In this document: one piece after another, positions 1-64,000 of the stretch
Numbering within the stretch: the stretch's first letter is position 1
Layout of the letters: each line of letters starts with the position of its first letter
Assembly (NCBI RefSeq): GCF_004369205.1
Contig: NZ_QFGA01000002.1
Coordinates: 186,001 to 250,000 of the forward strand
Direction of reading: 5' to 3'
Length of the DNA: 64,000 nt
Source of the DNA: Pelotomaculum schinkii
Lineage (GTDB): Bacteria; Bacillota; Desulfotomaculia; Desulfotomaculales; Pelotomaculaceae
Made by a program: the position numbers and the translations under genes
Notes under the pieces: generated by a model
Database searches by the model: none
Seen by the model: only the letters and a program-made list of their open reading frames with translations
Told to the model about the DNA's origin: nothing

Positions 1-3000
1 AGCGCTTAACCGCCTCCTGCAGCTGGCCGGGGGCTATGCGGTCGGTTTTATAGTCCACCAAGAGCCAGCCATCTCCCTCGTCGACCAGGCAGTCCACCAC
101 GCCCTGGATGATCACCACTTCACCATCAGACCCGGTCAAATCGGGGTAGAGTTCCTGCGCCGGCAGGGCCAGGGTAAAGGGGAGTTCCCGCAGCACCTCG
201 CGGCCTGCCAGCAGCCTGGCGCCCAGAGAGCCGGCAAAGAAATCGGCTATTTTCTCAGCCGGTACAGCTGCTGCCTGTTCTGCAGTCAGTATTTCCCTTT
301 CCACCATCTTTTCTATACACTGCCTGATTGCTGCTGTGTCCAGCGGTCCCTTTAAATCCAGGCTCTGCATAGCCAGGTGCAGGGCTGTGCCTGCTTCCGC
401 CGCTGACAGGCCGCGCTCTTCCTGCAGGAAAAGCGGCCTCCCCCCGACAGGTGGACGGAAGTCCCGTGCTGAGGAATCCTCACCCTCCTCCGCCTGGTCA
501 AACCTGCGTTTGATTTCTGTCACCGTGGTCTTGGCGGCCCGGCCCAGAAGCCCGGCAGCGGGGTAGGTCCACTCAAGCCTGGCTTTGATAACATCAGCCA
601 GAGGCCCGGGCTCTAGTGGTTCCATGCGGCTGACCCTGGCCAGCCATTCTGGTTCAGGCGTCTTTTCAGCTGCGGCGCCCTCACCGCGACTGGCTAAAAG
701 GATTTTCCAACGGGAGCGATCGCCGGCAACTTCTAACGGCGGCGGGTCCTCACTTATTCCCAGCTTCCTGAGCTCCGCCCCGTCCCGGTGACGGGCCAGG
801 GCCGGCGCCAGCCAGTCCAGGGGCGAATTGACCCCGCCCAGGTAACCGTCCGGCAGTAGCCAGCCCTCCACCCCGGCCGGACCGCACCATTTCCGCGCGC
901 TTTGCGCCAGGTTGCGCACGGAGCCAACCAGCACCAGCTTTTCCCGCGCCCTGGTCATGGCTACGTACAGGATGCGCATCTCTTCCGCCAGAGCCTCCAT
1001 CCTCAGCCTGTGCTTCAAGGCCAACTTGGCTGCTGTGGGATAGGTTACCCGCGCCACGGCGTCCACCAACTGGGGACCCAGGCCCAGGTCTTTATGAAAG
1101 AGCAAGTCCTTGTTGAGATCCTGGAAGTTGAATTTTCTGTTCAGACCGGCCAGAAAAACCACCGGAAACTCCAGGCCTTTGCTCTTATGGATGCTCATAA
1201 TCCGGACCACGTTTTCTTTCTCACTGAGCGCGCGGGCAGCTCCGAGATCACGGCCGCCCGCACGGATACGCTCGATAAAACGCAGGAACAGGAACAAGCC
1301 GCGGAAGGTGGTGGCCTCGTACTGCCGGGCCCGGTGGTGCAGCGCCCTCAGGTTGGCCTGGCGCTGGCTGCCGCCGGGCAGGCCGCCGGCGAAATCGTAA
1401 TAGCCGGTGTCGCGGTAAACGGACCAGATCAGGTCGGCCAGGGCGCCCTGTCTGGAAGCGGTCCGCCAGCGTTCCAACCTTTCCAAAAACACCACCAGAC
1501 GTTCAGACAGCTCCCCCCGGCCGGCAAGGGCTGCCGCCACCACGGCGTCGTAGAAATCGCCACGGCGGGCGGCCAGCCTGACTTTGGCCAGGTCAGCCGC
1601 TTTCAGGCCAACCATGGGTGAGCGTAACACGCCGGCGAGGAAAACGTCCTGTCGCGGGTTATCGATGATATGTAGAAGGGACAGCACGGTCTCTACCTCG
1701 GTGGCCTCGAAATACCCGGTAGCCAGTTCCGCGTAGACCGGGACACCCTTTAGCCGGAACTCTTCCACAAAAGTATTGGCTGCGCCGGAGGTCGCCCGCA
1801 GGAGCACAACCACGTCCCGGTAAGCCAGGGGGCGGTAGGCGCCTTTATCCCGGTCATAAATCCGCATGCCCGGCTTCCCGCCGGGTGTGCCGTGCACCAG
1901 TTCCCGGATCCTGTCCGCAACCAGCCCGGCCTCCTGCTGCAGGGCGTCCTTCTCCTCCTCCACCTCATGTTCCTGCCCGTTATCTCCAGCTGCCTGGTCA
2001 TCCCCGGCGTCAGCCGGAACAGGAGCCAGGGGCTCAGAAGAAGCGCCGCTCTCAATAAGGTGCAGTTCCACAAACTCGTACGGCGCCCTACCGTGAGCGG
2101 TATCATCAGAAAATGAAGCGCTTTCTTCAGGGTAACCGGCCCCGTAGATTAGTTCGGCGTCCGCGTCGTAGGCCATTTCGCCCACACCCGGGGTCATCAG
2201 TTGGCGGAAAACAAAGTTGACCGCGTCCACGATACCCCGCCGGCTGCGGAAGTTCCTGGAAAGGTCGATACGGCGTTCCAGGCCCCCGGCCAGTATTGGG
2301 TAGCTCTTGTATTTGCCCAGAAAGAGGCCCGGCTCGGCCAGCCGGAAACGGTAAATGCTCTGCTTGACGTCGCCCACCATGAAGAGATTGGGTTGTTTTT
2401 CCCCCTGCCGCGAGACCAGCCTTAAAATGGTCTCCTGCACGTCGTTGATGTCCTGGTACTCGTCGACCAGGACCTCCTCGAACCTTTTCCTGAGCTCCAA
2501 CGCCGCCTGGGAAGGTACCGGCCCATGTTCGCCCGGCTCGGACAAGACCTGCACGCAGTAATGCTCCAGGTCGTTGAAATCCACCACACCTCGCGCTGCT
2601 TTAACCTGCCGGTAGGTTTCTCCGAAATCCTTGACCAGCGCCGCCATTTCCCCCACCAGCGAAGCCACCGTCGCCAGGTCGGCGCACAATTCCGCGGGTG
2701 TCCGTGAAAAATACTCCCGTTGCAGCGTGGCTATTTTCTTTTTAGCGCCGTCCCTCAACTTCTTAACCTGCTCCACCAGGTCCTCATCAGCCATTTCCTT
2801 GCGGCAGGCGGCCAGCCTGCGGAAGGCGGCCTGCTGGAAGCCCTGGTAGAGGGCAGACCAACTCGACGCCGCGGCACAAGCCTTACTCAATCCTGCAACC
2901 ACAGCTAAATCCTCCGCCAGGTTGGCCAGGTAAGGCTGAGGGCCGCCCGGACGTCCGGCCAGGCGTAAAGCCTGCTCCAGATCCGCTCGCGCCCCGGCAA

Positions 3001-3685
3001 GTCCCATCGCAACAGCTTTTTTTAAAATCGCCGCCCAGGGTAATTGGTCAAAGTAGTCTTCACCGGGGCTGGCGGCCTGTGGAACATTGAAGCTCTCCGG
3101 CAGCCTTGCCAGCCAGCCCGCGGGGTCAGGGGTGCTGCGGGCGAATTCATAGGCCTGCAGGACCAGTTCCTGTAAAAGCGTATCGTCACGCCTGCCGCCG
3201 TAGGAGTCGACCAGCCCGGTAAAAAGCAGGCTCTCCCCCGCCGCATAGCGGCGTTCGAACAGTTCCTCCAAGGCCTCTGTCTGGAGCAGGACTGCCTCTG
3301 TGGCGTCGGCCACACGAAAGGCAGGGTCAAGGTCGATCCGGTAAAAATACTGCCGCAGCAGGTCCAGGCAGAATGAATGCATGGTGCTTATAGCTGCCCG
3401 TCCCAGCAGGGCGACCTGCCGCTGCAGGTGTTTCGAACCCGGGTAGCGGTTTAATTCCCCCGCCAGCGCCCGGCTGATGCGATCTCTCATTTCCGAAGCG
3501 GCGGCGTTGGTGAAGGTCACCACCAGCAGGCGGTCCACATCAACCGGGGAAACCGGGTCCGTGACGCGTCGAATAATCCGCTCTACCAGCACTGAGGTCT
3601 TACCCGCTCCGGCCGCAGCCGCCACCAGCAAGTTGCCTCCCCGGCTGGTGATCGCGTCACGCTGCTCTTTAGTCCACTGCTCCAT
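1..3685 (-). CDS. addA: AddA, helicase-nuclease subunit of AddAB (C-terminus cut by window edge)
   Basis: ATP-dependent UvrD-type helicase and nuclease subunit of the AddAB double-strand-break repair complex. The frame is open from an ATG at 3685 to the left edge, about 1228 residues against a usual 1200-1250. Visible landmarks are MEQWTKEQRDAI (Q motif), the Walker A loop AAAGAGKTS, VVTFTNAAASEMRDRI (motif Ia) and, next to the left edge (about 41-60), LVDYKTDRI of the C-terminal RecB-type nuclease domain. Only the last 50-60 residues should be missing. The start lies inside the 3' end of addB (17-base overlap), so the two are translationally coupled. Comparison of the two ends shows no net frameshift. 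Confidence 0.95.
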   Translation of the reverse strand, partial: MEQWTKEQRDAITSRGGNLLVAAAAGAGKTSVLVERIIRRVTDPVSPVDVDRLLVVTFTNAAASEMRDRISRALAGELNRYPGSKHLQRQVALLGRAAISTMHSFCLDLLRQYFYRIDLDPAFRVADATEAVLLQTEALEELFERRYAAGESLLFTGLVDSYGGRRDDTLLQELVLQAYEFARSTPDPAGWLARLPESFNVPQAASPGEDYFDQLPWAAILKKAVAMGLAGARADLEQALRLAGRPGGPQPYLANLAEDLAVVAGLSKACAAASSWSALYQGFQQAAFRRLAACRKEMADEDLVEQVKKLRDGAKKKIATLQREYFSRTPAELCADLATVASLVGEMAALVKDFGETYRQVKAARGVVDFNDLEHYCVQVLSEPGEHGPVPSQAALELRKRFEEVLVDEYQDINDVQETILRLVSRQGEKQPNLFMVGDVKQSIYRFRLAEPGLFLGKYKSYPILAGGLERRIDLSRNFRSRRGIVDAVNFVFRQLMTPGVGEMAYDADAELIYGAGYPEESASFSDDTAHGRAPYEFVELHLIESGASSEPLAPVPADAGDDQAAGDNGQEHEVEEEKDALQQEAGLVADRIRELVHGTPGGKPGMRIYDRDKGAYRPLAYRDVVVLLRATSGAANTFVEEFRLKGVPVYAELATGYFEATEVETVLSLLHIIDNPRQDVFLAGVLRSPMVGLKAADLAKVRLAARRGDFYDAVVAAALAGRGELSERLVVFLERLERWRTASRQGALADLIWSVYRDTGYYDFAGGLPGGSQRQANLRALHHRARQYEATTFRGLFLFLRFIERIRAGGRDLGAARALSEKENVVRIMSIHKSKGLEFPVVFLAGLNRKFNFQDLNKDLLFHKDLGLGPQLVDAVARVTYPTAAKLALKHRLRMEALAEEMRILYVAMTRAREKLVLVGSVRNLAQSARKWCGPAGVEGWLLPDGYLGGVNSPLDWLAPALARHRDGAELRKLGISEDPPPLEVAGDRSRWKILLASRGEGAAAEKTPEPEWLARVSRMEPLEPGPLADVIKARLEWTYPAAGLLGRAAKTTVTEIKRRFDQAEEGEDSSARDFRPPVGGRPLFLQEERGLSAAEAGTALHLAMQSLDLKGPLDTAAIRQCIEKMVEREILTAEQAAAVPAEKIADFFAGSLGARLLAGREVLRELPFTLALPAQELYPDLTGSDGEVVIIQGVVDCLVDEGDGWLLVDYKTDRIAPGQLQEAVKR

Positions 3686-6600
3686 TGTCTCCCCCCCTTG
3701 CCTCCCGCGCCAGCTTGCGCCAGATGGTCTCGCGGTCCTCCAGCGGCACGTTTTTGTAGGTATTGCCTTCGATGAGGATATCAAACTGGCAGACCGGTTT
3801 GAAGGGGCAGTACCTGCATGACCGGACCGTACCCCGCCTTAGCGGGGCTATGTCCACCACCCCGTCGATAATATCGCTGCCGGCGGAAATAAGCTGAGCC
3901 CGCAGGAACGCCCGCAACAGCTCAAACTGCTCCCCGGTCAATACGGCCGAACGGGCGGCAAAGGCGCCGTCCTTTTTGATGCGCACCGGGATGAGGTCCG
4001 ATTCCGCTCCCAAACCGTCATCCATCAACTTAACCACCCTGGGGTCGGCCAGGACCATACCGGTCATGCGCAGCTCCTGCAGCAGCTTCTTCTCCAGGTC
4101 CTCCTCGTGCGGGATGCCTCCGTCCGTCTTGACCAGGGGGTCGTCGATGCGAAAATACAGTACGGCGCCGGGCAAACCATCCGCACCCGCCAGTTTTTGA
4201 GCATGCAGCAGGGCTACATCAAGGTAAGCCAGCAGCTGCAGTCTCAAACCGTGGTAGATGTCGGGCAGGTCAATGGTGATCTTGCCTGATTTATAATCGA
4301 TTACCCGCAAGTAAACGCCGCCCTCCTCCTGTACCGCGTCAATCCGGTCGATACGGCCGGTCAGGAGCATTTCACTGCCGTCCCGCAGGGTGAACGTTAC
4401 CGCCGGAAGATCCCCATCCGGCCCGAAATATAGTTCCAGACCTACCGGTTGAAACCTGCCCCGCCTGGAGTGCTCGCACAACACCTGGGCCGCCCGCTGT
4501 ACAATCCGCCTGAGCTTGCCGGTGATGTAGCGGCTGCGGGCGGAGCTGAGCAGGATTTCACTCTGCAGCCTGGGCGCCAGAAGGTCAACCACTTCCCCGG
4601 CCATATTTCTACACTGCTCCAGGGTCAATTGTCCCCATTCCATCCCCTGGCCGCTCACCCGGTCACCGAACAGTTTCAGGGCGGCGTGGAAAAACTGGCC
4701 TACATCCGGGGCGTCCAGCTTGAATTCGGCTCTCTCCCGCAGTTTCAAACCATGTGATAGAAAGTGGGCAAAGGGGCAGGCGCGGAACTTTTCCACACCG
4801 GAAACGCTCGTACGCAGGGGACGCCCGTACAGCAGCCGGCCCAGGCCCGCAGGGAGCCTTCCCTCCCGGTTGCTGTAAAAGAGGCCGGCCAGCACCCTGG
4901 CGCAGTCTGCTTTATGACTGCCCCCCGCAAACCAGGAGTAGACATCCCACCACAGCGGGTTAATAGGGATTCCTGACCTGGCCTCCCTGATTCTGGAGGC
5001 CAGGTAAGAAAGAGAGCGCTCTTTATTGGTAACAAACTCCAGATCGTTTTGCAGCGAGGGGTCGGGTTCTACCGGCCAGATACGCTCCTCCACACCCGGC
5101 AGTAGTTCCCGGACTCTGGCCAGAACCTGGGAAGGCATGATTGCTCCTCCCTCATCGTCCGCCAGCGGGCTGCTCAGGTAAAGGCGCTCCGAGGCGCGGG
5201 TCAGCGCGATGTACACCAGGTACTGTTCGTTAAACAACCGCCGTCTCACTCCTGGAGCAAGGTTTAAGCCCAGCAGCCTTAACCTCTCCCTTTCCGCTTC
5301 AGTGAGAACACCCTGCTCAGCCAGCCTGGCAGGAAGTACTCCATCGCTCACTCCCATGACGAAGGCGACCTTCACCCCGGGGCTGCGGGAACGTTCCAGG
5401 GAGCCCACCATCACCTGATCCAGGGCGGGGGGAATCAACCCCAGACGCATGCTCTCCAGCCCGGCGTCCAGCATAGCGGAATATTCTTTACCATTTATAA
5501 CCTCGTCGCCCAGCGTTTCCACCACCTGGTCCAGGAGCGCCACCAGGCCGCTCCAGACCTGGGCATGCTCACGGGCCGCAACCAGCAGTCCTTCAGCCTC
5601 GGCTCTCTTGCTCCAGCTCTCCAGGCTCAGCGGCACTTCCATTGCTTCCAGAAGGGAATAGAGGGCGGCTGTTTTTTCCCTGGCAGTTTCCGATAAATTG
5701 AATGCTTTGGTGAAAGCAGCCAGTTCCACAACAGCCCGTCTCCGGATGCGGTTAATGGCTTCCAGTTCCGCCGCTTCCAACTCCGTAACCTCCTGGTCCT
5801 CTTCCAGGGTCAGCCGGCGGCGGTATGTCCAGGGCTTGCCGTCCGTCCAGCGGCTCCCCCGGATGCCGTGGGCCAGCACGTAGTTCTCCAGCAGATCTAC
5901 TTCCTCCCTGGAGACAGGCGCCAGGTCGGTCTTGAGGAAGCGAAATACGGGATTGTAAGACCAGTCCGTCACGGCTGCTTCCAGCGCTGAGCGAACCAGC
6001 TCCACCAGGGGATGGCTCATTACCTGGCGCTTCTGATCGATGAAGAAAGGGATCCCATGATCAGTGAAGATTATGGAAATCAGGTCGGCATAGGCGCCCA
6101 GATCACGCAAAATTATGCCTATATCGCGGTAGCGGAAACCCTGGTCACGGCAGAGAGCTGTGATTTCGCGGGCAACACCCTCCACTTCGGCGCCCGGGCC
6201 GGCCGCTGCGGCCAGCGTCACTCCTGCCGCGGCTCCTGGCTTAGCAGCGGCAAGCAAATTAAAATAGTGCTTTTCCAGGTAAGCTATGGAAGAACTGAAT
6301 TGTTGGTGATTGGCCCCATCCAGAATAAGCGGCCTTTCCACGCTTATCTTTTCCTGGACCGCCATTTCCGCCAGCGTCTCGTAGGTTTCACGGATGGGAT
6401 AAAACAGGTCGGTTTCCTCCGGCTTACCGGCCAGCGACTCGCTCCCAGCGCAAAGAGTAATATTGACCTGCCTGGCCGTGCGGGCCAGGGCGGCCAATAC
6501 CCTGTATTCCTGCGGGGTAAAACCGGAAAAGCCGTCGACCCAGACGGTGGCCCCCCTGACTGCCTCTGAACGCTCCAGGCGGTCCGCCAGCAGGTTTAAG

Positions 6601-7151
6601 TAATCGTCCGGGTCGGTAAAACGGTCAGCCAGGGCTTCTTCCAGACTGCTGGAAAGGAGAGACAGGTCCTCCAATTTATCGGCCAGTTGGTCCGTCCCTC
6701 CTGCTGCCTGCAGCGAAGAGAGGGCCAGTTCAATTTCAGCCGGACCGATACAATAGGTCTTCATCTCACCCAGGGCGCGGGCGAGGGTATCGGTAAATCC
6801 CGGCTGGCTGGCGGAACGACGGAAAGCCTTGAGCTGGCCTTTACGGTGATCCAGCAGGCGTCGCAGCAGCATGCGCTTGCCCAGCTCGCCGATGTGCGCC
6901 CGGGCCGCGCCGCCCACTTCCTGCAGCACCCGGTAAGCCAGGCGCCGGAAGCTCAGCGCCTGGGCTCTGATAAAGCCCTGCAGTCCGGGTGTGGAGGCCA
7001 GGGAGTACTCTGTTTGAAAGGTGGCCTGCTCGGGGACCAGCAGGATCAACGGGGGGCCGGCCGGCCGCCGCAGGAGTTCTTCCCGTACAGCGTCCAGGCA
7101 GGCGCGGGTCTTGCCGGTACCGGCCCGCCCGATAATGAAGCGTATACTCAA
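3669..7151 (-). CDS. addB: AddB, deoxyribonuclease subunit of AddAB
   Basis: Second subunit of the AddAB helicase-nuclease, 1160 residues, the family's normal size. It begins MSIRFIIGRAGTGKTRACLDAV, an intact Walker A motif. The C-terminal third carries the nuclease domain (RVIDYKSGKI) and the cysteines of the structural 4Fe-4S cluster: one in KFRACPFAHF and a cluster of three in SCRYCPFKPVC near residue 1125. It is the first gene of the addBA operon and overlaps addA. Upstream (7152-7419) is non-coding. Confidence 0.96.
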   Translation of the reverse strand: MSIRFIIGRAGTGKTRACLDAVREELLRRPAGPPLILLVPEQATFQTEYSLASTPGLQGFIRAQALSFRRLAYRVLQEVGGAARAHIGELGKRMLLRRLLDHRKGQLKAFRRSASQPGFTDTLARALGEMKTYCIGPAEIELALSSLQAAGGTDQLADKLEDLSLLSSSLEEALADRFTDPDDYLNLLADRLERSEAVRGATVWVDGFSGFTPQEYRVLAALARTARQVNITLCAGSESLAGKPEETDLFYPIRETYETLAEMAVQEKISVERPLILDGANHQQFSSSIAYLEKHYFNLLAAAKPGAAAGVTLAAAAGPGAEVEGVAREITALCRDQGFRYRDIGIILRDLGAYADLISIIFTDHGIPFFIDQKRQVMSHPLVELVRSALEAAVTDWSYNPVFRFLKTDLAPVSREEVDLLENYVLAHGIRGSRWTDGKPWTYRRRLTLEEDQEVTELEAAELEAINRIRRRAVVELAAFTKAFNLSETAREKTAALYSLLEAMEVPLSLESWSKRAEAEGLLVAAREHAQVWSGLVALLDQVVETLGDEVINGKEYSAMLDAGLESMRLGLIPPALDQVMVGSLERSRSPGVKVAFVMGVSDGVLPARLAEQGVLTEAERERLRLLGLNLAPGVRRRLFNEQYLVYIALTRASERLYLSSPLADDEGGAIMPSQVLARVRELLPGVEERIWPVEPDPSLQNDLEFVTNKERSLSYLASRIREARSGIPINPLWWDVYSWFAGGSHKADCARVLAGLFYSNREGRLPAGLGRLLYGRPLRTSVSGVEKFRACPFAHFLSHGLKLRERAEFKLDAPDVGQFFHAALKLFGDRVSGQGMEWGQLTLEQCRNMAGEVVDLLAPRLQSEILLSSARSRYITGKLRRIVQRAAQVLCEHSRRGRFQPVGLELYFGPDGDLPAVTFTLRDGSEMLLTGRIDRIDAVQEEGGVYLRVIDYKSGKITIDLPDIYHGLRLQLLAYLDVALLHAQKLAGADGLPGAVLYFRIDDPLVKTDGGIPHEEDLEKKLLQELRMTGMVLADPRVVKLMDDGLGAESDLIPVRIKKDGAFAARSAVLTGEQFELLRAFLRAQLISAGSDIIDGVVDIAPLRRGTVRSCRYCPFKPVCQFDILIEGNTYKNVPLEDRETIWRKLAREARGGDNGAVD

Positions 7152-7419
7152 TTGAATAACCTCCGTGTGAGTCGTGGGCCGTGAGACTTGGGACGTGGGA
7201 ACATCCTGTATTCCTTCCAGGGCTGATTAGATAGTAGGTAGTAGGTCGTAAGACATATTATTTATATACTGCATTCCTTAAAGGTCTTGTGTGAATGAAT
7301 TACTAATTAGTGCGTAGGGCGTTACATAGTGTATTTCTCTGGGGTACGGTTCTAAATGAATTCGCCTCTGTATATGGGTACTGTTTACCTAATTCCCGTA
7401 AATTCCTCCATTAGGAGGA

Positions 7420-7707
7420 ATGGTGAGCAAACTTCATGCAGTACTTAAAAAAATAAAAAAGAATGATACTAACGATGATCCACGTGAAAGCGGAATAAGT
7501 TCTTAGAGGCATTCTTTTTTCAACGAAGATGTAAGATGGGAAGACTGTTACTCCACTTTAAAGGAAAGAATTTCAAAAATTGAAGGCCGGCTATTATCGC
7601 TACCTGATCACATCTGCTTAAAGCTTAAATTTTTTCATCCCTTGGTCTTACCCCCAGAATGGTTGCCGGCAGGCAAGGTCGTACCGAACAGACTATTTCA
7701 TTTTTAA
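7420..7707 (+). pseudogene. Small ORF interrupted by an in-frame TAG
   Basis: An AGGAGG site at 7413-7418 sits directly before ATG 7420. The frame reads MVSKLHAVLKKIKKNDTNDD and meets TAG at 7504-7506. The same frame then runs open to TAA at 7705, with protein-like composition (RWEDCYSTLKERISKIEG, then LVLPPEWLPAGKVVP). Either this is a 95-residue gene broken by one amber mutation, or a 28-residue peptide followed by chance open sequence. I do not recognise a family. Confidence 0.35.
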
Positions 7708-7722
7708 AAAGTGGATGATCTT

Positions 7723-7932
7723 TTAAAATAAACCAAATATAAATGTTAGTAATTCGCCTATAATACTTACTACAAGTAAAACTAAGCCAAGTATAAATAA
7801 CATAGCTCCAAATATTTTAGAAATTTTAATTAAACTTTCACCTTGCCCCTCAATAAAAGAACTAGATATAATCAGCAAAATTCCAACACCTGAACTTAAT
7901 AAATAAATAAGAATTTCTTTCAAAAAATTCAC
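7723..7932 (-). CDS. Small membrane protein, unknown
   Basis: 69 residues with two strongly hydrophobic segments (about ILIYLLSSGVGILLIIS and FGAMLFILGLVLLVVSIIG) separated by a short polar loop. I chose the GTG at 7932 because AAAGGAGC lies seven bases upstream; an in-frame ATG 30 bases further upstream lacks a good site. It stands alone, convergent with the broken ORF at 7420. No family recognised. Confidence 0.5.
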   Translation of the reverse strand: MNFLKEILIYLLSSGVGILLIISSSFIEGQGESLIKISKIFGAMLFILGLVLLVVSIIGELLTFIFGLF

Positions 7933-8569
7933 TTGTAAGCTCCTTTCATAAAATCGGTTCAAAATAGCCGCTGTCTACTCTAGGGGGCTCCTTTGTTAGT
8001 CTGTCAGTCTGATAGGCTTTTTCAAGATTGCCAAGTTGGTACTCTTTATCTACTAGACTATACCATTTCTTCTTAGATAACGCTACTGATGATATTTTAA
8101 CCAGAGCAGTGGCTCTCACTTCCGGAATAGCTGATCTAACATGTATACACTGTGAGCGGTCAAAACTTTGGATAAAAAATGGCCTATAATTTTGGATGCT
8201 TTTGTCGTACTAAATCCCCACGCACCTACTGCCTAAACCACCGTCATCCAGCCCAAGCCTTGACCGGTATGCAACGGGGAGGATCCCGACCGACAACCGA
8301 GAGCTGAGCAGAGTTCAGGTCAGTCGGGTTTTAGCAGTATAGCATACCGGTCAAGGCCGCTTCACTTCGTTGCGCGCCGCTGCCGCGGTTGGTCTTTACG
8401 GACTAGGCTACTAAAATTATGTAGACAGGAGAGGAGGCAACCCTCTCTCCCTTCCTCCCGCAAGCTAGGGGTTTTGGCGCTTCCAATATTGTATTTCTGT
8501 GCTTTAAGCGATAACTCTCGTCAGTCATATTGAAAAGCTCACTGTTATGGACAAGCCGGTCCACGTCGG
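7933..8569. other. Non-coding stretch left of the IS21 remnant
   Basis: I see no convincing coding frame. The only structure is an inverted repeat: GCCTTGACCGGTATGC at 8257-8272 and its exact complement at 8342-8357, enclosing about 70 bases that contain a second imperfect pair (CCCGACCGAC / GTCAGTCGGG). It may be the end of a mobile element or a transcription terminator. Confidence 0.4.
8257..8357. repeat. 16-bp perfect inverted repeat, 69-base spacer
   Basis: Left arm 8257-8272 and right arm 8342-8357 are exact reverse complements. A weaker nested pair (around 8284 and 8320) would allow a cruciform or branched RNA. It sits about 210 bases from the end of the IS21 remnant, so it may be an element end, but no matching arm is visible on the other side. 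Confidence 0.6.
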
Positions 8570-8814
8570 GTAACAGAAGTCTGAAAACCAAAGTCAAATT
8601 CACCAATGGTTTTATGATAGGGGAAAGCGGCATACTTCATCCTTCTGTCAAGCGACTTGGCATTTCTAGCCACAGCCTCCTGCGTCAATACACGGTGTAA
8701 AAAATCAAGACAAAAAAGGTTGTCCTTAACGGCCGGCTCCAGAAAATCATTCAGATGCTCCCGGACGCTGGTCAGATGAAGCTCGCTAATAACCTCTTAT
8801 ACTTGACTGCTCAT
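8570..8814 (-). mobile_element. IS21-family istB remnant
   Basis: Translation from ATG 8814 gives the N-terminal part of an IstB helper ATPase: a stop after five codons, then ELHLTSVREHLNDFLEPAV, VARNAKSLDRRMKYAAFPY and HKTIGEFDFGFQTSVTRR, matching the usual R-FPY-KT-FDFSFQPS stretch of IstB N-termini. The Walker A region and everything after it are gone. It lies directly downstream of the istA remnant, the normal istAB order. Confidence 0.75.
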
Positions 8815-9236
8815 AGCTTTTCCCCCCCGAGGAGCCGGGTGTGGGCAGTGATACTTCGCTGTTCGGCTTTCACCTTAAGCACTCCCGAACGGTATCCTTG
8901 TTTGGCCAGGCAGGATGTTTGAGCTGGCGCTTTCTCTTGGCTTAGGATATATGCTGCTACATCGCGGCAGTCAACTGCATTGTAGAGCTTTCGGGCCAAA
9001 CAACAGTCAATTGCCTTTTTACGCACCCAGAGGATATTTCTGTGTCAACTTCTCTATTAGGCCAAATTGCTCTCGTACATATCGGCGCTTCTCACAGCGA
9101 ATGCAAGTCAGAAACTCTGTCGCCTGTGCTGTGGCCCCTAACAAGTTAAATGTTTTTTCGTATAGCTCATTGATCTTTTTCGTGTTGTCACAGAGGTGGT
9201 GGTATTTTGGACCAGTGCTCCTTTCTCCCGGCTAAC
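8811..9236 (-). mobile_element. IS21-family istA transposase remnant (C-terminal part)
   Basis: Two adjacent frames on the minus strand together give the last 135-140 residues of an IstA transposase: NELYEKTFNLLGATAQATEF, REQFGLIEKLTQKYPLGA, then after a stop KKAIDCCLARKLYNAVDCRD and AAYILSQE. The catalytic DDE core is absent. With the istB fragment it marks an old IS21 insertion. Confidence 0.7.
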
Positions 9237-9578
9237 CCGGTGCTGCGCCACAAGTTTATTAGTCTCCAAATCATTATGCTTCAACTTAAGAAATAACACT
9301 GTTTGAAGTGGTATTCGGCTAGATAGGCACTATAGGCTTTAAAAAATGCATTACATAACTCCTAATAGGCTTTTTGTGTTACTTCAGAAGGTTAATTCCT
9401 TTCTAAGGTTAATCCTTTATCTAAATATAAACTATCTTAACACGAAGGAGGCGGTTAAAGTGTATTAAAATTTATATATCAGAGAGGACAAAGCACAGTT
9501 ATCGCCGATTAAAAGTATCACATCTATCCAACTAAAATGTGGAATGTCCTAAACAGTTTACTAAAGGGGGTCTCAAAT
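9237..9578. other. Non-coding, upstream region of the secreted protein
   Basis: AT-rich with many stops in all frames and no recognisable gene. It should contain the promoter of the gene starting at 9579. A GAAGGAGGCGG site near 9443 is followed only by GTG TAT TAA, so it does not serve a gene. Confidence 0.4.
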
Positions 9579-10400
9579 TTGAAAAAATATGTTTTGTTGT
9601 TACTCGTTTTAGCATTTTGTGTGACAATGCCTACTGCCGTTTTTGCTGCTTCTGATAACCCATCCCAGGTTATAATCCTTGATGAAAGGTATAATGCTCT
9701 ACCAGAACATGAAAAGTCGTTTGTCGATAAAATTGTTAAAGCACATGAAAATTCTAAATCGCTAGAAGATTATCAAAAAGAGTTAAACAGCATTGGTATG
9801 GAAGTGGAAAAAACCTATGTCAAAGAAATTAAAATTATCAAGGATAGTCAAGGTAAGCAGATCCCAGTTGTAATATCAAATAAGGAATATTCAGGTTTTT
9901 ATAATCCTGATAAAAACACTGATGACATTATTATTATGGGTGGTACAAAATCCGATCTAACTCTTTCAGCTGTTGTCTCAAGAACACAATCGGGAGATTC
10001 TGGTTACATTGATGTAGATTATTACTTTAATTGGAGTAATTGCGAAGAAATAGATGGTAGTGATGACGGTTGGGCAGTTAACTGGCAAACCGATGCAGTT
10101 TATGCTGTAGCTAGAGGGCACGATAGTGATTTAACTCGTGTTAAAACCGTAACCGGTGGTATGGGGGTAACTACTGACGATGATAATTCTAGAGGTTGGG
10201 CATGGGTTACGTTAAGGCCTCTTGACGGCGGAAGTCCATTTGATGCTCATGGTGAGTTAGTGCAAGAATATTGCCACACTTATGGTTTTAATTGCCCTCC
10301 TGTAAGTTTTTCAGTTAGTTCCGGATTTGTTTCTGTGGGTGTTGAAGTAGATCCCTTAAATGAAAGACATTGGGTCGAGGAAGAGGAAGATTTCTTCTAA
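9579..10400 (+). CDS. Secreted protein of unknown function
   Basis: 273 residues from TTG 9579. I prefer this start to the in-frame ATG at 9537 because AAAGGGGG lies eight bases upstream and the product then begins with a classical signal peptide, KKYVLLLLVLAFCVTMPTAVFA, with cleavage expected after AVFAA. The mature protein is acidic (ends HWVEEEEDFF), rich in Ser/Thr/Asp/Trp in its middle, and has several cysteines (NWSNCEE, EYCHTYGFNCPP) that could form disulfides. I recognise no domain. It stands alone and is followed by three hairpins. Confidence 0.7.
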   Translation: MKKYVLLLLVLAFCVTMPTAVFAASDNPSQVIILDERYNALPEHEKSFVDKIVKAHENSKSLEDYQKELNSIGMEVEKTYVKEIKIIKDSQGKQIPVVISNKEYSGFYNPDKNTDDIIIMGGTKSDLTLSAVVSRTQSGDSGYIDVDYYFNWSNCEEIDGSDDGWAVNWQTDAVYAVARGHDSDLTRVKTVTGGMGVTTDDDNSRGWAWVTLRPLDGGSPFDAHGELVQEYCHTYGFNCPPVSFSVSSGFVSVGVEVDPLNERHWVEEEEDFF

Positions 10401-10410
10401 AAAGTCAAGA

Positions 10411-10490
10411 CCACCCCAAAATCAAAATGGGGTGGCTTGCACGAGCCCTATAAGGGCTTATTATAAGCCAGCGCCTAAATGGCGCTGGCT
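10411..10490 (+). terminator. Three consecutive hairpins after the secreted-protein gene
   Basis: Hairpin 1 pairs CCACCCC (10411-10417) with GGGGTGG (10429-10435). Hairpin 2 pairs AGCCCT with AGGGCT near 10444-10458. Hairpin 3 pairs AGCCAGCGCC (10466-10475) with GGCGCTGGCT (10481-10490) around a five-base loop. None has a strong T-run, but as a set they should end transcription in either direction. Confidence 0.55.
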
Positions 10491-10518
10491 TAAACTTCGT
10501 TCAAGCCATGTGCACTGA

Positions 10519-10797
10519 TTACTTGGCAAGACCCTTAAAAGGGTTCTCAAGCTCTCTTTTCAAACTTTCCAACAGGAACCGGATTCTTTTCCCGTTCAGG
10601 TCAATGGAATAACCCCGGCACTTACGCAGGGGGGACACAATCAGCGGATTACTGTTTCCTTTCAATCGGCTCACGAAGTAACCACCATGTTCTTGAACAC
10701 TCATCATTTTAACAGAAGGCAGAAGGGTGTTGCTTTGCTTAAGCCTTGAATCCCACCCGTACAGCGGGCGGTTTTTTGTTCTCCTGGCTAAAATCAT
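10519..10797 (-). mobile_element. IS4-family transposase fragment
   Basis: A 92-residue frame contains SVQEHGGYFVSRLKGNSNP and CRGYSIDLNGKRIRFLLES, characteristic of the middle of IS4-type DDE transposases (the segment after the second catalytic Asp, usually GGYFVSRLK). The N- and C-terminal parts are missing, so this is an inactive remnant. Confidence 0.6.
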
Positions 10798-10832
10798 GCC
10801 AGGAGAACTTACTCAAGTATAAACTCAACCAC

Positions 10833-11400
10833 AACCTGCTGAAGCAGGTTGGTTGGTAATAGCTGCTAAAGCAGCTTAAAATTCCTCTAGCGTAAAGTTA
10901 TCTGCTTTTTGGTTTTCCTCTATATCCTGATTCTTTATATACTCCATGATTATTTCGTCAGTGACATTTCCGCTGCTTGCTGCAAAGTATCCTCTTGCCC
11001 ATAAGTGTTGTCCCCAGAATTGCTTGTTTAGTTCTTTGTATTCCATTAGCAATTTCCTTGAGCTATAACCTTTGATATACTGCACCAGCTTGCTCACAGA
11101 CAGATGCGGGGGGACTGACACCAACAAGTGTACATGATCTTTTGATACATGACCGGCCAATATCTCAGCTTCGTTGTTTTTGGCCACGAGCCTTATAAGG
11201 TCCCTTACTCTTACCGCTATTTTCCCGCCCAACACCGGTTTCCGATATTTTGTTATCCACACCAAGTGTATCTTGATATCAAAGGTTACATGTGATGTCT
11301 TTCTGTAGTTCTGCATTTCATCACCTCTAGCTTAAGTATTCCTTTTGCTAGAAGCGATGATTCTACTACTGGGTTAACCTAAAGGCTTCGGCTGGAAGCC
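10833..11400 (-). mobile_element. IS200/IS605-like element with hairpin ends
   Basis: A TnpA gene is bracketed by short hairpins, as expected of single-stranded-DNA transposons: AACCTGCT/AGCAGGTT (10833-10850) and AGCTGC/GCAGCT (10861-10876) on one side, and GGCTTC/GAAGCC (11384-11400) on the other. No tnpB is present, so it is an IS200-type element. Exact ends are uncertain. Confidence 0.65.
10876..11316 (-). CDS. tnpA: IS200/IS605-family transposase TnpA (Y1 HUH)
   Basis: 146 residues, the normal TnpA length. It has VWITKYRKPVL at the N-terminus, the HUH metal-binding motif in KDHVHLLVSVPP, and the helix carrying the nucleophilic tyrosine in IIMEYIKNQ. Conserved family strings such as KLVQYIKGYSSRKLL and WARGYFAASSGNVTDE are intact. 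The gene appears complete and possibly functional. It lies downstream of the agr response regulator and points the same way. Confidence 0.93.
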   Translation of the reverse strand: MQNYRKTSHVTFDIKIHLVWITKYRKPVLGGKIAVRVRDLIRLVAKNNEAEILAGHVSKDHVHLLVSVPPHLSVSKLVQYIKGYSSRKLLMEYKELNKQFWGQHLWARGYFAASSGNVTDEIIMEYIKNQDIEENQKADNFTLEEF

Positions 11401-11492
11401 GAGGGATTTAACCCCATTATACAGACATTAAGTAAAATAGCACAAAGCAATACTTTGGGCTATTTTACTTTTCAATTAAATACTGGTTATCT

Positions 11493-12197
11493 TTATAATT
11501 GGACCAAGGATTTTAATATAGGTGCATAATGTCTACTTACTAGGACTTCGTCTTTTACTCCATTCAAAATTGCTAAATAAGACTTATCTCCCCAAGGCAT
11601 TAATTTTTCAAGCTTGTTAATATTTATTATGTAACTTTTATGAACCCGTAAAAAACCAAAATCCGCTAATTTGCTTTCATAATAATTTAATGTTTTTCTT
11701 GTAACGTATTTATTTTTTATTGTATTAATGAATGTTTTTTGTACTCCTAAAGCTTTTTCTATATAAGTAATATTGCTAATATCGATGTGTGTTATTGTGC
11801 CCTTTGAATTTATAGCCAACTTTTTTACTGTGTTTAAACTTTTTTGTGGTAAATATTTTTTAATTCGCTCTAGGGTAAGGCCTAATCTTTCAGGACCAAA
11901 AGGCTTTAGCAAATAATCTACTGAACCGACTTCAAAAGCCTCAATAGCAAATTCATTATAGGCTGTCACAAAAACAATAATTGTGCTATCAACAATATTC
12001 TTAGCCAAGTTTATACCCGTAATATCTGGCATTGAGATATCAAGAAACACTACTTCAGGGTTGTGTTCTTTTATTAATTTATAAGCTTCTTTTCCATTAC
12101 TTGCCTCACCTATAATATTGATATTCTTTTCATGGGTTAATAAATCTTTCAAGTAATTTAATTCGACAGGGTTATCTTCAGCTAGTACCACATTCAT
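11493..12197 (-). CDS. LytTR-type response regulator (AgrA-like)
   Basis: 234 residues starting at ATG 12197, chosen because AGGGAGGATTCTC precedes it; an upstream in-frame start would add about 27 residues without a site. The receiver domain (1-120) has the acidic pair near ED8, phospho-acceptor Asp53 in VFLDISMPD, and Lys in YLLKPFGP. The C-terminal LytTR domain (about 135-234) includes ITYIEKA, FLRVHKSYIIN and ISRH-like residues (VSRHYAP). It is the probable output regulator of the agr cassette at 12.8-14.9 kb, from which an IS110 remnant separates it. Base composition is AT-rich like the rest of that block. Confidence 0.9.
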   Translation of the reverse strand: MNVVLAEDNPVELNYLKDLLTHEKNINIIGEASNGKEAYKLIKEHNPEVVFLDISMPDITGINLAKNIVDSTIIVFVTAYNEFAIEAFEVGSVDYLLKPFGPERLGLTLERIKKYLPQKSLNTVKKLAINSKGTITHIDISNITYIEKALGVQKTFINTIKNKYVTRKTLNYYESKLADFGFLRVHKSYIININKLEKLMPWGDKSYLAILNGVKDEVLVSRHYAPILKSLVQL

Positions 12198-12305
12198 GAG
12201 AATCCTCCCTAATAAACTTCGACTATCTTTGTATATCTTCTTTATCCTTAGATTTTCACTTTGTGTTCGGACAGCCAAACGCTTGATATCTACATCAATG
12301 TGTAA

Positions 12306-12731
12306 TTATGGATGGCGATGTGTAACTTTTACCAGGGCCGCGTGTATTTTGTATCTTATCCAGTGGGATTCCACATCGTCTCCTAGCAGCAAACCTCCCA
12401 CATCCTCCTGGGCCTTAGCCCTAAATACCTTCGTCATGCCTATCCAAAATGGTCTTCGGATCCTTTCGGTCGTTCTTGGTGGGGCTGTTATCATCCAGTT
12501 CCTTGGTTCGTTTGACATGGAAAGAGTTGACTATTGCAAGTTTATGACCCTGGCATACAAGGTGGTCTCCCAATGCGAACCAGTAATGTTCAATGTGCTC
12601 AAAACCGGCGATGACTTCTGCTTTTCTTGCTGCTTGCAGATGTCCCGCATCCATCGGTCCAGGTGTTGAAATTTGATTACTGTGTTGTTTCTTGGGCCAT
12701 TGGAAACACGGGTGAGAAGCTCCCATGTCAA
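12306..12731 (-). mobile_element. IS110-family transposase remnant (N-terminal part)
   Basis: Two overlapping frames give the N-terminal DEDD domain of an IS110 transposase: RVSNGPRNNTVIKFQHLDRW and DICKQQEK in one frame, then AEVIAGFEHIEHYWFALGD, HKLAIVNSFHVKRTKELDDN and SPTKNDRKDPKTI in another. One frameshift lies near 12620. The remainder, including the serine domain, is missing. The fragment lies between agrD and the agrA-like regulator. Confidence 0.8.
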
Positions 12732-12813
12732 GGGCAGCTGCTCTGATTTTTTAGAATGACCTAAACGATATAGCGAAAAACAAGTTTTCTTAAATAGTTG
12801 GAAATAGTACTGA

Positions 12814-12936
12814 TTATTTAATTAATTCTTTCGGAATTTGAGGTTGATAATAACCCACCCAAGAAGTCGGGTAAATGCCTATAAATGCTATTAAACTGGC
12901 CAGTGAAACGATCATGCTTAATATAAGCTTCTTCAC
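12814..12936 (-). CDS. agrD: AgrD-like cyclic lactone autoinducer precursor
   Basis: 40 residues from GTG 12936, with AAAGGAG eight bases upstream. It has a basic amphipathic N-terminal leader (KKLILSMIVSLASLIAF), a short core IYPTSWVGYY, and the conserved charged tail QPQIPKELIK, matching the YQP-x-VP-x-x-L recognition segment of AgrD peptides. Ser25 (or Thr24) stands where the ring-forming Cys/Ser is expected, so the product is probably a lactone rather than a thiolactone. It begins 23 bases after the agrB stop on the same strand, the canonical agrBD order. Confidence 0.85.
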   Translation of the reverse strand: MKKLILSMIVSLASLIAFIGIYPTSWVGYYQPQIPKELIK

Positions 12937-12959
12937 AGTTTTCACTCCTTTCGTTCTAA

Positions 12960-13553
12960 TTATAAACTTTTATCAACCCATCTTAAAAAAGCATTCCCGA
13001 ACTTTGTAAGAGTGAATACATGAAAAAGTATTGCGAATCCGGAAGCTAAAGCGATATTTTGTTCGGGTTTCCAATAATAAAACAATAAAATATAAATAAT
13101 AACCATTAAGCAAGATATAGTTTTTAACAGTTTACGCCGATTCAAACTTATTATAGGTTTTTCCTTAACATCAACAGGAGCAAGTAATATAAATATTATC
13201 AATGCTAAAAACAAAGAAAAGTATAGAATCGGCTCAGAGGGTATGGTTCCTGCCATGTACTTCGAGATTACCGCAATCAAACTAAATATTAAAAACGTAC
13301 TAATTAAGCATCTATAGTATGCAGAACAATGGTAACCACCAGAACAAATCTTTAATAATCCAGCGCTTAAATATGCAGCAGCAAATTGATTTAAAAAACC
13401 TGAGATAAGTGGAATTGTTATATAAATTATTAACTTAATAGAAGCACCTATAATTACTTCCAAACCATAAGAGATAATGGATTGTTTGCATCTATTAAGA
13501 TTTAATTCGTTGCAAATATATTCAGAAAAAAGCAATGACCAAATATGAATCAC
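12960..13553 (-). CDS. agrB: AgrB-like accessory gene regulator protease
   Basis: 197 residues with five or six hydrophobic segments. AgrB is the membrane cysteine endopeptidase that trims and cyclises AgrD. The catalytic pair is present in the family spacing, His75 and Cys82, within CSGGYHCSAYYRCLIS. Just downstream lies agrD, and just upstream the histidine kinase, so this is a complete peptide-production and sensing unit. Confidence 0.93.
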   Translation of the reverse strand: MIHIWSLLFSEYICNELNLNRCKQSIISYGLEVIIGASIKLIIYITIPLISGFLNQFAAAYLSAGLLKICSGGYHCSAYYRCLISTFLIFSLIAVISKYMAGTIPSEPILYFSLFLALIIFILLAPVDVKEKPIISLNRRKLLKTISCLMVIIYILLFYYWKPEQNIALASGFAILFHVFTLTKFGNAFLRWVDKSL

Positions 13554-13566
13554 AAAAACAACCTGC

Positions 13567-14397
13567 CTACCTTTTAGGTATAGTTATATTAAAAGATTTA
13601 TTGTGTGTATCGTCATAGAAGACCTGTCCATTATACTTTTGTATTATATCCCTAACTAAAGGCAAACCATAGCCTCTATTAGCGCCTTTAGTTGAAAATC
13701 CCTTCTCAAAAATAAAATCTATCGTTTCTATGTTTATCCGGGGACCTGAATCTTTAATAACAAAACAATAATAGTTTTTAGTTTCAAAAATTTCAATTTC
13801 AATTTTTTTCTCTTCTTTTGTTATTTCTTTTAATACATCAATAGCATTATCTATTAGATTACCAAATATTGTTGTTATATCAGTTGAAGCCATATTTAAG
13901 TTTTCTACACTACTTTTAACATCTATCGTCAAAGTTATTCCATTTTCAAATGCTAAATTTTTTTTATTTTGCAGTAAAAACCTCAAATATATATTTTTTA
14001 GATTTAATAATTGACTATTAAATCTAAAATTTATACCTATATCGTTAAGGTATTCCTTGGCGGCCTCATGCTCTTTCCTGAAAACCAAACCGTAAACGAC
14101 CTGTAAGTGGTTAATAAAATCATGTCTTTCACAACGCATCATACTGATCGTTTCATTTGTGAAATTTTTATATAAGCTAATCTGATTATTTAAAAAATCT
14201 CGGTTTAAAAACGCTTTAATTATAAATATGGCAATTATAAAATTCGATAATGCTATTATTGTCAGAAATAAATCCGGCAAATCAATTTGTTTATGATAAA
14301 AATTACTCACTCTAGCTGCTAGCAAAATTATAAAAGTTTGTGTTAGAAAAAAAGTAATAATCCTAAAAGCTGCTTTATTTTCGTTTAAATAATTCAT
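13567..14397 (-). CDS. AgrC-like GHKL sensor histidine kinase
   Basis: 276 residues: two transmembrane segments (about 10-30 and 42-63), a Spo0B-type dimerisation helix with the phospho-accepting His in RHDFINHLQVVYGL, and a GHKL ATPase domain with GNLIDNAID (N box) and GFSTKGANRGYGL (G box). The sensor part is shorter than the six-helix AgrC domain; the next gene upstream may supply the missing membrane module. Fourteen bases separate it from agrB. Probable partner: the LytTR regulator at 11493. Confidence 0.85.
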   Translation of the reverse strand: MNYLNENKAAFRIITFFLTQTFIILLAARVSNFYHKQIDLPDLFLTIIALSNFIIAIFIIKAFLNRDFLNNQISLYKNFTNETISMMRCERHDFINHLQVVYGLVFRKEHEAAKEYLNDIGINFRFNSQLLNLKNIYLRFLLQNKKNLAFENGITLTIDVKSSVENLNMASTDITTIFGNLIDNAIDVLKEITKEEKKIEIEIFETKNYYCFVIKDSGPRINIETIDFIFEKGFSTKGANRGYGLPLVRDIIQKYNGQVFYDDTHNKSFNITIPKR

Positions 14398-14420
14398 CTC
14401 ACTTATTCACCTTGTTTTTA

Positions 14421-14879
14421 CTATGAGACTTTTAAGCTAATTTTCCTTTTATATATAAATAATGTTATAATAGACCATATTACAAGTTGTGGAAGAGGTA
14501 GTATAGTTCGTAAAATTGGGTTTCCCCATATCTTCTCTAAAGTTAATCCAAGTTTAGACTCTAAAAGATGAGTAACTGATATTTCAAGAGCTATTAGAGT
14601 ACCTAAGCTTAGCATTGTTGCAACAAACGCCTGCCTCATGGTTAATTTAAATAAATATTTAAATAATATAAAGATAATTACAGCCCAAATTATTGTGTGG
14701 ATGCCAAACATTATAGGCATCATCCTTACAATATAAGAAAAAAGAGCTGATATAATTGTTGCAAGGACTGTTTTCGGCACCCCAGGCTTTTTCCCAATTA
14801 TCAAAAGACCGAAGGTAAAAATTAAACAGCTCTCTGGTAAGGAATAAAACAAGAAAGATAATATTGGCATACTATCCAT
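14421..14879 (-). CDS. Membrane protein of the agr cassette, unknown
   Basis: 152 residues with about five hydrophobic helices and no recognised domain. It lies 24 bases upstream of the sensor kinase on the same strand and so is probably co-transcribed. Its size and topology would fit a detached AgrC-type sensor domain, because the kinase downstream has only two helices. That role is an inference from position. Confidence 0.6.
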   Translation of the reverse strand: MDSMPILSFLFYSLPESCLIFTFGLLIIGKKPGVPKTVLATIISALFSYIVRMMPIMFGIHTIIWAVIIFILFKYLFKLTMRQAFVATMLSLGTLIALEISVTHLLESKLGLTLEKIWGNPILRTILPLPQLVIWSIITLFIYKRKISLKVS

Positions 14880-15159
14880 ATATTAACCCCTCTCCACAAT
14901 ATTTTTCGTTATATTTTATTAATATTCCTGCATGAAATTCTATCACGCCTGTTTATGGGGTTAAGATGCCCTAGTAAAAAAAACAGAATATCTTTACTAG
15001 ATGTGAAGAAAATATGAAACCGATATGGAATAAGTTTTTTTTAGGAGTGGCAAGCACTGCCAACCTTGACGATTGTTCCTGGCCTCCAACGTCCTGGCCA
15101 ATGCGTTCTTAGCCTCCTGGACCTTTTTAGCTGCCGTCAACTTCAATGGAGGCCTTTGG
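14880..15159. other. Upstream region of the agr operon
   Basis: AT-rich, no gene seen in the first half; it should carry the operon promoter on the minus strand. From about 15040 the composition becomes GC-richer and leads into the IS3 remnant. Confidence 0.35.
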
Positions 15160-15522
15160 CATGATCTTTTATAGCGACTATGTTGGAAAAGATACTATGA
15201 CGAATTCAGTATAGCAGTGATAGGGGAAGCCAGTATACCAGCAGGACTTACCGGGCAGTATTGACCGCCTATGGTGCAGCATAAGCAACACAGAAAATGT
15301 TTTGACAATGCCCGAACTGAGTTATTTTTCGCAACATTGAAGAAAGAACATATCTACAAGTTTAAAACAGAAAACATGCATATGGATACCGTCAAAAGCA
15401 TGGTGTTCCGGTTTGTGGAAATTTATTACACCCGTAAAAGAATATACACTATCAACGGCGGCTATCCGCCTGTAGAGAAGCGTTCTCGCTATTACAGGAA
15501 TCGGCTAGCCGAAGCAATATAA
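15160..15522 (+). mobile_element. IS3-family (IS150-like) OrfB remnant
   Basis: Plus-strand frames give GMIFYSD, then YTSRTYRAVLTAYGAA and, after a frameshift near 15275, HRKCFDNARTELFFATLKKE, YYTRKRIYTINGGYPPVEK. These match the last third of IS3 OrfB integrases (FFATLKKE and YN-RKRI boxes). The first two thirds are missing. Confidence 0.75.
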
Positions 15523-15594
15523 ACCATAACAACTAAGGCCTTGCTCCTGAAAACCGTCGCAAGACCTCTTCCCATTATGTTTTCAACAATGTTC

Positions 15595-15658
15595 GTCAAG
15601 GGTAAGGTGGAGATTTTCCAGCACAAATCAACTGGAAAATCTCCACCTTACCCTTGAC
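15595..15658. repeat. 27-bp perfect inverted repeat (hairpin)
   Basis: The arm from 15595 to 15621 pairs without mismatch with 15632-15658 across a ten-base loop. The core GGTAAGGTGGAGATTTTCC is GC-moderate and no T-run follows. It lies in a gene-free stretch between the IS3 remnant and the phosphoesterase gene. Candidates are a small non-autonomous element or a strong bidirectional terminator. Confidence 0.8.
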
Positions 15659-15804
15659 TTCACATAATTACGAGTTTAGGGACTGAACTGAATTTGATAA
15701 TTCCAGAAACTGGTGTTTCAGATTGACATTTTATACGCCCTACGCCTTACATCCTACGACCAAACTACAGATACTAGTAAGGTAAGGCTTGAGGAAATAC
15801 GCCA

Positions 15805-16596
15805 TTACGATTCCTCAGGACATTTGATGTCCATCACCTCGCTGCCCGGCAGGGCGGACTGCAGGGGAATGAAGCTGTAACCGGCGGAGGTGGTAAAGTC
15901 CAGGTAAAGCACCTGCGGCGTCCTCACCAATTCTCTTTCCAGATTGGTCAGGCGCACCAGGGCGCCGGGGTTTAAGAAAAACTTACCGTCCACAACCTCA
16001 TGGTAGCCCAGGTGGGCATGAGCGCCCAAGGTAAAGTCCGCCTCAGTAGCGGCAACTTCGGAAATCAGCGTACAGGCGACCTTGTTAGAGAAGGCTTTGG
16101 GCAGCAACATTCCGTGTACTACATGTATGGCCAGGTCGCAACCCTTTTTCTTGACCATGTAGTCTTCACTGTTTTTGTGCCGGTCCATACCTCCGTAAAA
16201 ATGTTGTCCACTCAGCTGGACGACGCAGTTGCCCTTGTCCAGGTAGATTCTTTCGCGGGGTTGGAGAAGTGTAATATTTCTATTTCTGGCCAGGGAGCCC
16301 AGTGCGGCTTTTTGCAGGCTGTCCAACTGCTGGTTAACCAGATCATGGTTTCCGGCTACACAGTACAGCGGGCAATCCAGTTCTTTCAAGAACCATTTCA
16401 AAAGGTCCCAGGAGCTCTGATCGGGGTGGGGGTGGTCAAAAATATCACCCCCATGGATGACAAAATCAACTTGTAAGTCCCGGCAAAGGCCGGCAACCTC
16501 CAAGAGTTTACGGTAAATCGTTTCAAGGAAATTGTCCTTGCGGTTCTCGGGAGTAGTGCTTTTGATGTGAGTGTCGGCGAGATAAATCAGTCGCAT
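15805..16596 (-). CDS. SbcD/Mre11-like metallophosphoesterase
   Basis: 263 residues with the calcineurin-like metal-binding set: YLADTHI (DxH), IHGGDIFDHPHPD (GD), VAGNHDL (GNHD), VVHGMLLP and GAHAHLG near 190. This set is typical of DNA-repair exonuclease SbcD/YhaO-like proteins, but the length is short, without a clear capping domain, and no SbcC partner is adjacent. Its substrate is therefore open. A small unknown gene follows 28 bases downstream. Confidence 0.85.
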   Translation of the reverse strand: MRLIYLADTHIKSTTPENRKDNFLETIYRKLLEVAGLCRDLQVDFVIHGGDIFDHPHPDQSSWDLLKWFLKELDCPLYCVAGNHDLVNQQLDSLQKAALGSLARNRNITLLQPRERIYLDKGNCVVQLSGQHFYGGMDRHKNSEDYMVKKKGCDLAIHVVHGMLLPKAFSNKVACTLISEVAATEADFTLGAHAHLGYHEVVDGKFFLNPGALVRLTNLERELVRTPQVLYLDFTTSAGYSFIPLQSALPGSEVMDIKCPEES

Positions 16597-16624
16597 CGGT
16601 TATCCCCCTATCCACCCTTTTTAG

Positions 16625-16840
16625 CTAAAAGAAATCGCGGCCTGTATCTGCACGTTTTTCATCGTCCAGCCCCACGGTAGCAAAAAGTTCCTTGAGCTTT
16701 TCAAAATCCCCTATACTCATCAGTTCAGTATGAGAATAAAAAATTCTTCCGGCATTGTTGGTTGCTCCCCAGGTAACCTTGACGATACTCTGGTTGACAC
16801 CTTTCTTTATCTCTGTTTTAACGAAAAGTTTGATGGTCAT
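16625..16840 (-). CDS. Small protein of unknown function
   Basis: 71 residues (MTIKLFVKTEIKKGVNQSIV at the start), mixed alpha/beta composition, no membrane segment and no recognised family. A GGGGTG site precedes the ATG. It lies between the thioesterase gene and the phosphoesterase gene on the same strand with gaps of 64 and 28 bases, so it may be the middle gene of a three-gene unit. Confidence 0.55.
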   Translation of the reverse strand: MTIKLFVKTEIKKGVNQSIVKVTWGATNNAGRIFYSHTELMSIGDFEKLKELFATVGLDDEKRADTGRDFF

Positions 16841-16904
16841 GTGGGTTTACACCCCGCTACAGCTTTTTCTGATTATTATTATATCAAAGACCGGGAATCA
16901 AAGT

Positions 16905-17306
16905 TTAACTTTTTGACTTATTTGCCGCCCGTTTCATAAAGCTGTCCGCCTTAATGATAAAACGCTCATGCACCCCGGTGGCAACTACTTCAACCTCGTC
17001 ACGCGCTTCCACTTCAAATACCAGACGCCGGCCGTCCAATTCTGTCAGCCGGGAAACTGCAACGACATTGAGGCCAACCGGAGTAGCGGCCAGGTGCTTT
17101 ATGTTTACCATCGTCCCCACGGTTGTATTTCCAGCTTCCAGGAATGGAGCTACCGAGTTTTGAGCCGCATTTTCCAACAGGGCGATGAGGGCTGGAGTGG
17201 CCAGGACACTCACCGTACCGCTCCCGTACGCTATGGCGGTGTCGCTTTCATCCACTGTCAGCCTTGCTTCGCCCTGAATCCCGACGTTTAATTGACGGTC
17301 CATCAA
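16905..17306 (-). CDS. FlK-like hotdog thioesterase
   Basis: 133 residues, single hotdog fold related to fluoroacetyl-CoA thioesterase FlK. The FlK catalytic residues Thr42, Glu50 and His76 have counterparts here with identical spacing: Thr37 (VLATPAL), Glu45 (ALLENAA) and His71 (NIKHLAATPVG). The activity is therefore probably hydrolysis of a small acyl-CoA; the true substrate cannot be read from sequence, and fluoroacetate specificity is not implied. Confidence 0.85.
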   Translation of the reverse strand: MMDRQLNVGIQGEARLTVDESDTAIAYGSGTVSVLATPALIALLENAAQNSVAPFLEAGNTTVGTMVNIKHLAATPVGLNVVAVSRLTELDGRRLVFEVEARDEVEVVATGVHERFIIKADSFMKRAANKSKS

Positions 17307-17477
17307 AATACACCTCCAAAATCTATTTATAGTAACGAATTCCAGCCCATAGCCTAAATACCTTCCGGACGCTCAAAAATTACCGGTAATTCTGGAAAAG
17401 AAAACCTTAGGCGCCGCATGTAATATTGTGGTCCCTCAGGCATATTCTATCATTAAACAGGGTTAGCAGGTATTACC

Positions 17478-18119
17478 ATGATCATTCATCCTTTAGCTTT
17501 AGGGACTGCTGCAGGTTTTCTCCTCTCGCTACCCCCGGACAGCGGCGCCATGGAAGCCGTCAACCGTGGCTTGCAGCGGGGTTTTTTGTCCTCTTTCCTG
17601 GTCGGTCTGGGTAATATTACCGGGGACACTCTCTGTTACGGCGCATTGTTATTTGGATTTACCCTCTATTTTGACAGGTTCACTTTCCTGAGGTTTTACG
17701 TCATCCTGGCCTGTTTTTTCTTTCTCTTCCTGGTCGGGCTTTATTACCTCCTGGGTAGCAGGAGCCCTGCCGGCAAGTGGCTTAAGGGGCGGGTAAAGTA
17801 CGTGGCAATTTGGTTTAATAATCCCTACCTCTTTGGCCTGGCCTCCTCTCTTTTTACCCCGTCCACACTGATCCTGACCGCCCCCTTCCTGGGTATGCTG
17901 GTAGGAAGCGGGACGCTTCAGGAAGTGGCGCTGCTCCTGTCCGGCTTTACTCTTGGGGGCGCGGTATGGTCCGCCCTGCTGGCCCTGATGTCGGCAGTTA
18001 TTGGGCACAGGCTGGGAAACAGCATTAAAGATTTGGTCCGGAAAGCAGCCGGTCTTTGCTATCTTCTAACCGGACTGGTCGGGGTATACTTTGCCATGAT
18101 GGAGATGATCCGGGCTTGA
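17478..18119 (+). CDS. LysE-family transporter
   Basis: 213 residues, about six transmembrane helices, with LysE/RhtB signatures: GTAAGFLLSLPPDSGAMEAV at the N-terminus, GNITGDTLCYGALL in helix 2, and a helix-breaking ASSLFTPSTLI in the second half. The family exports amino acids or related small molecules; the substrate is not predictable. The stop overlaps the start of the next gene, so the two are probably co-translated. Confidence 0.85.
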   Translation: MIIHPLALGTAAGFLLSLPPDSGAMEAVNRGLQRGFLSSFLVGLGNITGDTLCYGALLFGFTLYFDRFTFLRFYVILACFFFLFLVGLYYLLGSRSPAGKWLKGRVKYVAIWFNNPYLFGLASSLFTPSTLILTAPFLGMLVGSGTLQEVALLLSGFTLGGAVWSALLALMSAVIGHRLGNSIKDLVRKAAGLCYLLTGLVGVYFAMMEMIRA

Positions 18120-18592
18120 GTGAAGACATTTGGGGCTTCAGCACTCCCGAGCTGATATTAATCACTTTGCTTTTTTTAGGCCTCTTCGGACGTTCCAACC
18201 TGGTGGTTACATCAGCCTGTATCCTCCTTTGCATCAGGTATTTCAACCTGGATTCGGTCCTGCTGCCGGTTTTGGAACAACGGGGCCTGGAGATTGGACT
18301 GGTGCTGTTGATGCTCCATATCCTTTCCCCTGTAGCTACAGATAATCTGACCAAGGACGACCTGTACTCGTTAGTATCTTTTAAAGGTTTTTTAGCCCTG
18401 GTGGCGGGAGCGCTGGCTACCAAGCTGAATGGCGACGGGCTAAATCTTATGAATGCCAACCCCGAAATTATATTTGGGATGACGGTCGGCACCGTGCTGG
18501 GCATACTGTTGCTCAGGGGTACTCCCTGTGGTCCGGTTATGGCTGCCGCGGTCACTGCTGTCTTTCTACAGATTACCAACCTGCTCAGATAA
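18116..18592 (+). CDS. DUF441 family membrane protein
   Basis: 158 residues from TTG 18116, which overlaps the TGA of the transporter gene; the longer frame from 18056 would fuse 20 non-conserved residues. Four to five transmembrane helices with family strings LFGRSNLVVTSACILL, LMLHILSPVATD and LLRGTPCGPVMAAAVTAVFL. DUF441 proteins have no established function. Downstream is a strong hairpin. Confidence 0.85.
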   Translation: MSEDIWGFSTPELILITLLFLGLFGRSNLVVTSACILLCIRYFNLDSVLLPVLEQRGLEIGLVLLMLHILSPVATDNLTKDDLYSLVSFKGFLALVAGALATKLNGDGLNLMNANPEIIFGMTVGTVLGILLLRGTPCGPVMAAAVTAVFLQITNLLR

Positions 18593-18617
18593 CAAAGACA
18601 TGTTATCAAATATAAAG

Positions 18618-18650
18618 GACCCGCCAGCCGGTCAAGACCGGTAACGGGTC
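18618..18650. terminator. Bidirectional hairpin between DUF441 and rsgI
   Basis: GACCCG (18618-18623) pairs with CGGGTC (18645-18650), enclosing a second stem CCGGTC/GACCGG. It lies between two convergent genes and can serve both. Confidence 0.7.
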
Positions 18651-18692
18651 GTTAATACGAAACATAAAAATGAGAGTCTGACAGCGCCTCAT

Positions 18693-19841
18693 TTAGCGGT
18701 CATGCTTTTTGTTGTCGGGTTTATCAGAGTTGCCGCCTTTGTCTGAGTTGCCGCCTTTGTCTGAGTTACCACCTTTGTCAGAGCTGCCCCCTTTGTCAGA
18801 GTTGCCGCCTTTGTCAGAGTTGCCGCCTTTGTCAGAGTTGCCGGCGGATTTGTCTTTATCCCGGCCGCTGTTCCCAGCGCCCTCATGTTTACCTTCGCCG
18901 TTGCCTGTGGCTCCCTTGCCGTTTGCATCTTTCATACCAGCCTTACTTCCGGTTTGTTTTTCCTCCGATATTTGAACCTTTCCCACCGGCTCTCCTTGAC
19001 CTCCGGCTGATTTCTGACGTTCAAAATATATGCCACGATTTCTAGTGATATTCTCCTGACCTTGCTTGCTGTCATTATCCCGGCGCTCATCATCCTTACC
19101 GGCAACCAGGTCTATCAGGTTCATCTTCTTTTCCTTTTCCAGTTTCCCCAGGCTCATCGAGGTAATGTCGCTTATGCTGATCTGCAACCCTTTTTTATCT
19201 GATTTATTAAGCAGCAGATACCTGCCGGTGGAGATGCCGGAGTCGACAGCTTCCTGGCGCAGTTCCGGCTCGACCGGCTCTATAATCACATCTGATTCCA
19301 GACCGCTCGACTCCACCGGGCTCTTGATTGCTTCGTAAACCGAGTTCAGGTCAACCAGGGGCTCGGCGCCGGAGGCAACGGTAAGGGTCGCCAGGATTAC
19401 GTTATCGCCCGATTTTTCAATATAATTATCCGCAACTGCCTGCGCTACAATCAATCTAACTGCTTCACGCAAGTCCTGGCCCTTCACCTTGACCTCAGAC
19501 AGGATTTTCTCCCCTTCATCATCCATGGCGCGGGCTGAGATGACCTTTCCCGCGGTGGAGACAGCCAGTTCTATACTGGGGTTGATGTCAATGGTCAGGT
19601 AGGCTGCAGCGGGAGGCGCCTCACCAAAGTACAGCAAGCCGGCCATTAAAATAATGAACAGTGAGGCAGCAGCCATTAACTGTTTCGGATAAGGCAATTT
19701 TCTCCTGTTTTCCAGTTGAATCTCCTGGCCGAGGCGGGGTACGGCTCCTCCAGGCAGGAGAACCTCCCGGTATTCTCCATCCGCAGTCAACACTATGCAG
19801 GTTTTGCGTTTTATTTTAACAACCATCCCGTGAGCATTCAT
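18693..19841 (-). CDS. rsgI: RsgI-like anti-sigma-I factor with repeat tail
   Basis: 382 residues. The N-terminal cytosolic RsgI domain (1-50, MVVKIKRKTCIVLTADGEY) binds SigI; one transmembrane helix follows (about 55-72), then the periplasm-side domain containing YLTIDINPSIELAVS, typical of RsgI. From about 300 the protein is a low-complexity hydrophilic tail ending in seven tandem copies of a six-residue unit (G-G/S-N/S-S-D-K), 18721-18850. The tail replaces the carbohydrate-binding modules seen in cellulolytic clostridia, so the signal sensed here is unclear. It overlaps sigI by 26 bases. Confidence 0.9.
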   Translation of the reverse strand: MNAHGMVVKIKRKTCIVLTADGEYREVLLPGGAVPRLGQEIQLENRRKLPYPKQLMAAASLFIILMAGLLYFGEAPPAAAYLTIDINPSIELAVSTAGKVISARAMDDEGEKILSEVKVKGQDLREAVRLIVAQAVADNYIEKSGDNVILATLTVASGAEPLVDLNSVYEAIKSPVESSGLESDVIIEPVEPELRQEAVDSGISTGRYLLLNKSDKKGLQISISDITSMSLGKLEKEKKMNLIDLVAGKDDERRDNDSKQGQENITRNRGIYFERQKSAGGQGEPVGKVQISEEKQTGSKAGMKDANGKGATGNGEGKHEGAGNSGRDKDKSAGNSDKGGNSDKGGNSDKGGSSDKGGNSDKGGNSDKGGNSDKPDNKKHDR

Positions 19842-20571
19842 TTGTATCCCCCTTAAACCCGGAAGGCATCCTCAAATATGAACTTAGATATAAAAATTCT
19901 TCCCGCATGCTGATTAAAAGAGCCATTGCGATGATATATTTTCTTCCCCGCTCCAAATTTTTGCGACGAATACCGGTGCTTTTCTCAAGTTCCATCAGGG
20001 GAAGCTTTTTTTTCTGCCTCAGCTCTTCGAAAAGCGGGCCTTCCTCCGCTAGCGACCATGCCGCACGCATCAGAGTCTGGCGGGTGTCGCGGTGACGCGG
20101 TGAGCATTTTACCAGGTCCTCAAAGGTTACCCCATACGATGTTAATAACCTGCCAAACTCTTTTATCTCTTCTTCCCTTTCCTCGGCAGCTTTTTCTTCC
20201 CAGTAAACTTCCCAGGATTTGGCGTATTCCAGGCTGCCGGAAACATATCCGTTTGGGGGTAGAAGTACACTTGATTGGGCGATCCTGCTTTCCTTCCGGT
20301 AATGGTCGGTGAGCCGGCTTCCCATTACCATCCTGGCGTAAGCTAAAAAAGGCACACCGGATTCCACCCGGTAGCGGTCGATGGCCTCGTTAAAGGCAAT
20401 CAAGGCCACTGCCAGCTCGTCGTCCCGACCCCACTCCAATGCGCGCCTGGAAATACGGCACGCTGTTTTAAACACAAATGGCTTGCATTGTTCTAGAAAA
20501 TCTTCCCGGGCAAGATTTTCACCATCTTTGATCTGTATGATAGTATTTTCCAGATCCTGTACAGGAAACAA
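19816..20571 (-). CDS. sigI: RNA polymerase sigma factor SigI
   Basis: 251 residues of the sigma-70-like SigI family. Region 2 strings include DDELAVALIAFNEAIDRY and FLAYARMVMGSRLTDHYRKE; the C-terminal helix-turn-helix segment is around KKLPLMELEKSTGIRRKNLE with ERGRKYIIAMALL. The start codon is TTG, preceded at a distance by AAAGGGG. Partner anti-sigma factor RsgI follows in the same operon. In relatives the pair responds to heat or envelope/polysaccharide signals and activates its own promoter. Confidence 0.92.
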   Translation of the reverse strand: MFPVQDLENTIIQIKDGENLAREDFLEQCKPFVFKTACRISRRALEWGRDDELAVALIAFNEAIDRYRVESGVPFLAYARMVMGSRLTDHYRKESRIAQSSVLLPPNGYVSGSLEYAKSWEVYWEEKAAEEREEEIKEFGRLLTSYGVTFEDLVKCSPRHRDTRQTLMRAAWSLAEEGPLFEELRQKKKLPLMELEKSTGIRRKNLERGRKYIIAMALLISMREEFLYLSSYLRMPSGFKGDTNECSRDGC

Positions 20572-20896
20572 ATATTCACACCCCTTTATCTACCGGTGCT
20601 CACCTCTTTCCGATGGATTAAGTAGGCGTAGGGAGTATGTTCCCTTTGCTCTTATATACGTCGGATAAGATAAATTTAAGGGGGAAGTAATGCTAACAAG
20701 AAAACTGTCTCACCTCACTTTTATTCGTCCTAAAACCCGGAAATTCCTCCCACAGTCTTCCGGCGCTAAACTGCTTGCCACAGGATTTCACTATTCCAAA
20801 ACATACTACCACATCACTTTGTACCAAAATATCCAGCAATACATTAATGATCTTATGATCAGTTCACCTTATAATAACATATGGAGGTGTTGTTTG

Positions 20897-21013
20897 ATGT
20901 TAATAAAACTACTTAAAGGTTTCTTTAATATCTTCTTTGACGGGACGGAAGCGGTAAAACTAAACCTGATTCCTGTATTGACAAAAGATGAAATACGCCG
21001 CGTCGAAAACTAA
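20897..21013 (+). CDS. 38-residue small protein
   Basis: Begins at ATG 20897 with GGAGGTG eight bases upstream. Sequence starts MLIKLLKGFFNIFFDGTEAV and ends in a charged KDEIRRVEN. The N-terminal half is amphipathic. A longer frame from 20690 has no ribosome site and unlikely composition, so this internal start is preferred. A 12-bp hairpin directly follows the stop. No family recognised. Confidence 0.5.
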   Translation: MLIKLLKGFFNIFFDGTEAVKLNLIPVLTKDEIRRVEN

Positions 21014-21042
21014 GAAACCGCGTCTGCTTAAGACGCGGTTTC
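21014..21042. terminator. 12-bp hairpin terminator
   Basis: GAAACCGCGTCT (21014-21025) pairs perfectly with AGACGCGGTTTC (21031-21042), five-base loop. It begins at the stop of the small ORF and lies between convergent genes. Confidence 0.75.
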
Positions 21043-21060
21043 GCTATTCATCCGGAAAAA

Positions 21061-21339
21061 TCAAGGCAATTGATTTTTACCCTTTTGCCGGCGCTGCGCT
21101 TGCCTTCTGGCAGCCCTGTTTTCATTGTCCTGAACCGCCCCGGTATTAGCTTTGGCCATTTTTTTTAAATGCAGGTATTTATAGTAAACATAGAAAAACA
21201 TCGCGTAAACCGGTACAGCCAGCATGATTTTATACTTGTCCGGGATCCAAGGCGCCGAAATAATAGCCACACCGAGTACTGTAACTGCTATTGACAGCCA
21301 TCCCCACTTGGCTGCTTCAGATTTACCTGTTGCCGCCAC
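21061..21339 (-). CDS. Small two-helix membrane protein
   Basis: 92 residues with two hydrophobic helices (about WLSIAVTVLGVAIISAPW and IMLAVPVYAMFFYVYY) and a strongly basic C-terminal tail (RAARRQAQRRQKGKN) likely on the cytosolic side. No recognised domain. It stands between the small ORF and the prenyltransferase gene. Confidence 0.6.
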   Translation of the reverse strand: MAATGKSEAAKWGWLSIAVTVLGVAIISAPWIPDKYKIMLAVPVYAMFFYVYYKYLHLKKMAKANTGAVQDNENRAARRQAQRRQKGKNQLP

Positions 21340-21445
21340 TCTAAATCACCTGCAATCCACCCTAAAAATACACAGGCCTTGCCTCAAAATGTCGCTACGA
21401 ATTAATTCGCACATTGACCCCATAGAAAAAAAGTAAGGGTTGGGT

Positions 21446-22342
21446 CTAGGACATAAACAGCCCCATGGCCAGCAGGAAAGGTGTGGCAAGAGTATACGCC
21501 ACGTTACGGCCGAGAAGAGGTATCAATACCGTTAGTTGTTCATTGTTTCTCAGTACACCCTGAATTGTTTTAAGCGCCAACGGAAATGTCAAAAGAGCCA
21601 AAAGGACCAACACCGGCAATAACTTCAGGGCTACCGCCACAACAATACTGGCGTAAGTTAACATAGCTATAGCAGCGTAAACCAGAGCGCACTTGTTTTG
21701 TCCGCATAAAACGAGCAGGTGGCGGCGGCCGGCGATACGGTCCGCCTCAATGTCTGGAAATTGATTAAGGAGCAGCAGGTTGCTGACCAAAAACCCCGGT
21801 ATCAGTGAAGCAACTGCGGCATTCAGGTCATAAGAACCCTGCAGAACAAAATAAGTGCCCAATACCATACACGGTCCAAACCCCAGTCCCGGCGCCAGCA
21901 GGCACAGAATAGGGGAGCGAGTGATATACTTTGTATACAAAACTATCAGCAATACTCCGGGCAGACCCACCCATAAAAGTCCCGGTCCATGCACAACCAG
22001 GAAGAAAACGCCGACAACCAATGTCACGCCCAGGCACGCAGCACCGAGGACAAGCGCTGCTGTAGCAGAAAGGCGACCGGCCGGCAGAAGCCCGCTTCCC
22101 CCGCTGAAAGGGGTGGTGGTGGTGTGCAGGTCAAGCCCGCTAATATAGTCATGATAGTCATTTAAGGCGTTGACAGCGGCATGCGCCGCTATCCCTCCGA
22201 CGAGAGCGACAGCCAGGTACAGGAGGTTGATAGCGCCATTTTTCCAGTAGACGGATGCCGCTCCCACCAGGCAGCATACCGGGGTTAGAATTAGAAACTG
22301 GGGACGTGTTTCCTGCACATAATCGGTCAAAGCACCCCGCAT
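21446..22342 (-). CDS. UbiA-family prenyltransferase (MenA-like)
   Basis: 298 residues, about eight or nine transmembrane helices. The first Asp-rich motif is NDYHDYISGLD and the second is NQFPDIEADRIAGRRHL, the pattern of UbiA enzymes that attach polyprenyl chains to aromatic rings. Strings such as FSGGSGLLPAGRLS resemble MenA (1,4-dihydroxy-2-naphthoate prenyltransferase), so a menaquinone role is likely, but no other men genes are here. Confidence 0.85.
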   Translation of the reverse strand: MRGALTDYVQETRPQFLILTPVCCLVGAASVYWKNGAINLLYLAVALVGGIAAHAAVNALNDYHDYISGLDLHTTTTPFSGGSGLLPAGRLSATAALVLGAACLGVTLVVGVFFLVVHGPGLLWVGLPGVLLIVLYTKYITRSPILCLLAPGLGFGPCMVLGTYFVLQGSYDLNAAVASLIPGFLVSNLLLLNQFPDIEADRIAGRRHLLVLCGQNKCALVYAAIAMLTYASIVVAVALKLLPVLVLLALLTFPLALKTIQGVLRNNEQLTVLIPLLGRNVAYTLATPFLLAMGLFMS

Positions 22343-22556
22343 ACATATACTCCTTCCTCAATTAATGGTAACTGTTACAAAATGACTATTCAATGCCACA
22401 AGGCTTTTTACCTGCCAAAAGAAAACAAAAAATTCATTCATTTCAAGCTAAAGCGTCCGACTAAGACGGTCCTTCCTTTGACAACCACTTAATGACAGGT
22501 TTACCCTAATGAACCTATGGAGGAAGAATATTCATATGACATGACCGATCCATGGC

Positions 22557-24179
22557 CTAATCGCCGGCGTTGCGTACCATTTTTACAAATAAGTCGACAA
22601 TCTGCGGGTCAAATTGAGTGCCGCTTAATTTTACAAGTTCAGCTAAAGCCTCTTCTGAACCAATGGATTTTTTGTATGGACGGTTATTGGTCATGGCGTC
22701 ATAAGCGTCAACAACCGCCATAATACGTGCTATAAGTGGTACTTCCTCTCCTTTTCGTCCCTGGGGATAGCCCATTCCGTTAAAATACTCGTGATGGGAG
22801 AGAATTGCTTCTGCTAATTTGGGCTCGTTAATGGCCTGGGCCATTCTGTAACCCACATCGCAGTGTTTTTTCATCATTTCCCATTCTTCCTCCGTTAACG
22901 ATAAGGGCTTTTCCAGTATTTCCAACGGGATGACACCCTTACCGATATCATGCAAGAAGGCCATCTGGTGTAAGTCCCTTTTATCATCCGGAGACAGGTT
23001 AAGCTGCTCAGCCAGCTTATCAACCATGCTCGCTATTCTTTGACAATGCTCCTCATTTTCATGTTCTATCCGCCACAATTTTTTTTCCAGGGCACGTATA
23101 ATCCGGCGGCGATTATTTTCTCTCTCAGTCAGTTTATCCTGATACATCTTACTTTCCGCCTGGCGGAACCACTCCAGCATATCGTCCTTGAAGCTATGTA
23201 AAGTAGCTGTTCCCAATGCTACACTGAGCTCAATCGGATCAGCTTCGGCTTTCTGACAGGTAAGCCTGATTGTTTGACAAACGGACTCACAGCTTTCTCT
23301 ATTTGTTGCAGGCAGAATTATAATAAACTCATCCCCACCCCAGCGAGCGACAACATCGCTCTGCCGGCAGCATTCCTGAAAAACCGCGGCGATGTTTTTC
23401 AGCAGTTTGTCGCCGGTTACATGCCCAAAAACATCATTGGTCAACTTCAATCCATTTAAATCAGCCATAATCAAACTCAAAGGCAATTGCTGTTCATCAT
23501 GAAGTTCATACAAGAAATTGTCAACATAGGCACGGTTAAAGAGACCGGTCAGCTTGTCATGGTAGCTAAGATAATTTATTTTTTCTTCCGCAGCATGCTT
23601 ATCAGTTACATCGGAAAGGATCAGCATTACAGCTTCCTTCTCGCTTTCTTGCTCAAAATGTTTGATAAGCTTGTATTCTATAGCGATATATCTATTATTA
23701 ATACGGATCTTTTTTTTCAAGCGCTTCAAATAACTGATTTTTGTTGTTTCATCTGCAGCTTGAAAAACACCGTTAAAGACATTTGCAAAAAGAATATTCT
23801 GCTCTTCATCATCAGGGGCTCTCAATAAATCAAGAATATTGGCATTTTCAATATTTGCGTTAAATATTCTCCGGCATTCAGCGCTGTATTCCCGATCTAT
23901 CCGCAGATCCTGCCCAAAAGTCAAAAATCCCTGACCAGCATTATCAAGAAGGTCTTTGAGCGCGCTTTCGACCTGCTTAAGGCCCCACTGTTGCCTGTCG
24001 CTAATACTTATCACCTTGTCACTGAGCTTCAGCAGCTTTTTATAGTTTAGCGCCAGTTGCCTGTAGTGAGGCAGGAGAGAATTGTCTTTATATTCCCCTG
24101 ATGAAATATTTTGCAGGGCATCATTCAAAACGTTCTTTTCAGCCTCAAACAAATCACGATATTTTTGATTCTTCCCCAT
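22557..24179 (-). CDS. GGDEF plus HD-GYP cyclic-di-GMP enzyme (SiaD position)
   Basis: 540 residues from ATG 24179, preceded by AAGGAT and 14 bases after siaC; a longer upstream frame would overlap siaC entirely. Order: N-terminal helical region (1-75), PAS-like domain (about 78-195), GGDEF domain (about 205-365) with intact active site RWGGDEF at 279-285, and C-terminal HD-GYP domain with HDIGK and HHEYFNGMGYPQG. It therefore can in principle both make and degrade cyclic-di-GMP. It occupies the place of the diguanylate cyclase SiaD in SiaABCD operons, whose activity is controlled by SiaC binding. Confidence 0.9.
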   Translation of the reverse strand: MGKNQKYRDLFEAEKNVLNDALQNISSGEYKDNSLLPHYRQLALNYKKLLKLSDKVISISDRQQWGLKQVESALKDLLDNAGQGFLTFGQDLRIDREYSAECRRIFNANIENANILDLLRAPDDEEQNILFANVFNGVFQAADETTKISYLKRLKKKIRINNRYIAIEYKLIKHFEQESEKEAVMLILSDVTDKHAAEEKINYLSYHDKLTGLFNRAYVDNFLYELHDEQQLPLSLIMADLNGLKLTNDVFGHVTGDKLLKNIAAVFQECCRQSDVVARWGGDEFIIILPATNRESCESVCQTIRLTCQKAEADPIELSVALGTATLHSFKDDMLEWFRQAESKMYQDKLTERENNRRRIIRALEKKLWRIEHENEEHCQRIASMVDKLAEQLNLSPDDKRDLHQMAFLHDIGKGVIPLEILEKPLSLTEEEWEMMKKHCDVGYRMAQAINEPKLAEAILSHHEYFNGMGYPQGRKGEEVPLIARIMAVVDAYDAMTNNRPYKKSIGSEEALAELVKLSGTQFDPQIVDLFVKMVRNAGD

Positions 24180-24192
24180 GTTATCAATATCC

Positions 24193-24564
24193 TTAAACGA
24201 GAATAATTTCGAACGGGAATTCAACATCCTCCTTGAACTCCTCAGCACACTCAAGCAGGCTTTCGTTATCAGGATCACAGTACCACTTGATCATGACTTG
24301 CTTCCCACGGCTGAATGCCTCTTGCAATTTATCGATGAAATCCATCATGCATTTGGAACTGCTGGTATTTATATAAATCAAGTTAAACTCAAAGATAGCT
24401 TTTCCCTCATCAAGCTCTTCCAGGTATTCATCCACCCAGGCGAAAACCGGAGCATAAAAGCCAACCGAATTTTCCGGGTATGATTGCCCCTTGATCGTCA
24501 GGGTATTCCCGGCAAACTTTATCTCCGGCGTCGACTTGGTTGCCTCAATATTTATTCCGACCAA
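24193..24564 (-). CDS. SiaC-family regulatory phosphoprotein (DUF1987)
   Basis: 123 residues from TTG 24564, chosen because AGGAGGGG lies nine bases upstream; the ATG at 24597 has no site. Family features are ATKSTPEIKFAGNTL, GQSYPENSVGFYAPV and IYINTSSSKCMMDF, where the Thr of NTSS corresponds to the residue phosphorylated by SiaB and dephosphorylated by SiaA in Pseudomonas. Unphosphorylated SiaC is known to activate the SiaD cyclase. Gene order A-B-C-GGDEF is conserved here. Confidence 0.9.
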   Translation of the reverse strand: MVGINIEATKSTPEIKFAGNTLTIKGQSYPENSVGFYAPVFAWVDEYLEELDEGKAIFEFNLIYINTSSSKCMMDFIDKLQEAFSRGKQVMIKWYCDPDNESLLECAEEFKEDVEFPFEIILV

Positions 24565-24603
24565 GTTATCACCCCTCCTAATTTTTTGTCCCTTCACATA
24601 TTG

Positions 24604-25170
24604 TTAAATATACACATTAATGGTTATATAGTCATATCGCTCATTTTTGGATACTATCGAACACTCAATGGGCGCGGATGCTTTTCTGGCAACCTCCAGG
24701 AGCCCCAGGCCGGCGCCGCCGGGTTCCTCATCAACAACAATTCTTGATTTTTTCAGCTGGCTTTTATAGGCTGCTTTCAATTGCCCTTTATCCATGCCAT
24801 TTAGTTCCTCAATTCTGTCAGCAAGCGCTCTGGCATCTTCCTTTTTACTCATATTACCGGAAGCTACAAAGTAACGGTCACCGGCTTTCCCAATAGTCAC
24901 CATGCCCGAGTTAAGAAAACCCGGCAGTTCATTTTCAAAACGCTTACTGCCCAGATAATTCCTGATGTTTTGGGTCTGCTCAATAAAAACCGAGAAAACA
25001 TTCAAGGTATTGCTCTTTATGTTATCATCCGACATAATGTGTTTTTGAATTGCTTCACCTAGAACTTCAATGATTTCCTGTGAGAATGGACCTGAAAAAG
25101 TCAACAAAATACCATGTTCAACAAGTTTGCTTTTTAAATCGGTCAGGCTTTCTTTCAACACCATGGCCAT
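24604..25170 (-). CDS. SiaB-family protein kinase (DUF6272)
   Basis: 188 residues with an N-terminal signature (LLTFSGPFSQEIIEVLGE), a GHKL-like ATP region ending in EEPGGAGLGLLEVARKA, and FSVFIEQTQNIRNY. SiaB kinases phosphorylate SiaC. It lies 30 bases after siaA and 39 bases before siaC on the same strand, consistent with one operon. Confidence 0.88.
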   Translation of the reverse strand: MAMVLKESLTDLKSKLVEHGILLTFSGPFSQEIIEVLGEAIQKHIMSDDNIKSNTLNVFSVFIEQTQNIRNYLGSKRFENELPGFLNSGMVTIGKAGDRYFVASGNMSKKEDARALADRIEELNGMDKGQLKAAYKSQLKKSRIVVDEEPGGAGLGLLEVARKASAPIECSIVSKNERYDYITINVYI

Positions 25171-25200
25171 CTCCTTTCCATTTCTATAGTCATCCGGCCC

Positions 25201-27108
25201 TTAAATCTTGAACCCGAGCACGGTAATGTCGTCTCTTTGGTTTTCCTCTCCCATGAACTCATCCAACACCTCGTTTAATATTCTTTTCTGTTCAGACAAG
25301 GGTTTTGCTTGATTTTGCATAATAATTTCCTTGAAGCGTTTGGAACCAAAGCCGAGTTCGCTTTCCCCGCCGTTTTGGTCAAATAGCCCGTCAGTGGTCA
25401 GATAGCAGGCAGTTACTGCTGCCAGGCTTATCTCTGTGCTGGTAAACTGATAATCAATTTTCGATTCCTTGTAGCCCACACTTTGCCGGTCACCCTTGAT
25501 TTCAAATACTTCATGGTCCCGGCAATAGAAGAGCGTAAGCCTGGCGCCCGAGTAAATCAGTTTGTTTTCGTCCGGTTTAATCAGGCAAAGTCCGATATCC
25601 AGGCCGTCGTTTGTTAGGGCGCCCGGATTATCCTGTCGCAGGGTTTCTCTCAGGAGCTTATTGAGTCTCTGCAAAATATACGCCGGGTCAAAGCCTTCAG
25701 CATCATCAGTTATCCTATCCAATATAGCGCTGGCCGTCATCGTCATCAAAGCCCCTGGAACCCCGTGGCCGGTGCAGTCAGCTACGGCAAGATACAGGTT
25801 TGAGCCGTTTCTCTTGCACCAGTAGAAATCTCCACCCACAATGTCTCTTGGTCTCCAAATGATGAAATAGTCTTTGGCAGCTGTGCCCAAGGTTTCCTCC
25901 AGGTCGGGTAGAATTGAGGATTGTATCCTCTGCGCGTAGTCGATGCTTTGCATGATCCGCACATTTTTTTCGTGCAGTTCTCTGGTCCGTTCCTCGACCC
26001 GCTGCTGCAAGGTCCGGTTATATTCTTGAATAGTATCCGCCATCATATTAAAACTCCGGCTAAGCTCACCTACTTCATCACTGGTCAAAACCGGAGAACG
26101 GCTGCTAAAATCCTTCTGCGAATATCTGTTCACAGCTTCTTTAAGCTTTACTATAGGTTTTAGTAAGGTATTGATGAAAAACAGAATAACCAGGACCCCA
26201 ATACCAAGAGAAACAGCCAGGGCGGTTGCAAAGCCCAGCCACAGCTTGTCTATGGCTTTTAGATATTGGGATTTTGGTATGGCAACGCCAAAGGTCCAGT
26301 TGGTAGACTCAATGGGACTTAAAACAAAAAACCTGTTAATCCCGTCATAATCCACCAGTTCCACTATGCCATAATTCTGGGTTCTAATTTGTTCAACGAG
26401 CGGTAGATACAGCCCGCCCATAACGCTGTCAGCTTTCTCCAGGACATCGGGCTTAGGTTGAATACTATTTTCCGGATGCACCAGAAAGTTCTGCTGGTCA
26501 TCCAACAAAAACGCATAGTCGGCCTCCTCTGTTTTTGACTCTTCGGCAAGCTGCATCAGATCAGTCACCAGTATATCCGCGGCCGCTATTCCAATAAGCT
26601 TTCCATCTTGCTTAACCGGTCTGGATATGGTAAATATCATCTTCTTGGTGCTGGCGTCAAGGTATGGCGTAGTATAAACCAATCCATCATTTTGCAACGC
26701 GCCTTGATACCATTTTCTTGTAGTGCAATCAAACTCCGCTGGGGGAAGCCAGCCGGAACCATCGATAAATGGCCGGTCTCTGGTAGGAAAACCCATATAA
26801 TAATCAATAACATATGTCTCTTGTCGCTTCAATTTGCTGGACAAGTAATAAAGCAAATACGCGTCGCTAAAATCACCGTTGATCTCAAGATCCTCGCCGA
26901 TGCTGTTCACAATACTGCCCTGCTCAACAAACCAGCTGTTGAACTGGTTAGCATACTTCATCACCGATTCAAGAGCTTTTTGATTGACTTCATTTTTTAC
27001 TATTTTATACGAGACAAGATAGCTTACCAGGGACACGATAAACAGGCAGGTAAGACAAATTAAGCAGGTAACAAATATAAATTTTGGCCTCAAACTATTA
27101 AAATGCAA
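25201..27108 (-). CDS. SiaA-like receptor: dCache, HAMP and PP2C phosphatase
   Basis: 635 residues: transmembrane helix (about 10-32), extracytoplasmic Cache domain (about 35-285; FPTRDRPFIDGSGWLPPAEF, DVLVTDLMQLAEES), second helix (about 290-315), HAMP (316-370), coiled coil (RTLQQRVEERTRELHEKNVR) and a SpoIIE/PP2C domain with metal-binding aspartates in DIVGGDFYW and ADCTGHGVPGALM. It is the input phosphatase of the Sia partner switch: ligand binding would control dephosphorylation of SiaC. The Cache ligand cannot be predicted. Confidence 0.92.
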   Translation of the reverse strand: MHFNSLRPKFIFVTCLICLTCLFIVSLVSYLVSYKIVKNEVNQKALESVMKYANQFNSWFVEQGSIVNSIGEDLEINGDFSDAYLLYYLSSKLKRQETYVIDYYMGFPTRDRPFIDGSGWLPPAEFDCTTRKWYQGALQNDGLVYTTPYLDASTKKMIFTISRPVKQDGKLIGIAAADILVTDLMQLAEESKTEEADYAFLLDDQQNFLVHPENSIQPKPDVLEKADSVMGGLYLPLVEQIRTQNYGIVELVDYDGINRFFVLSPIESTNWTFGVAIPKSQYLKAIDKLWLGFATALAVSLGIGVLVILFFINTLLKPIVKLKEAVNRYSQKDFSSRSPVLTSDEVGELSRSFNMMADTIQEYNRTLQQRVEERTRELHEKNVRIMQSIDYAQRIQSSILPDLEETLGTAAKDYFIIWRPRDIVGGDFYWCKRNGSNLYLAVADCTGHGVPGALMTMTASAILDRITDDAEGFDPAYILQRLNKLLRETLRQDNPGALTNDGLDIGLCLIKPDENKLIYSGARLTLFYCRDHEVFEIKGDRQSVGYKESKIDYQFTSTEISLAAVTACYLTTDGLFDQNGGESELGFGSKRFKEIIMQNQAKPLSEQKRILNEVLDEFMGEENQRDDITVLGFKI

Positions 27109-27442
27109 TAATCACACCTCTTAATTAGCCGTCCGGCAAAAATTCCATCAGGATTGGTTTCTCTCCTCCGGTCGACTTCAGATGAAGGCTATAATGCAAT
27201 AATTTCCATATTCCAAATTTTAATAAATTATTCTCTATTTTATCTTAATTTTCCTTCCATCTGAAGTAAAACAATCACAGAAATGATATTATTTTAAAAT
27301 TAATGGAATTATAAAGGGTATTGGATAGTATAATAAATATCAGAAAATCCAAAGCAGAACAAATAACTAATTATGCGTTACAGAAAACATTTGAAGGCGC
27401 CTTGTATATAAATAAAAATTCGTGAACTAGAGGGCATAAATA
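27109..27442. other. Promoter region of the sia operon
   Basis: AT-rich, no coding frame. It separates the sia operon from the STAS gene, which is on the same strand and ends in its own terminator, so the sia promoter should lie between 27109 and about 27300 on the minus strand. Confidence 0.4.
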
Positions 27443-27444
27443 AA

Positions 27445-27475
27445 AACTCACCCTTTAAAATGTTGAGGGTGAGTT
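27445..27475 (-). terminator. Intrinsic terminator of the STAS gene
   Basis: On the minus strand AACTCACCCT is followed by an 11-base loop, AGGGTGAGTT and then TTTATTTA. A ten-bp stem with a T-rich tail, about 50 bases after the STAS stop codon. Confidence 0.75.
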
Positions 27476-27521
27476 TATTTATACATTGCAAGGTGAGTGT
27501 CTATGATTTTTACTGCAAAAC

Positions 27522-27896
27522 TTACGATGATGTTTCCATCTCCGCTGCAACCCTGGCAGCATACATGCCGATCATTTTTTTCGCAATTGTTTCATCAAGC
27601 ACCCCGTTTATGGAAAGAAAGCTGTCAAAGCCGGAAATGGATATTACCTCCTGCACAAGTCCGTTAAGATTGCATAAAGCCATGTAACCACCGCAGGCAC
27701 GCAGTTTCTTTACAATAACCAGAATACTTCTCTGTCCCGCGCTGCTAATATACTCCAGCTTGGCAAAGTCAAAAACGAATTTTTTATTTCCCTCGTCAAT
27801 CCATACCGCACATTGTTTGTCATAATCCGGCGCGGTGACAGTATCCAGACGCCGAACTATATTGACTACTTTAAAAACCGCGGTCGTTAACTGCAG
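27522..27896 (-). CDS. STAS-domain protein (anti-sigma antagonist type), start unusual
   Basis: A 124-residue frame reads RRLDTVTAPDYDKQC, KFVFDFAKLEYISSAGQRSI, CGGYMALCNLNGLVQEVISI and SGFDSF, a complete STAS fold with the phosphorylatable Ser in SSAG. No ATG, GTG or TTG is in frame before the conserved region; the frame closes with TGA upstream. CTG 27896, five to seven bases after AAAAGGGGG, is the best start. Otherwise the 5' end is damaged. It may be the substrate of a PP2C/kinase pair like SiaA/SiaB next door. Confidence 0.65.
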   Translation of the reverse strand: MQLTTAVFKVVNIVRRLDTVTAPDYDKQCAVWIDEGNKKFVFDFAKLEYISSAGQRSILVIVKKLRACGGYMALCNLNGLVQEVISISGFDSFLSINGVLDETIAKKMIGMYAARVAAEMETSS

Positions 27897-28218
27897 AGAT
27901 CCCCCTTTTGTCTCATTGACTCACAAATATGTATAAAATCATAATTTCCATTAATAAGCTTTATTTCCTGCAGATACTTTAATAGATTAACAAATGGGAC
28001 TATTTTCCTGGACAGATTTTTAATTTACTATTATTGTATTTCTAAAATGATCTTTACTAGCGAAATTTGAAGCTTTATTGGTTTTTTATCTTAAAAAAAG
28101 AAACGCCCTATTCCGTTTGGATTAGAGTCAGTTGTAAGATAAGTAAGCTATTTATAAAACTAAAAACCAGGCCTTTCATCTGCACTTAGATATAGTTCAT
28201 TTTGAGGAGACGATTGTC
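27897..28218. other. Divergent promoter region between STAS and HD-GYP genes
   Basis: AT-rich intergenic DNA with no coding frame. The HD-GYP gene has TGAGGAG at its 3' end, eight bases before its ATG. Confidence 0.4.
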
Positions 28219-29328
28219 ATGAGGATTTCCACAAAATTCATAGAAACAGGGATGAGGCTGACCCGCCCGATATACGGCCGTAACGGAGAGACACTCTTAA
28301 ACAGAGGAACAACCCTGACAACACAATATATCATGTCTCTGCGGCGTCACGGGATATTAACGGTTAATATAGATAGCGGGTTCGAGGAGGATTTTAGTGA
28401 TGCGCTGGAAGACATAGTGCGTTGCAGTGTCATGAAAAAGGTGCAGCATGAGATAATGGTGAACAGAAACCGGATTAGTATTAAGAACATCACGAATCAA
28501 GTGGAAATGCTGATTGATGAAATTATCAGTGGTAAAAAAATCATTGGAAATCTTACAGAAATTTGCTCTGCAGATATGTATACATACGCTCACTCAGTTG
28601 ACGTATGTACACTTTCTTTAATGTTAGGCATCAGGTTGAACTACAAAAAGGATAAACTCCTCCAGTTGGGGACAGGGTGTTTGCTGCATGACCTGGGAAA
28701 AACCAAAGTATTACCGGAAATACTGAATAAACCGGGGGTATTAGACTCTGCAGAATTCAGTGAGATAAAAAAGCATCCTTTATACGGGTACAAAATGCTT
28801 TTAGACAACAATGAAGATATTGACCCCGAAAGCGCCAACATAGTCTTGGACCATCATGAGAAATATGACGGCTCAGGTTATCCACGCGGTCTTAAGGGAC
28901 AGGAAATCGCTGAAATGTCTGTTATCTGCGCAGTTGCAGATGTTTATAACGCCATCACTACTGACCGTATATACAGGAGAGCCATGCCGCCGCACGAGGT
29001 CTACGAAATGATCATGGCTTCCGGCAACATGATGTTTGAGCAAAGGGTAGTGGAAGCTTTTCTGAAATGCATTGTGCCATACAACATTGGTTCAATAGTA
29101 AGGTTGAGTAATGGCTTTGTTGGTAGAGTCTGCAGGTTAAATCCAAGCTTACCGCTCAGGCCAATTATTAGGTTATTAGATTCAAGGGAAGAAATTAATC
29201 TGGTGCAAGAAAAAAGCATTGTTATTAACGGCCTATTACAACATGAAGACATTATTAAAGAGGAAATTGACAGGGCCTTAGAGAAAGTGGGAAGTTTTAA
29301 ATTCAGGCAGGATTTTACAGCAATCTAG
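28219..29328 (+). CDS. HD-GYP domain phosphodiesterase
   Basis: 369 residues: an N-terminal domain (1-110, GMRLTRPIYGRNGETLLNRG, common in stand-alone HD-GYP proteins) and an HD-GYP domain (about 115-300) with LLHDLGKTKVL, LDHHEKYDGSGYPRG and ADVYNAITTDRIYR, the full metal-binding set expected of cyclic-di-GMP phosphodiesterases. The C-terminal 60 residues form a small extra domain (GSIVRLSNGFVGRV). It lies divergent from the STAS gene. Its last codons contain the repeat motif AGGCAGGATTTTACAG found upstream of the comM copies. Confidence 0.92.
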   Translation: MRISTKFIETGMRLTRPIYGRNGETLLNRGTTLTTQYIMSLRRHGILTVNIDSGFEEDFSDALEDIVRCSVMKKVQHEIMVNRNRISIKNITNQVEMLIDEIISGKKIIGNLTEICSADMYTYAHSVDVCTLSLMLGIRLNYKKDKLLQLGTGCLLHDLGKTKVLPEILNKPGVLDSAEFSEIKKHPLYGYKMLLDNNEDIDPESANIVLDHHEKYDGSGYPRGLKGQEIAEMSVICAVADVYNAITTDRIYRRAMPPHEVYEMIMASGNMMFEQRVVEAFLKCIVPYNIGSIVRLSNGFVGRVCRLNPSLPLRPIIRLLDSREEINLVQEKSIVINGLLQHEDIIKEEIDRALEKVGSFKFRQDFTAI

Positions 29329-29461
29329 GTGATCGAGAAAATCACTTGTTTCCAAATTCCATCTCGATTTCTTTCACCACACAATATTTGTAACAATGTT
29401 ACAGAAGGATTTTTATTGGCAGTATATACTAATGTAAAATAAAAACAGGAAGGGTGGTAAA

Positions 29462-29767
29462 ATGTCTGTCATTAACTGCCATAACAACTATGAAGTAGCA
29501 AATTCAGGCATACAGGTACTAAGTGATTCAAAAATGATCAAGGTCGAAATTTCTAAAGACGCCAGGGGCTATATTTTTAACAGAGATGGAGCCATTACTG
29601 TGGAACTACGAACGGGTTTTGGCTGAGCTGGTTGCATCAATGAGCCTGTCGTGTTTACAGGCAAGCCACGTGTTCCTGAAAATTATAATGAAGTTATTGC
29701 CCACGGTATTAAGGTTTACTGCTTAACCTTGGGGATGGCAGAAAACAAGTCGCCAACAGAGCCATAA
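29462..29767 (+). CDS. HesB-like (CC/Se-motif) selenoprotein, Sec55 encoded by UGA
   Basis: An AGGAAGGGTGG site precedes ATG 29462. The frame reads KVEISKDARGYIFNRDGAIT, VELRTGFG, then TGA at 29624-29626, then AGCINEPVVFTGKPRVPENY and NEVIAHGIKVYC to TAA 29765. Both halves match one small HesB-like family, members of which carry either Cys or selenocysteine at this position. There is no frameshift, and the part after the TGA is as well conserved as the part before. A hairpin fitting a bacterial SECIS element begins 17 bases after the TGA. Length with Sec is 101 residues, normal for the family. The function is unknown; a single nonsense mutation is the alternative. Confidence 0.7.
29644..29662 (+). 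promoter_or_regulatory. Candidate bacterial SECIS hairpin
   Basis: GCCTGT (29644-29649) pairs with ACAGGC (29657-29662) around the loop CGTGTTT. The loop starts 23 bases after the UGA and has a G in its second position; both agree with the known bacterial SECIS consensus (apical loop 16-37 bases after UGA, G among the first two loop bases). The hairpin lies inside the coding frame. Confidence 0.6.
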
Positions 29768-29806
29768 CATGTTTCCGTTAAAGTTAATTTCGAGGAGAAA
29801 TAAAGA

Positions 29807-30556
29807 TTGATTACAATTAAAACAGCGCAACAAATTGCACGGATGGCTGAAGCTGGTAAAATATTAGCTGCCTGCCACCGGGAACTCCGCGAGATCATTC
29901 GTCCGGGTATAACAACTTTGCAAATCGATCACTTCGCAGAGCACTTCATTCAATCCCACGGGGCCAAAGCCGAACAAAAGGGTTACCAGGGCTATCCTTT
30001 TGCAACGTGTGCTTCAGTCAATGATGAAATCTGCCACGGATTCCCGACTCAAACCCCTCTCCGGGAAGGCGATATCGTCACCATTGATATGGTTGTCAAT
30101 CTCAATGGATGGCTAGCTGATTCCGCTTGGTCTTACCCGGTGGGTCAAATATCTGAACAAGCTGAACAACTCCTCAAAGTGACTAAAGAGTGCCTTTACA
30201 TCGGTATTAACAAAGCTGTTCTCGGCAATCGACTTGGTGATATTTCACATGCGATTCAAATTCATGCTGAATCCCATGGGTTTTCCGTAGTGCGTGATTT
30301 TACTGGACATGGTATAGGTCATAACATGCATGAAGCTCCGCAAGTTCTCCACTATGGTCACCCCAACAAGGGTGTTAGGCTCTTTGAAGGGATGGTTTTT
30401 ACCATCGAACCGATGATCAATATGGGTTCCTACGACCTGACAATTGACCAGAACGAATGGACTGCCAGGACGGCGGACGGCAGCCTGTCGGCTCAGTATG
30501 AGCATACCATTGCTATCACCAAGAACGGTCCGCTGGTTTTAACTGAACAGGACTGA
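29807..30556 (+). CDS. map: Methionine aminopeptidase, type I
   Basis: 249 residues from TTG 29807, with CGAGGAGAAAT upstream. It removes the initiator methionine from nascent proteins. All metal ligands are present: TIDMVVNLNGWLADSAWSY (two Asp), FTGHGIGHNMHEAP (His), MVFTIEPMINMG (Glu) and QYEHTIAITKNG (Glu). It lies 40 bases downstream of the selenoprotein gene on the same strand. Its isolated position away from ribosomal protein genes suggests a second, accessory copy. Confidence 0.93.
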   Translation: MITIKTAQQIARMAEAGKILAACHRELREIIRPGITTLQIDHFAEHFIQSHGAKAEQKGYQGYPFATCASVNDEICHGFPTQTPLREGDIVTIDMVVNLNGWLADSAWSYPVGQISEQAEQLLKVTKECLYIGINKAVLGNRLGDISHAIQIHAESHGFSVVRDFTGHGIGHNMHEAPQVLHYGHPNKGVRLFEGMVFTIEPMINMGSYDLTIDQNEWTARTADGSLSAQYEHTIAITKNGPLVLTEQD

Positions 30557-30825
30557 TACAGGTTTGCTAAATGGGAAAGGACGTGTTAATCCGTGGACTA
30601 ATACCCTTTCTCACCCGAACGGGTTGCGTTTGCAAACAATGCTGCACATAATTACGTGTTGCCGCAGTAGCACATACAGACAAGGTAGTATTTTCCTTTG
30701 CTACCATTATATATCCATTATATACAGCAATTTCTGGTCAGGTAATCACGTCAGCTTTTGGACTTTTTAGCTTGGTTGCAACACCTCTCAGCCTTTGAAC
30801 GGGTACCTTGGAAAGGGTAACCAGA
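30557..30825. other. Gene-free stretch after map
   Basis: No coding frame with recognisable content. It leads into the upstream repeat of the comM fragment. Confidence 0.35.
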
Positions 30826-31150
30826 CTGACGCTCCAGTAAAGTAAAAACGAAGATTTTAAGTTATAGCGGCACCTCTCATTAAAGAAAAACGCTGCCTTT
30901 ATAAATGTTGTCCGCTAACATTGTAAACAGCTTCTCAAATACCACCACAGAAGAAACCTCCCCACCTTTTCAAATTCAGGCAGGATTTTACAGCAACCTG
31001 GTAGAAATATGTCTAAGTTATTTTTCTTTCGCGGAGGCAAGTATGATTGCCATTGTGAAAAGCACCGCTTTGAGCGGTCTGGATGGTCAAATCGTGGAGG
31101 TTGAGGTAGATGTGTCAAGCGGTTTGCCCAGCTTCGAAATCGTCGGCCTA
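30826..31150 (+). repeat. Copy A of an approximately 320-bp comM-upstream duplication
   Basis: The segment starting ACGAAGATTTTAAGTTATAG and running into the first 35 codons of comM recurs at 59110-59420 in the same orientation with scattered substitutions and small gaps. Identity is highest over the coding part. It includes AGGCAGGATTTTACAG, which occurs a third time at the 3' end of the HD-GYP gene (about 29304). Confidence 0.8.
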
Positions 31151-31159
31151 TATTCCTGA
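31043..31159 (+). pseudogene. comM 5' fragment (copy A)
   Basis: Reads MIAIVKSTALSGLDGQIVEV and EVDVSSGLPSFEIVGLYS, then TGA. This is the first 38 residues of ComM (YifB/Mg-chelatase-like ATPase). It is closely similar to the longer fragment at 59313 and ends abruptly in unrelated sequence. Confidence 0.85.
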
Positions 31160-31369
31160 CACTAAAAAACCCAGAGAATTATACCTTTCATGCACCGGGC
31201 CGGTCAAAAACGCATGGGCCGCGTATGGGCAAACGCACGAGTAAGGTTCGGCAGCGCACGGATCAGCGCGCCGGAGTCCCGTATGTGTTGGGGTATCCTT
31301 GGGGGCACTGCCAGCGTAAGGTCCGGCGCATTAAAAAATATCTGGGGAAGTTGGCGGGTGCCGCAAAAT

Positions 31370-31585
31370 TTATAGCCATGGGATCTTGTCCATATAGTCA
31401 CCTCTTAAAATAGGCAGGAGATTAGACTTCAGAGGTTCTGGCACATCCCTTAGCTTAAGGTTGTCGATATCCAGAATGTCCAATGTGTCTAATTTAAGCT
31501 TATCAGCTAGTTCCTTAGCGGTTAGGTTCTGATTCTTTCGCAGTTCCTTAATGGTTTTTTTCATGATTTTAGAACCGAATAGCAA
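31370..31585 (-). CDS. Small HTH-like protein
   Basis: 71 residues from TTG 31585, with AGGAGGG six bases upstream (the internal ATG 31564 lacks a site). The segment IKELRKNQNLTAKELADKLK resembles an XRE-type helix-turn-helix, followed by a second helical part (LKLRDVPEPLKSNLLPILRG) and a C-terminal DYMDKIPWL. Probably a small DNA-binding protein; no partner gene is evident. Confidence 0.55.
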   Translation of the reverse strand: MLFGSKIMKKTIKELRKNQNLTAKELADKLKLDTLDILDIDNLKLRDVPEPLKSNLLPILRGDYMDKIPWL

Positions 31586-31649
31586 GGTGATCCCTCCTGT
31601 TAAGGGTTTTCGACACGGGTTAAGGAAATACCTTGGCTTCCTCAAAACA

Positions 31650-31998
31650 TATATAAGCGCACCGTGCCCTCAATAAGCGACCGCGATATGCAGCTGCTTG
31701 TCAACTACGACTGGCCGGGCAACATCCGTGAGCTGCAAAACATCATCGAGCGCGCCGTAATCCTTAGCAAAAACGACATGATAGAGATCGCGCCGCTGCT
31801 CTTTCCCTCCAAAGACAACAAAACGACCCCTTCCAGAGAGGAAAGGGTCGTGGGACTGGCTGAATGTATAAGCAACAATATACTGTCGCGCTAAAAAAGA
31901 CGAACGGGCGAATAAACGGGCCTAACGGCGCCGCCGAGTTGCTCGGGATCAACCCCAGCACATTACGGAACAAGATGAAAAAGCTCGGGATAAAGTAG
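31650..31998 (+). pseudogene. Sigma-54-dependent regulator, C-terminal remnant
   Basis: Reads PSISDRDMQLLVNYDWPGNI and RELQNIIERAVILS, the end of the AAA+ domain of NtrC-type activators, then LFPSKDNKTTPSREERVVGL. After a frameshift near 31890 comes NGPNGAAELLGINPSTLRNK ending MKKLGIK, a Fis-type helix-turn-helix. The sensor and most of the ATPase domain are missing. Confidence 0.8.
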
Positions 31999-32003
31999 AT
32001 TTC

Positions 32004-32282
32004 TTATATATATGCCACATCTTCATAATCCTTAGTTTTATCAAATACAGCTTTAACAAAGGAGCAGTGGGGAATTATTTTTTTGTTTTCTTCTCTTGCT
32101 AAATCAACCACTCTTTGTATTAATAGTTTGCCAACATTTTGTCCTCTTAGCTCATCTGATACAAAAGTGCTGTCAACGACAATGATGTCTGACCCTTTAT
32201 AAGAGAATTTTATTATTGCTAATGGCTCTTCTTCCTTATCTCCTACATAAAAATTATTACTACCTTTTTTTATATTTACCAA
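32004..32282 (-). CDS. GNAT-fold acetyltransferase-like protein (YjdJ type)
   Basis: 92 residues, a minimal GNAT domain of the YjdJ/NATD1 class: FSYKGSDIIVVDSTFVSDEL, then RGQNVGKLLIQRVVDLARE, where RGQNVGK is the acetyl-CoA pyrophosphate loop, and IIPHCSFVKAVFDK at the end. The substrate is unknown. It stands alone. Confidence 0.85.
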   Translation of the reverse strand: MVNIKKGSNNFYVGDKEEEPLAIIKFSYKGSDIIVVDSTFVSDELRGQNVGKLLIQRVVDLAREENKKIIPHCSFVKAVFDKTKDYEDVAYI

Positions 32283-32470
32283 AATGAGACCCCCTTGCAG
32301 AGAATCGAAAGCTTTTTGTCTTCAATTTCTTGCTAAATATTTTGGCCAATTTTTTACTTGCTAGATACATTTCGCTTTGTTCTTACACTGCAAAATTGCG
32401 CTCTTATGGCATATTTGCATGGATTGCTATAGCAAGATAAACAGGGAGCTCCAGGCAATCAGGTTTTCTA
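32283..32470. other. Gene-free stretch
   Basis: No frame or structure I can support between the acetyltransferase start and the toxin stop. Confidence 0.35.
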
Positions 32471-32704
32471 TTACCCATTTAAAAACCGGTACATTTCCTC
32501 CACCGAAGTAAAACCCAATTCTTTTGTGGCAATCTTCTGCACCAAACTGCTACCCACATTCCCTTTATGCTTTGCATGGATTATACAAGTACGTTTTATT
32601 CCATCGGGACCGAGGCCTTTCCAAACAGCGGTCTTGCCCTGCCTTTGCATCCCCAACTTCCGACATATCTTTTCAATGTCATCCCACTTGAACGTATATC
32701 CCAT
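32471..32704 (-). CDS. HicA-like toxin of a type II toxin-antitoxin pair
   Basis: 77 residues. The C-terminal half, IIHAKHKGNVGSSLVQKIAT followed by KELGFTSVEEMYRFLNG, resembles HicA-type small RNA-binding toxins (H-x-x-H-K/G then a helix before the end). The ATG overlaps the stop of the preceding gene (TAATG), the tight coupling usual for toxin-antitoxin pairs. Assignment rests on weak similarity plus context. Confidence 0.55.
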   Translation of the reverse strand: MGYTFKWDDIEKICRKLGMQRQGKTAVWKGLGPDGIKRTCIIHAKHKGNVGSSLVQKIATKELGFTSVEEMYRFLNG

Positions 32705-33195
32705 TATACTAACAGTACCTTATCCAAATCCAGGACACGGTAAATTCTCTCCCTGTCCCCTTCACACCGGAGAACACGCCTCAAGTACCAATAGTGCTCC
32801 CGGCGGCCACCGGATGAACTTAAATAAAACGGCAAGTCATCAAAATAAACTCCTGAGTAGTCGATAATATTGTCAATGAAGTCTTCCACAGCTTCCGCTT
32901 TTGTAGGACCCACACCATATACTCCGGTTTCCCGGTTGTATAGGGTATAATTCTCGCTTTCTTTCCCAGGCTCGTCAAGCCATTCGTATGAAAAAGTCTT
33001 GGCCTCGCATAGCTCGTCAAGCAGCACAGTTGAAATAAGGGATACAGGCTGATCGTCCTTTCTTTTGGCATCTGCCAATAAGAATTCTTTTCCTATAGCT
33101 GCTTCCCGCCTTAATGCGGTTAATTTGTTTTTTGCCTCATGAACAGAAACGCTTGGCATAAGAGGGTCGCTCCTTCGCATAGTACTTTCCTCCAT
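32704..33195 (-). CDS. Putative antitoxin paired with the HicA-like protein
   Basis: 163 residues. The N-terminus (PSVSVHEAKNKLTALRREAA) resembles Phd/YefM-type antitoxin DNA-binding ends; the middle VGPTKAEAVEDFIDNI resembles the HicB partial RNase-H segment (G-x-T-x-x-E-A). It is first in the pair, with a 1-base overlap to the toxin, as in antitoxin-first operons. An inner start MRRSDPL is possible. Probably autoregulatory. Confidence 0.5.
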   Translation of the reverse strand: MEESTMRRSDPLMPSVSVHEAKNKLTALRREAAIGKEFLLADAKRKDDQPVSLISTVLLDELCEAKTFSYEWLDEPGKESENYTLYNRETGVYGVGPTKAEAVEDFIDNIIDYSGVYFDDLPFYLSSSGGRREHYWYLRRVLRCEGDRERIYRVLDLDKVLLV

Positions 33196-33470
33196 TATAA
33201 AAGAATATAGCCATAATAGCTATATTCTAAGAAGGAAAAATATTTAAATATTTAATAAATAAGAACTAATCTAATCAAGTACTGCTTGGAAAATTATCAA
33301 TAAAACTACGCTCTCACCAATACCAAAACAGCCAAGAAAATTGCCAATGAAAACGATACTCCAACACCCTCACACTATGCAATTTTATAGAAGCCCCCGA
33401 GTCGCGAAAGCATTATTTTTTGTGGATTTTAACCAAATTCAATGGTCCTCATGCACACCTATTGGCTGGA

Positions 33471-33532
33471 TAGGACTTAAAATCCTGCGGGGATCAAACC
33501 CCGTACCGGTTCGATTCCGGTCTCGGGCACCA
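33471..33532 (+). tRNA. tRNA-Leu(TAA), 3' part only
   Basis: The anticodon arm TAGGA-CTTAAAA-TCCTG has anticodon TAA at 33478-33480. A long variable arm GCGGGG/CCCCGT follows, then the T arm CCGG-TTCGATT-CCGG, the 3' acceptor strand CTCGGGC, discriminator A and encoded CCA ending at 33532. A normal D arm and 5' acceptor strand are not found in place; GCCCCCGAG near 33395 may be a displaced remnant. The gene is probably non-functional. Confidence 0.7.
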
Positions 33533-33533
33533 G

Positions 33534-33953
33534 CGCACTACCACACAGCAAAACATCCAGAAATATACCAATTACGCCCAACAGGCCAGTAACCCGCAGC
33601 TTATACAGCTTTTCAACCAGTACGTGTCTCAGGAACAGCAGCACTACAATACCATCAATCAACTTCTGCAAGGGCAACAACCCAACACTGCCGCTAATCA
33701 AGGCGTACAGCAGCAAGCCCAGCCGATGCAAAACCAAAAACTTGCCGGAATGATAAACCAGGAAGACGCCGCACTCTGCACAGACATGCTGATGACCGAA
33801 AAATTTGTATCCGGCAGCTACGACACTGGCATCTTTGAAACGGCAAATCCGCAGGTTCGTCAGGCATTGCAGCACATCCAAAGAGAAGAACAGCACCACG
33901 GTGAAGGAATATTGAACTATATGCAACAAAACGGAATGAATAAGCCGCAATAA
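33534..33953 (+). pseudogene. CotF-family spore coat protein, N-terminally truncated
   Basis: The frame opens exactly at the tRNA 3' end and reads TTTQQNIQKYTNYAQQASNP, QLIQLFNQYVSQEQQHYNTI and then DAALCTDMLMTEKFVSGSYD, HIQREEQHHGEGI. The CotF/YusN ferritin-like coat protein core is intact, but the N-terminus and its start are replaced by tRNA sequence. A GTG at 33624 could start a 109-residue product without an evident ribosome site. It indicates a spore-forming host. Confidence 0.75.
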
Positions 33954-34453
33954 AAGCTATTCTAAAAAAATACTGTAAATCGCCTCGCCTCTGGATTTAA
34001 CCGATATGGAGCGGGGCTATTCAGTTGTCTTAAAGCGCCGCCACGGTCCCATCCTCCACCATAAACATCTTCACGCTGGGGATGCCGGGGTTTTCCATCT
34101 GCACGTCACTTGCAGTGGTAAAGACCAGCACATGGTCGTGTTCTCCGGACAGCTCCAGGAGCATTTAGGACAAAAGATCCCGGTTGTCCTGAATGTTACC
34201 ATCTACTGGTACCATGACCCGCTAAAAAACTCCTTTTGACAAGGTAGAAATGCGGACGAGCCCGGGCTCAGGCAGTGATATCGCTGTATAGGGCCAGATA
34301 TGGATAGCCCTTATAACGTATTGCTTGCTGATGATGACACGCTTGACCTTGTCTCTGAAAATAACTTTATTTGGTACCATTGTCCATGGGATTTAAGTTG
34401 CGATAAAACAACAGTGTTCCATCTCTATCGAATCCACGGCAGGTGATGATAAT
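33954..34453. other. Intergenic DNA with small fragments
   Basis: No complete gene seen. A 48-codon frame at 34300-34446 (+) reads DSPYNVLLADDDTLDLVSEN and ends HLYRIHGR. A minus-strand frame at 34037-34168 reads LVFTTASDVQMENPGIPSVK. Neither has a ribosome site or known family; both look like leftovers of decayed genes. Confidence 0.35.
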
Positions 34454-35671
34454 CTAATTCGCAGGCATATGCTGGGTTATACAGTGGATTCCGCCTCCCC
34501 ACAGGTTAACACTTTCAGCATTGATACCAATTATATTGCGTCCTGGGAATACACTCTGAAATATCCCCTTAACCTGTTCTTCGGCAGCTTTCAGTTTTTC
34601 TGAACGCCCGGGCTTCCAATAAGTCTGCATCAATACCGCTCCGTTTGTAACAGCATAATTCAGATAGCTGCGCACGGGAATTTTGCCGGTATCGTCCACC
34701 TCCCCGTAAAGTGTGGGAGGCATCGGAACCCTGATGATGTTAAACGGCTTTCCATCCTGATCAGTAGAGTTAAGCAATATATTGTAGTTTTCTTCCATGC
34801 GCAGGTATGAATTTTGGGAATCAGAATTTGTATATCTATCCTCCGGCAGGACCTGTGCCAAAAGTATCGTATCCGGACTTGCAAAACGTGCTATTTCATT
34901 AATGTGCCCTTTTGTAATTAGATCATCTTCGGCAAGTCCCTGTTTAAGCCAAATTACTTTCTTTACCCCAAGGACTCTTTTATATTCATTTTCAATCTGC
35001 TCTTTTGCCAGCCCCGGGTTTCGGTCCAACGCAACCGATTCGGTAAGCATGATCGTACCTCTGCCGTTAGACTCTATGCCGCCCCCTTCGGAAACCAGGT
35101 TGGTACTGATGACAGGCAGACCAAGCGCTTCAGCTGCCCGCTTGTCAATATTGCTTTCAATATCGGCAAAATACTGACTGGAACCTCTGCCGTAGTTATT
35201 GAAACCAAAATTAACAACATTCAGCCTGTTCTGACTGTCTTTGACGAAAACCGGCCCGACATCTCTGGTCCAGATGGACAGGTGGTCAATTATATAATAG
35301 TGGACATTTGAGCCAGAATAACCGTTTGCCTGGAGTAAATCTTTAATCTGCGCAATTTCTTCGTTGCTCTGTGATATCAGGTTTACGCCAACATATGGGT
35401 CCAGAGACTTAATAATATCGATAAATACCGGGTAAACCGGGTTGCTGGCAGTGCTGTACATCCCTTCGGGCCACTGCAGCCAGATGGCCTGCTGGTTTTC
35501 GAATTCTCCAGGGAATACATAAGAAACCGGATCGCTTCCGCCATTGCCATTAATGTTTGGCTTTTCGTAAACTCTGTTGTCTCTGAAAGATTTTACAGAA
35601 AACACTATAAGCAAGCAAACAAAAGCAGCTATAATGATGGCTGAATACTTTTTTTTCACTCTCAGACCCAC
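34454..35671 (-). CDS. Exported agmatine deiminase/PAD-family enzyme
   Basis: 405 residues of the bacterial peptidyl-arginine/agmatine deiminase family (guanidine-group modifying). An N-terminal hydrophobic segment (about 10-27, AIIIAAFVCLLIVFSV) is an uncleaved signal or membrane anchor, so the catalytic domain faces outside. Family motifs are AIWLQWPEG, LSIWTRDVGPVFV, LVSEGGGIESNGRGT, GHINEIARF and the catalytic Cys in LWGGGIHCITQ. Cytosolic agmatine deiminases lack the anchor. It may act on an extracellular guanidino compound or peptide. Confidence 0.85.
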   Translation of the reverse strand: MGLRVKKKYSAIIIAAFVCLLIVFSVKSFRDNRVYEKPNINGNGGSDPVSYVFPGEFENQQAIWLQWPEGMYSTASNPVYPVFIDIIKSLDPYVGVNLISQSNEEIAQIKDLLQANGYSGSNVHYYIIDHLSIWTRDVGPVFVKDSQNRLNVVNFGFNNYGRGSSQYFADIESNIDKRAAEALGLPVISTNLVSEGGGIESNGRGTIMLTESVALDRNPGLAKEQIENEYKRVLGVKKVIWLKQGLAEDDLITKGHINEIARFASPDTILLAQVLPEDRYTNSDSQNSYLRMEENYNILLNSTDQDGKPFNIIRVPMPPTLYGEVDDTGKIPVRSYLNYAVTNGAVLMQTYWKPGRSEKLKAAEEQVKGIFQSVFPGRNIIGINAESVNLWGGGIHCITQHMPAN

Positions 35672-35988
35672 CTGTAAAAATTATGGTTTAATTTATCATC
35701 CAAAACAATAACTCGATAAGTATCTATAATTGATAAATCCATATTACATAATTTAAATATCTTAAGTATTGTACCCATTTACAGTTTTAAAATACAAAAA
35801 GAAAAGGGACGACATATTGTCGTCCTCTATCCCGGATAAATATAAAATTCATTCAAAATGACATCCAACTATAAATAAAAAATAACTCCAACTATCTCTG
35901 GTTAAAACCTTTTATCTCACCCCTACTTCCCCCGGTTAACAAATTCCACAGGGACAACCTAACTCATACTCATAGTATTAGGGTATAG
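35672..35988. other. Gene-free stretch with a hairpin
   Basis: No gene. GGACGACA (from about 35807) pairs with TGTCGTCC (to about 35825) around a three-base loop. The region lies upstream of the deiminase gene on the minus strand, so its promoter should be here. Confidence 0.4.
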
Positions 35989-36330
35989 AAAAACCCGGAT
36001 TTTGAAAATGTCAAGGGCCAGCAGACAGCCAAGAGGTGTCTGGAAGTGGCCGCGGCAGGCGGTGATAATGTGGTTATGCTCGGCAGTCCCGGTTCCGGTA
36101 AAACTATGCTTGCCCGCAGCCTGCCCGGCATACTGCCGGATCTGACTTTTCAGGAGTCCTTAGACGTAACCAAGATTCACAGCCTGGCCGGGCTGCTCCC
36201 GGCGGGCCGGCCGTTGTTGACCAAACGCCCTTTTCGCTCCCCGCATCATTCTGCATCCACTGTAAGCATCATCGGCGGCGGAAGGATCCCCAAGCCTGGT
36301 GAAGTCTCGCTAGCCCATCACGGGGTACCT
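35989..36330 (+). pseudogene. comM internal fragment (AAA+ core)
   Basis: A stop precedes the frame at 35986. It reads KPDFENVKGQQTAKRCLEVA, GSPGSGKTMLARSLPGILPD (Walker A), LTKRPFRSPHHSASTVSIIG and GEVSLAHHGV, then ends at an unrelated junction. These are residues of ComM that normally follow directly after the N-terminal ChlI domain, which is found separately at 59313-59873. Both pieces are on the plus strand but in swapped order. Confidence 0.85.
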
Positions 36331-36545
36331 TAGCTTAGCAAAACCGAGAAGATCAGAAATAGAAATGCCCAACCATCGCCGTTCAAATAATTTCTCACTT
36401 TGGTGGGCAAATCACCCACGCTGACATCTTCATGAAGGCTGCGAGCAATCAAATCTTCCAGTTTAAAAAGGTTAAGACCCAAAATTATGTCTCTCCCTAA
36501 ATCTGGTATCTTTGTTATAAGAATTTGACCATATTTTAGTGTCAA
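36330..36545 (-). CDS. Short ORF of unknown nature
   Basis: 71 residues, soluble-looking for 50 residues (GQILITKIPDLGRDIILGLN) and ending in a hydrophobic stretch (WAFLFLIFSVLLS). No ribosome site or family recognised. It abuts the comM fragment and may itself be the end of a truncated gene. Confidence 0.3.
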   Translation of the reverse strand: MTLKYGQILITKIPDLGRDIILGLNLFKLEDLIARSLHEDVSVGDLPTKVRNYLNGDGWAFLFLIFSVLLS

Positions 36546-36731
36546 CCACAGATTTCAACAACTTAAAACAAACCATTAAAATAGGGATTCGCGACATCAC
36601 GCTCACCTGGTTTTGTCGAAAAATAAGCTTTTTTCATTTTACTCTAAATTAGCTTTTTCTTTTATTCTTCAGCTTCAGGGTTTCATTTTCTCAGTATTAA
36701 TACCTATGATCAAGTTAAATAAAGAAACAAA

Positions 36732-37355
36732 TCAAGGTGAATCCCTTTTTATTATTTCTTCTTTCTTTGTTTGCGGCAACCTATCATATAGCTCTTTAAT
36801 TTTTTTAGGTTGAGTTATCATAACATCTGCAACTATGTTGATTAATTCAAAAAGGCTTAAAACCATATCAGGATTATCATTTAAATCTATTGCCCCAGGA
36901 TATACATCCGCGTTCCCAATAACACGAATAATATCCAGGGCCTGTTGGATTTGAAGAGGTAATCCTTTTTTTACAAGACTAGCGATATCATCATTCATAT
37001 TTTTTCCAGGTTCACCAAGTAGTTTTGTTAGTTTTTGAACGCACAAACGTATTAATGCAAAAGCTCCACGTGGGGATTTATTAAAGATTGAACTTGCTTC
37101 GATATAATCCAATATTATCTCTTCACCCAAATCAGGGTTGGGTGGCATAATGCCACCATTATCGGGATATATCATTTTTTCATAATGCCATAAAGAATAC
37201 TTTTGGCAATTGCTGCAGAAACATATCATAAGGTAAGCAATATTATAATTTGAAACATCATATCTTGTCGGATGCCAAGATTGCTGTGCATATGAATTAC
37301 AATGAGGGCAAGTAAATACATCTTTTTTATACTGTGGCGGAGTAAATGGTATCAT
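36732..37355 (-). CDS. DUF4145-domain protein with zinc-finger-like N-terminus
   Basis: 207 residues with AGGAGGG upstream. The N-terminal part has two CxxC pairs (FTCPHCNSY and CFCSNCQKY) that may bind zinc. The C-terminal DUF4145 region contains SPRGAFALIRLCVQKLTKLL and VIGNADVYPG. DUF4145 domains often occur in restriction or defence loci, but no such partner is present here. Confidence 0.8.
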   Translation of the reverse strand: MIPFTPPQYKKDVFTCPHCNSYAQQSWHPTRYDVSNYNIAYLMICFCSNCQKYSLWHYEKMIYPDNGGIMPPNPDLGEEIILDYIEASSIFNKSPRGAFALIRLCVQKLTKLLGEPGKNMNDDIASLVKKGLPLQIQQALDIIRVIGNADVYPGAIDLNDNPDMVLSLFELINIVADVMITQPKKIKELYDRLPQTKKEEIIKRDSP

Positions 37356-37566
37356 AACATTTTTCCCTCCTGCATGTTAAATTCTGCCTATACATTCTAA
37401 AAATTTTTTTAGAAAACATCATTTACAAATACATGAATGAGATGCTTATTGACGACCGTTTGGTTTAGCAAAGCAATGGTATCCATTAATAATACAAGAA
37501 AGTCATCAAGTTTTCTCCGAATACAAGTCAAAGACAAGATCATCTTCATACATAAGCATCCCGGCT

Positions 37567-37785
37567 TTATGAATTGTTTGTAATAATGGATGGCTCCTGT
37601 TCGGTTGCCTCTATAACACTCAAAGTTTCATCAACTTTTATTTTAGAGAATAAATTTGGATAATTTTCTTTAAATAATAAGTTATTTTTAGTGTAACTGC
37701 TACCTTGTTGAACATTGTAATGTTTTCGTTGCCAACTAATAACCACAGAGAAAAGCACTCGCATAGTAATAGCAAACTTTGCCAA
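37567..37785 (-). CDS. Small ORF, unknown
   Basis: 72 residues with a short hydrophobic N-terminal part (FAITMRVLFSVVISW) and a polar remainder. No ribosome site is obvious and no family is recognised; it may be spurious. Confidence 0.25.
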   Translation of the reverse strand: MAKFAITMRVLFSVVISWQRKHYNVQQGSSYTKNNLLFKENYPNLFSKIKVDETLSVIEATEQEPSIITNNS

Positions 37786-38045
37786 GCCATAGAAAGTTGC
37801 ATATTCTAATAATCTTAATCTCTATCCAGTTACTACTAAATTCATTTTACTATCCTTACTTTAGAATATTTGTTGGTATTTTAATAAAAACATGATATAA
37901 TATTGAAGACATCAAGCATATCGGAATTGTTACGATTTATTATAAAGACATTAGTATATTTATGGCTGTAGCATTGAAAGATGGGTTTTTGAGGTTTTTT
38001 TCATAAGCGATGCTAACTGAGATAAAGAAAGCGAACGTGATGTGA

Positions 38046-39125
38046 ATGCTTAAAGTATTGGTTGTAGATGATTATCCTATGGAAGGGGAAGCCATTAATT
38101 ATATATTGAAGAAATACCGCCCTGAGATTAAATATCTGGGTCAGGCTTTCACCGGTAATAGCGGGCTGGAAATTACAAGGGAGAAAAATCCGGACATTGT
38201 TTTTGTAGACATTAAAATGCCTGGTATGGATGGCCTTAGCATGACCCGGAAATTAAAAGAGATTTCCCCCAAAACAAAAATTGTAATTGTCACCGCTTAT
38301 GATGAATTCGAATTTATTCAAACTGCATTGCGGCTAGGTGTAAACGACTACCTTTTGAAGCCTGTTCAGTCGCAGGAACTTCTCAATGTACTAGATTTGT
38401 TAAGTGCCCAACTGAATGAAGAAGAAAGTATTCCGGTGAAACCATACCTTACTGTCATTCCTCCGAAATATCAAGTATTGATGATGCAAATACAAGCTGG
38501 GGATACACAAAAATCCTGTAAGCTGCTGAATGAAATTTGGTTGGAACTGATTTCCGCTGCAAAAGAAGACGTGATTCTTACGCGTACAAGTTCCATTGAT
38601 CTTGCTAATTCAGTGCTCCAACTATGTGGTGAGAATAATTGTTGCAAAGAAGCAATTACGTCGGTCTACTATTCTTTTATCAAGAAAGTATCTACTGCAC
38701 AAAGCGTCAATTCCACCGAAAATTTCCTTAAAGAATTCGTTGAAAACTGTACCAATAGCTTTAATCAATACATTCATGAAGCCGGATATAGACAAATTTC
38801 ACGTTCAAAGGAGCTTATCGAACAAAGATTGCATACCAATATAACATTGGAAAGCATCGCCAAGGAAATTTTTATAAGTCCGTATTATTTGAGTCATTTA
38901 TTCAAAAAGAAAACCGGAGTCACCTTCATGCATTACGTGATTGAACGCCGACTTGAGAAGGCCAAGCAACTACTTGTCACAACTAATGATACAATCGAGC
39001 TAATTGCCTTAAAAACGGGCTACGAGGAATCAAATTCTTTCCGCCGTCTTTTTAAGAAAATTGTGGGTATATCTCCCAGCGAATATCGCACTTCAAGCAA
39101 AAAGCAACTTGAAGAAAAGGAATAG
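38046..39125 (+). CDS. AraC-type (YesN-like) response regulator of the BMC locus
   Basis: 359 residues: a receiver domain (1-120) with VVDDYP, phospho-acceptor Asp55 in VFVDIKMPG and YLLKPVQ, a middle helical linker, and a C-terminal AraC DNA-binding domain (about 255-355; ITLESIAKEIFISPYYLSHL and GYEESNSFRRLFKKI). It is transcribed towards the end of the accessory shell operon and shares a terminator with it. The cognate kinase is most likely the PocR-domain protein at 42676, so the pair probably activates both BMC operons in response to substrate. Confidence 0.92.
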   Translation: MLKVLVVDDYPMEGEAINYILKKYRPEIKYLGQAFTGNSGLEITREKNPDIVFVDIKMPGMDGLSMTRKLKEISPKTKIVIVTAYDEFEFIQTALRLGVNDYLLKPVQSQELLNVLDLLSAQLNEEESIPVKPYLTVIPPKYQVLMMQIQAGDTQKSCKLLNEIWLELISAAKEDVILTRTSSIDLANSVLQLCGENNCCKEAITSVYYSFIKKVSTAQSVNSTENFLKEFVENCTNSFNQYIHEAGYRQISRSKELIEQRLHTNITLESIAKEIFISPYYLSHLFKKKTGVTFMHYVIERRLEKAKQLLVTTNDTIELIALKTGYEESNSFRRLFKKIVGISPSEYRTSSKKQLEEKE

Positions 39126-39126
39126 A

Positions 39127-39158
39127 CCCCCGGTCAAAGCGAATGCTTCGGCCGGGGT
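39127..39158. terminator. Bidirectional terminator between regulator and eutN
   Basis: CCCCGG (39128-39133) pairs with CCGGGG (39152-39157), followed by TTTATT on the plus strand. Two convergent genes end on either side, within 10 bases. Confidence 0.75.
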
Positions 39159-39166
39159 TTATTCCT

Positions 39167-39436
39167 TTACTCATTAATATCAATCGTATCGATAATCCCA
39201 ACAATGGCAGCATCAACTGGTGTATCTGGGCTACCCACGGCCAATCTGGCTGCAGTTCCTCTAACCACCAGAACCTCCTCTCCGATGCCCGCGCCCACCG
39301 CATCGATAGCAACTTCTACCTTATTTTTGTATATGCCTTTGCTCTCCATTGGGCATATGGTAAGCAACTTGAATCCGGTAAGGAGCTCATCTTTTTTGGT
39401 TGCTACCACGTGTCCAACAACTTTTGCAATCAGCAT
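39167..39436 (-). CDS. EutN/CcmL-type BMC vertex protein (BMC-P)
   Basis: 89 residues, pentameric BMC-P protein that caps the vertices of the shell. Family strings: MLIAKVVGHVVATKKDELLT, KLLTICPM, AIDAVGAGIGEEVLVVRGTA ARL-type stretch, and PVDAAIVGIIDTI. It is the last gene of the operon aldehyde dehydrogenase, PduK-like, flavoprotein, EutN. It is the only vertex protein gene in the window, so a closed shell depends on it. Confidence 0.93.
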   Translation of the reverse strand: MLIAKVVGHVVATKKDELLTGFKLLTICPMESKGIYKNKVEVAIDAVGAGIGEEVLVVRGTAARLAVGSPDTPVDAAIVGIIDTIDINE

Positions 39437-39457
39437 AATTTTGGCCTCCCTTAACTA

Positions 39458-40246
39458 CTACGGCCTAACAATTTCGATGCCGCGCTCATAAGCAAGATCT
39501 CTTGCCGCCGACGTAATGAGTGTCCCTTTGCTTACCCGAAGCACTTTGCCTTCCCATTCGGCCACAGAACCCATACTCAGTACCCTTTCGGAAAATATCG
39601 TCGTGTCAGTGTTCTGTTGCTTCAAATACGCGTTTGCGCTATATCGTACGTCCTGTCTGGCGCATTGATTGACCTCTCTGCTAAGATCGGCTGCATTCAC
39701 GAGAAGAACTCCGTACTTTTCTAGGATCTTGCAATTTTCCTGCAGCCGATTAACATAAACTTGACTGCTCTTCAGTGATTTAGGACACATGGGATGGTTC
39801 ACATCACAGGCATCCTTAGCCGCAATTATTGGTTTTCCCTGCAACAGTCCCTGCATAAAGAGGGTTGTCATCAGATTGTCTGCGATTCCAAAGGCAACCT
39901 TTGCCGCAGTATTCAGGGTCAGAACCGGTACTGCGATCATGTCGGCATCTTTGACAAAATCAAGAGGAGACAATACATCGCTTTCGGTTACGATTTCTGA
40001 ATCAGGAAGCACCGAGCTGAACCAATCAATACCGAGCACCCGTTTTGCACTTGGTGTAAAAGCAGCAGTGATTTGGTATCCACTCGCTCGAAGCTCCTTT
40101 AACTGAGCTAGCGCTTCATCAGCCCCCAACTTCCCGCCACTGAAGAGTACAAGCAGTTTAAGGCCATCCGGCTTGCTAGGTACTTCTCCTAATTGTTTGA
40201 GTACCTCACGAACAATCAGCTCCACGGTTTCTTTGCTATAGTTCAC
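39458..40246 (-). CDS. BMC-associated flavoprotein
   Basis: 262 residues of the flavoprotein (Dfp/UbiX-like) fold, with LKLLVLFSGGKLGADEALAQ at the start of the nucleotide region, ADMIAVPVLTLNTAAKVAFG and IADNLMTTLF, the latter matching the L-N-T-x-A-K-x-x-x-G-I-x-D-N-L flavin-site string. Conserved Cys in DACDVNHPMCP. The N-terminal 20 residues (YSKETVELIVREVLKQLGE) resemble encapsulation peptides of lumen enzymes, so it is probably inside the compartment. Such genes recur in GRM loci; the reaction is not established. Confidence 0.75.
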   Translation of the reverse strand: MNYSKETVELIVREVLKQLGEVPSKPDGLKLLVLFSGGKLGADEALAQLKELRASGYQITAAFTPSAKRVLGIDWFSSVLPDSEIVTESDVLSPLDFVKDADMIAVPVLTLNTAAKVAFGIADNLMTTLFMQGLLQGKPIIAAKDACDVNHPMCPKSLKSSQVYVNRLQENCKILEKYGVLLVNAADLSREVNQCARQDVRYSANAYLKQQNTDTTIFSERVLSMGSVAEWEGKVLRVSKGTLITSAARDLAYERGIEIVRP

Positions 40247-40260
40247 GGCTCATACCTCCA

Positions 40261-40848
40261 TCACCGTTCAACCTCACCGTAATGGATGCAATCCTTATGA
40301 GGGTCACCTTTTCCTCGTGGGCAAATTGGGTCACCACAGAGGTTGCAGGTTGCCTTGCGCGTTGCAGGCTTACTGTCTGATGACGAAATTGCATTAACCG
40401 GTTCCGGTTTATCTGAGAGATCTATCAATACAGGTTCTACTTCCACAATTTCAACTATTTCCGTTTCGATTGCGTGAGTTTTCTCTGACAGGATTTCAGC
40501 AACCACTTCCGGCTCTTCAGCGACAGCTCCCTTTTCGGGTTTAGTTGTTTTCTGATAATAAACATTATCTGGAGAGTAAATCATCTCTTTAATTTCCTCA
40601 TGAGGTCGGGGCAAAAGGAGGACGCCCACAACTGAGGTTATTCTTGACGCTGCCACCGTACCAGCTGCAATCGCTGACTGAACAGCACCGATATTACCCG
40701 CCACCTTTACGGTTACCCATCCGACTCCTTTTGTCAGTTCATACCCAATGAGCCGGACATTTGCCGCTTTCACCGCAGCATCCGCGCACTCAATCGCGGC
40801 TGGAAGACCAACAACCTCCATTATGCCTAAAGCTTCAGCATTTGACAC
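40261..40848 (-). CDS. PduK-like BMC-H shell protein with C-terminal Cys cluster
   Basis: 195 residues. Residues 1-95 are a BMC domain (EALGIMEVVGLPAAIECADA, GWVTVKVAGNIGAVQSAIAA, VVGVLLLPRPHEE). An acidic linker rich in Glu/Val/Pro follows, then a tail CNLCGDPICPRGKGDPHKDC with four cysteines. PduK-type proteins share this build, and the tail is thought to bind an Fe-S cluster or metal. Gaps of 14 and 23 bases place it firmly in the operon. Confidence 0.88.
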   Translation of the reverse strand: MSNAEALGIMEVVGLPAAIECADAAVKAANVRLIGYELTKGVGWVTVKVAGNIGAVQSAIAAGTVAASRITSVVGVLLLPRPHEEIKEMIYSPDNVYYQKTTKPEKGAVAEEPEVVAEILSEKTHAIETEIVEIVEVEPVLIDLSDKPEPVNAISSSDSKPATRKATCNLCGDPICPRGKGDPHKDCIHYGEVER

Positions 40849-40871
40849 AAAAGCTTCACCTCGATTATTAT

Positions 40872-42332
40872 TTAAAGGGTTGAACTTCTCAAATTAAAAT
40901 CACCAATCAGGGAGCATCTCTGCGGGCGAGTAAAGGTTCGTGGGGACGTGAGCCCTTCTCCGGTCGCCCCTGCAACACTCAGGGTCATGTAGCCTTCACC
41001 GCCGAGGCCGAGACCACTATACGAAGGACCGTTCTTTACAAAAATGGTTGAGGAAACAGCTTTGGCAAATCTGGTCATGTTTGTGACATTCTTTGAATGC
41101 ATGATCGCGCTGTGTTGTCGTCCGCCCTCATAGCGAACAGCGAGTTCAATGGCCTCGTCGATGTCTTTCACGCGCACGATGGGCAGCAGGGACATAAGAT
41201 ATTCTTCCACAACTGTAATGTGGTCCTTGGGTGCTTCATAGGTAATGGCCTTTACTTCACCAGTCGTATTGATACCAATTGCCTTTAGAATAATCTCCGG
41301 ATCTTTGCCAATGTAATCCTTATTAGGCGAACCATCGGGTCGGGTTACCAAATTGGTTAGTTTGTCAATCATTGCCTTATCCCGGATGAAGTAAGCACCG
41401 TTTTTCTCCATCTCCGTAATAAGCACATCCGCAACAGAATCAACAACTACAATTTCTTTTTCACCCACGCACTGTATTCCGTTTTCAAAGTGACTACCCG
41501 CAATGATGCATTTCGCTGCATTGGCTAGGTCGGCGGTCTCATCGACAAGTGCTGGAGGATTACCAGGGCCTGCACCGATGGCCCTTTTGCCTGAGCACAG
41601 TACCGCCTTAACAACGCTCGGGCCGCCGGTTGCAAGAATGAAGCTGAGTTTCGGATGCTTCATCAGCTCTCCTGTCATCTCCATGGAGGTGCTACTTAAG
41701 GTAGTGATTACGTTATCCGGGCCACCGGCAGTAGCAATCGCCCTATTGATGATTTCAACAGTCTTTATCGATGTTTTAAATGCATTGGGATGTGGGCTGA
41801 AGACAACACTGTTTCCTGCTGCGATCATGCAAATACTGTTGTGAATTGTCGTCGTTGAGGGGCCGGTGGATGGTGTGATGCAACATGCCACACCCATTGG
41901 ACGGTGTTCGACCAAGGTCAAACCGTAGTCTCCAGAGAAAACCTCTGGGCGAATGTCCTCGGTGCCAGGTGTCTTCGCAATCGTCCAAAGTAGCTTTCGA
42001 ACCTTATCCTCATACCGCCCCATACCGGTTTCTTCTAATTCCATCTTTGCCAAAAGCTCAACATTCTCTTTAGTGTTTTCACGGATTGACTCGATGAGCT
42101 CGGCACGTTCCTCCAACGTCAGTTCCATGAGTTTTTTCTGTGCAGCATGAGCTGCTTGCACCGCCTCATCTGCGTTAGTAAAAATCCCGTTTTGTTTAAT
42201 ATTCTTCTTACAGTCGCCTCTAAAATCGCATTGAATAGGTTCTGCTGAATCCTGCTCCTGCATTTTGCCTTTGGCCATCACTTTAGCTACCATTTCAGCT
42301 ATCATTTGTACTGTTGCTTCGTTCATTTCCAT
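40872..42332 (-). CDS. CoA-acylating aldehyde dehydrogenase (PduP/EutE-like)
   Basis: 486 residues. It oxidises the aldehyde made by the signature enzyme to acyl-CoA with NAD+ inside the shell. The N-terminal helix (NEATVQMIAEMVAKVMAKG, 4-22) is a typical encapsulation peptide; a Cys-containing linker (QCDFRGDC) separates it from the catalytic domain. The catalytic Cys is Cys288 in ENGIQCVGEKE, and the cofactor region includes FILATGGPSVV. First gene of the accessory BMC operon, with AAAGGGG before its ATG and a divergent promoter region shared with the sensor kinase. Confidence 0.93.
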   Translation of the reverse strand: MEMNEATVQMIAEMVAKVMAKGKMQEQDSAEPIQCDFRGDCKKNIKQNGIFTNADEAVQAAHAAQKKLMELTLEERAELIESIRENTKENVELLAKMELEETGMGRYEDKVRKLLWTIAKTPGTEDIRPEVFSGDYGLTLVEHRPMGVACCITPSTGPSTTTIHNSICMIAAGNSVVFSPHPNAFKTSIKTVEIINRAIATAGGPDNVITTLSSTSMEMTGELMKHPKLSFILATGGPSVVKAVLCSGKRAIGAGPGNPPALVDETADLANAAKCIIAGSHFENGIQCVGEKEIVVVDSVADVLITEMEKNGAYFIRDKAMIDKLTNLVTRPDGSPNKDYIGKDPEIILKAIGINTTGEVKAITYEAPKDHITVVEEYLMSLLPIVRVKDIDEAIELAVRYEGGRQHSAIMHSKNVTNMTRFAKAVSSTIFVKNGPSYSGLGLGGEGYMTLSVAGATGEGLTSPRTFTRPQRCSLIGDFNLRSSTL

Positions 42333-42675
42333 GATAAACCCCTTTTCTCCGGCAGCTTAAAAGGCAGGTGATTCTAGCTGCAACCATCACCGCCGGGAAA
42401 TGATTGAGCATTTTTTTAATTGCTATATCGCTATATATTGTATTTTTTTTAAAGTGCTTTGTCTTCGGGTATATTTGCTGTAGGTCTTGCATATCTTGTT
42501 GTTTGATATCGTGCTTTATTAGTATCCTCTGGGTGATAATGCATTACCTGCCAAATATCGAACTTTTATTGCTTTTTTCGATATAAACGTGTACCAAAAA
42601 CTGCTCCCCAAAAACAATTATGTTACAATAAAACTGTACATCTACAACAGTGATATGAAGGAGGGTAAAGGACAA
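42333..42675. promoter_or_regulatory. Divergent promoter region of aldehyde dehydrogenase and PocR kinase
   Basis: AT-rich 340-base gap between two divergent genes. It must contain promoters in both directions and probably the operator of the AraC-type regulator. I cannot define the sites by eye. TATATCGCTATATATTG at 42424-42440 is a near-palindromic candidate. Confidence 0.45.
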
Positions 42676-43923
42676 ATGTCCCAAGATCGCATTTTTCAGT
42701 TAAGTGATATCATATCGTTCGATACGATGCAAGAGATCTTAAGTCACCTTTCCAATGTCACAGGTTTAACCACATTATTATCCGACAATAAAGGAATTGC
42801 TTTATTTGACGATGAAGTCAACTTTAACCCCTTGTGCCGCCGACTTCGCAATTCCCCCGCGGGTCATCTATGCGAAAAGTCGGACGCATATGCCGGTCTG
42901 GAAGCGGCACGTAGCGGCAAACCTTTTATCTATCGCTGCCACATGGGTGCGGTAGAGGCCGCAGTCCCTATCATTGTATGTGGAAATTATCTCGGAATCA
43001 TTTTAACAGGGCAGGCGCGCCTTGATAAACAAGACATGGACAAACTCGAACAAATCGTGAAACCGGATACTAACCTCAAGTATTTACAGCCAGATTTACA
43101 GGAACTTTATGACAGGCATTATCAGAGTCTGACCCTTGTCTCGTTGAAAAAGTTTTTGTCTTATGCGCATCTTCTTTTTGTGATAGCCAATTACATTGCC
43201 GAAATTGGCTATCGTAATATTATTCAAAAGCAGCTTAGTGAATATGAAGTCAATCTCTTGCAAGAGAAAAACAACAATTCAGAATTGGAAAAAGGACTCG
43301 CTTTGCTAAAACTAAAAAACATGCAAGCACAAATGAATCCACATTTTCTTTTCAACACGCTCAACACCATCAATCAGCAAGCTATATTAGAAGGGGCTGT
43401 GGAAACGCCAAAAATCATTCATGCTCTATCTGCTATTCTGAGAAAAACCCTGAAAACATCCAACCAGATTTTAACTATTGAAGAAGAATTAAACTACATT
43501 AAAAACTATCTTTATATCAAGGAGTTTGTCATCAGAGGGCGCGTACAAATAGAGCTTCATGTAGATGAATCCTGCCTAGATGGTCAGCTTCCTATCTTTA
43601 CGATACAACCGCTGGTTGATAATGCCTTGACCCACGGCCTGGAGCCAAAGGAAGAAGGCGGTAATCTTTCGATTTCGTTCGTAAGAGAAAACGATACCGT
43701 TACCATTCAGATAGAAGATACCGGTCTCGGCATGCCACATGAGGTATTGAAAGAAATATTGTTGCTCAAATCAAGTGAGCATACGAAAACCGTATCAATT
43801 GGAATAAATAATGTCATAAGAATACTAAATGACTATTTCGGAGCATCCTTCTCCTGGGATTTGAAAAGCATTCACGGCGAAGGAACCAAATTCACACTTC
43901 GTATTCCTTATCAGAAAAGGTAG
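42676..43923 (+). CDS. PocR-domain sensor histidine kinase (LytS-type)
   Basis: 415 residues from ATG 42676, preceded by AGGAGGG and AAAGGA; an earlier in-frame start at 42589 lacks a site. Residues about 12-180 form a PocR domain, a soluble sensory fold proposed to bind small hydrocarbons such as propanediol; conserved cysteines are Cys54, Cys66 and Cys88. A coiled coil (185-215) leads to the LytS-type kinase with phospho-accepting His223 (QMNPHFLFNTLN), N box QPLVDNALTHGLEP and IEDTGLGMP. No transmembrane segment, so it senses a cytosolic compound. Likely partner: the regulator at 38046. Confidence 0.92.
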   Translation: MSQDRIFQLSDIISFDTMQEILSHLSNVTGLTTLLSDNKGIALFDDEVNFNPLCRRLRNSPAGHLCEKSDAYAGLEAARSGKPFIYRCHMGAVEAAVPIIVCGNYLGIILTGQARLDKQDMDKLEQIVKPDTNLKYLQPDLQELYDRHYQSLTLVSLKKFLSYAHLLFVIANYIAEIGYRNIIQKQLSEYEVNLLQEKNNNSELEKGLALLKLKNMQAQMNPHFLFNTLNTINQQAILEGAVETPKIIHALSAILRKTLKTSNQILTIEEELNYIKNYLYIKEFVIRGRVQIELHVDESCLDGQLPIFTIQPLVDNALTHGLEPKEEGGNLSISFVRENDTVTIQIEDTGLGMPHEVLKEILLLKSSEHTKTVSIGINNVIRILNDYFGASFSWDLKSIHGEGTKFTLRIPYQKR

Positions 43924-44050
43924 AAAAAGTAATTCTAAGGAAGACCTATCAACGAGTAAAGTTAAAGTAGTAAAAACTACTGCAATCAGGAAACTTGTAC
44001 ATCAATTAAAACCGAAAGGCTAGAAAATAAGGTGTATATATTTTATTGGT

Positions 44051-44093
44051 AGGATGTTTTTCCGACTTGTGTGTTAGAAAAACATCCTTTTTC
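44051..44093. terminator. Bidirectional terminator after the kinase gene
   Basis: AGGATGTTTTT (44051-44061) pairs with AAAAACATCCT (44078-44088), followed by TTTT on the plus strand. It lies between the convergent kinase and membrane-protein genes. Confidence 0.8.
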
Positions 44094-44156
44094 ACTTTTT
44101 TACATATTACCTGCAGTATAGGTTGTTCAATTTGATAGATATGTGGCCATTTAGGT

Positions 44157-45323
44157 TTATCTTCTCTTAAGTCCCCAGGACTCAAAATAGACCACGTAAA
44201 CCAGCATGACATAGATTAGCCAATCCATAAAAGTCAAGGGATCCCCCCCAAAAGAGCCGCTTACCGCAGGTTCATGTAAAAACCCGACGGCGAACCCTTG
44301 GGTATAGAAGACAAAGGTTATGAGAGACAGAACAAAGGTTATGACAAAACGTATTGTTCGATCTCTAGCGGCCCTACCCGTATCCGGATAATTGCCAAAC
44401 ATTAGTGCCCAAACCAGCACCCAGAAGACAAAGGTTACGCCCAGCTGAGCCGGCCACTGGTTAATCCCTTCTCCTAACTTGATTTGAACTTGCGCAGGAA
44501 TCAGCCATGTTTTAAGTAAAAACAGGAAAAACCAGTAAATTCCTGTCCCTAAGATGAAGTTACCGAAGAACGAACCAATAGCTTGGGTCCAGCGCGAACG
44601 GAAAAGTGAGACCCATGGCCAGTTGTCAAGGATATTTGCCGTCATAAAGCAAGACACAATCACTGCGTAATACCAACCCACAACCATTGGAAGTGGCATC
44701 ACCACATTGTCTTGTTTAGCCCAAGTTGCTACATTAGGATAAATCAAGACCAAGTAACCGATTAGTGTTAAGGCCAGACCAAGCAAAATTTCACCAATAC
44801 CTACGACTGGCTGCTCTAATTTTAAATCGCGCCAGGGCCAGTGGCCCCAGTTACCAGCAAACATCCCCCACATATAGAAGCCTATCAATACTATCATGCC
44901 ACTCGCAGTATACCCCGGTGCCGAAGGACCCCCCAATGTAAAAGCCGGATCCATGCTTCCATAACCAAAACCTAAAACAAAAATAGCTATTAATGCAATA
45001 CCTGACCCGACAATTACTGATACTAACCCTTTCAATGGCTGAGTTAGCCTGTTCAACGGCCACATTTCCCAGCAGAAAGCGAGAAATACTGCGGCTAAAA
45101 TTGACCAAAAGAGGAATAGTCCGAACGGTTGCGGGTAAAGGTTAGTCCCACTGACTTTGGGATCGATCAATAAATACCAGAGTAGAAAGCTTATGACCAA
45201 AGTAATAATCAAGTTAGCCGTGCCAAAGGCCCAACTGCCTAATACCAGACCCTTTTGATGGGTTTTCACTTCAAGCTCTGAGGAAGTACCCCTTATGTTT
45301 GCATCAGCCACTTCGTTACTCAT
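44157..45323 (-). CDS. Multi-spanning membrane protein with four internal repeats, BMC operon
   Basis: 388 residues from ATG 45323 (GGGAGA upstream; the longer frame adds a basic stretch without a site). About ten transmembrane helices. A motif after every second helix recurs with regular spacing: WEMWPL at 85, WGHWPW at 159, LDNWPW at 232 and MFGNYP at 308, so the protein is built of four units of about 74 residues. I do not recognise the family. Being last in the main BMC operon, 51 bases after the acyl kinase, it is a candidate uptake or export permease for the substrate or product. Confidence 0.7.
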   Translation of the reverse strand: MSNEVADANIRGTSSELEVKTHQKGLVLGSWAFGTANLIITLVISFLLWYLLIDPKVSGTNLYPQPFGLFLFWSILAAVFLAFCWEMWPLNRLTQPLKGLVSVIVGSGIALIAIFVLGFGYGSMDPAFTLGGPSAPGYTASGMIVLIGFYMWGMFAGNWGHWPWRDLKLEQPVVGIGEILLGLALTLIGYLVLIYPNVATWAKQDNVVMPLPMVVGWYYAVIVSCFMTANILDNWPWVSLFRSRWTQAIGSFFGNFILGTGIYWFFLFLLKTWLIPAQVQIKLGEGINQWPAQLGVTFVFWVLVWALMFGNYPDTGRAARDRTIRFVITFVLSLITFVFYTQGFAVGFLHEPAVSGSFGGDPLTFMDWLIYVMLVYVVYFESWGLKRR

Positions 45324-45374
45324 ATTCTCCCTCTTTTCTGATTTTCTCAAAACTTTACTTCGCAAAGGAGGGGG

Positions 45375-46442
45375 TTAACCATACACCTTTGCCACTTCTT
45401 CTCCGCTAAGTACTCGGATTGCGCCCTCCGCCAAAGCGCCGTTTTCGTCCTCGCCTGGATAGACAAGAACAGGTGCAAAAAGCTTGACACGAGCTATGAT
45501 CAAATCTGTCATTTTGCTTGAATATGCAATTCCACCTGTTAACACAATTGCATCGACTTTTTCGCCAATGGCAGCCGTATACGCCCCGATTTCCTTGGCA
45601 ACCTGATACCCCATTCCCTCAAAAATCAAGGCTGCTCTCTTGTCTCCCTGTTCCATCAGTTCTTCAACCTGGCGCATATCGGTCACTCCCAAATAAGCCG
45701 ATACGCCTCCACCACCCATAATCATACGCAGAATTTCCGGTTTGGTATATTTCCCGCCAAAACAGAGCTCCACCAGTTGAGCTGCAGGAAGTCCACCCGA
45801 CCGTTCCGGTGTAAAAGCGCCTTCGCCTTCAACCCCATTGTTTACGTCTATCACGCAGCCCTTATGATGCGCTCCTACAGTAATTCCTCCACCGAGATGC
45901 GCCACCACCAGATTGCACTCGTCATACCGTTTTCCCAAGTCCCGTGCTGCCCTGCGGGCGACAGCCTTTTGATTCAGCGCGTGAAAGGTAGTTCTCCGTT
46001 CAAAAAGCGGATTACCAGATAAACGGGCTACCGGCTCCAACTCGTCCACAACGGCAGGGTCTACCGTATAGCAGGGAATAGAATGATTCTTCGCAAGGTC
46101 ATAAGCAATCAGCGCCCCCAGATTGCAAGCATGTTCTCCGTATTTAGCCGCTCTCAAATCTGCCAGCATGGCTTCATTCACGAGGTAAGCTCCACTGACA
46201 AGAGGCTTTACCAGTCCACCTCTGGTTACTATTGCGTCAAAGCTAGCTACCGGCACGTTTATATTATTTAGCCACTCCAGGATAACTTCTTTACGAAAGG
46301 TAAGCTGGCTGCTTATATTCGGGAATTGCCGGATTTTCTCTATATCGTGCCGGATTGTATTTTCCACTGGTGGTTTGCCTTTGTCATAAATTGCAAGCTT
46401 TGTTGAGGTCGAGCCCGGGTTTATAACCAATATTTTATACAT
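45375..46442 (-). CDS. Butyrate kinase-family acyl kinase
   Basis: 355 residues from ATG 46442, the normal Buk length (a frame starting 11 codons earlier is less likely). ASKHA kinase fold with ILVINPGSTSTKLAIYD at the N-terminus, LVVAHLGGGITVGAH, FTPERSGGLPAAQLVELCF and AIVLTGGIAYS. The family converts acyl phosphate plus ADP to acid plus ATP; after PduL it would complete energy conservation from acyl-CoA. The signature is that of butyrate/branched-chain kinases, not of AckA/PduW, which are about 400 residues. It may use propionyl phosphate here. Confidence 0.88.
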   Translation of the reverse strand: MYKILVINPGSTSTKLAIYDKGKPPVENTIRHDIEKIRQFPNISSQLTFRKEVILEWLNNINVPVASFDAIVTRGGLVKPLVSGAYLVNEAMLADLRAAKYGEHACNLGALIAYDLAKNHSIPCYTVDPAVVDELEPVARLSGNPLFERRTTFHALNQKAVARRAARDLGKRYDECNLVVAHLGGGITVGAHHKGCVIDVNNGVEGEGAFTPERSGGLPAAQLVELCFGGKYTKPEILRMIMGGGGVSAYLGVTDMRQVEELMEQGDKRAALIFEGMGYQVAKEIGAYTAAIGEKVDAIVLTGGIAYSSKMTDLIIARVKLFAPVLVYPGEDENGALAEGAIRVLSGEEVAKVYG

Positions 46443-46523
46443 GCCGCGCTCACCTTTTTCTATAATATGTTGCATATCAATACGGCTTCATTACATAAAT
46501 GCCGCCCACAATATTGCAGTTTT

Positions 46524-46555
46524 GTTCAGGAGCGAATTTTTATTCGCTCCTGAAC
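46524..46555 (-). promoter_or_regulatory. 13-bp intercistronic hairpin upstream of the acyl kinase
   Basis: GTTCAGGAGCGAA (46524-46536) pairs perfectly with TTCGCTCCTGAAC (46543-46555), six-base loop, no T-run in transcript direction. It separates shell genes from kinase and membrane-protein genes, so it may be an mRNA stabiliser, processing site or partial terminator. Confidence 0.65.
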
Positions 46556-46565
46556 TACAGACCAT

Positions 46566-46841
46566 TTAAGCCTTCGGGATAATCTTCTCAGTATCGCTAT
46601 GCGGACGTGGAATTACGTGAATGGAAACTACCTCGCCTACCTTCTGTGCGGCTGCGGCACCGGCATCGGTAGCTGCCTTTACAGCGCCAACATCTCCTCG
46701 CACCATGACGGTAACCAGTCCAGAACCGATTTTTTCATAGCCTGTAAGGGTAACATTAGCGGCCTTCGCCATTGCATCCGCCGCCTCAATTGCTCCTACC
46801 AATCCACGTGTTTCAATCATTCCCAAAGCTTCTTGTGACAT
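46566..46841 (-). CDS. BMC-H shell hexamer protein (PduA-like), copy 1
   Basis: 91 residues, a canonical single BMC domain: [57 protein letters not shown] and [18 protein letters not shown]. The KIGSGL string lines the hexamer pore in PduA-like proteins. Highly similar to the second BMC-H at 48812 (differences are few and mostly near residues 15-35). AGGAGG precedes the ATG. Confidence 0.95.
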
Positions 46842-46907
46842 TTATATTTCCTCCTTCATTTATTGTGTGATACGTAAATTTTGTATTTCGGTCACATCCC
46901 GGGTGCG

Positions 46908-47246
46908 TTAGGAACGGGTAATTGGAACTATCTCAATTCCCAAAGTAATGTGCAAAAAGGACACTGTTTCTTCCAATACGGTTTCCAGAGCACTCACCTG
47001 CCCTGCTACCATCAATGTACCAAGATAACGATCGGCGAACACCAGTTCCACAGGCGCCATTTTGGTGATTCGATCAGCTGCGATATATGCAACTTCGCTG
47101 GGGGTTACGGACAATATGGCAAATGCTGTTTTTTGCAGTCCGAGCATCTCAGTCAACTTAATATCCGGATTTGCAATCAGATGGCATAAAGAAACCTCTC
47201 TGCCTGGTACGTCCTCTGAAATGATACGGAATTTATCATCAACCAT
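46908..47246 (-). CDS. PduU/EutS-like permuted BMC shell protein, copy 1
   Basis: 112 residues from ATG 47246 (GGGGGAG upstream; the eight preceding codons are probably untranslated). Circularly permuted BMC domain with the beta-barrel N-terminus RIISEDVPGREVSLCHLIAN, then ILSVTPSEVAYIAADRI and ELVFADRYLGTLMVAGQVSA. Paralogue of 49543 with roughly half the residues shared, so the shell probably has two distinct permuted hexamers. Confidence 0.92.
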   Translation of the reverse strand: MVDDKFRIISEDVPGREVSLCHLIANPDIKLTEMLGLQKTAFAILSVTPSEVAYIAADRITKMAPVELVFADRYLGTLMVAGQVSALETVLEETVSFLHITLGIEIVPITRS

Positions 47247-47296
47247 TGCAACTCCCCCAGCCGCTTTCATCCTTTAAGCCAGAATGCTCCCTTTCT

Positions 47297-47956
47297 CTAC
47301 AGCAGAACCTCCACCTGGTCGCCGTCTTTAATTCCTGCCGCATTGGCTTCATCAACATCAATGTGAAGCTCAGTATTAAACTTGCCCGCCCTGATCTTGA
47401 CATTGGATAAAATCACTGCCCGGTCTCCCATCGTTTTCACCTGCATCAAGTCGCTTTCTCTGATATGCAAATCGGCGGCCTCACGCGAATCGATATGGAT
47501 ATGTCGCCACGCAACCATAACCCCCATATTGTTGACAACAATACCCTTTGGACCAATCAGGGTCAGGGCGGGGGCCGGAGCAAGAACTCCGGAAATGCGG
47601 AGAGGCGGCACAATGCCCAGTTTAGGGCCATCTGAAGCCAATATCTCTATCTGAGTATCTTTTCTCAGCGGGCCAAGCACCCGTACCTTTTTGATAACGT
47701 CTTTGGGGCCAGCCAACATTAGGGTTTCCTTCGCTGCATAAAATCCCTTCTGCGAAAGCTCCTTCAATGGATGCAACTCATAACCTTCACCAAATAGAGT
47801 TTCAAGATCGGCTTGCGATAGATGAATGTGGTGATTAGAAACACGTACTGGGATAATTAACTGGTTAGAAATCTTACCAGTATTCATATATTTATTCACA
47901 ATTTCCCTAACCAGCTCTTCTTGAATATGTGATGTTTGCAATATTTCTACCTCCAA
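47297..47956 (-). CDS. pduL: Phosphate acyltransferase PduL
   Basis: 219 residues. Converts acyl-CoA and phosphate to acyl phosphate and free CoA, recycling CoA inside the shell. Two PduL domains: IPVRVSNHHIHLSQADLETL with zinc-binding histidines, LGPLRKDTQIEI, then GVMVAWRHIHIDSREAADLH with the second His pair. The start is TTG 47956 or TTG 47941, the latter better placed after GGAGG. The N-terminal SHIQEELVREIVNKYMN is an encapsulation-peptide-like helix. PduB follows upstream by 15 bases. Confidence 0.94.
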   Translation of the reverse strand: MEVEILQTSHIQEELVREIVNKYMNTGKISNQLIIPVRVSNHHIHLSQADLETLFGEGYELHPLKELSQKGFYAAKETLMLAGPKDVIKKVRVLGPLRKDTQIEILASDGPKLGIVPPLRISGVLAPAPALTLIGPKGIVVNNMGVMVAWRHIHIDSREAADLHIRESDLMQVKTMGDRAVILSNVKIRAGKFNTELHIDVDEANAAGIKDGDQVEVLL

Positions 47957-47970
47957 CGCACCTCAAAGGA

Positions 47971-48771
47971 TCAAAAATACGGTTTTGCCATGGCCTCAGG
48001 CTCGCCCCCCATGGTACGAAGCAGCTTAATAGCCGTTTCCTTACCAGCGAGAACCGCCTGCTTGACTGCCCCGGAATCGCCGGTCACAAAGATAGTAAAT
48101 TCGCTGGTGAAGCACGTGTTGTGCCCCGGAGAACAGTGCTTAACAATCTTTACATCCGCAGCTTTGACCGCCGCATCTGCCATCAGCATACCAACTGACG
48201 CAGGACATCCGTTGATGAGGCCCCATGCTTTGCCAAGCTCTGCACCAAAGTATTTCGCAAGTACATGGCTAGCTCTAGCAGTATATTGCACCTCTAAGAA
48301 GCCTGCTTCATTGCCGACTACACCTCCGAAGGCCCAACTAAGTGAATTAAGTGTGATTTCTACGGCACGCCTCGCATCAGAAACCTCTTCAGCACCAAAA
48401 ACAATCAGGTTGCCATGGCCGCCGCCCCCCTTGGTGTCATTAGAGGTTTCAAAGATAATTACTTCTGTATTGCTGGCCTTGACCGCTTCATCCGCAGAAA
48501 TTGCGTGCGGCCCCGCACCGGTTCTAGCGCCAATGATACCCAAAGAACGGTACTTTTTATCAATGCCCAGTATCTCGTGCAGGCTTTCGTCCAGATTGGC
48601 GATTACAAGTCCAATGGTATCTCCCATCGCAGTTCCAACAAATTCCGTCATGCCGCATTTATTTAGATCAACGGAACCGGCCATTTTAGGGGCTATCTCC
48701 TTGACTTCTTTTGCTGCATTTTGCGCCCGTAATTCATTTAACACCTGTTGAACAATTAACTCTTTATCCAT
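47971..48771 (-). CDS. PduB-like tandem BMC-T shell protein
   Basis: 266 residues with two fused BMC domains forming gated trimers. Strings: GTAMGDTIGLVIANLDESLH, LGIIGARTGAGPHAISADEA, VQYTARASHVLAKYFGAELG and FTSEFTIFVTGDSGAVKQAV. The N-terminal DKELIVQQVLNELRAQN matches the extension of PduB that links shell and lumen enzymes. Cysteines in NKCGMTEF and KHCSPGHNTC may have structural roles. Part of the central shell gene block. Confidence 0.93.
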   Translation of the reverse strand: MDKELIVQQVLNELRAQNAAKEVKEIAPKMAGSVDLNKCGMTEFVGTAMGDTIGLVIANLDESLHEILGIDKKYRSLGIIGARTGAGPHAISADEAVKASNTEVIIFETSNDTKGGGGHGNLIVFGAEEVSDARRAVEITLNSLSWAFGGVVGNEAGFLEVQYTARASHVLAKYFGAELGKAWGLINGCPASVGMLMADAAVKAADVKIVKHCSPGHNTCFTSEFTIFVTGDSGAVKQAVLAGKETAIKLLRTMGGEPEAMAKPYF

Positions 48772-48811
48772 GTTATTTACCTCCTATTTTGAGATAATCT
48801 AATGTCTCAGT

Positions 48812-49090
48812 TTATACCGCCTGCGGGATAATTTTTTCCGTATCGGTATGCGGACGGGGAATTACATGAACGGAAACTACTTCGCCAACCTTCTGTGCCG
48901 CAGCAGCTCCAGCATCCGTAGCCGCCTTCACTGCACCCACGTCACCCCGCACCATAACTGTGACCAATCCTGATCCGATTTTTTCGTAGCCAACCAGCAA
49001 TACATTAGCAGATTTTGACATGGCATCTGCAGCCTCAATGCATGCAACCAGACCGCGTGTTTCAATCATTCCCAATGCATCCTGTGCCAT
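48812..49090 (-). CDS. BMC-H shell hexamer protein (PduA-like), copy 2
   Basis: 92 residues, single BMC domain almost identical to the product at 46566 ([40 protein letters not shown]). Its ATG lies inside the 3' end of the EutP-like gene (29-base overlap) after AGGAAAGGAGAG, indicating translational coupling. Probably one of the main facet proteins. Confidence 0.95.
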
Positions 49091-49538
49091 TATGCTCTCT
49101 CCTTTCCTGGTGATTCCTTATTATCCACTGGTTAAGTTTGTCCAAACCTTCCAGTGTACGGCTGGAAATATAAAAATAGGGTTCCTTTACTCCGGCATCC
49201 GCTAATACAGCTTTTGCGTGTTCCAGTTTTGCCTCACCAAGATCTGTTTTACTGATGATCCCAATAACCGGTCTGGGAAAGCTCTGCGCAAAGCCAGACG
49301 GCAGCGGTTTCCCTTTTTGATCGGAACCAATCATCAGAAGCACACAATCCGCTTGCTGTGAACTGACAATCAAGGCCTGATAAAGCGTGGGATATTCCAT
49401 ATAAACACCAGGCGTATCAATGAGGTTGCCAACCGTCTTGAACATCTGTGTTGGTCTTGTCACACCCCAATAACCCACCAGGGCATTGCATAGTGTGGTT
49501 TTGCCGCTGCCAGACGGTCCTATTATCAAACATTTCAT
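49062..49538 (-). CDS. EutP/PduV-like GTPase
   Basis: 158 residues, small Ras-like GTPase common in BMC operons. P-loop [16 protein letters not shown] at the N-terminus, G3 [11 protein letters not shown], and G4 [10 protein letters not shown] (S/TKxD). Its exact role is unsettled; proposed roles include positioning of compartments or cofactor metabolism. It overlaps the following BMC-H gene and lies 4 bases after the PduU-like gene. Two-codon-level similarity to the decayed eutP at 57340 shows the two clusters are related. Confidence 0.92.
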
Positions 49539-49542
49539 AATG

Positions 49543-49884
49543 CTACGATCGGGTCAGTTGCACTGTTTCAAAGCCCAATACCTTTGCCAGAAACAAATTG
49601 GCTTGTGTCAGTGCAGCTTCAAGGTTGCTGACACCCCCAGTGATAACCAGGGATCCGGTAAATCTGTCTACTACCACAAGTTCTATCGCCGCCGTCTTGA
49701 TTGCGCAGTCTGCAGCAATGATGCTCGCCTCATACGGAGTAATTGTCATAATTCCGATGGCATTTTCGCTACACAGCCCCAGTTTGTTTGACAATCCGGC
49801 ATCTGGATGAGCTATGAGATGGCAGAGCGTCACCTGCTTGCCAGGAACAGATTCTTGCACGATATGCTGTTTTTGTCCAAGCAT
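49543..49884 (-). CDS. PduU/EutS-like permuted BMC shell protein, copy 2
   Basis: 113 residues: HIVQESVPGKQVTLCHLIAH, GIMTITPYEASIIAADCAIK and ELVVVDRFTGSLVITGGVSN, the normal EutS/PduU arrangement in which an N-terminal beta-barrel caps the pore. It is 20 bases after the activating enzyme gene and closely resembles the decayed eutS at 56987. Confidence 0.93.
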   Translation of the reverse strand: MLGQKQHIVQESVPGKQVTLCHLIAHPDAGLSNKLGLCSENAIGIMTITPYEASIIAADCAIKTAAIELVVVDRFTGSLVITGGVSNLEAALTQANLFLAKVLGFETVQLTRS

Positions 49885-49904
49885 GAAGCTCCCCCCGTCT
49901 CTTG

Positions 49905-50888
49905 CTACTTTGTTTTAACCGTAGTGCCAGCAGCGGCAGGAATGCCATAAGACTGGAATACCTCTGCCAACCCCCTGACCCTGCTCAAATAGGAATCCGG
50001 TTCGGTTAATTCAGAGCCTTTCATGGTATACTCCATGCCCAGAGCCTCATATTTTTCCACGCCCAATGGTCGGTATGGCAATAACTGGACTTGTCTCAGA
50101 CAACCTCCAACATACTTGATAATGAATTCTGCGGTAGCTTTTATATTCTCATCATCGTCGTTATAGCCGGGCACTACAGGGAAACGAATAATCATCGGAG
50201 TGCCCTTTATAGCTGCATATCCGATATTACTGAGAATCAGTTTGTTGCTTACACCTGTGTATTTTCTATGCTTGGCGGAATCCATATGCTTGATATCCGT
50301 CATGAGCAAATCGGTATACGGCAGTACCTGATCGAGAACCTCAGTTTTGCAGTGCAGTTCGGATTCGACACAGGTATGGATACTAGCTCGTTTGCATTCC
50401 TTGAGCAAGGCTACAACGAATTCCCATTGCACCAACGGATCTCCTCCGGACAATGTAACCCCGCCGCCCGACTTCTGGTAAAACGACCGATCCTCCATAA
50501 TCACCTTCATGAGCTCCGGAACAGTAACCTGTCGTCCAAAAATCTTCAAGCTGTCATTGGGACACGCTTTGGCGCAGGAAAGACAATTAAGGCACTTTTC
50601 TCTGTCAATAGCAACAACCTTATTATCTTCAACCGTAAGAACATTTTCCTTTGAAAGGGGGCACGCATTGATACACCAGCCGCATTTGTCTATTCCAATA
50701 CAATCTCTTCTTCCATACACCCCCACCTCCGGATTATTCCTGATTCCTTCGGGGTTGCTGCACCAAAGACATTTGAGCGGACATCCTTTAAAGAAGATTT
50801 CCGTCCTGATACCTGGACCATCATGGACAGTGAACTTTTGCACATTCATAACCGTTGCTACAAGATTTCTATCATTAACATCTGCCAT
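49905..50888 (-). CDS. Glycyl radical enzyme activating enzyme (radical SAM)
   Basis: 327 residues from ATG 50888, chosen for AAAGGGGGTGA upstream. It uses S-adenosylmethionine to install the glycyl radical. The radical SAM cluster is CPLKCLWC (CX3CX2C) in TEIFFKGCPLKCLWCSNPEG. A ferredoxin-like insert with two further cluster motifs follows (CIGIDKCGWCINACP and CLNCLSCAKACP), normal for activases of GRMs. SGGDPLVQWEF is the SAM-binding GGE-like motif. Paired with the enzyme at 50981, 92 bases upstream. Confidence 0.96.
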   Translation of the reverse strand: MADVNDRNLVATVMNVQKFTVHDGPGIRTEIFFKGCPLKCLWCSNPEGIRNNPEVGVYGRRDCIGIDKCGWCINACPLSKENVLTVEDNKVVAIDREKCLNCLSCAKACPNDSLKIFGRQVTVPELMKVIMEDRSFYQKSGGGVTLSGGDPLVQWEFVVALLKECKRASIHTCVESELHCKTEVLDQVLPYTDLLMTDIKHMDSAKHRKYTGVSNKLILSNIGYAAIKGTPMIIRFPVVPGYNDDDENIKATAEFIIKYVGGCLRQVQLLPYRPLGVEKYEALGMEYTMKGSELTEPDSYLSRVRGLAEVFQSYGIPAAAGTTVKTK

Positions 50889-50931
50889 TGCGTCACCCCC
50901 TTTAAAAATAATTCTGTATACCATTTAATTG

Positions 50932-50968
50932 AATTCTTTGCGGCAGAAACAATCTGCCGCAAAGAATT
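50932..50968 (-). promoter_or_regulatory. 16-bp perfect intercistronic hairpin between GRE and activase
   Basis: AATTCTTTGCGGCAGA (50932-50947) pairs exactly with 50953-50968 around a five-base loop. No T-run follows in the direction of transcription. Lying 13 bases after the enzyme stop codon, it could protect the upstream mRNA or reduce read-through so that the enzyme is made in excess of its activase. Confidence 0.75.
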
Positions 50969-50980
50969 ATGTTGATAAAA

Positions 50981-53614
50981 TTAATCAAACGAGTCGTATT
51001 CGTTTCTGCCAATCAGGTCATCCTGCAGCTCACGGCTTAGCTTTGTAAAGTATGCGCTGTAGCCGGCGACACGAACGAGCAGAGTTGGGTAGTTTTCCGG
51101 GTGAGCCTGCGCATCGCGAAGGGTAGCTCTATTGACAATGTTAAACTGGCAGTGCAACCCCTTCCTCTGGAAGTAGTCATCCACGTAGTGGATAAAGTTA
51201 TCCCGGCCAGTTTCACCGGATACGCAAGCCGGTGAGAATCTGACATTGAGGAGAGTGCCGTTGCCCGCTCTAATGTGGTCGAGCTTTGCAGCCGACTTGG
51301 CCATCGCGGTTGGGCCCTTGACATCATGGCATCCAACAACAGTGTGAACCGGACCTACGCAGTTGGATACAGCTTCCTGAGCAAGACGCCCGTCTGGTGT
51401 TGCGCCTTGGACTCGTCCGATGCCGACGTTTGCGGATACGGAGTAGATACCCGGGTGATAGATGCCGCCTCTGGTGTTCTTATATTTGTCAACCTCGTTA
51501 CAGTAAACGTCGGTTGCATATCTGGCAAGAACGTCAGCATAATCGTCATCATTGCCAAAGTGGTGAACCTTATCGCTGTTAATGAGGGTGTAAAGCGCCT
51601 CATAACCCTTCCAGTTATTCTGGAGTGCCTTGAGCAACTCTGCACCAGTGATCTTTTTCCCTTCAAAGATGAGCTGCTTTATGGTACACAAACTGTCGGC
51701 AACGGTTCCGACACCGATACCCTGTGGACCCGTAAAGTTATATCTTGCGCCGCCGGCAGTGACATCTTTGCCGTTTGCGATACAATCCTCGATGAGGAGC
51801 GATGCATATGGCAGGGGTTTCAGGCGGGCATGTGCGATTTCGCAGGCATTGATAAAGGTTACCATCTTTTCGACCCAGTATTCCATCTGAATCTCGTAGG
51901 CCTTCTTAACCTCCTCGATGGACTTGAAGTTAGCCAAGCTTCCGGTCTTGGGACCAAGGCTGCCGCCTGCACCCGCGCACTTTGCGAATCTGGAGCACGC
52001 AGGGGTACAGTCGATGCACCTGCCATCGTTGATGGCAAGCTCAAATACCTTCGGCATACTGAAGTAAGCCGCATCATGTTCCCCATATTCCAGCCCGCCG
52101 GAATCGATCTCAACGCAGCCAACAACCGCGTAATCTCTGGACTCGGCCAATGTTCTTCCGGCATTGAGGCAGTTTGGGATAATGCCTTCGTCGTTGAAAA
52201 TCTTTGGCTGACCAGTTCCGACGCAGATAGAATTAATGACCTTCACCTTGTACTCCCACGGAGAATTTTCACTCCATCTGACGGCAAACCACGGGTCAGG
52301 AGTCTGGGTATGTGAATGGGCTTCTAGAGCCAGATAGGTAAGGTCATTGGTAGCATCATTACCTTCGGCGTCACAACCGCCGACTAGAAGGAGCGGACCA
52401 CCTATGCCAAGCTCAGTGTTAAGTTCAGAGGTTGCATGGTCTCTCAGTCTCATTTGTTCAAAAATCTTGAGGTAGAGGTTTTCAATCAGCTCTCCGACAA
52501 ATTCCTTATTAGTCTTGCCTTCTTTCATATCCTTTTCATAGAACGGATAGAGAACCTGATCGAATCGGCCGTAGGAAACGCCCTGGCCGTTGGATTCGAT
52601 GAGGATAATCGAAGTTGCCATGTAGTAAAGCTGTATGGCTTCATAGAAATTTCTAGGTGGATTCTCTGAAACCCATTCGCAATTGTCGGCAATGGTCAGC
52701 AACTCCTGCTTTCTCTTGCTGTCAGTTTCCTTTGCAGCCATTTCGCGTGCAAGGTTGGCATATCTCATGTAGTAGTTCTTGACTCCGGTCAAAACGATGA
52801 GCTGGGCAACATAGAACTCTCTTTTCTCTAGGTTTTCGGGGACGGTGAGGTCAAGCTTTGTCATGCAATCGATTATTTTATTCTTCAATCCGCCATAACC
52901 GATTCCAAGGATAACCTGATATCTGGGGATGATGTGGCCTACGCCACCATAGAAAAAGAGGTTCGGGTGGAATACCGGTTTTGCACCAACACAGGAGCCT
53001 TTAGTCTCCTCATCACTAAGAAGGTTAAGGACATACTCTTCAATAGTCTTGCCCTTCCAGTATTCAGCGATGGAAAGAAGATTCCGTTCAGCCTCATCAG
53101 TCAACTCAAATTTGTCATTAACTCTTTTAGGCCAAGGGTGATTCTTCATCTCATCCACGATCCAGTTGTAAGAAAATTCCGGGAAAATGGATGATGCTCT
53201 GCACGGAGCAGCAATTTCGCCTACAAGCAGCTCGTCGTCGTGAATTGCAATCTTAACATTCTCAAGGACATGCGCAAGAATTTTTGCCTGCTTAATGATT
53301 TGGGGATCACCGTCATACATTTTGTACGCTTGGGTCGCAAGCATTGCTCGTTCATCGTCGACATAACGCTCAGTATCAAAGATCCGTTGGAGAATCTTGT
53401 TAATCCTCGGAAACGGAGAACCCAGCTTTTTACCAGTGTAATCCATGATTCCGTATACTTTGTCAAACGGCTCATTGCCGCCTGCTCCCAGCTTGCTCTG
53501 GTCGCCGGAGCCGAAGACTGCTGCGGTTGCTGTTGAAGGGCGACTGCCTTCGGACATCTGTTGCATAATTTTGCTAACGAGTTCCTCTACCTGTTTTGCA
53601 TCCATAGCCTGCAT
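50981..53614 (-). CDS. Glycyl radical enzyme, diol dehydratase type (BMC signature enzyme)
   Basis: 877 residues. Residues 1-22 (MDAKQVEELVSKIMQQMSEG) form an encapsulation peptide, followed by a linker. The PFL-like barrel carries the thiyl Cys500 and Glu502 in AVVGCVEID, Asp514 in GEHDAAYF and the glycyl radical site Gly851 in RVAGYSAYF. The CxE pair marks eliminating enzymes; Asp twelve residues after Glu matches glycerol and 1,2-propanediol dehydratases, and His227 in GGVGHI fits too. As I recall it, choline lyase has a different string (QWT) at the Asp position. 1,2-Propanediol is the best guess, supported by Pdu-type partners and the PocR kinase. GRE preceded by AAGGAG and 149 bases of intergenic DNA, perhaps with its own promoter. 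Confidence 0.92.
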   Translation of the reverse strand: MQAMDAKQVEELVSKIMQQMSEGSRPSTATAAVFGSGDQSKLGAGGNEPFDKVYGIMDYTGKKLGSPFPRINKILQRIFDTERYVDDERAMLATQAYKMYDGDPQIIKQAKILAHVLENVKIAIHDDELLVGEIAAPCRASSIFPEFSYNWIVDEMKNHPWPKRVNDKFELTDEAERNLLSIAEYWKGKTIEEYVLNLLSDEETKGSCVGAKPVFHPNLFFYGGVGHIIPRYQVILGIGYGGLKNKIIDCMTKLDLTVPENLEKREFYVAQLIVLTGVKNYYMRYANLAREMAAKETDSKRKQELLTIADNCEWVSENPPRNFYEAIQLYYMATSIILIESNGQGVSYGRFDQVLYPFYEKDMKEGKTNKEFVGELIENLYLKIFEQMRLRDHATSELNTELGIGGPLLLVGGCDAEGNDATNDLTYLALEAHSHTQTPDPWFAVRWSENSPWEYKVKVINSICVGTGQPKIFNDEGIIPNCLNAGRTLAESRDYAVVGCVEIDSGGLEYGEHDAAYFSMPKVFELAINDGRCIDCTPACSRFAKCAGAGGSLGPKTGSLANFKSIEEVKKAYEIQMEYWVEKMVTFINACEIAHARLKPLPYASLLIEDCIANGKDVTAGGARYNFTGPQGIGVGTVADSLCTIKQLIFEGKKITGAELLKALQNNWKGYEALYTLINSDKVHHFGNDDDYADVLARYATDVYCNEVDKYKNTRGGIYHPGIYSVSANVGIGRVQGATPDGRLAQEAVSNCVGPVHTVVGCHDVKGPTAMAKSAAKLDHIRAGNGTLLNVRFSPACVSGETGRDNFIHYVDDYFQRKGLHCQFNIVNRATLRDAQAHPENYPTLLVRVAGYSAYFTKLSRELQDDLIGRNEYDSFD

Positions 53615-53763
53615 AAAATTACACTCCTTCTGTTTTTAATTTGGTACCTGCTCATTGCGCTGCTGATTTTTCTGCAACTCTTGACAGTTACATCACCCTC
53701 TCGTCATGTTTTCACAGTATAACTAACTTCTTATCGAGCTACTGATACCTCCCCATGAAGTTC

Positions 53764-54303
53764 CTAGAACTTTAGATCAGGATGTGGTGAGGCAATGACC
53801 GACGTCGCAATGAGAAGACCCTCTTCTCCTATTTTGATTTCCGTTGTCCGAACTGCGGTCTGCACTGCCGTCAGCTCGCCACAGAGGAATACAAATCCTT
53901 TGCCGCCCATTCCCCGTGCCAATCTGATTTCCAGCAGGTTGATATTGGCATTCTTGGCTGCAGTATCCCCGGCAACAACTGCCGAGGATGCGTCAATGGT
54001 TTCAATTATACCCAGTGCGCCGGTCACAGCCGCCGTTGTGGTGGCAGTCAGCGCGGGCAGCACAGACGGGTGTACGTTGGGGATGACAAAGCTGGATATC
54101 GCAAAAGTGGGATCGTATCCAATTCCTCGTTTTACGGCAGACTCCACCGCACCTATGTCTCCCGTCACCATGGAAACGAATTTACCAGGACATAACACTG
54201 TTGCTTGGACCAACTCTACAGTTCCGTTTTTTAGCATAGCGTCCGTTGCTTCGAGCCCTCTTGCGACGCTTCTATACTCAATAAAACCGATAGAACTTTT
54301 CAT
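53764..54303 (-). CDS. PduT-like BMC-T shell protein with pore Fe-S cysteine
   Basis: 179 residues, two BMC domains (GFIEYRSVARGLEATDAML and ALGIIETIDASSAVVAGDTA). Cys38 in ATVLCPGKFVSM aligns with Cys38 of PduT, where three copies in a trimer hold a 4Fe-4S cluster in the pore. The ATG overlaps the PduS stop (ATGA), the conserved PduS-PduT coupling. Together they would conduct electrons between lumen and cytosol. Confidence 0.92.
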   Translation of the reverse strand: MKSSIGFIEYRSVARGLEATDAMLKNGTVELVQATVLCPGKFVSMVTGDIGAVESAVKRGIGYDPTFAISSFVIPNVHPSVLPALTATTTAAVTGALGIIETIDASSAVVAGDTAAKNANINLLEIRLARGMGGKGFVFLCGELTAVQTAVRTTEIKIGEEGLLIATSVIASPHPDLKF

Positions 54304-55661
54304 CTGTTTATCACCTCGCTGTTTTCCTTTGCATCAATGCAGATTCTATCATCCAAAACTTTGGTGATCCGACCAGAAATGCTCGCATACAAGTTGCTGC
54401 CCAATGCGTTCTCAGTTGGGATTTTAGCAATCAGTTCTCCCGCTTCCACCCAATCGTCCTGGGCGACCACCGGCGCCGCCGGCGCACCAACATGTTGCTT
54501 GAGCATCAGTTCCACCCGTTTCGGATGATATTGCATACTTCGTATCTCAACCGGACTGCGATACTCTGTCAGACACAAACGGGAGAGCAACCGCTTGGTC
54601 GGAATGCGACGATAGGGGCGCCACTTGCTGACCGTGGCTTCCTGCCCCTTATATGGATTTTTAACGCCCTGTCGAGAAAGTTCTCCTTTAAGCATCTGGT
54701 TGACCCGCCTTGGGGAAAGCCCCATGGTACAGGCGTACATATCGCATGCACCGCACTCAGAGCATAATAACGCTTCTGCAAGTGGCGCCCCTTTGACCAG
54801 CCAGCTGTAGCTTGCAGATAAAATCGTACTATTAGGGTTAATATGATACCCAAGCAGGTTTCGGGGACACAAATCCGTACACATATGGCATTGGCAGCAC
54901 ATTGACTGTGCCTGTCGCAGGATAGCCGTGAGTGGTCTGAAATGATTGACAATCACCGGATTGGTCTCGGGCAGCACCAGCAGCCCCTTTGTCGTTTTGG
55001 TAACCGGCTCCTTTAAATCCCTGACCAGCTTTCCCATCATGGGGCCACCGTTGATGACTGCAAATTTTGTAATCGTCGGGCCGCCAGCCAGCTCAAGCAT
55101 TTCTTCCGTGCTAACCCCCAGTGGGACAAAGTATGTACCGGGATTTGCCACCGCACCAGCCACGGTCACCCACTTTTGGCTCACCGGCCTGCCCTCTTCA
55201 GCCTCAGCAAGGTTCCAAAGGGTTTCTACATTAATAACGACTACACCGCACTCCAACGGAATGCCACCCTGTGGGATCTGCCGTCCTGTCGTCTCAAAAA
55301 CCAACACATATTCATCTCCTGCAGGGTAGAAATCGCCCAATGGCTTCACCCGCAGATCTTCATACTCTGCCACTACACGCTCGGCCTCCGCAATGACCTC
55401 TTTATGCTTTGCCTTGATGCCAATGATAGCTTCCTTCGCGCCAAGTTCGAAGCGAACCCGCTCAAGCATAGCCGCAAGTCTAGCCGCATACTTCAAAATT
55501 AGAACTTGATCCACAGTTATAAGCGGCTCGCATTCAGCGCCGTTTACTACCAAATATTCGACTTGGGCGTTCAGCTTTACATGGGTCGGAAATCCAGCAC
55601 CGCCAGCACCGACCACGCCTGCCTGCCGGGCTAGTTCAACGATTTTTTTGCCCAAATTCAC
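54300..55661 (-). CDS. PduS-like RnfC-type flavo-iron-sulfur protein
   Basis: 453 residues from GTG 55661 (GAGG upstream; TTG 55670 is possible). N-terminal NQO1/RnfC-like fold with ELARQAGVVGAGGAGFPTHV and VEYLVVNGAECEPLITVDQ (FMN/NADH region), an SLBB segment, then two 4Fe-4S motifs CCQCHMCTDLCPRN and LCSECGACDMYACTMG. PduS is known to bind FMN and to oxidise NADH. With PduT it could re-oxidise NADH made by the aldehyde dehydrogenase without alcohol formation. Confidence 0.93.
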   Translation of the reverse strand: MNLGKKIVELARQAGVVGAGGAGFPTHVKLNAQVEYLVVNGAECEPLITVDQVLILKYAARLAAMLERVRFELGAKEAIIGIKAKHKEVIAEAERVVAEYEDLRVKPLGDFYPAGDEYVLVFETTGRQIPQGGIPLECGVVVINVETLWNLAEAEEGRPVSQKWVTVAGAVANPGTYFVPLGVSTEEMLELAGGPTITKFAVINGGPMMGKLVRDLKEPVTKTTKGLLVLPETNPVIVNHFRPLTAILRQAQSMCCQCHMCTDLCPRNLLGYHINPNSTILSASYSWLVKGAPLAEALLCSECGACDMYACTMGLSPRRVNQMLKGELSRQGVKNPYKGQEATVSKWRPYRRIPTKRLLSRLCLTEYRSPVEIRSMQYHPKRVELMLKQHVGAPAAPVVAQDDWVEAGELIAKIPTENALGSNLYASISGRITKVLDDRICIDAKENSEVINR

Positions 55662-55666
55662 ACACC

Positions 55667-56518
55667 TCAACTTCCTTGTTTCTCTTTGCCATGAATTTGT
55701 TTACACGCCAGCGCAATTCCCAGTGGCGTAACCAGCAATGGCATTTCCGGCAAATAAACCTTTATTCCAGTTTCTTTTTCCATGAGTCCTGCAAACCCTG
55801 GAAAGGCACACGTTCCTCCGACCAGATACAGCGCATCGGTTTCATAGCCGTTCAAATGCTTCCTTGTAATGGACGCCACCTTTTCGAACACCGGCCTCAC
55901 GACCGGCAACAAACTTTTCTGAAGATTCGGCTCCCGCTTTTTTGCTTCCGCTTCTTCGATGGATATTCCAAGTCCACCCGCAATCACCAAATCCAACTGG
56001 AACCCGCCTGTCGGCTCGTCGCCGGTGTAAATTACTCGTCCTTCCTTTATAATAGAGATTCCGGTTGTCCCTCCGCCCACATCGACGACCACACCGTTTT
56101 CAATGCCCAGTACCAGAGCTGCGGCTGTCGGCTCATCAATAATAGTTACGACCTCCAACCCTACGGCCTCAAGAATATTTTTTGTTACCTTACCGTTTCC
56201 GTTTTCAGTTCCAGGCGGGATGGCGGAGGCAGCTACGGATAAATCCATACCGAGTCGCTCCTGTAGGGTTTCAATTTGCCGACTCACCAACTGGACGGCA
56301 TTAAAGTAGTCGACAACCATGCCTTCCCTGACCACATGAGCCGCAGTGATTTCACCCGCCAAAGGGTTCCCGTCGTTGTTAACAGCAACACTAATGACAT
56401 TCGCCGTACCGATATCGACACCCAGATATACACAACTCTGCGTTCCAAGAACTGGTTTTCCACTCATTCTTTGTGCTAAATTAGATATTAAGGCATTAGC
56501 TTGCTCCAATTGACTCAA
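55667..56518 (-). CDS. EutJ-like chaperone (ASKHA fold)
   Basis: 283 residues of the EutJ/Hsp70-like actin fold: YLGVDIGTANVISVAVNNDG (phosphate 1), VDVGGGTTGISIIKEGRVIY (phosphate 2), TIIDEPTAAALVLGI and LVGGTCAFPGFAGLMEKETG. EutJ proteins are presumed to help assembly or reactivate enzymes. First gene of the main BMC operon; TTG start, with the upstream 470 bases containing the operon promoter. The pduS frame begins at the stop of this gene. Confidence 0.92.
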   Translation of the reverse strand: MSQLEQANALISNLAQRMSGKPVLGTQSCVYLGVDIGTANVISVAVNNDGNPLAGEITAAHVVREGMVVDYFNAVQLVSRQIETLQERLGMDLSVAASAIPPGTENGNGKVTKNILEAVGLEVVTIIDEPTAAALVLGIENGVVVDVGGGTTGISIIKEGRVIYTGDEPTGGFQLDLVIAGGLGISIEEAEAKKREPNLQKSLLPVVRPVFEKVASITRKHLNGYETDALYLVGGTCAFPGFAGLMEKETGIKVYLPEMPLLVTPLGIALACKQIHGKEKQGS

Positions 56519-56986
56519 CTCTTTTTGCCCCCTACAGCCGACTCTCTTTCATTTCCGTTTGTTGTGCACATTGTATCTCTCATTGCATCTATCGTCTTTG
56601 GATATAATTGCGTTTGATAATGCACCTTTTGTGATCTCATTTTCCACTTTTTAAGTAATTAACAAAGCGATGTTCACTTATTCATTTGCACCATTCCTTT
56701 ATTGTCTAAAAGCACTCCGTATTTGTATTAATCCACATTGCCTCACTTCTTTCCAAATAAAAAGGGGTGAGCATGAATAAAAAATCGAATTCACACCCAC
56801 CGCTTTAATCTTTAATATTGATTAAATTTTTTCCATTTTTAGGTTCCAGTAATTTTATTTACCTGTCGCCCATTTAGTAATGCAATAGTTGTATTGGTCA
56901 TAGCAAATTAAGTTAGAGTACCTTTAGCTTTTTTACTGTATGATTTGTTTAATAAAATACATAAAAATTAAGAAAAAGTCAGGCAT
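56519..56986. promoter_or_regulatory. Promoter region of the main BMC operon
   Basis: AT-rich, gene-free, between the leftward BMC operon and the decayed rightward eutS. On the minus strand GAGATACAATG (near 56575) is a passable -10 but the -35 is poor, which fits dependence on an activator such as the AraC-type regulator. No operator can be defined by eye. Confidence 0.4.
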
Positions 56987-57331
56987 ATGAATCAAGATAA
57001 TTATCGTATTACGGAGCCTTCGGGAAGCGGAACCCGACTCAGAATCATTCAGGAAACTGTTCCGGGACAACAATCACCCTTGCACACGTCATAACTTATC
57101 CAAGGCCAATTACTTACAAAAAGCTGGGGCTAATCCTTCAATCGACTAAGCGAGGTCATCGGCATTCTCCTTGACGCCTAGCGAAATGGCCATTATCGGA
57201 AGCGATATTGCTACAAAATCGCTCAAACATTCAATCTCGGTTTCATAGACCGTTTTAACGGGAAACTGATTATTACCGGTTCGGTATCCAATGTGGAAAT
57301 TACGCTGAAAACTATCCTTGATTACAAGTGA
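56987..57331 (+). pseudogene. Decayed eutS/pduU-type shell gene
   Basis: From ATG 56987 the frames read MNQDNYRITEPSGSGTRLRI IQETVPG-type sequence, then after a frameshift ITLAHVITYPRPITYKKLGL, AMAIIGSDIATKS and, in another frame, DRFNGKLIITGSVSNVEITL ending at TGA 57331. These pieces in order make a full EutS, with at least three frame changes and internal stops. Confidence 0.85.
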
Positions 57332-57339
57332 TACACTTG

Positions 57340-57661
57340 GCTTTACAACCTGCAAACGTCATTATTGATACACCGGGAAAATACGCTGAAACAAAAGTGC
57401 TTGCCTGGTAACGAAGCTCTGTACTCTTTGAGGCAGGTATAATTGGGTTTCTAATCAGTTCATCCGAACAATATTCTCTTTAGAGTTCCAATCTCACACC
57501 ATGCGCAAAGCGTGATGTCTTCGGAATCGTGACGAAGATTGATCGGACGGACACGAATGTTGCCCAAGCTGAGGAGTAGCTCCGTTTGGCGGCTATGAAA
57601 AGATTTTTCATGTAAGCTCTTATGCGGGCGAAGGATGTGGCAAATATTGAACTACTTGAAA
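57340..57661 (+). pseudogene. Decayed eutP/pduV-type GTPase gene
   Basis: Lacks the P-loop. Readable pieces in order: PANVIIDTPGKYAETKVLAW, AGIIGFLISSSEQYSL, DVFGIVTKIDRTDTNVAQAE (G4 motif TKID) and VANIELLERAG, separated by stops and frameshifts. It follows the eutS pseudogene directly, the usual eutS-eutP order. Confidence 0.8.
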
Positions 57662-57747
57662 GAGCCGGGTGAAATAATACCCTGGGAACACCCGATAAGT
57701 AAAACAGCTATCATATTGTAAATTTCGGAGAAAGGAGATGTTTAATA

Positions 57748-58068
57748 ATGACAGCAGCCCGTATCATCTTAGCGCCGGGCGCAGCGGTTATTGAAATGCT
57801 GTGCAGGCGAATACATCATGAAGCAAAAGCCAAGCTTGAAGCACATCATTTTGATGCCGTGGGCTTAATTCAGACCAACATTCCGAATTTGTATTATTAT
57901 GCGGACATTGGGCAAAAGGCTGGTAATGTCCTCCCCATCGAAATCAACGGCAATTGCCCGCAGCATTTCAGTACACTTGCCTTCTTCGGCGATACGGCGG
58001 CAGTCAGCGCTGCTATGCAGGCGGTGAAAAATATTGAAATAAACAATGAAAGAAGTAAAAATTGCTAG
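57748..58068 (+). CDS. GrpU-like BMC shell protein
   Basis: 106 residues, intact, with AAAGGAG upstream. Starts TAARIILAPGAAVIEMLCRR, then HHFDAVGLIQTNIPNLYYYA DIGQKA-type sequence and the string NGNCPQHF before LAFFGDTAAVSAAMQAVKN. The layout and the G-x-CP motif recall GrpU, a divergent BMC-H of glycyl-radical compartments in which pore cysteines bind an Fe-S cluster. It follows decayed eutS and eutP and is the only undamaged gene of that cluster. It could still serve the intact compartment. Confidence 0.7.
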   Translation: MTAARIILAPGAAVIEMLCRRIHHEAKAKLEAHHFDAVGLIQTNIPNLYYYADIGQKAGNVLPIEINGNCPQHFSTLAFFGDTAAVSAAMQAVKNIEINNERSKNC

Positions 58069-58074
58069 GCTAAT

Positions 58075-58270
58075 TAAAAGGTTTGCTCGTATTCCACTGG
58101 GGACATATACCCAAGAGCAGAATGCAACCGAATCCTATTGTGAAATATTTCAATATATTTAATGATGCCTGGCGGGCTTCAGACCTTGTCCTGAAATAGT
58201 TGCAATAAATCAGTTCCCGCTTCAGTTGTGGCTCATATGGCAATCATTCCATAATCCTTTAAACGCTAGA
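58075..58270 (-). mobile_element. IS3-family OrfB C-terminal remnant
   Basis: Minus-strand pieces in two frames: [18 protein letters not shown], then [20 protein letters not shown]-like and PVEYEQTF, the end of an IS3 integrase (the RxHSALGYxSPxEYE box). Nothing of the catalytic core remains. It starts a few bases from the GrpU-like gene. Confidence 0.7.
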
Positions 58271-59104
58271 ATTTATGACTGGCATACTGACTTCCACAGT
58301 CGAAAGGAAATCAATCCCGTCGGCGGCCGATATCTTCAGACGGCTTGTCTGAAAGCGTTCAGTCTGGCTTCATGGTATTGTCCATAGCCTAGCCGACGCT
58401 CTTACGCTGAACAGATCCTCAATAGCGGCAGTATATATTATCGCTATGCGGTGGAGACCCCATTCGTTTTTTACTTTTTCTAGTCCCTTTAGAAAGAATC
58501 TTCTAACTAAAGTTGCCTTTGATATCACCAAAGATACTTTCGACTTCAACAGGAAAGCATTTAGTTTACGATTAATGTTGATTCTCCTGTTAGCAAAGGA
58601 CTTTACACACTTATGTCGGTGAGGAGATCTGGAACAATCTGCTCATTTAGGCACTGAATCTCACTCTTATAACCATTATTAATGATACGGTTGTACTGGT
58701 ATCGGAAAACCAGAGATCTGACGTACCCATAAATATATATTAATCCAGTTCTTCTACATAATTAAAATTCTGTACCTTTGTAATATCATTCGCATGGTCA
58801 GGTGAAACTGGTAGATCTGTTTCAGTTGAAACTGAGGTGATACGACCGCAGACCAAACCCACGTATGGAAACGGAAATCTTTAGATGTGTGCAACTCCTG
58901 TTTCGGTAAAAGCCTGCCGTGTTTCCTGATCTTGCAGAAAATACTCCATTCAAAACAGCCGCTTCAGAGGGAGTGAATCGGCTGCAGTGATCGAAACCTC
59001 TGCTTGACCCACAGGGTGAATCGTCCTACCGAATGCCCCCGTCTTCTCCAATTTCCGAATAGAATTCTTGTCGATTGCAGAAAGGGAAACCAGATACCCT
59101 GACG
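58271..59104 (-). mobile_element. Degenerate transposase debris including IS1182-type C-terminus
   Basis: Between about 58430 and 58610 the minus strand reads RKLNAFPVEVESIFGDIKGN in one frame and RRFFLKGLEKVKNEWGLHRI in the next, the C-terminal box of IS1182-type DDE transposases (ESVFGQIKGN then FRRF-LRG-EKV). The rest (58610-59104) shows only short scattered frames that may belong to the same dead gene. Confidence 0.55.
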
Positions 59105-59109
59105 TTCCA

Positions 59110-59420
59110 GTTAAGTGAAAACGAAGATTTTAAGTTATAGCAGCACCTCTTTTTTAAGAAATACGCCAGCTTATAAACGTTCTCCGCTAGCATTAAAAGG
59201 ACTTCTAAAATACCACCGCAGAAGAAATCGCCCTCTCTTTTCAATTCCAGGCAGGATTTTACAGTAAAATCGTAGAAAGATGTCTAAATTATTTTTCTTT
59301 CCGGAGGCAGGCATGATAGCCATAGTGAAAAGCACCGCTTTGAGCGGTCTGGATGGTCAAATCGTGGAGGTTGAGGTGGATGTGTCAAGAGGTTTACCCA
59401 GCTTCGACATAGTTGGGCTG
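59110..59420 (+). repeat. Copy B of the comM-upstream duplication
   Basis: Matches 30830-31150 in the same orientation, from ACGAAGATTTTAAGTTATAG through the comM ribosome site (GGAGGCAG) into its first 35 codons. Here the coding part continues. Confidence 0.8.
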
Positions 59421-59873
59421 CCGGACGCCTCGGTGCGTGAAGCCAAGGACCGCGTCCGCACCGCCATCAAAAACTCCGGGCTTGAATTTCCGGTCAAGAG
59501 GATTACAGTCAACCTGGCTCCCGCCGATCTAAAAAAAGAGGGGCCGGTTTACGATCTCCCTATCGCAGTAGGGATCCTGGCTGCCACTGAGCAGCTGCCT
59601 CCTGAGCGCTTCCAGCAGTATGTTTATCTCGGGGAACTGTCCCTTAATGGCTCACTGCGCGGCGTGGCGGGAGTTCTCCCCAACGTGCTGGCGGTAAGGG
59701 ATGCAGCTTTGCAGCAGGTGGTTGTCCCTATGGAAAATGCGAAGGAAGCGGCACTGGTGGAAGGGATTGATGTTTTTCCGGCCTCCTGCCTTGATGAACT
59801 GGCCGCTTTTCTGCGCGGTGAAAACGAAATAGCCCCTTACAGGTTGGACCTTACAGAATTGCAGGACAACTGA
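59313..59873 (+). pseudogene. comM 5' fragment, ChlI domain only (copy B)
   Basis: 186 residues from ATG 59313 (GGAGGCAG upstream). Complete N-terminal ChlI domain of ComM/YifB: MIAIVKSTALSGLDGQIVEV, SFDIVGLPDASVREAKDRVR, KRITVNLAPADLKKEGPVYD LPIAVG-type sequence and [21 protein letters not shown]. It stops where the AAA+ domain should start; that domain's first half lies at 35989. The end abuts an oppositely oriented nadA fragment. A truncated stable product is possible. Confidence 0.85.
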
Positions 59874-59876
59874 ACG

Positions 59877-60157
59877 GCGTCTACCATATCAGCCATTGGA
59901 CAACCGGCCTCTTCTTGAGGCAACACCACGGTTTTCTCGGGACAAAGGATCGACGCGGTTTCAGCCATAAAGTGGACACCGCAAAAGATAATGATCTTCG
60001 CGTTACTTGCTGCTGCATGCTGGGAAAGCCCCAGAGAGTCTCCAACAAAGTCTGCAATATCCTGGACTTCAGGTCTTTGGTACACATGCGCTAGGATTAC
60101 CGCATCCCTCTCTTTCTTGATACTCCGGATCTCCTTAGAAAACTCCTCATGATTTAC
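59877..60157 (-). pseudogene. Quinolinate synthase NadA, N-terminal fragment
   Basis: Minus-strand frame: [60 protein letters not shown] and [13 protein letters not shown], unmistakably the first 90 residues of NadA including one cluster Cys region. It then runs into antisense comM. No normal start codon is in place (GTA where ATG is expected). Confidence 0.88.
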
Positions 60158-60311
60158 TTACCCTAACAATTTAGTAGGATGTTCATTTTCATAACTGTAA
60201 CAACTATAAATATAGCAAGTAATGTATCACATTAACCGTCATTTGATTTTACCTATATTCTTGGAAAGTAATATGGCTGTAGATGTTTGTTATAGAACCA
60301 TATGATACTAA

Positions 60312-60572
60312 CTAGTTGTACGCCTTCTTGTTAGCTGCTTTTTGTATGTCCTCTTGAACAAAATCCAGTAAATCTGTTTCTATTATACGGTAGGCCCTGC
60401 CAATTTTAGTAGCCTTGAGCTTTTTCATTTTTATATAATTATATACAGTAATTCTATTAAGTTTGAGAATTTTAGCTACTTCCCCAACTGTATACAACTT
60501 CAAACTAATTGCCTCATCTGCCTGGATTCGTGAAATTAGTTCAGAGACATCATCAATTGTGAATAATTTCAA
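60312..60572 (-). CDS. Excisionase/MerR-type helix-turn-helix protein
   Basis: 86 residues. The central YTVGEVAKILKLNRITVYNY IKMKKLKATKIG-type sequence is the winged helix-turn-helix of the excisionase (xisA/HTH_17) family, with GRAYRIIETDLLDFV as the wing. The N-terminal 25 residues are helical. It could regulate a neighbour or be left over from an integrated element; a decayed serine recombinase lies 1 kb away. Confidence 0.8.
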   Translation of the reverse strand: MKLFTIDDVSELISRIQADEAISLKLYTVGEVAKILKLNRITVYNYIKMKKLKATKIGRAYRIIETDLLDFVQEDIQKAANKKAYN

Positions 60573-60799
60573 TTAATACCCCCTTATTTTGTACTAAATA
60601 GTCCCTTTTTATTGCTTAGGCCTAATTGATATTTTGGCATATATTAGGGGATAAGATTACATATAATTAGCCTTTATATCGCTATAATGTTTTCAATCCT
60701 TACTAAACTACCGTTTATTGAGTAAACTTTGTATCACTACCGTTGAGAGGATGGTTGTGAGTTGACAGTAAAGGTTGTGGGTTCGTTTAATTTTCTTTT

Positions 60800-61255
60800 C
60801 TAGTTAGCTGTATGAATTAAGATTACCGGGCACGGTGCATTGCTACTGACCTTACTGCTAACGCTACCACCTAGGAGATCATGTATTTTACCCAGGCCCC
60901 TGCTACCCATGACTATCAAATCATATCCTTCAATCTTCGCCTTTTTACATACCTCGTTGGAATGTTTTCCGATCGCAACGTCTACGTTAATTTTAACGTC
61001 CAAGTTTGAAAAACTCCTTTTCAATTGTTCCAGAATCAACTTGGCTCTGGCCTTATTTTCTCTAATCGAATCAGTACGTTTTAAGCCATTCGTTCCACCT
61101 TTTTTAGCATCAACAGAAGCCTTGCAAGGTACTACGTGAAATAACGTTACAGACGCCCTGAAAGCTATTGCCATTCTATAGGCATGCCGCAATGCTGAAT
61201 TTGATTGAATAGTATTATCAAATGGGACCAGAATTTTTTTATACAGTCCTATCAC
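60800..61255 (-). CDS. Universal stress protein (UspA family)
   Basis: 151 residues from GTG 61255. A single Usp domain with KILVPFDNTIQSNSALRHAY at the start and the ATP-binding loop GSRGLGKIHDLLGGSVSSKV near the C-terminus (G-x2-G-x9-G-S/T), so probably the ATP-binding subclass. It stands alone between the HTH gene and the recombinase remnant. Confidence 0.92.
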   Translation of the reverse strand: MIGLYKKILVPFDNTIQSNSALRHAYRMAIAFRASVTLFHVVPCKASVDAKKGGTNGLKRTDSIRENKARAKLILEQLKRSFSNLDVKINVDVAIGKHSNEVCKKAKIEGYDLIVMGSRGLGKIHDLLGGSVSSKVSSNAPCPVILIHTAN

Positions 61256-61439
61256 CCCGCGTGATAATTAACCCAAAATACTTCTCTATGTTTTTAGCGT
61301 TGCGCAAACCCTTCCCTATACTGCTATCAGATTATACGTGCGTCACAAAGCCACATAAGCTGATAGGTGTGTGTGATTGAGGGAAGAAATTCCGCGTAAC
61401 ATGATGTGAAGGTTATATTAGTATTAGTGAGCACCTTCT

Positions 61440-62230
61440 CCTGAATAATTTTCTTCATTATATCTATATATCTATGCTCTTCACGATATTTTCCTTCTCA
61501 AACTCATTTGACTCCGCCAGTTTCTCCAATTCGGTCAGCTGTTCCTCCAACCTGGCCAGTCCCTATTCGCATCCCCGGATAATTTCAGGAACATCTTCCC
61601 ATTGATGAACCCCTAAGCCAGATGCCTTGAGTAGCTCTTAATCTCTTCTTGCTTTTTGTGAATGTTGATTCTGGCCTTTTCCGCCTGCCTGGCGTAATCC
61701 TTTTTTTACTTAACCGCTCAGTAACGCTTTTATCAACTTCGTCTAATCTTAGCTCTGTCATATAAAGTAGCTTATTTAACTGAGCCAGGATAATTTCGTC
61801 CAGGTCACCTCCATCACCCTGTGGCTGCTGTAGTACTGCGCCCTAAACTCATGGAAGGTTGAACACACATAGATAATTTTAGCTTTTACTTTTCTGGCCA
61901 CAAAACCCTTGTTGCATTTAACGCACTTCTGTATCCCGGCATATTTGTGTATCTTCTGGTTCCCGGCCCGCACCTTTTCATTGGAACCTTTTTTCAAATA
62001 TCTGCTAGACCATGTTGAAGTCTTCCTTATTAATAATGGCAGGCATAAAATCGGGGTGGACGAATTGTTCTTCCTTGTCCACCCCGACCTTCTTGCCTTT
62101 CATTTTGCTTACCTTGGTAGTACCACAACGTAAGGTTCCGATATGGGCGTCGTTTCTCAAGATCCCCTTTACGCTAGTGGCATACCACAAATCTCTCTGC
62201 GTCCAGTTCGGTTTTTACGGGATTGCCATG
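61440..62230 (-). pseudogene. Large serine recombinase, C-terminal remnant
   Basis: Minus-strand pieces in order: WYATSVKGILRNDAHIGTLR, VSKMKGKKVGVDKEEQFVHP, INKEDFNMV, then GSNEKVRAGNQKIHKYAGIQ KCVKCNKGFVARK (the zinc-ribbon of phage/transposon resolvases) and a degraded coiled coil (YARQAEKARINIHKKQEEIK). Several frameshifts. The catalytic N-terminal domain is missing. Confidence 0.8.
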
Positions 62231-62410
62231 GTTATATCTGGAACAGGGGTAAGCTCGCTGCTTGGCAAGCCTTATATTAGTCTACCGACAGCGGGTGGGC
62301 GCTCCTAAAAGTTCGGGCGGCTGGAGTATCGATACAGTTTTCGCTATCTGCTGCCTGGTATTGGAATTTAACCTGGTCACAGTTCTGGCCGGCAGAAATA
62401 GCGATGGTTA

Positions 62411-64000
62411 TTAGTGGAATAAAACGGAAGCAATAATTAGGGCAATGGTACCTGCAACTTTGATTAGCGGGTTCATGGCAGGTCCGGAAGTATCCTTGCA
62501 GGGGTCGCCGACAGTGTCGCCGATAACCGCTGCCTGGTGGACCGGGTTGGGCTTGCCGTCGATCTTTTTACCGCCCAGGTTGCCCGCTTCAATCCACTTC
62601 TTGGCATTATCCCAGGCGCCGCCGGCGTTGGCTAGGAACAGGGCCATCAGAACGCCGGTGGCGGTCAAACCGGCCAGGTAACCGGCCAAGGCCAGCGCGC
62701 CCAGGCCAAAGCCCACAACTAGCGGCACGATAACAGCCACAAGGCCGGGGAAGATCATCTTGCTGATGGCGGCGCCGGTGGCGATACTGACGCAGCGGGC
62801 ATAGTCCGGCTTGGCCTCGCCTTCCATAATCCCCGAAATTTCACGGAATTGGCGGCGCACTTCGTTCACCATACCGAAAGCGGCATCACCCACGGCACGC
62901 ATGGTGGCAGAGCCGACAACAAAAGGAATGGATGCGCCAAGCAGGAGTCCCACCAGCACCGTCGGGTTGTTCAGGTTGATAACCAGGTGGCCATTCGTCA
63001 ATAGATGCGCAAGTTTCGGGTTCCTGGCCACTTCGTCGGCAAAGGCCTGGAAGAGGGCTAAAGCTGTAAGCGCCGCCGAACCGATGGCAAAACCCTTGGC
63101 GATGGCAGCGGTGGTGTTGCCCACAGCGTCCAGCCTGTCGGTCTTTTCACGGACTTCTTCAGGCAATTCGGCCATCTCAGCAATACCGCCGGCGTTGTCG
63201 GCGACGGGGCCGAAGGAGTCCATAGCCACCACTATGCCGGCGGTGGATAGCATACCCATGGCAGCCATGGCAATACCGTAAATGGCATGGCTTGGGTCAA
63301 CCCAACTAGCAGCCCAGAAAGCGAAATAAATCGCGCCCGCAAAGAACACCATCGGATAGAACACCGACTCCATCCCTACCGCCAGGCCATGGATGACGTT
63401 GGTGGCCGGCCCGGTCTTGGAGGCCTCGGCGATCCGCAGGCAGGGCGGTTTGTTATTAGCGGTGTAATATTCGGTCAGGGCGCCGATAGCAATGTTAACA
63501 ATCAACCCGGCGGCAACCGCCAGAAAAATACCCACGCCATCCCTGCCGGGGAAAGTCCTGGTAGATAATAAGTATACGCCGATAGCGGTCATAAGATTGG
63601 TGGCCCACAGGCCCACATTAAGAGCCGTCTGCGGGTTGCCGCCTTCACCGGTACGTACAAAAAAAGTGCCGATAATAGAAGCGATAATCCCAATCGCTCC
63701 TACCAACAGTGGGAAAAGGGCGCCCTTGGGCCCGAAAATACTATTACCGATAATCATAGCGGCGATGGTGGTCGCGGCGTATGACTCGAACAGATCGGCG
63801 CCCATACCGGCGGTATCGCCTACGTTGTCACCCACGTTATCGGCGATAGTAGCCGGATTACGCGGGTCATCTTCGGGAATACCGGCTTCAACCTTACCTA
63901 CAAGGTCTGCGCCCACATCGGCAGCCTTGGTGTAAATACCGCCGCCGACCCTGGCAAAGAACGCGATGGCAGATGCGCCAAAGGCAAAGCTGTTGATAAC
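62411..64000 (-). CDS. hppA: Membrane-bound pyrophosphatase HppA (5' end beyond window)
   Basis: About 530 residues visible of a family near 670-700; the frame is open to the right edge. Ion-pumping pyrophosphatase that uses PPi to build a cation gradient. Signature [20 protein letters not shown] (substrate-binding Asp residues), [20 protein letters not shown] and the C-terminal [20 protein letters not shown]. In [11 protein letters not shown] the residue after GNTTA is Ala; Ala there marks K+-dependent enzymes, Lys the K+-independent ones. The pumped ion (H+ or Na+) cannot be decided without the N-terminal helices. Confidence 0.95.

Follow-up and report, generated by a model that had tools for sequence, protein, structure and literature searches.

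A CC/Se motif selenoprotein gene of Pelotomaculum schinkii, probably truncated by recombination with a map leader

The window analyzed here is a stretch of 64,000 nucleotides of Pelotomaculum schinkii DNA. It contains a selenoprotein gene of the CC/Se motif family (NF041239), and the in-frame UGA of this gene is strongly supported as a selenocysteine (Sec) codon. Codons 1–86 appear to have been joined by recombination to the leader of a duplicated map gene, and the result is best read as a young pseudogene. We put the probability of this whole explanation at about 0.8. A gene overlooked by standard gene callers is now placed in a real selenoprotein family.

A sequence-only reading had proposed a HesB-like selenoprotein of 101 codons with UGA at codon 55. 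The frame was found as proposed, with ATG at 29462, UGA at 29624–29626, and TAA at 29765–29767. Codons 1–86 contained no frameshift and no further stop. Ordinary gene callers do miss it, and it is a real gene of a known family of small selenocysteine proteins. Its features up to the hairpin are as follows.

29387–29461, + strand: 5′ region, with a ribosome-binding site (AGGAAGGGTGG) at 29447–29457 that is conserved with the closest relative
29462–29719, + strand: CC/Se motif (NF041239) selenoprotein gene, codons 1–86, with family homology from about codon 25
29624–29626, + strand: UGA selenocysteine codon (codon 55) in the motif U-A-G-C; the column is UGA or Cys in relatives
29644–29662, + strand: bacterial SECIS hairpin with a 6-bp stem and the 7-nt loop CGUGUUU, identified by conservation among UGA members and by folding

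Positions 29387–29468 were 86% identical to G098:C117 over 84 columns, and the 5′ region contains the palindrome TGTAACA-A-TGTTACA. The window frame was 67% identical to L028, its closest full-length relative, and the homology ran up to KVY. An Rfam scan of 29300–29900 returned chance matches only.

The genome (8 contigs, 4.44 Mb) was searched for the Sec machinery, as had been suggested, and all components were present. tRNA-Sec scored 68.9 bits, above the cut-off. SelB was found with SelA adjoining it, and SelD was also found. The selD gene (G000:C1:1112651–1113571) itself has one in-frame TGA, so SelD of this genome is probably a selenoprotein too.

A scan of a genome-contig collection with a single protein as query gave no match, and one with an alignment of eight relatives succeeded. 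Six NF041239 copies were present in the genome, with UGA (three), Cys (two) or Tyr (one) at the Sec column. In the class-wide search, 45 of 113 genomes carried the family, which is common in Desulfotomaculia. Alignment with Cys-containing homologues had been proposed as a check. Among the 69 members aligned across the class, the column of codon 55 was UGA in 41, Cys in 25, Tyr in 2, and Trp in 1. The Cys partner of Sec varied among the 41 Sec members: 14 had it at −3 (CxxU), 12 at +3 (UxxC), and 9 at +2. Cys stood at both +2 and +3 in one of the 41 and at none of these three positions in seven. A convergent pair of family genes (L052, G000:C2:729986–730864), conserved in G097:C155 (L056), consists of a UGA member and a possible non-catalytic partner, whose Sec column holds Tyr. 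A Cys member in G097 (L057, G097:C170:1350–1739) is broken by an assembly run of N.

The hairpin, GCCUGU-CGUGUUU-ACAGGC, had the geometry claimed by the sequence-only reading, with 23 bases between UGA and loop and G at loop position 2. It was checked against the published bSECIS model (PMC13188914), which asks for a loop of 3–9 nt, a stem of 4–16 bp, G in the first two loop bases, a distance of 16–37 nt from UGA, and a minimum free energy (MFE) of at most −7.5 kcal/mol. The 7-nt loop, six pairs, loop G2 and 23-nt distance all fell within these ranges. Folding 53 nt gave an MFE of −12.1 kcal/mol and folding 26 nt gave −8.6; the 19-nt hairpin by itself gave only −7.1. The folding energy of the isolated SECIS region was ordinary (z = 0.23) and was not counted as evidence; the hairpin was therefore judged by conservation and not by stability. 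Its motif, GCCTGYCGTGTNTRCAGGC, occurred exactly once in the 64 kb, and with up to three mismatches it had two matches against 0.04 expected.

Of the 33 UGA members that share this spacing, 29 had the full six pairs and none had fewer than five. G stood within the first two loop positions in 32 of them. The top pair (23–31) was C-G in 22, U-A in 10 and U-G in 1, and so was paired in every member. None of 10,000 shuffles reached 33/33, a number that is not a probability since the shuffle ignores relatedness. Only 2 of the 24 Cys, Tyr or Trp members had all six pairs. This contrast between Sec and Cys members backs the shuffle result, and together they support a real SECIS element with compensatory change. 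At the protein level, the covariation of pair 23–31 mostly couples Ala...Ala or Val...Thr. The SECIS base pairs couple amino-acid changes in Sec members, which makes a clean comparative case for a Sec codon.

At the sequence level, three lines of evidence strongly support the reading of codon 55 as a selenocysteine codon: the Sec machinery of the genome, Cys or UGA in the aligned position of homologues, and a SECIS element conserved with compensatory change. The sequence-only reading had cautioned that a nonsense mutation must be excluded. If the UGA were simply a nonsense mutation in a Cys protein, the gene would be an ordinary pseudogene, in agreement with the broken comM fragments nearby and with the broken C-terminal end described below. 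This reading was rejected on the conservation of UGA and SECIS across species and has a negligible probability: UGA, never UAA or UAG, stands at one column in dozens of species, a covarying SECIS accompanies it and is missing in Cys members, and the genome has the Sec machinery. The caution keeps its force for a gene broken in another way, since the 3′ end is lost.

With UGA read as Sec, NF041239 was the sole NCBIfam match of the window protein, scoring 63.4 bits (cut-off 40). The match spanned model positions 1–64 of 91 only, and the last 25 or so model positions were missing. As judged from sequence, the window copy is a member of the family by descent, but a truncated one that falls short of the full-length domain. 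A Pfam scan of the window protein gave nothing of note and no PF01521 match, and PF01521 had no match across the genome either. TIGR01911 matched neither the window protein in the NCBIfam scan (E ≤ 1) nor anything in the genome-wide search. A literature search on the name of the motif turned up no paper, and the family was located through its NF041239 number. A 2026 review (PMC13188914) already catalogs NF041239 as a predicted selenoprotein family, from Moorella thermoacetica, and lists the HesB-like TIGR01911 (UxGP) as a separate entry. The window copy resembles the Moorella-type family in its profile match above the cut-off, its Sec/Cys column and its small single domain. It differs in motif, which is CxxU in the Moorella-type family according to PMC13188914 and UxxC (U-A-G-C) in the clade of the window copy, and the final third of the family domain is missing from it. 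The gene is ordinary as a selenoprotein and useful as a clear example of SECIS/Cys exchange in NF041239.

The fold of L028 was modeled with AlphaFold from 26 sequences (mean pLDDT 86.7). The best Foldseek match of the model was E. coli SufA (2d2a, E = 6e-4). VIA-align placed it on IscA (1r94) with Z = 9.2 and an rmsd of 3.0 Å over 85 residues, and the top-ranked structural matches were A-type/HesB-fold proteins. A search of the PDB with the family sequence profile found no relative. The tie of the CC/Se family to IscA/SufA/HesB is therefore one of predicted fold only and depends on the model. The term HesB-like therefore holds as a predicted fold relation and fails as a sequence family, which is NF041239 and neither PF01521 nor TIGR01911. 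IscA and SufA, the A-type Fe–S carriers, share this fold at 11–14% identity, and the CC/Se family is without their C-terminal Cys pair.

True HesB selenoproteins exist in the same order. A PF01521 (HesB/IscA) protein was found in only 8 of its 110 genomes (L143–L150); all eight genes have an in-frame TGA, and all appear to encode HesB-like selenoproteins. Aligned with these eight by hhalign, the CC/Se profile put U on U at E = 0.0063, a weak match with a probability of just 5.9%. The two groups share the predicted IscA/SufA fold, but the CC/Se family has no HesB Pfam or NCBIfam match and lacks both the UxGP motif and a C-terminal Cys cluster. It is conceivable, though doubtful, that the CC/Se family is an unrecognized branch of the A-type (IscA/HesB) fold expanded in Desulfotomaculia. 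An A-type-like role as a metal or selenium/sulfur carrier could then exist in genomes without any PF01521 protein, such as this one with its six CC/Se copies, through a single Sec/Cys whose partner Cys switches among −3, +2 and +3. The fold link gives a testable biochemical direction for an uncharacterized family.

The features at the 3′ end are as follows.

29718–29720, no strand: recombination junction, ambiguous by 1 bp; selenoprotein homology ends and map-locus homology starts at 29719
29720–29767, + strand: non-homologous tail (codons 87–101 and TAA) that stems from the non-coding leader of map
29807–30556, + strand: map, a duplicated type I methionine aminopeptidase gene, intact, 249 aa, TTG start (PF00557, 170 bits)

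Family sequence had been claimed on both sides of the UGA. This was correct for codons of about 25–86 but not for the last 15 (87–101), because 29719 is where DNA similarity to all relatives stops, and 29719–29806 is the duplicated map leader. Relatives read on as ...GIKVYIFKGAV.AP.GIKISL...L.VEGL, and the window copy reads instead ...GIKVYCLTLGMAENKSPTEP; its tail is CLTLGMAENKSPTEP. In G098:C117, the selenoprotein end is intact. The segment 29719–30619 was 96% identical to a copy in the same genome on contig C3 (at about 89.3 kb) and to G097:C79; both carry map. The bases before the leader in C3 and G097 are shared with each other and are not selenoprotein sequence. The junction is thereby supported by two independent comparisons. 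Read in the same frame, the C3 leader also contains the tail, which is not conserved in G097.

About 33 C-terminal residues were lost, corresponding to two predicted strands (91–98 and 101–107 of intact L028). The model of the window copy had a mean pLDDT of 66.9 against 86.7 for L028, and the window alignment was shallower. Degraded downstream halves in relatives had been named as evidence against a selenoprotein. Such damage was found in part in the window copy itself, where the junction at 29719 removed the C-terminal third. An intact UGA/SECIS frame can occur in a truncated copy, and automatic selenoprotein finders should therefore compare the C-terminal end with the family.

The junction might be an assembly chimera hiding a full-length gene, since the genome holds a second copy of the map segment at 96% identity, and assemblies can jump at such sites. 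We consider this very unlikely. The map copy in the window is real and separate from that of C3, because dS between them is 0.09 and it lacks 10 derived bases that C3 and G097 share. The assembly has only 8 contigs, with the window inside one of 1.1 Mb, and the missing C-terminal piece was found nowhere beyond the five known paralogues.

The age of the recombination junction was estimated from the leader and map. Over the 88-base leader (29719–29806), the window and C3 were identical at 87 of 88 positions, one base apart, whereas C3 and G097 differed by nine bases and one gap over the first 90 leader columns. In the map coding region, the 10 derived bases of C3 and G097 are missing from both the window copy and G098, and dS was 0.091 for window–C3 and 0.049 for C3–G097. 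This pattern points to a split of the map coding copies that is older than the leader exchange. A near-identical leader despite this older split suggests a recent leader exchange, and hence a truncation that is probably recent. After a recent truncation, an intact upstream frame is expected whether the copy works or not. The open frame and the SECIS element therefore probably reflect selection before the truncation and not present function. The dN/dS of the window copy against L028 was 0.63, based on few changes in 61 conserved codons and too noisy to separate function from decay. The window branch had 4 synonymous and 7 nonsynonymous changes, resembling the L028 branch (2 and 7), and relaxation was not demonstrated. 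We infer that the UGA is still decoded in the window copy, and that any product it makes is a shortened selenopeptide, probably non-functional, of a young pseudogene.

A functional, C-terminally shortened selenoprotein, in which the 86 family residues and the 15-residue tail fold, work and are under selection, is less likely. In its favor are the open frame, the ribosome-binding site, the conservation of the upstream region, and a SECIS element that is intact. However, two strands of the fold are gone, and their replacement is a non-coding leader elsewhere that is unconserved as protein in G097. The junction is also probably recent, and other full-length copies are kept in the genome, among them those at C1:419 kb and C2:730 kb. 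Highly improbable is a role of the truncated frame as a selenium-responsive leader, with read-through or termination at UGA altering the translation or mRNA level of the downstream map. The frame is on the same strand and stops 39 bases before the map start, the selenoprotein 5′ region now lies upstream of map, and this map copy is intact with a dN/dS of 0.24 against C3. The arrangement occurs in one genome only, though, and map retains its own leader.

In intact members, SelB on the hairpin about 23 nt downstream would bring Sec-tRNA(Sec), and the ribosome would read UGA as selenocysteine. In most members this would give a U-x-x-C or C-x-x-U pair at the HesB Sec/Cys position, and the intact protein may serve in redox or in metal or selenium–sulfur ligand chemistry. 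In the window copy, recombination would have joined codon 86 to the duplicated map leader and replaced the two C-terminal strands by 15 read-through codons.

One further feature lies in the neighborhood.

29295–29330, + strand: 3′ end of the upstream HD-domain gene, with a second copy at 30967–31002 (from self-comparison and synteny with L110)

This 36-base direct repeat (92%) flanks a 1.6-kb segment that is missing there in G097. In G097, an intact comM comes immediately after the HD-domain gene, and in the window 29331–30966 intervenes; the segment looks like an insertion or a recombination scar. The sequence-only reading had mentioned pseudogenes nearby, and comM (Mg-chelatase-like) is in pieces in the window. 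The pieces lie at 30967–31150, 35998–36326 and 59238–59864 and match the unbroken G097 comM at about 86–87% identity. Other genes fill the roughly 4.8 kb between the first two.
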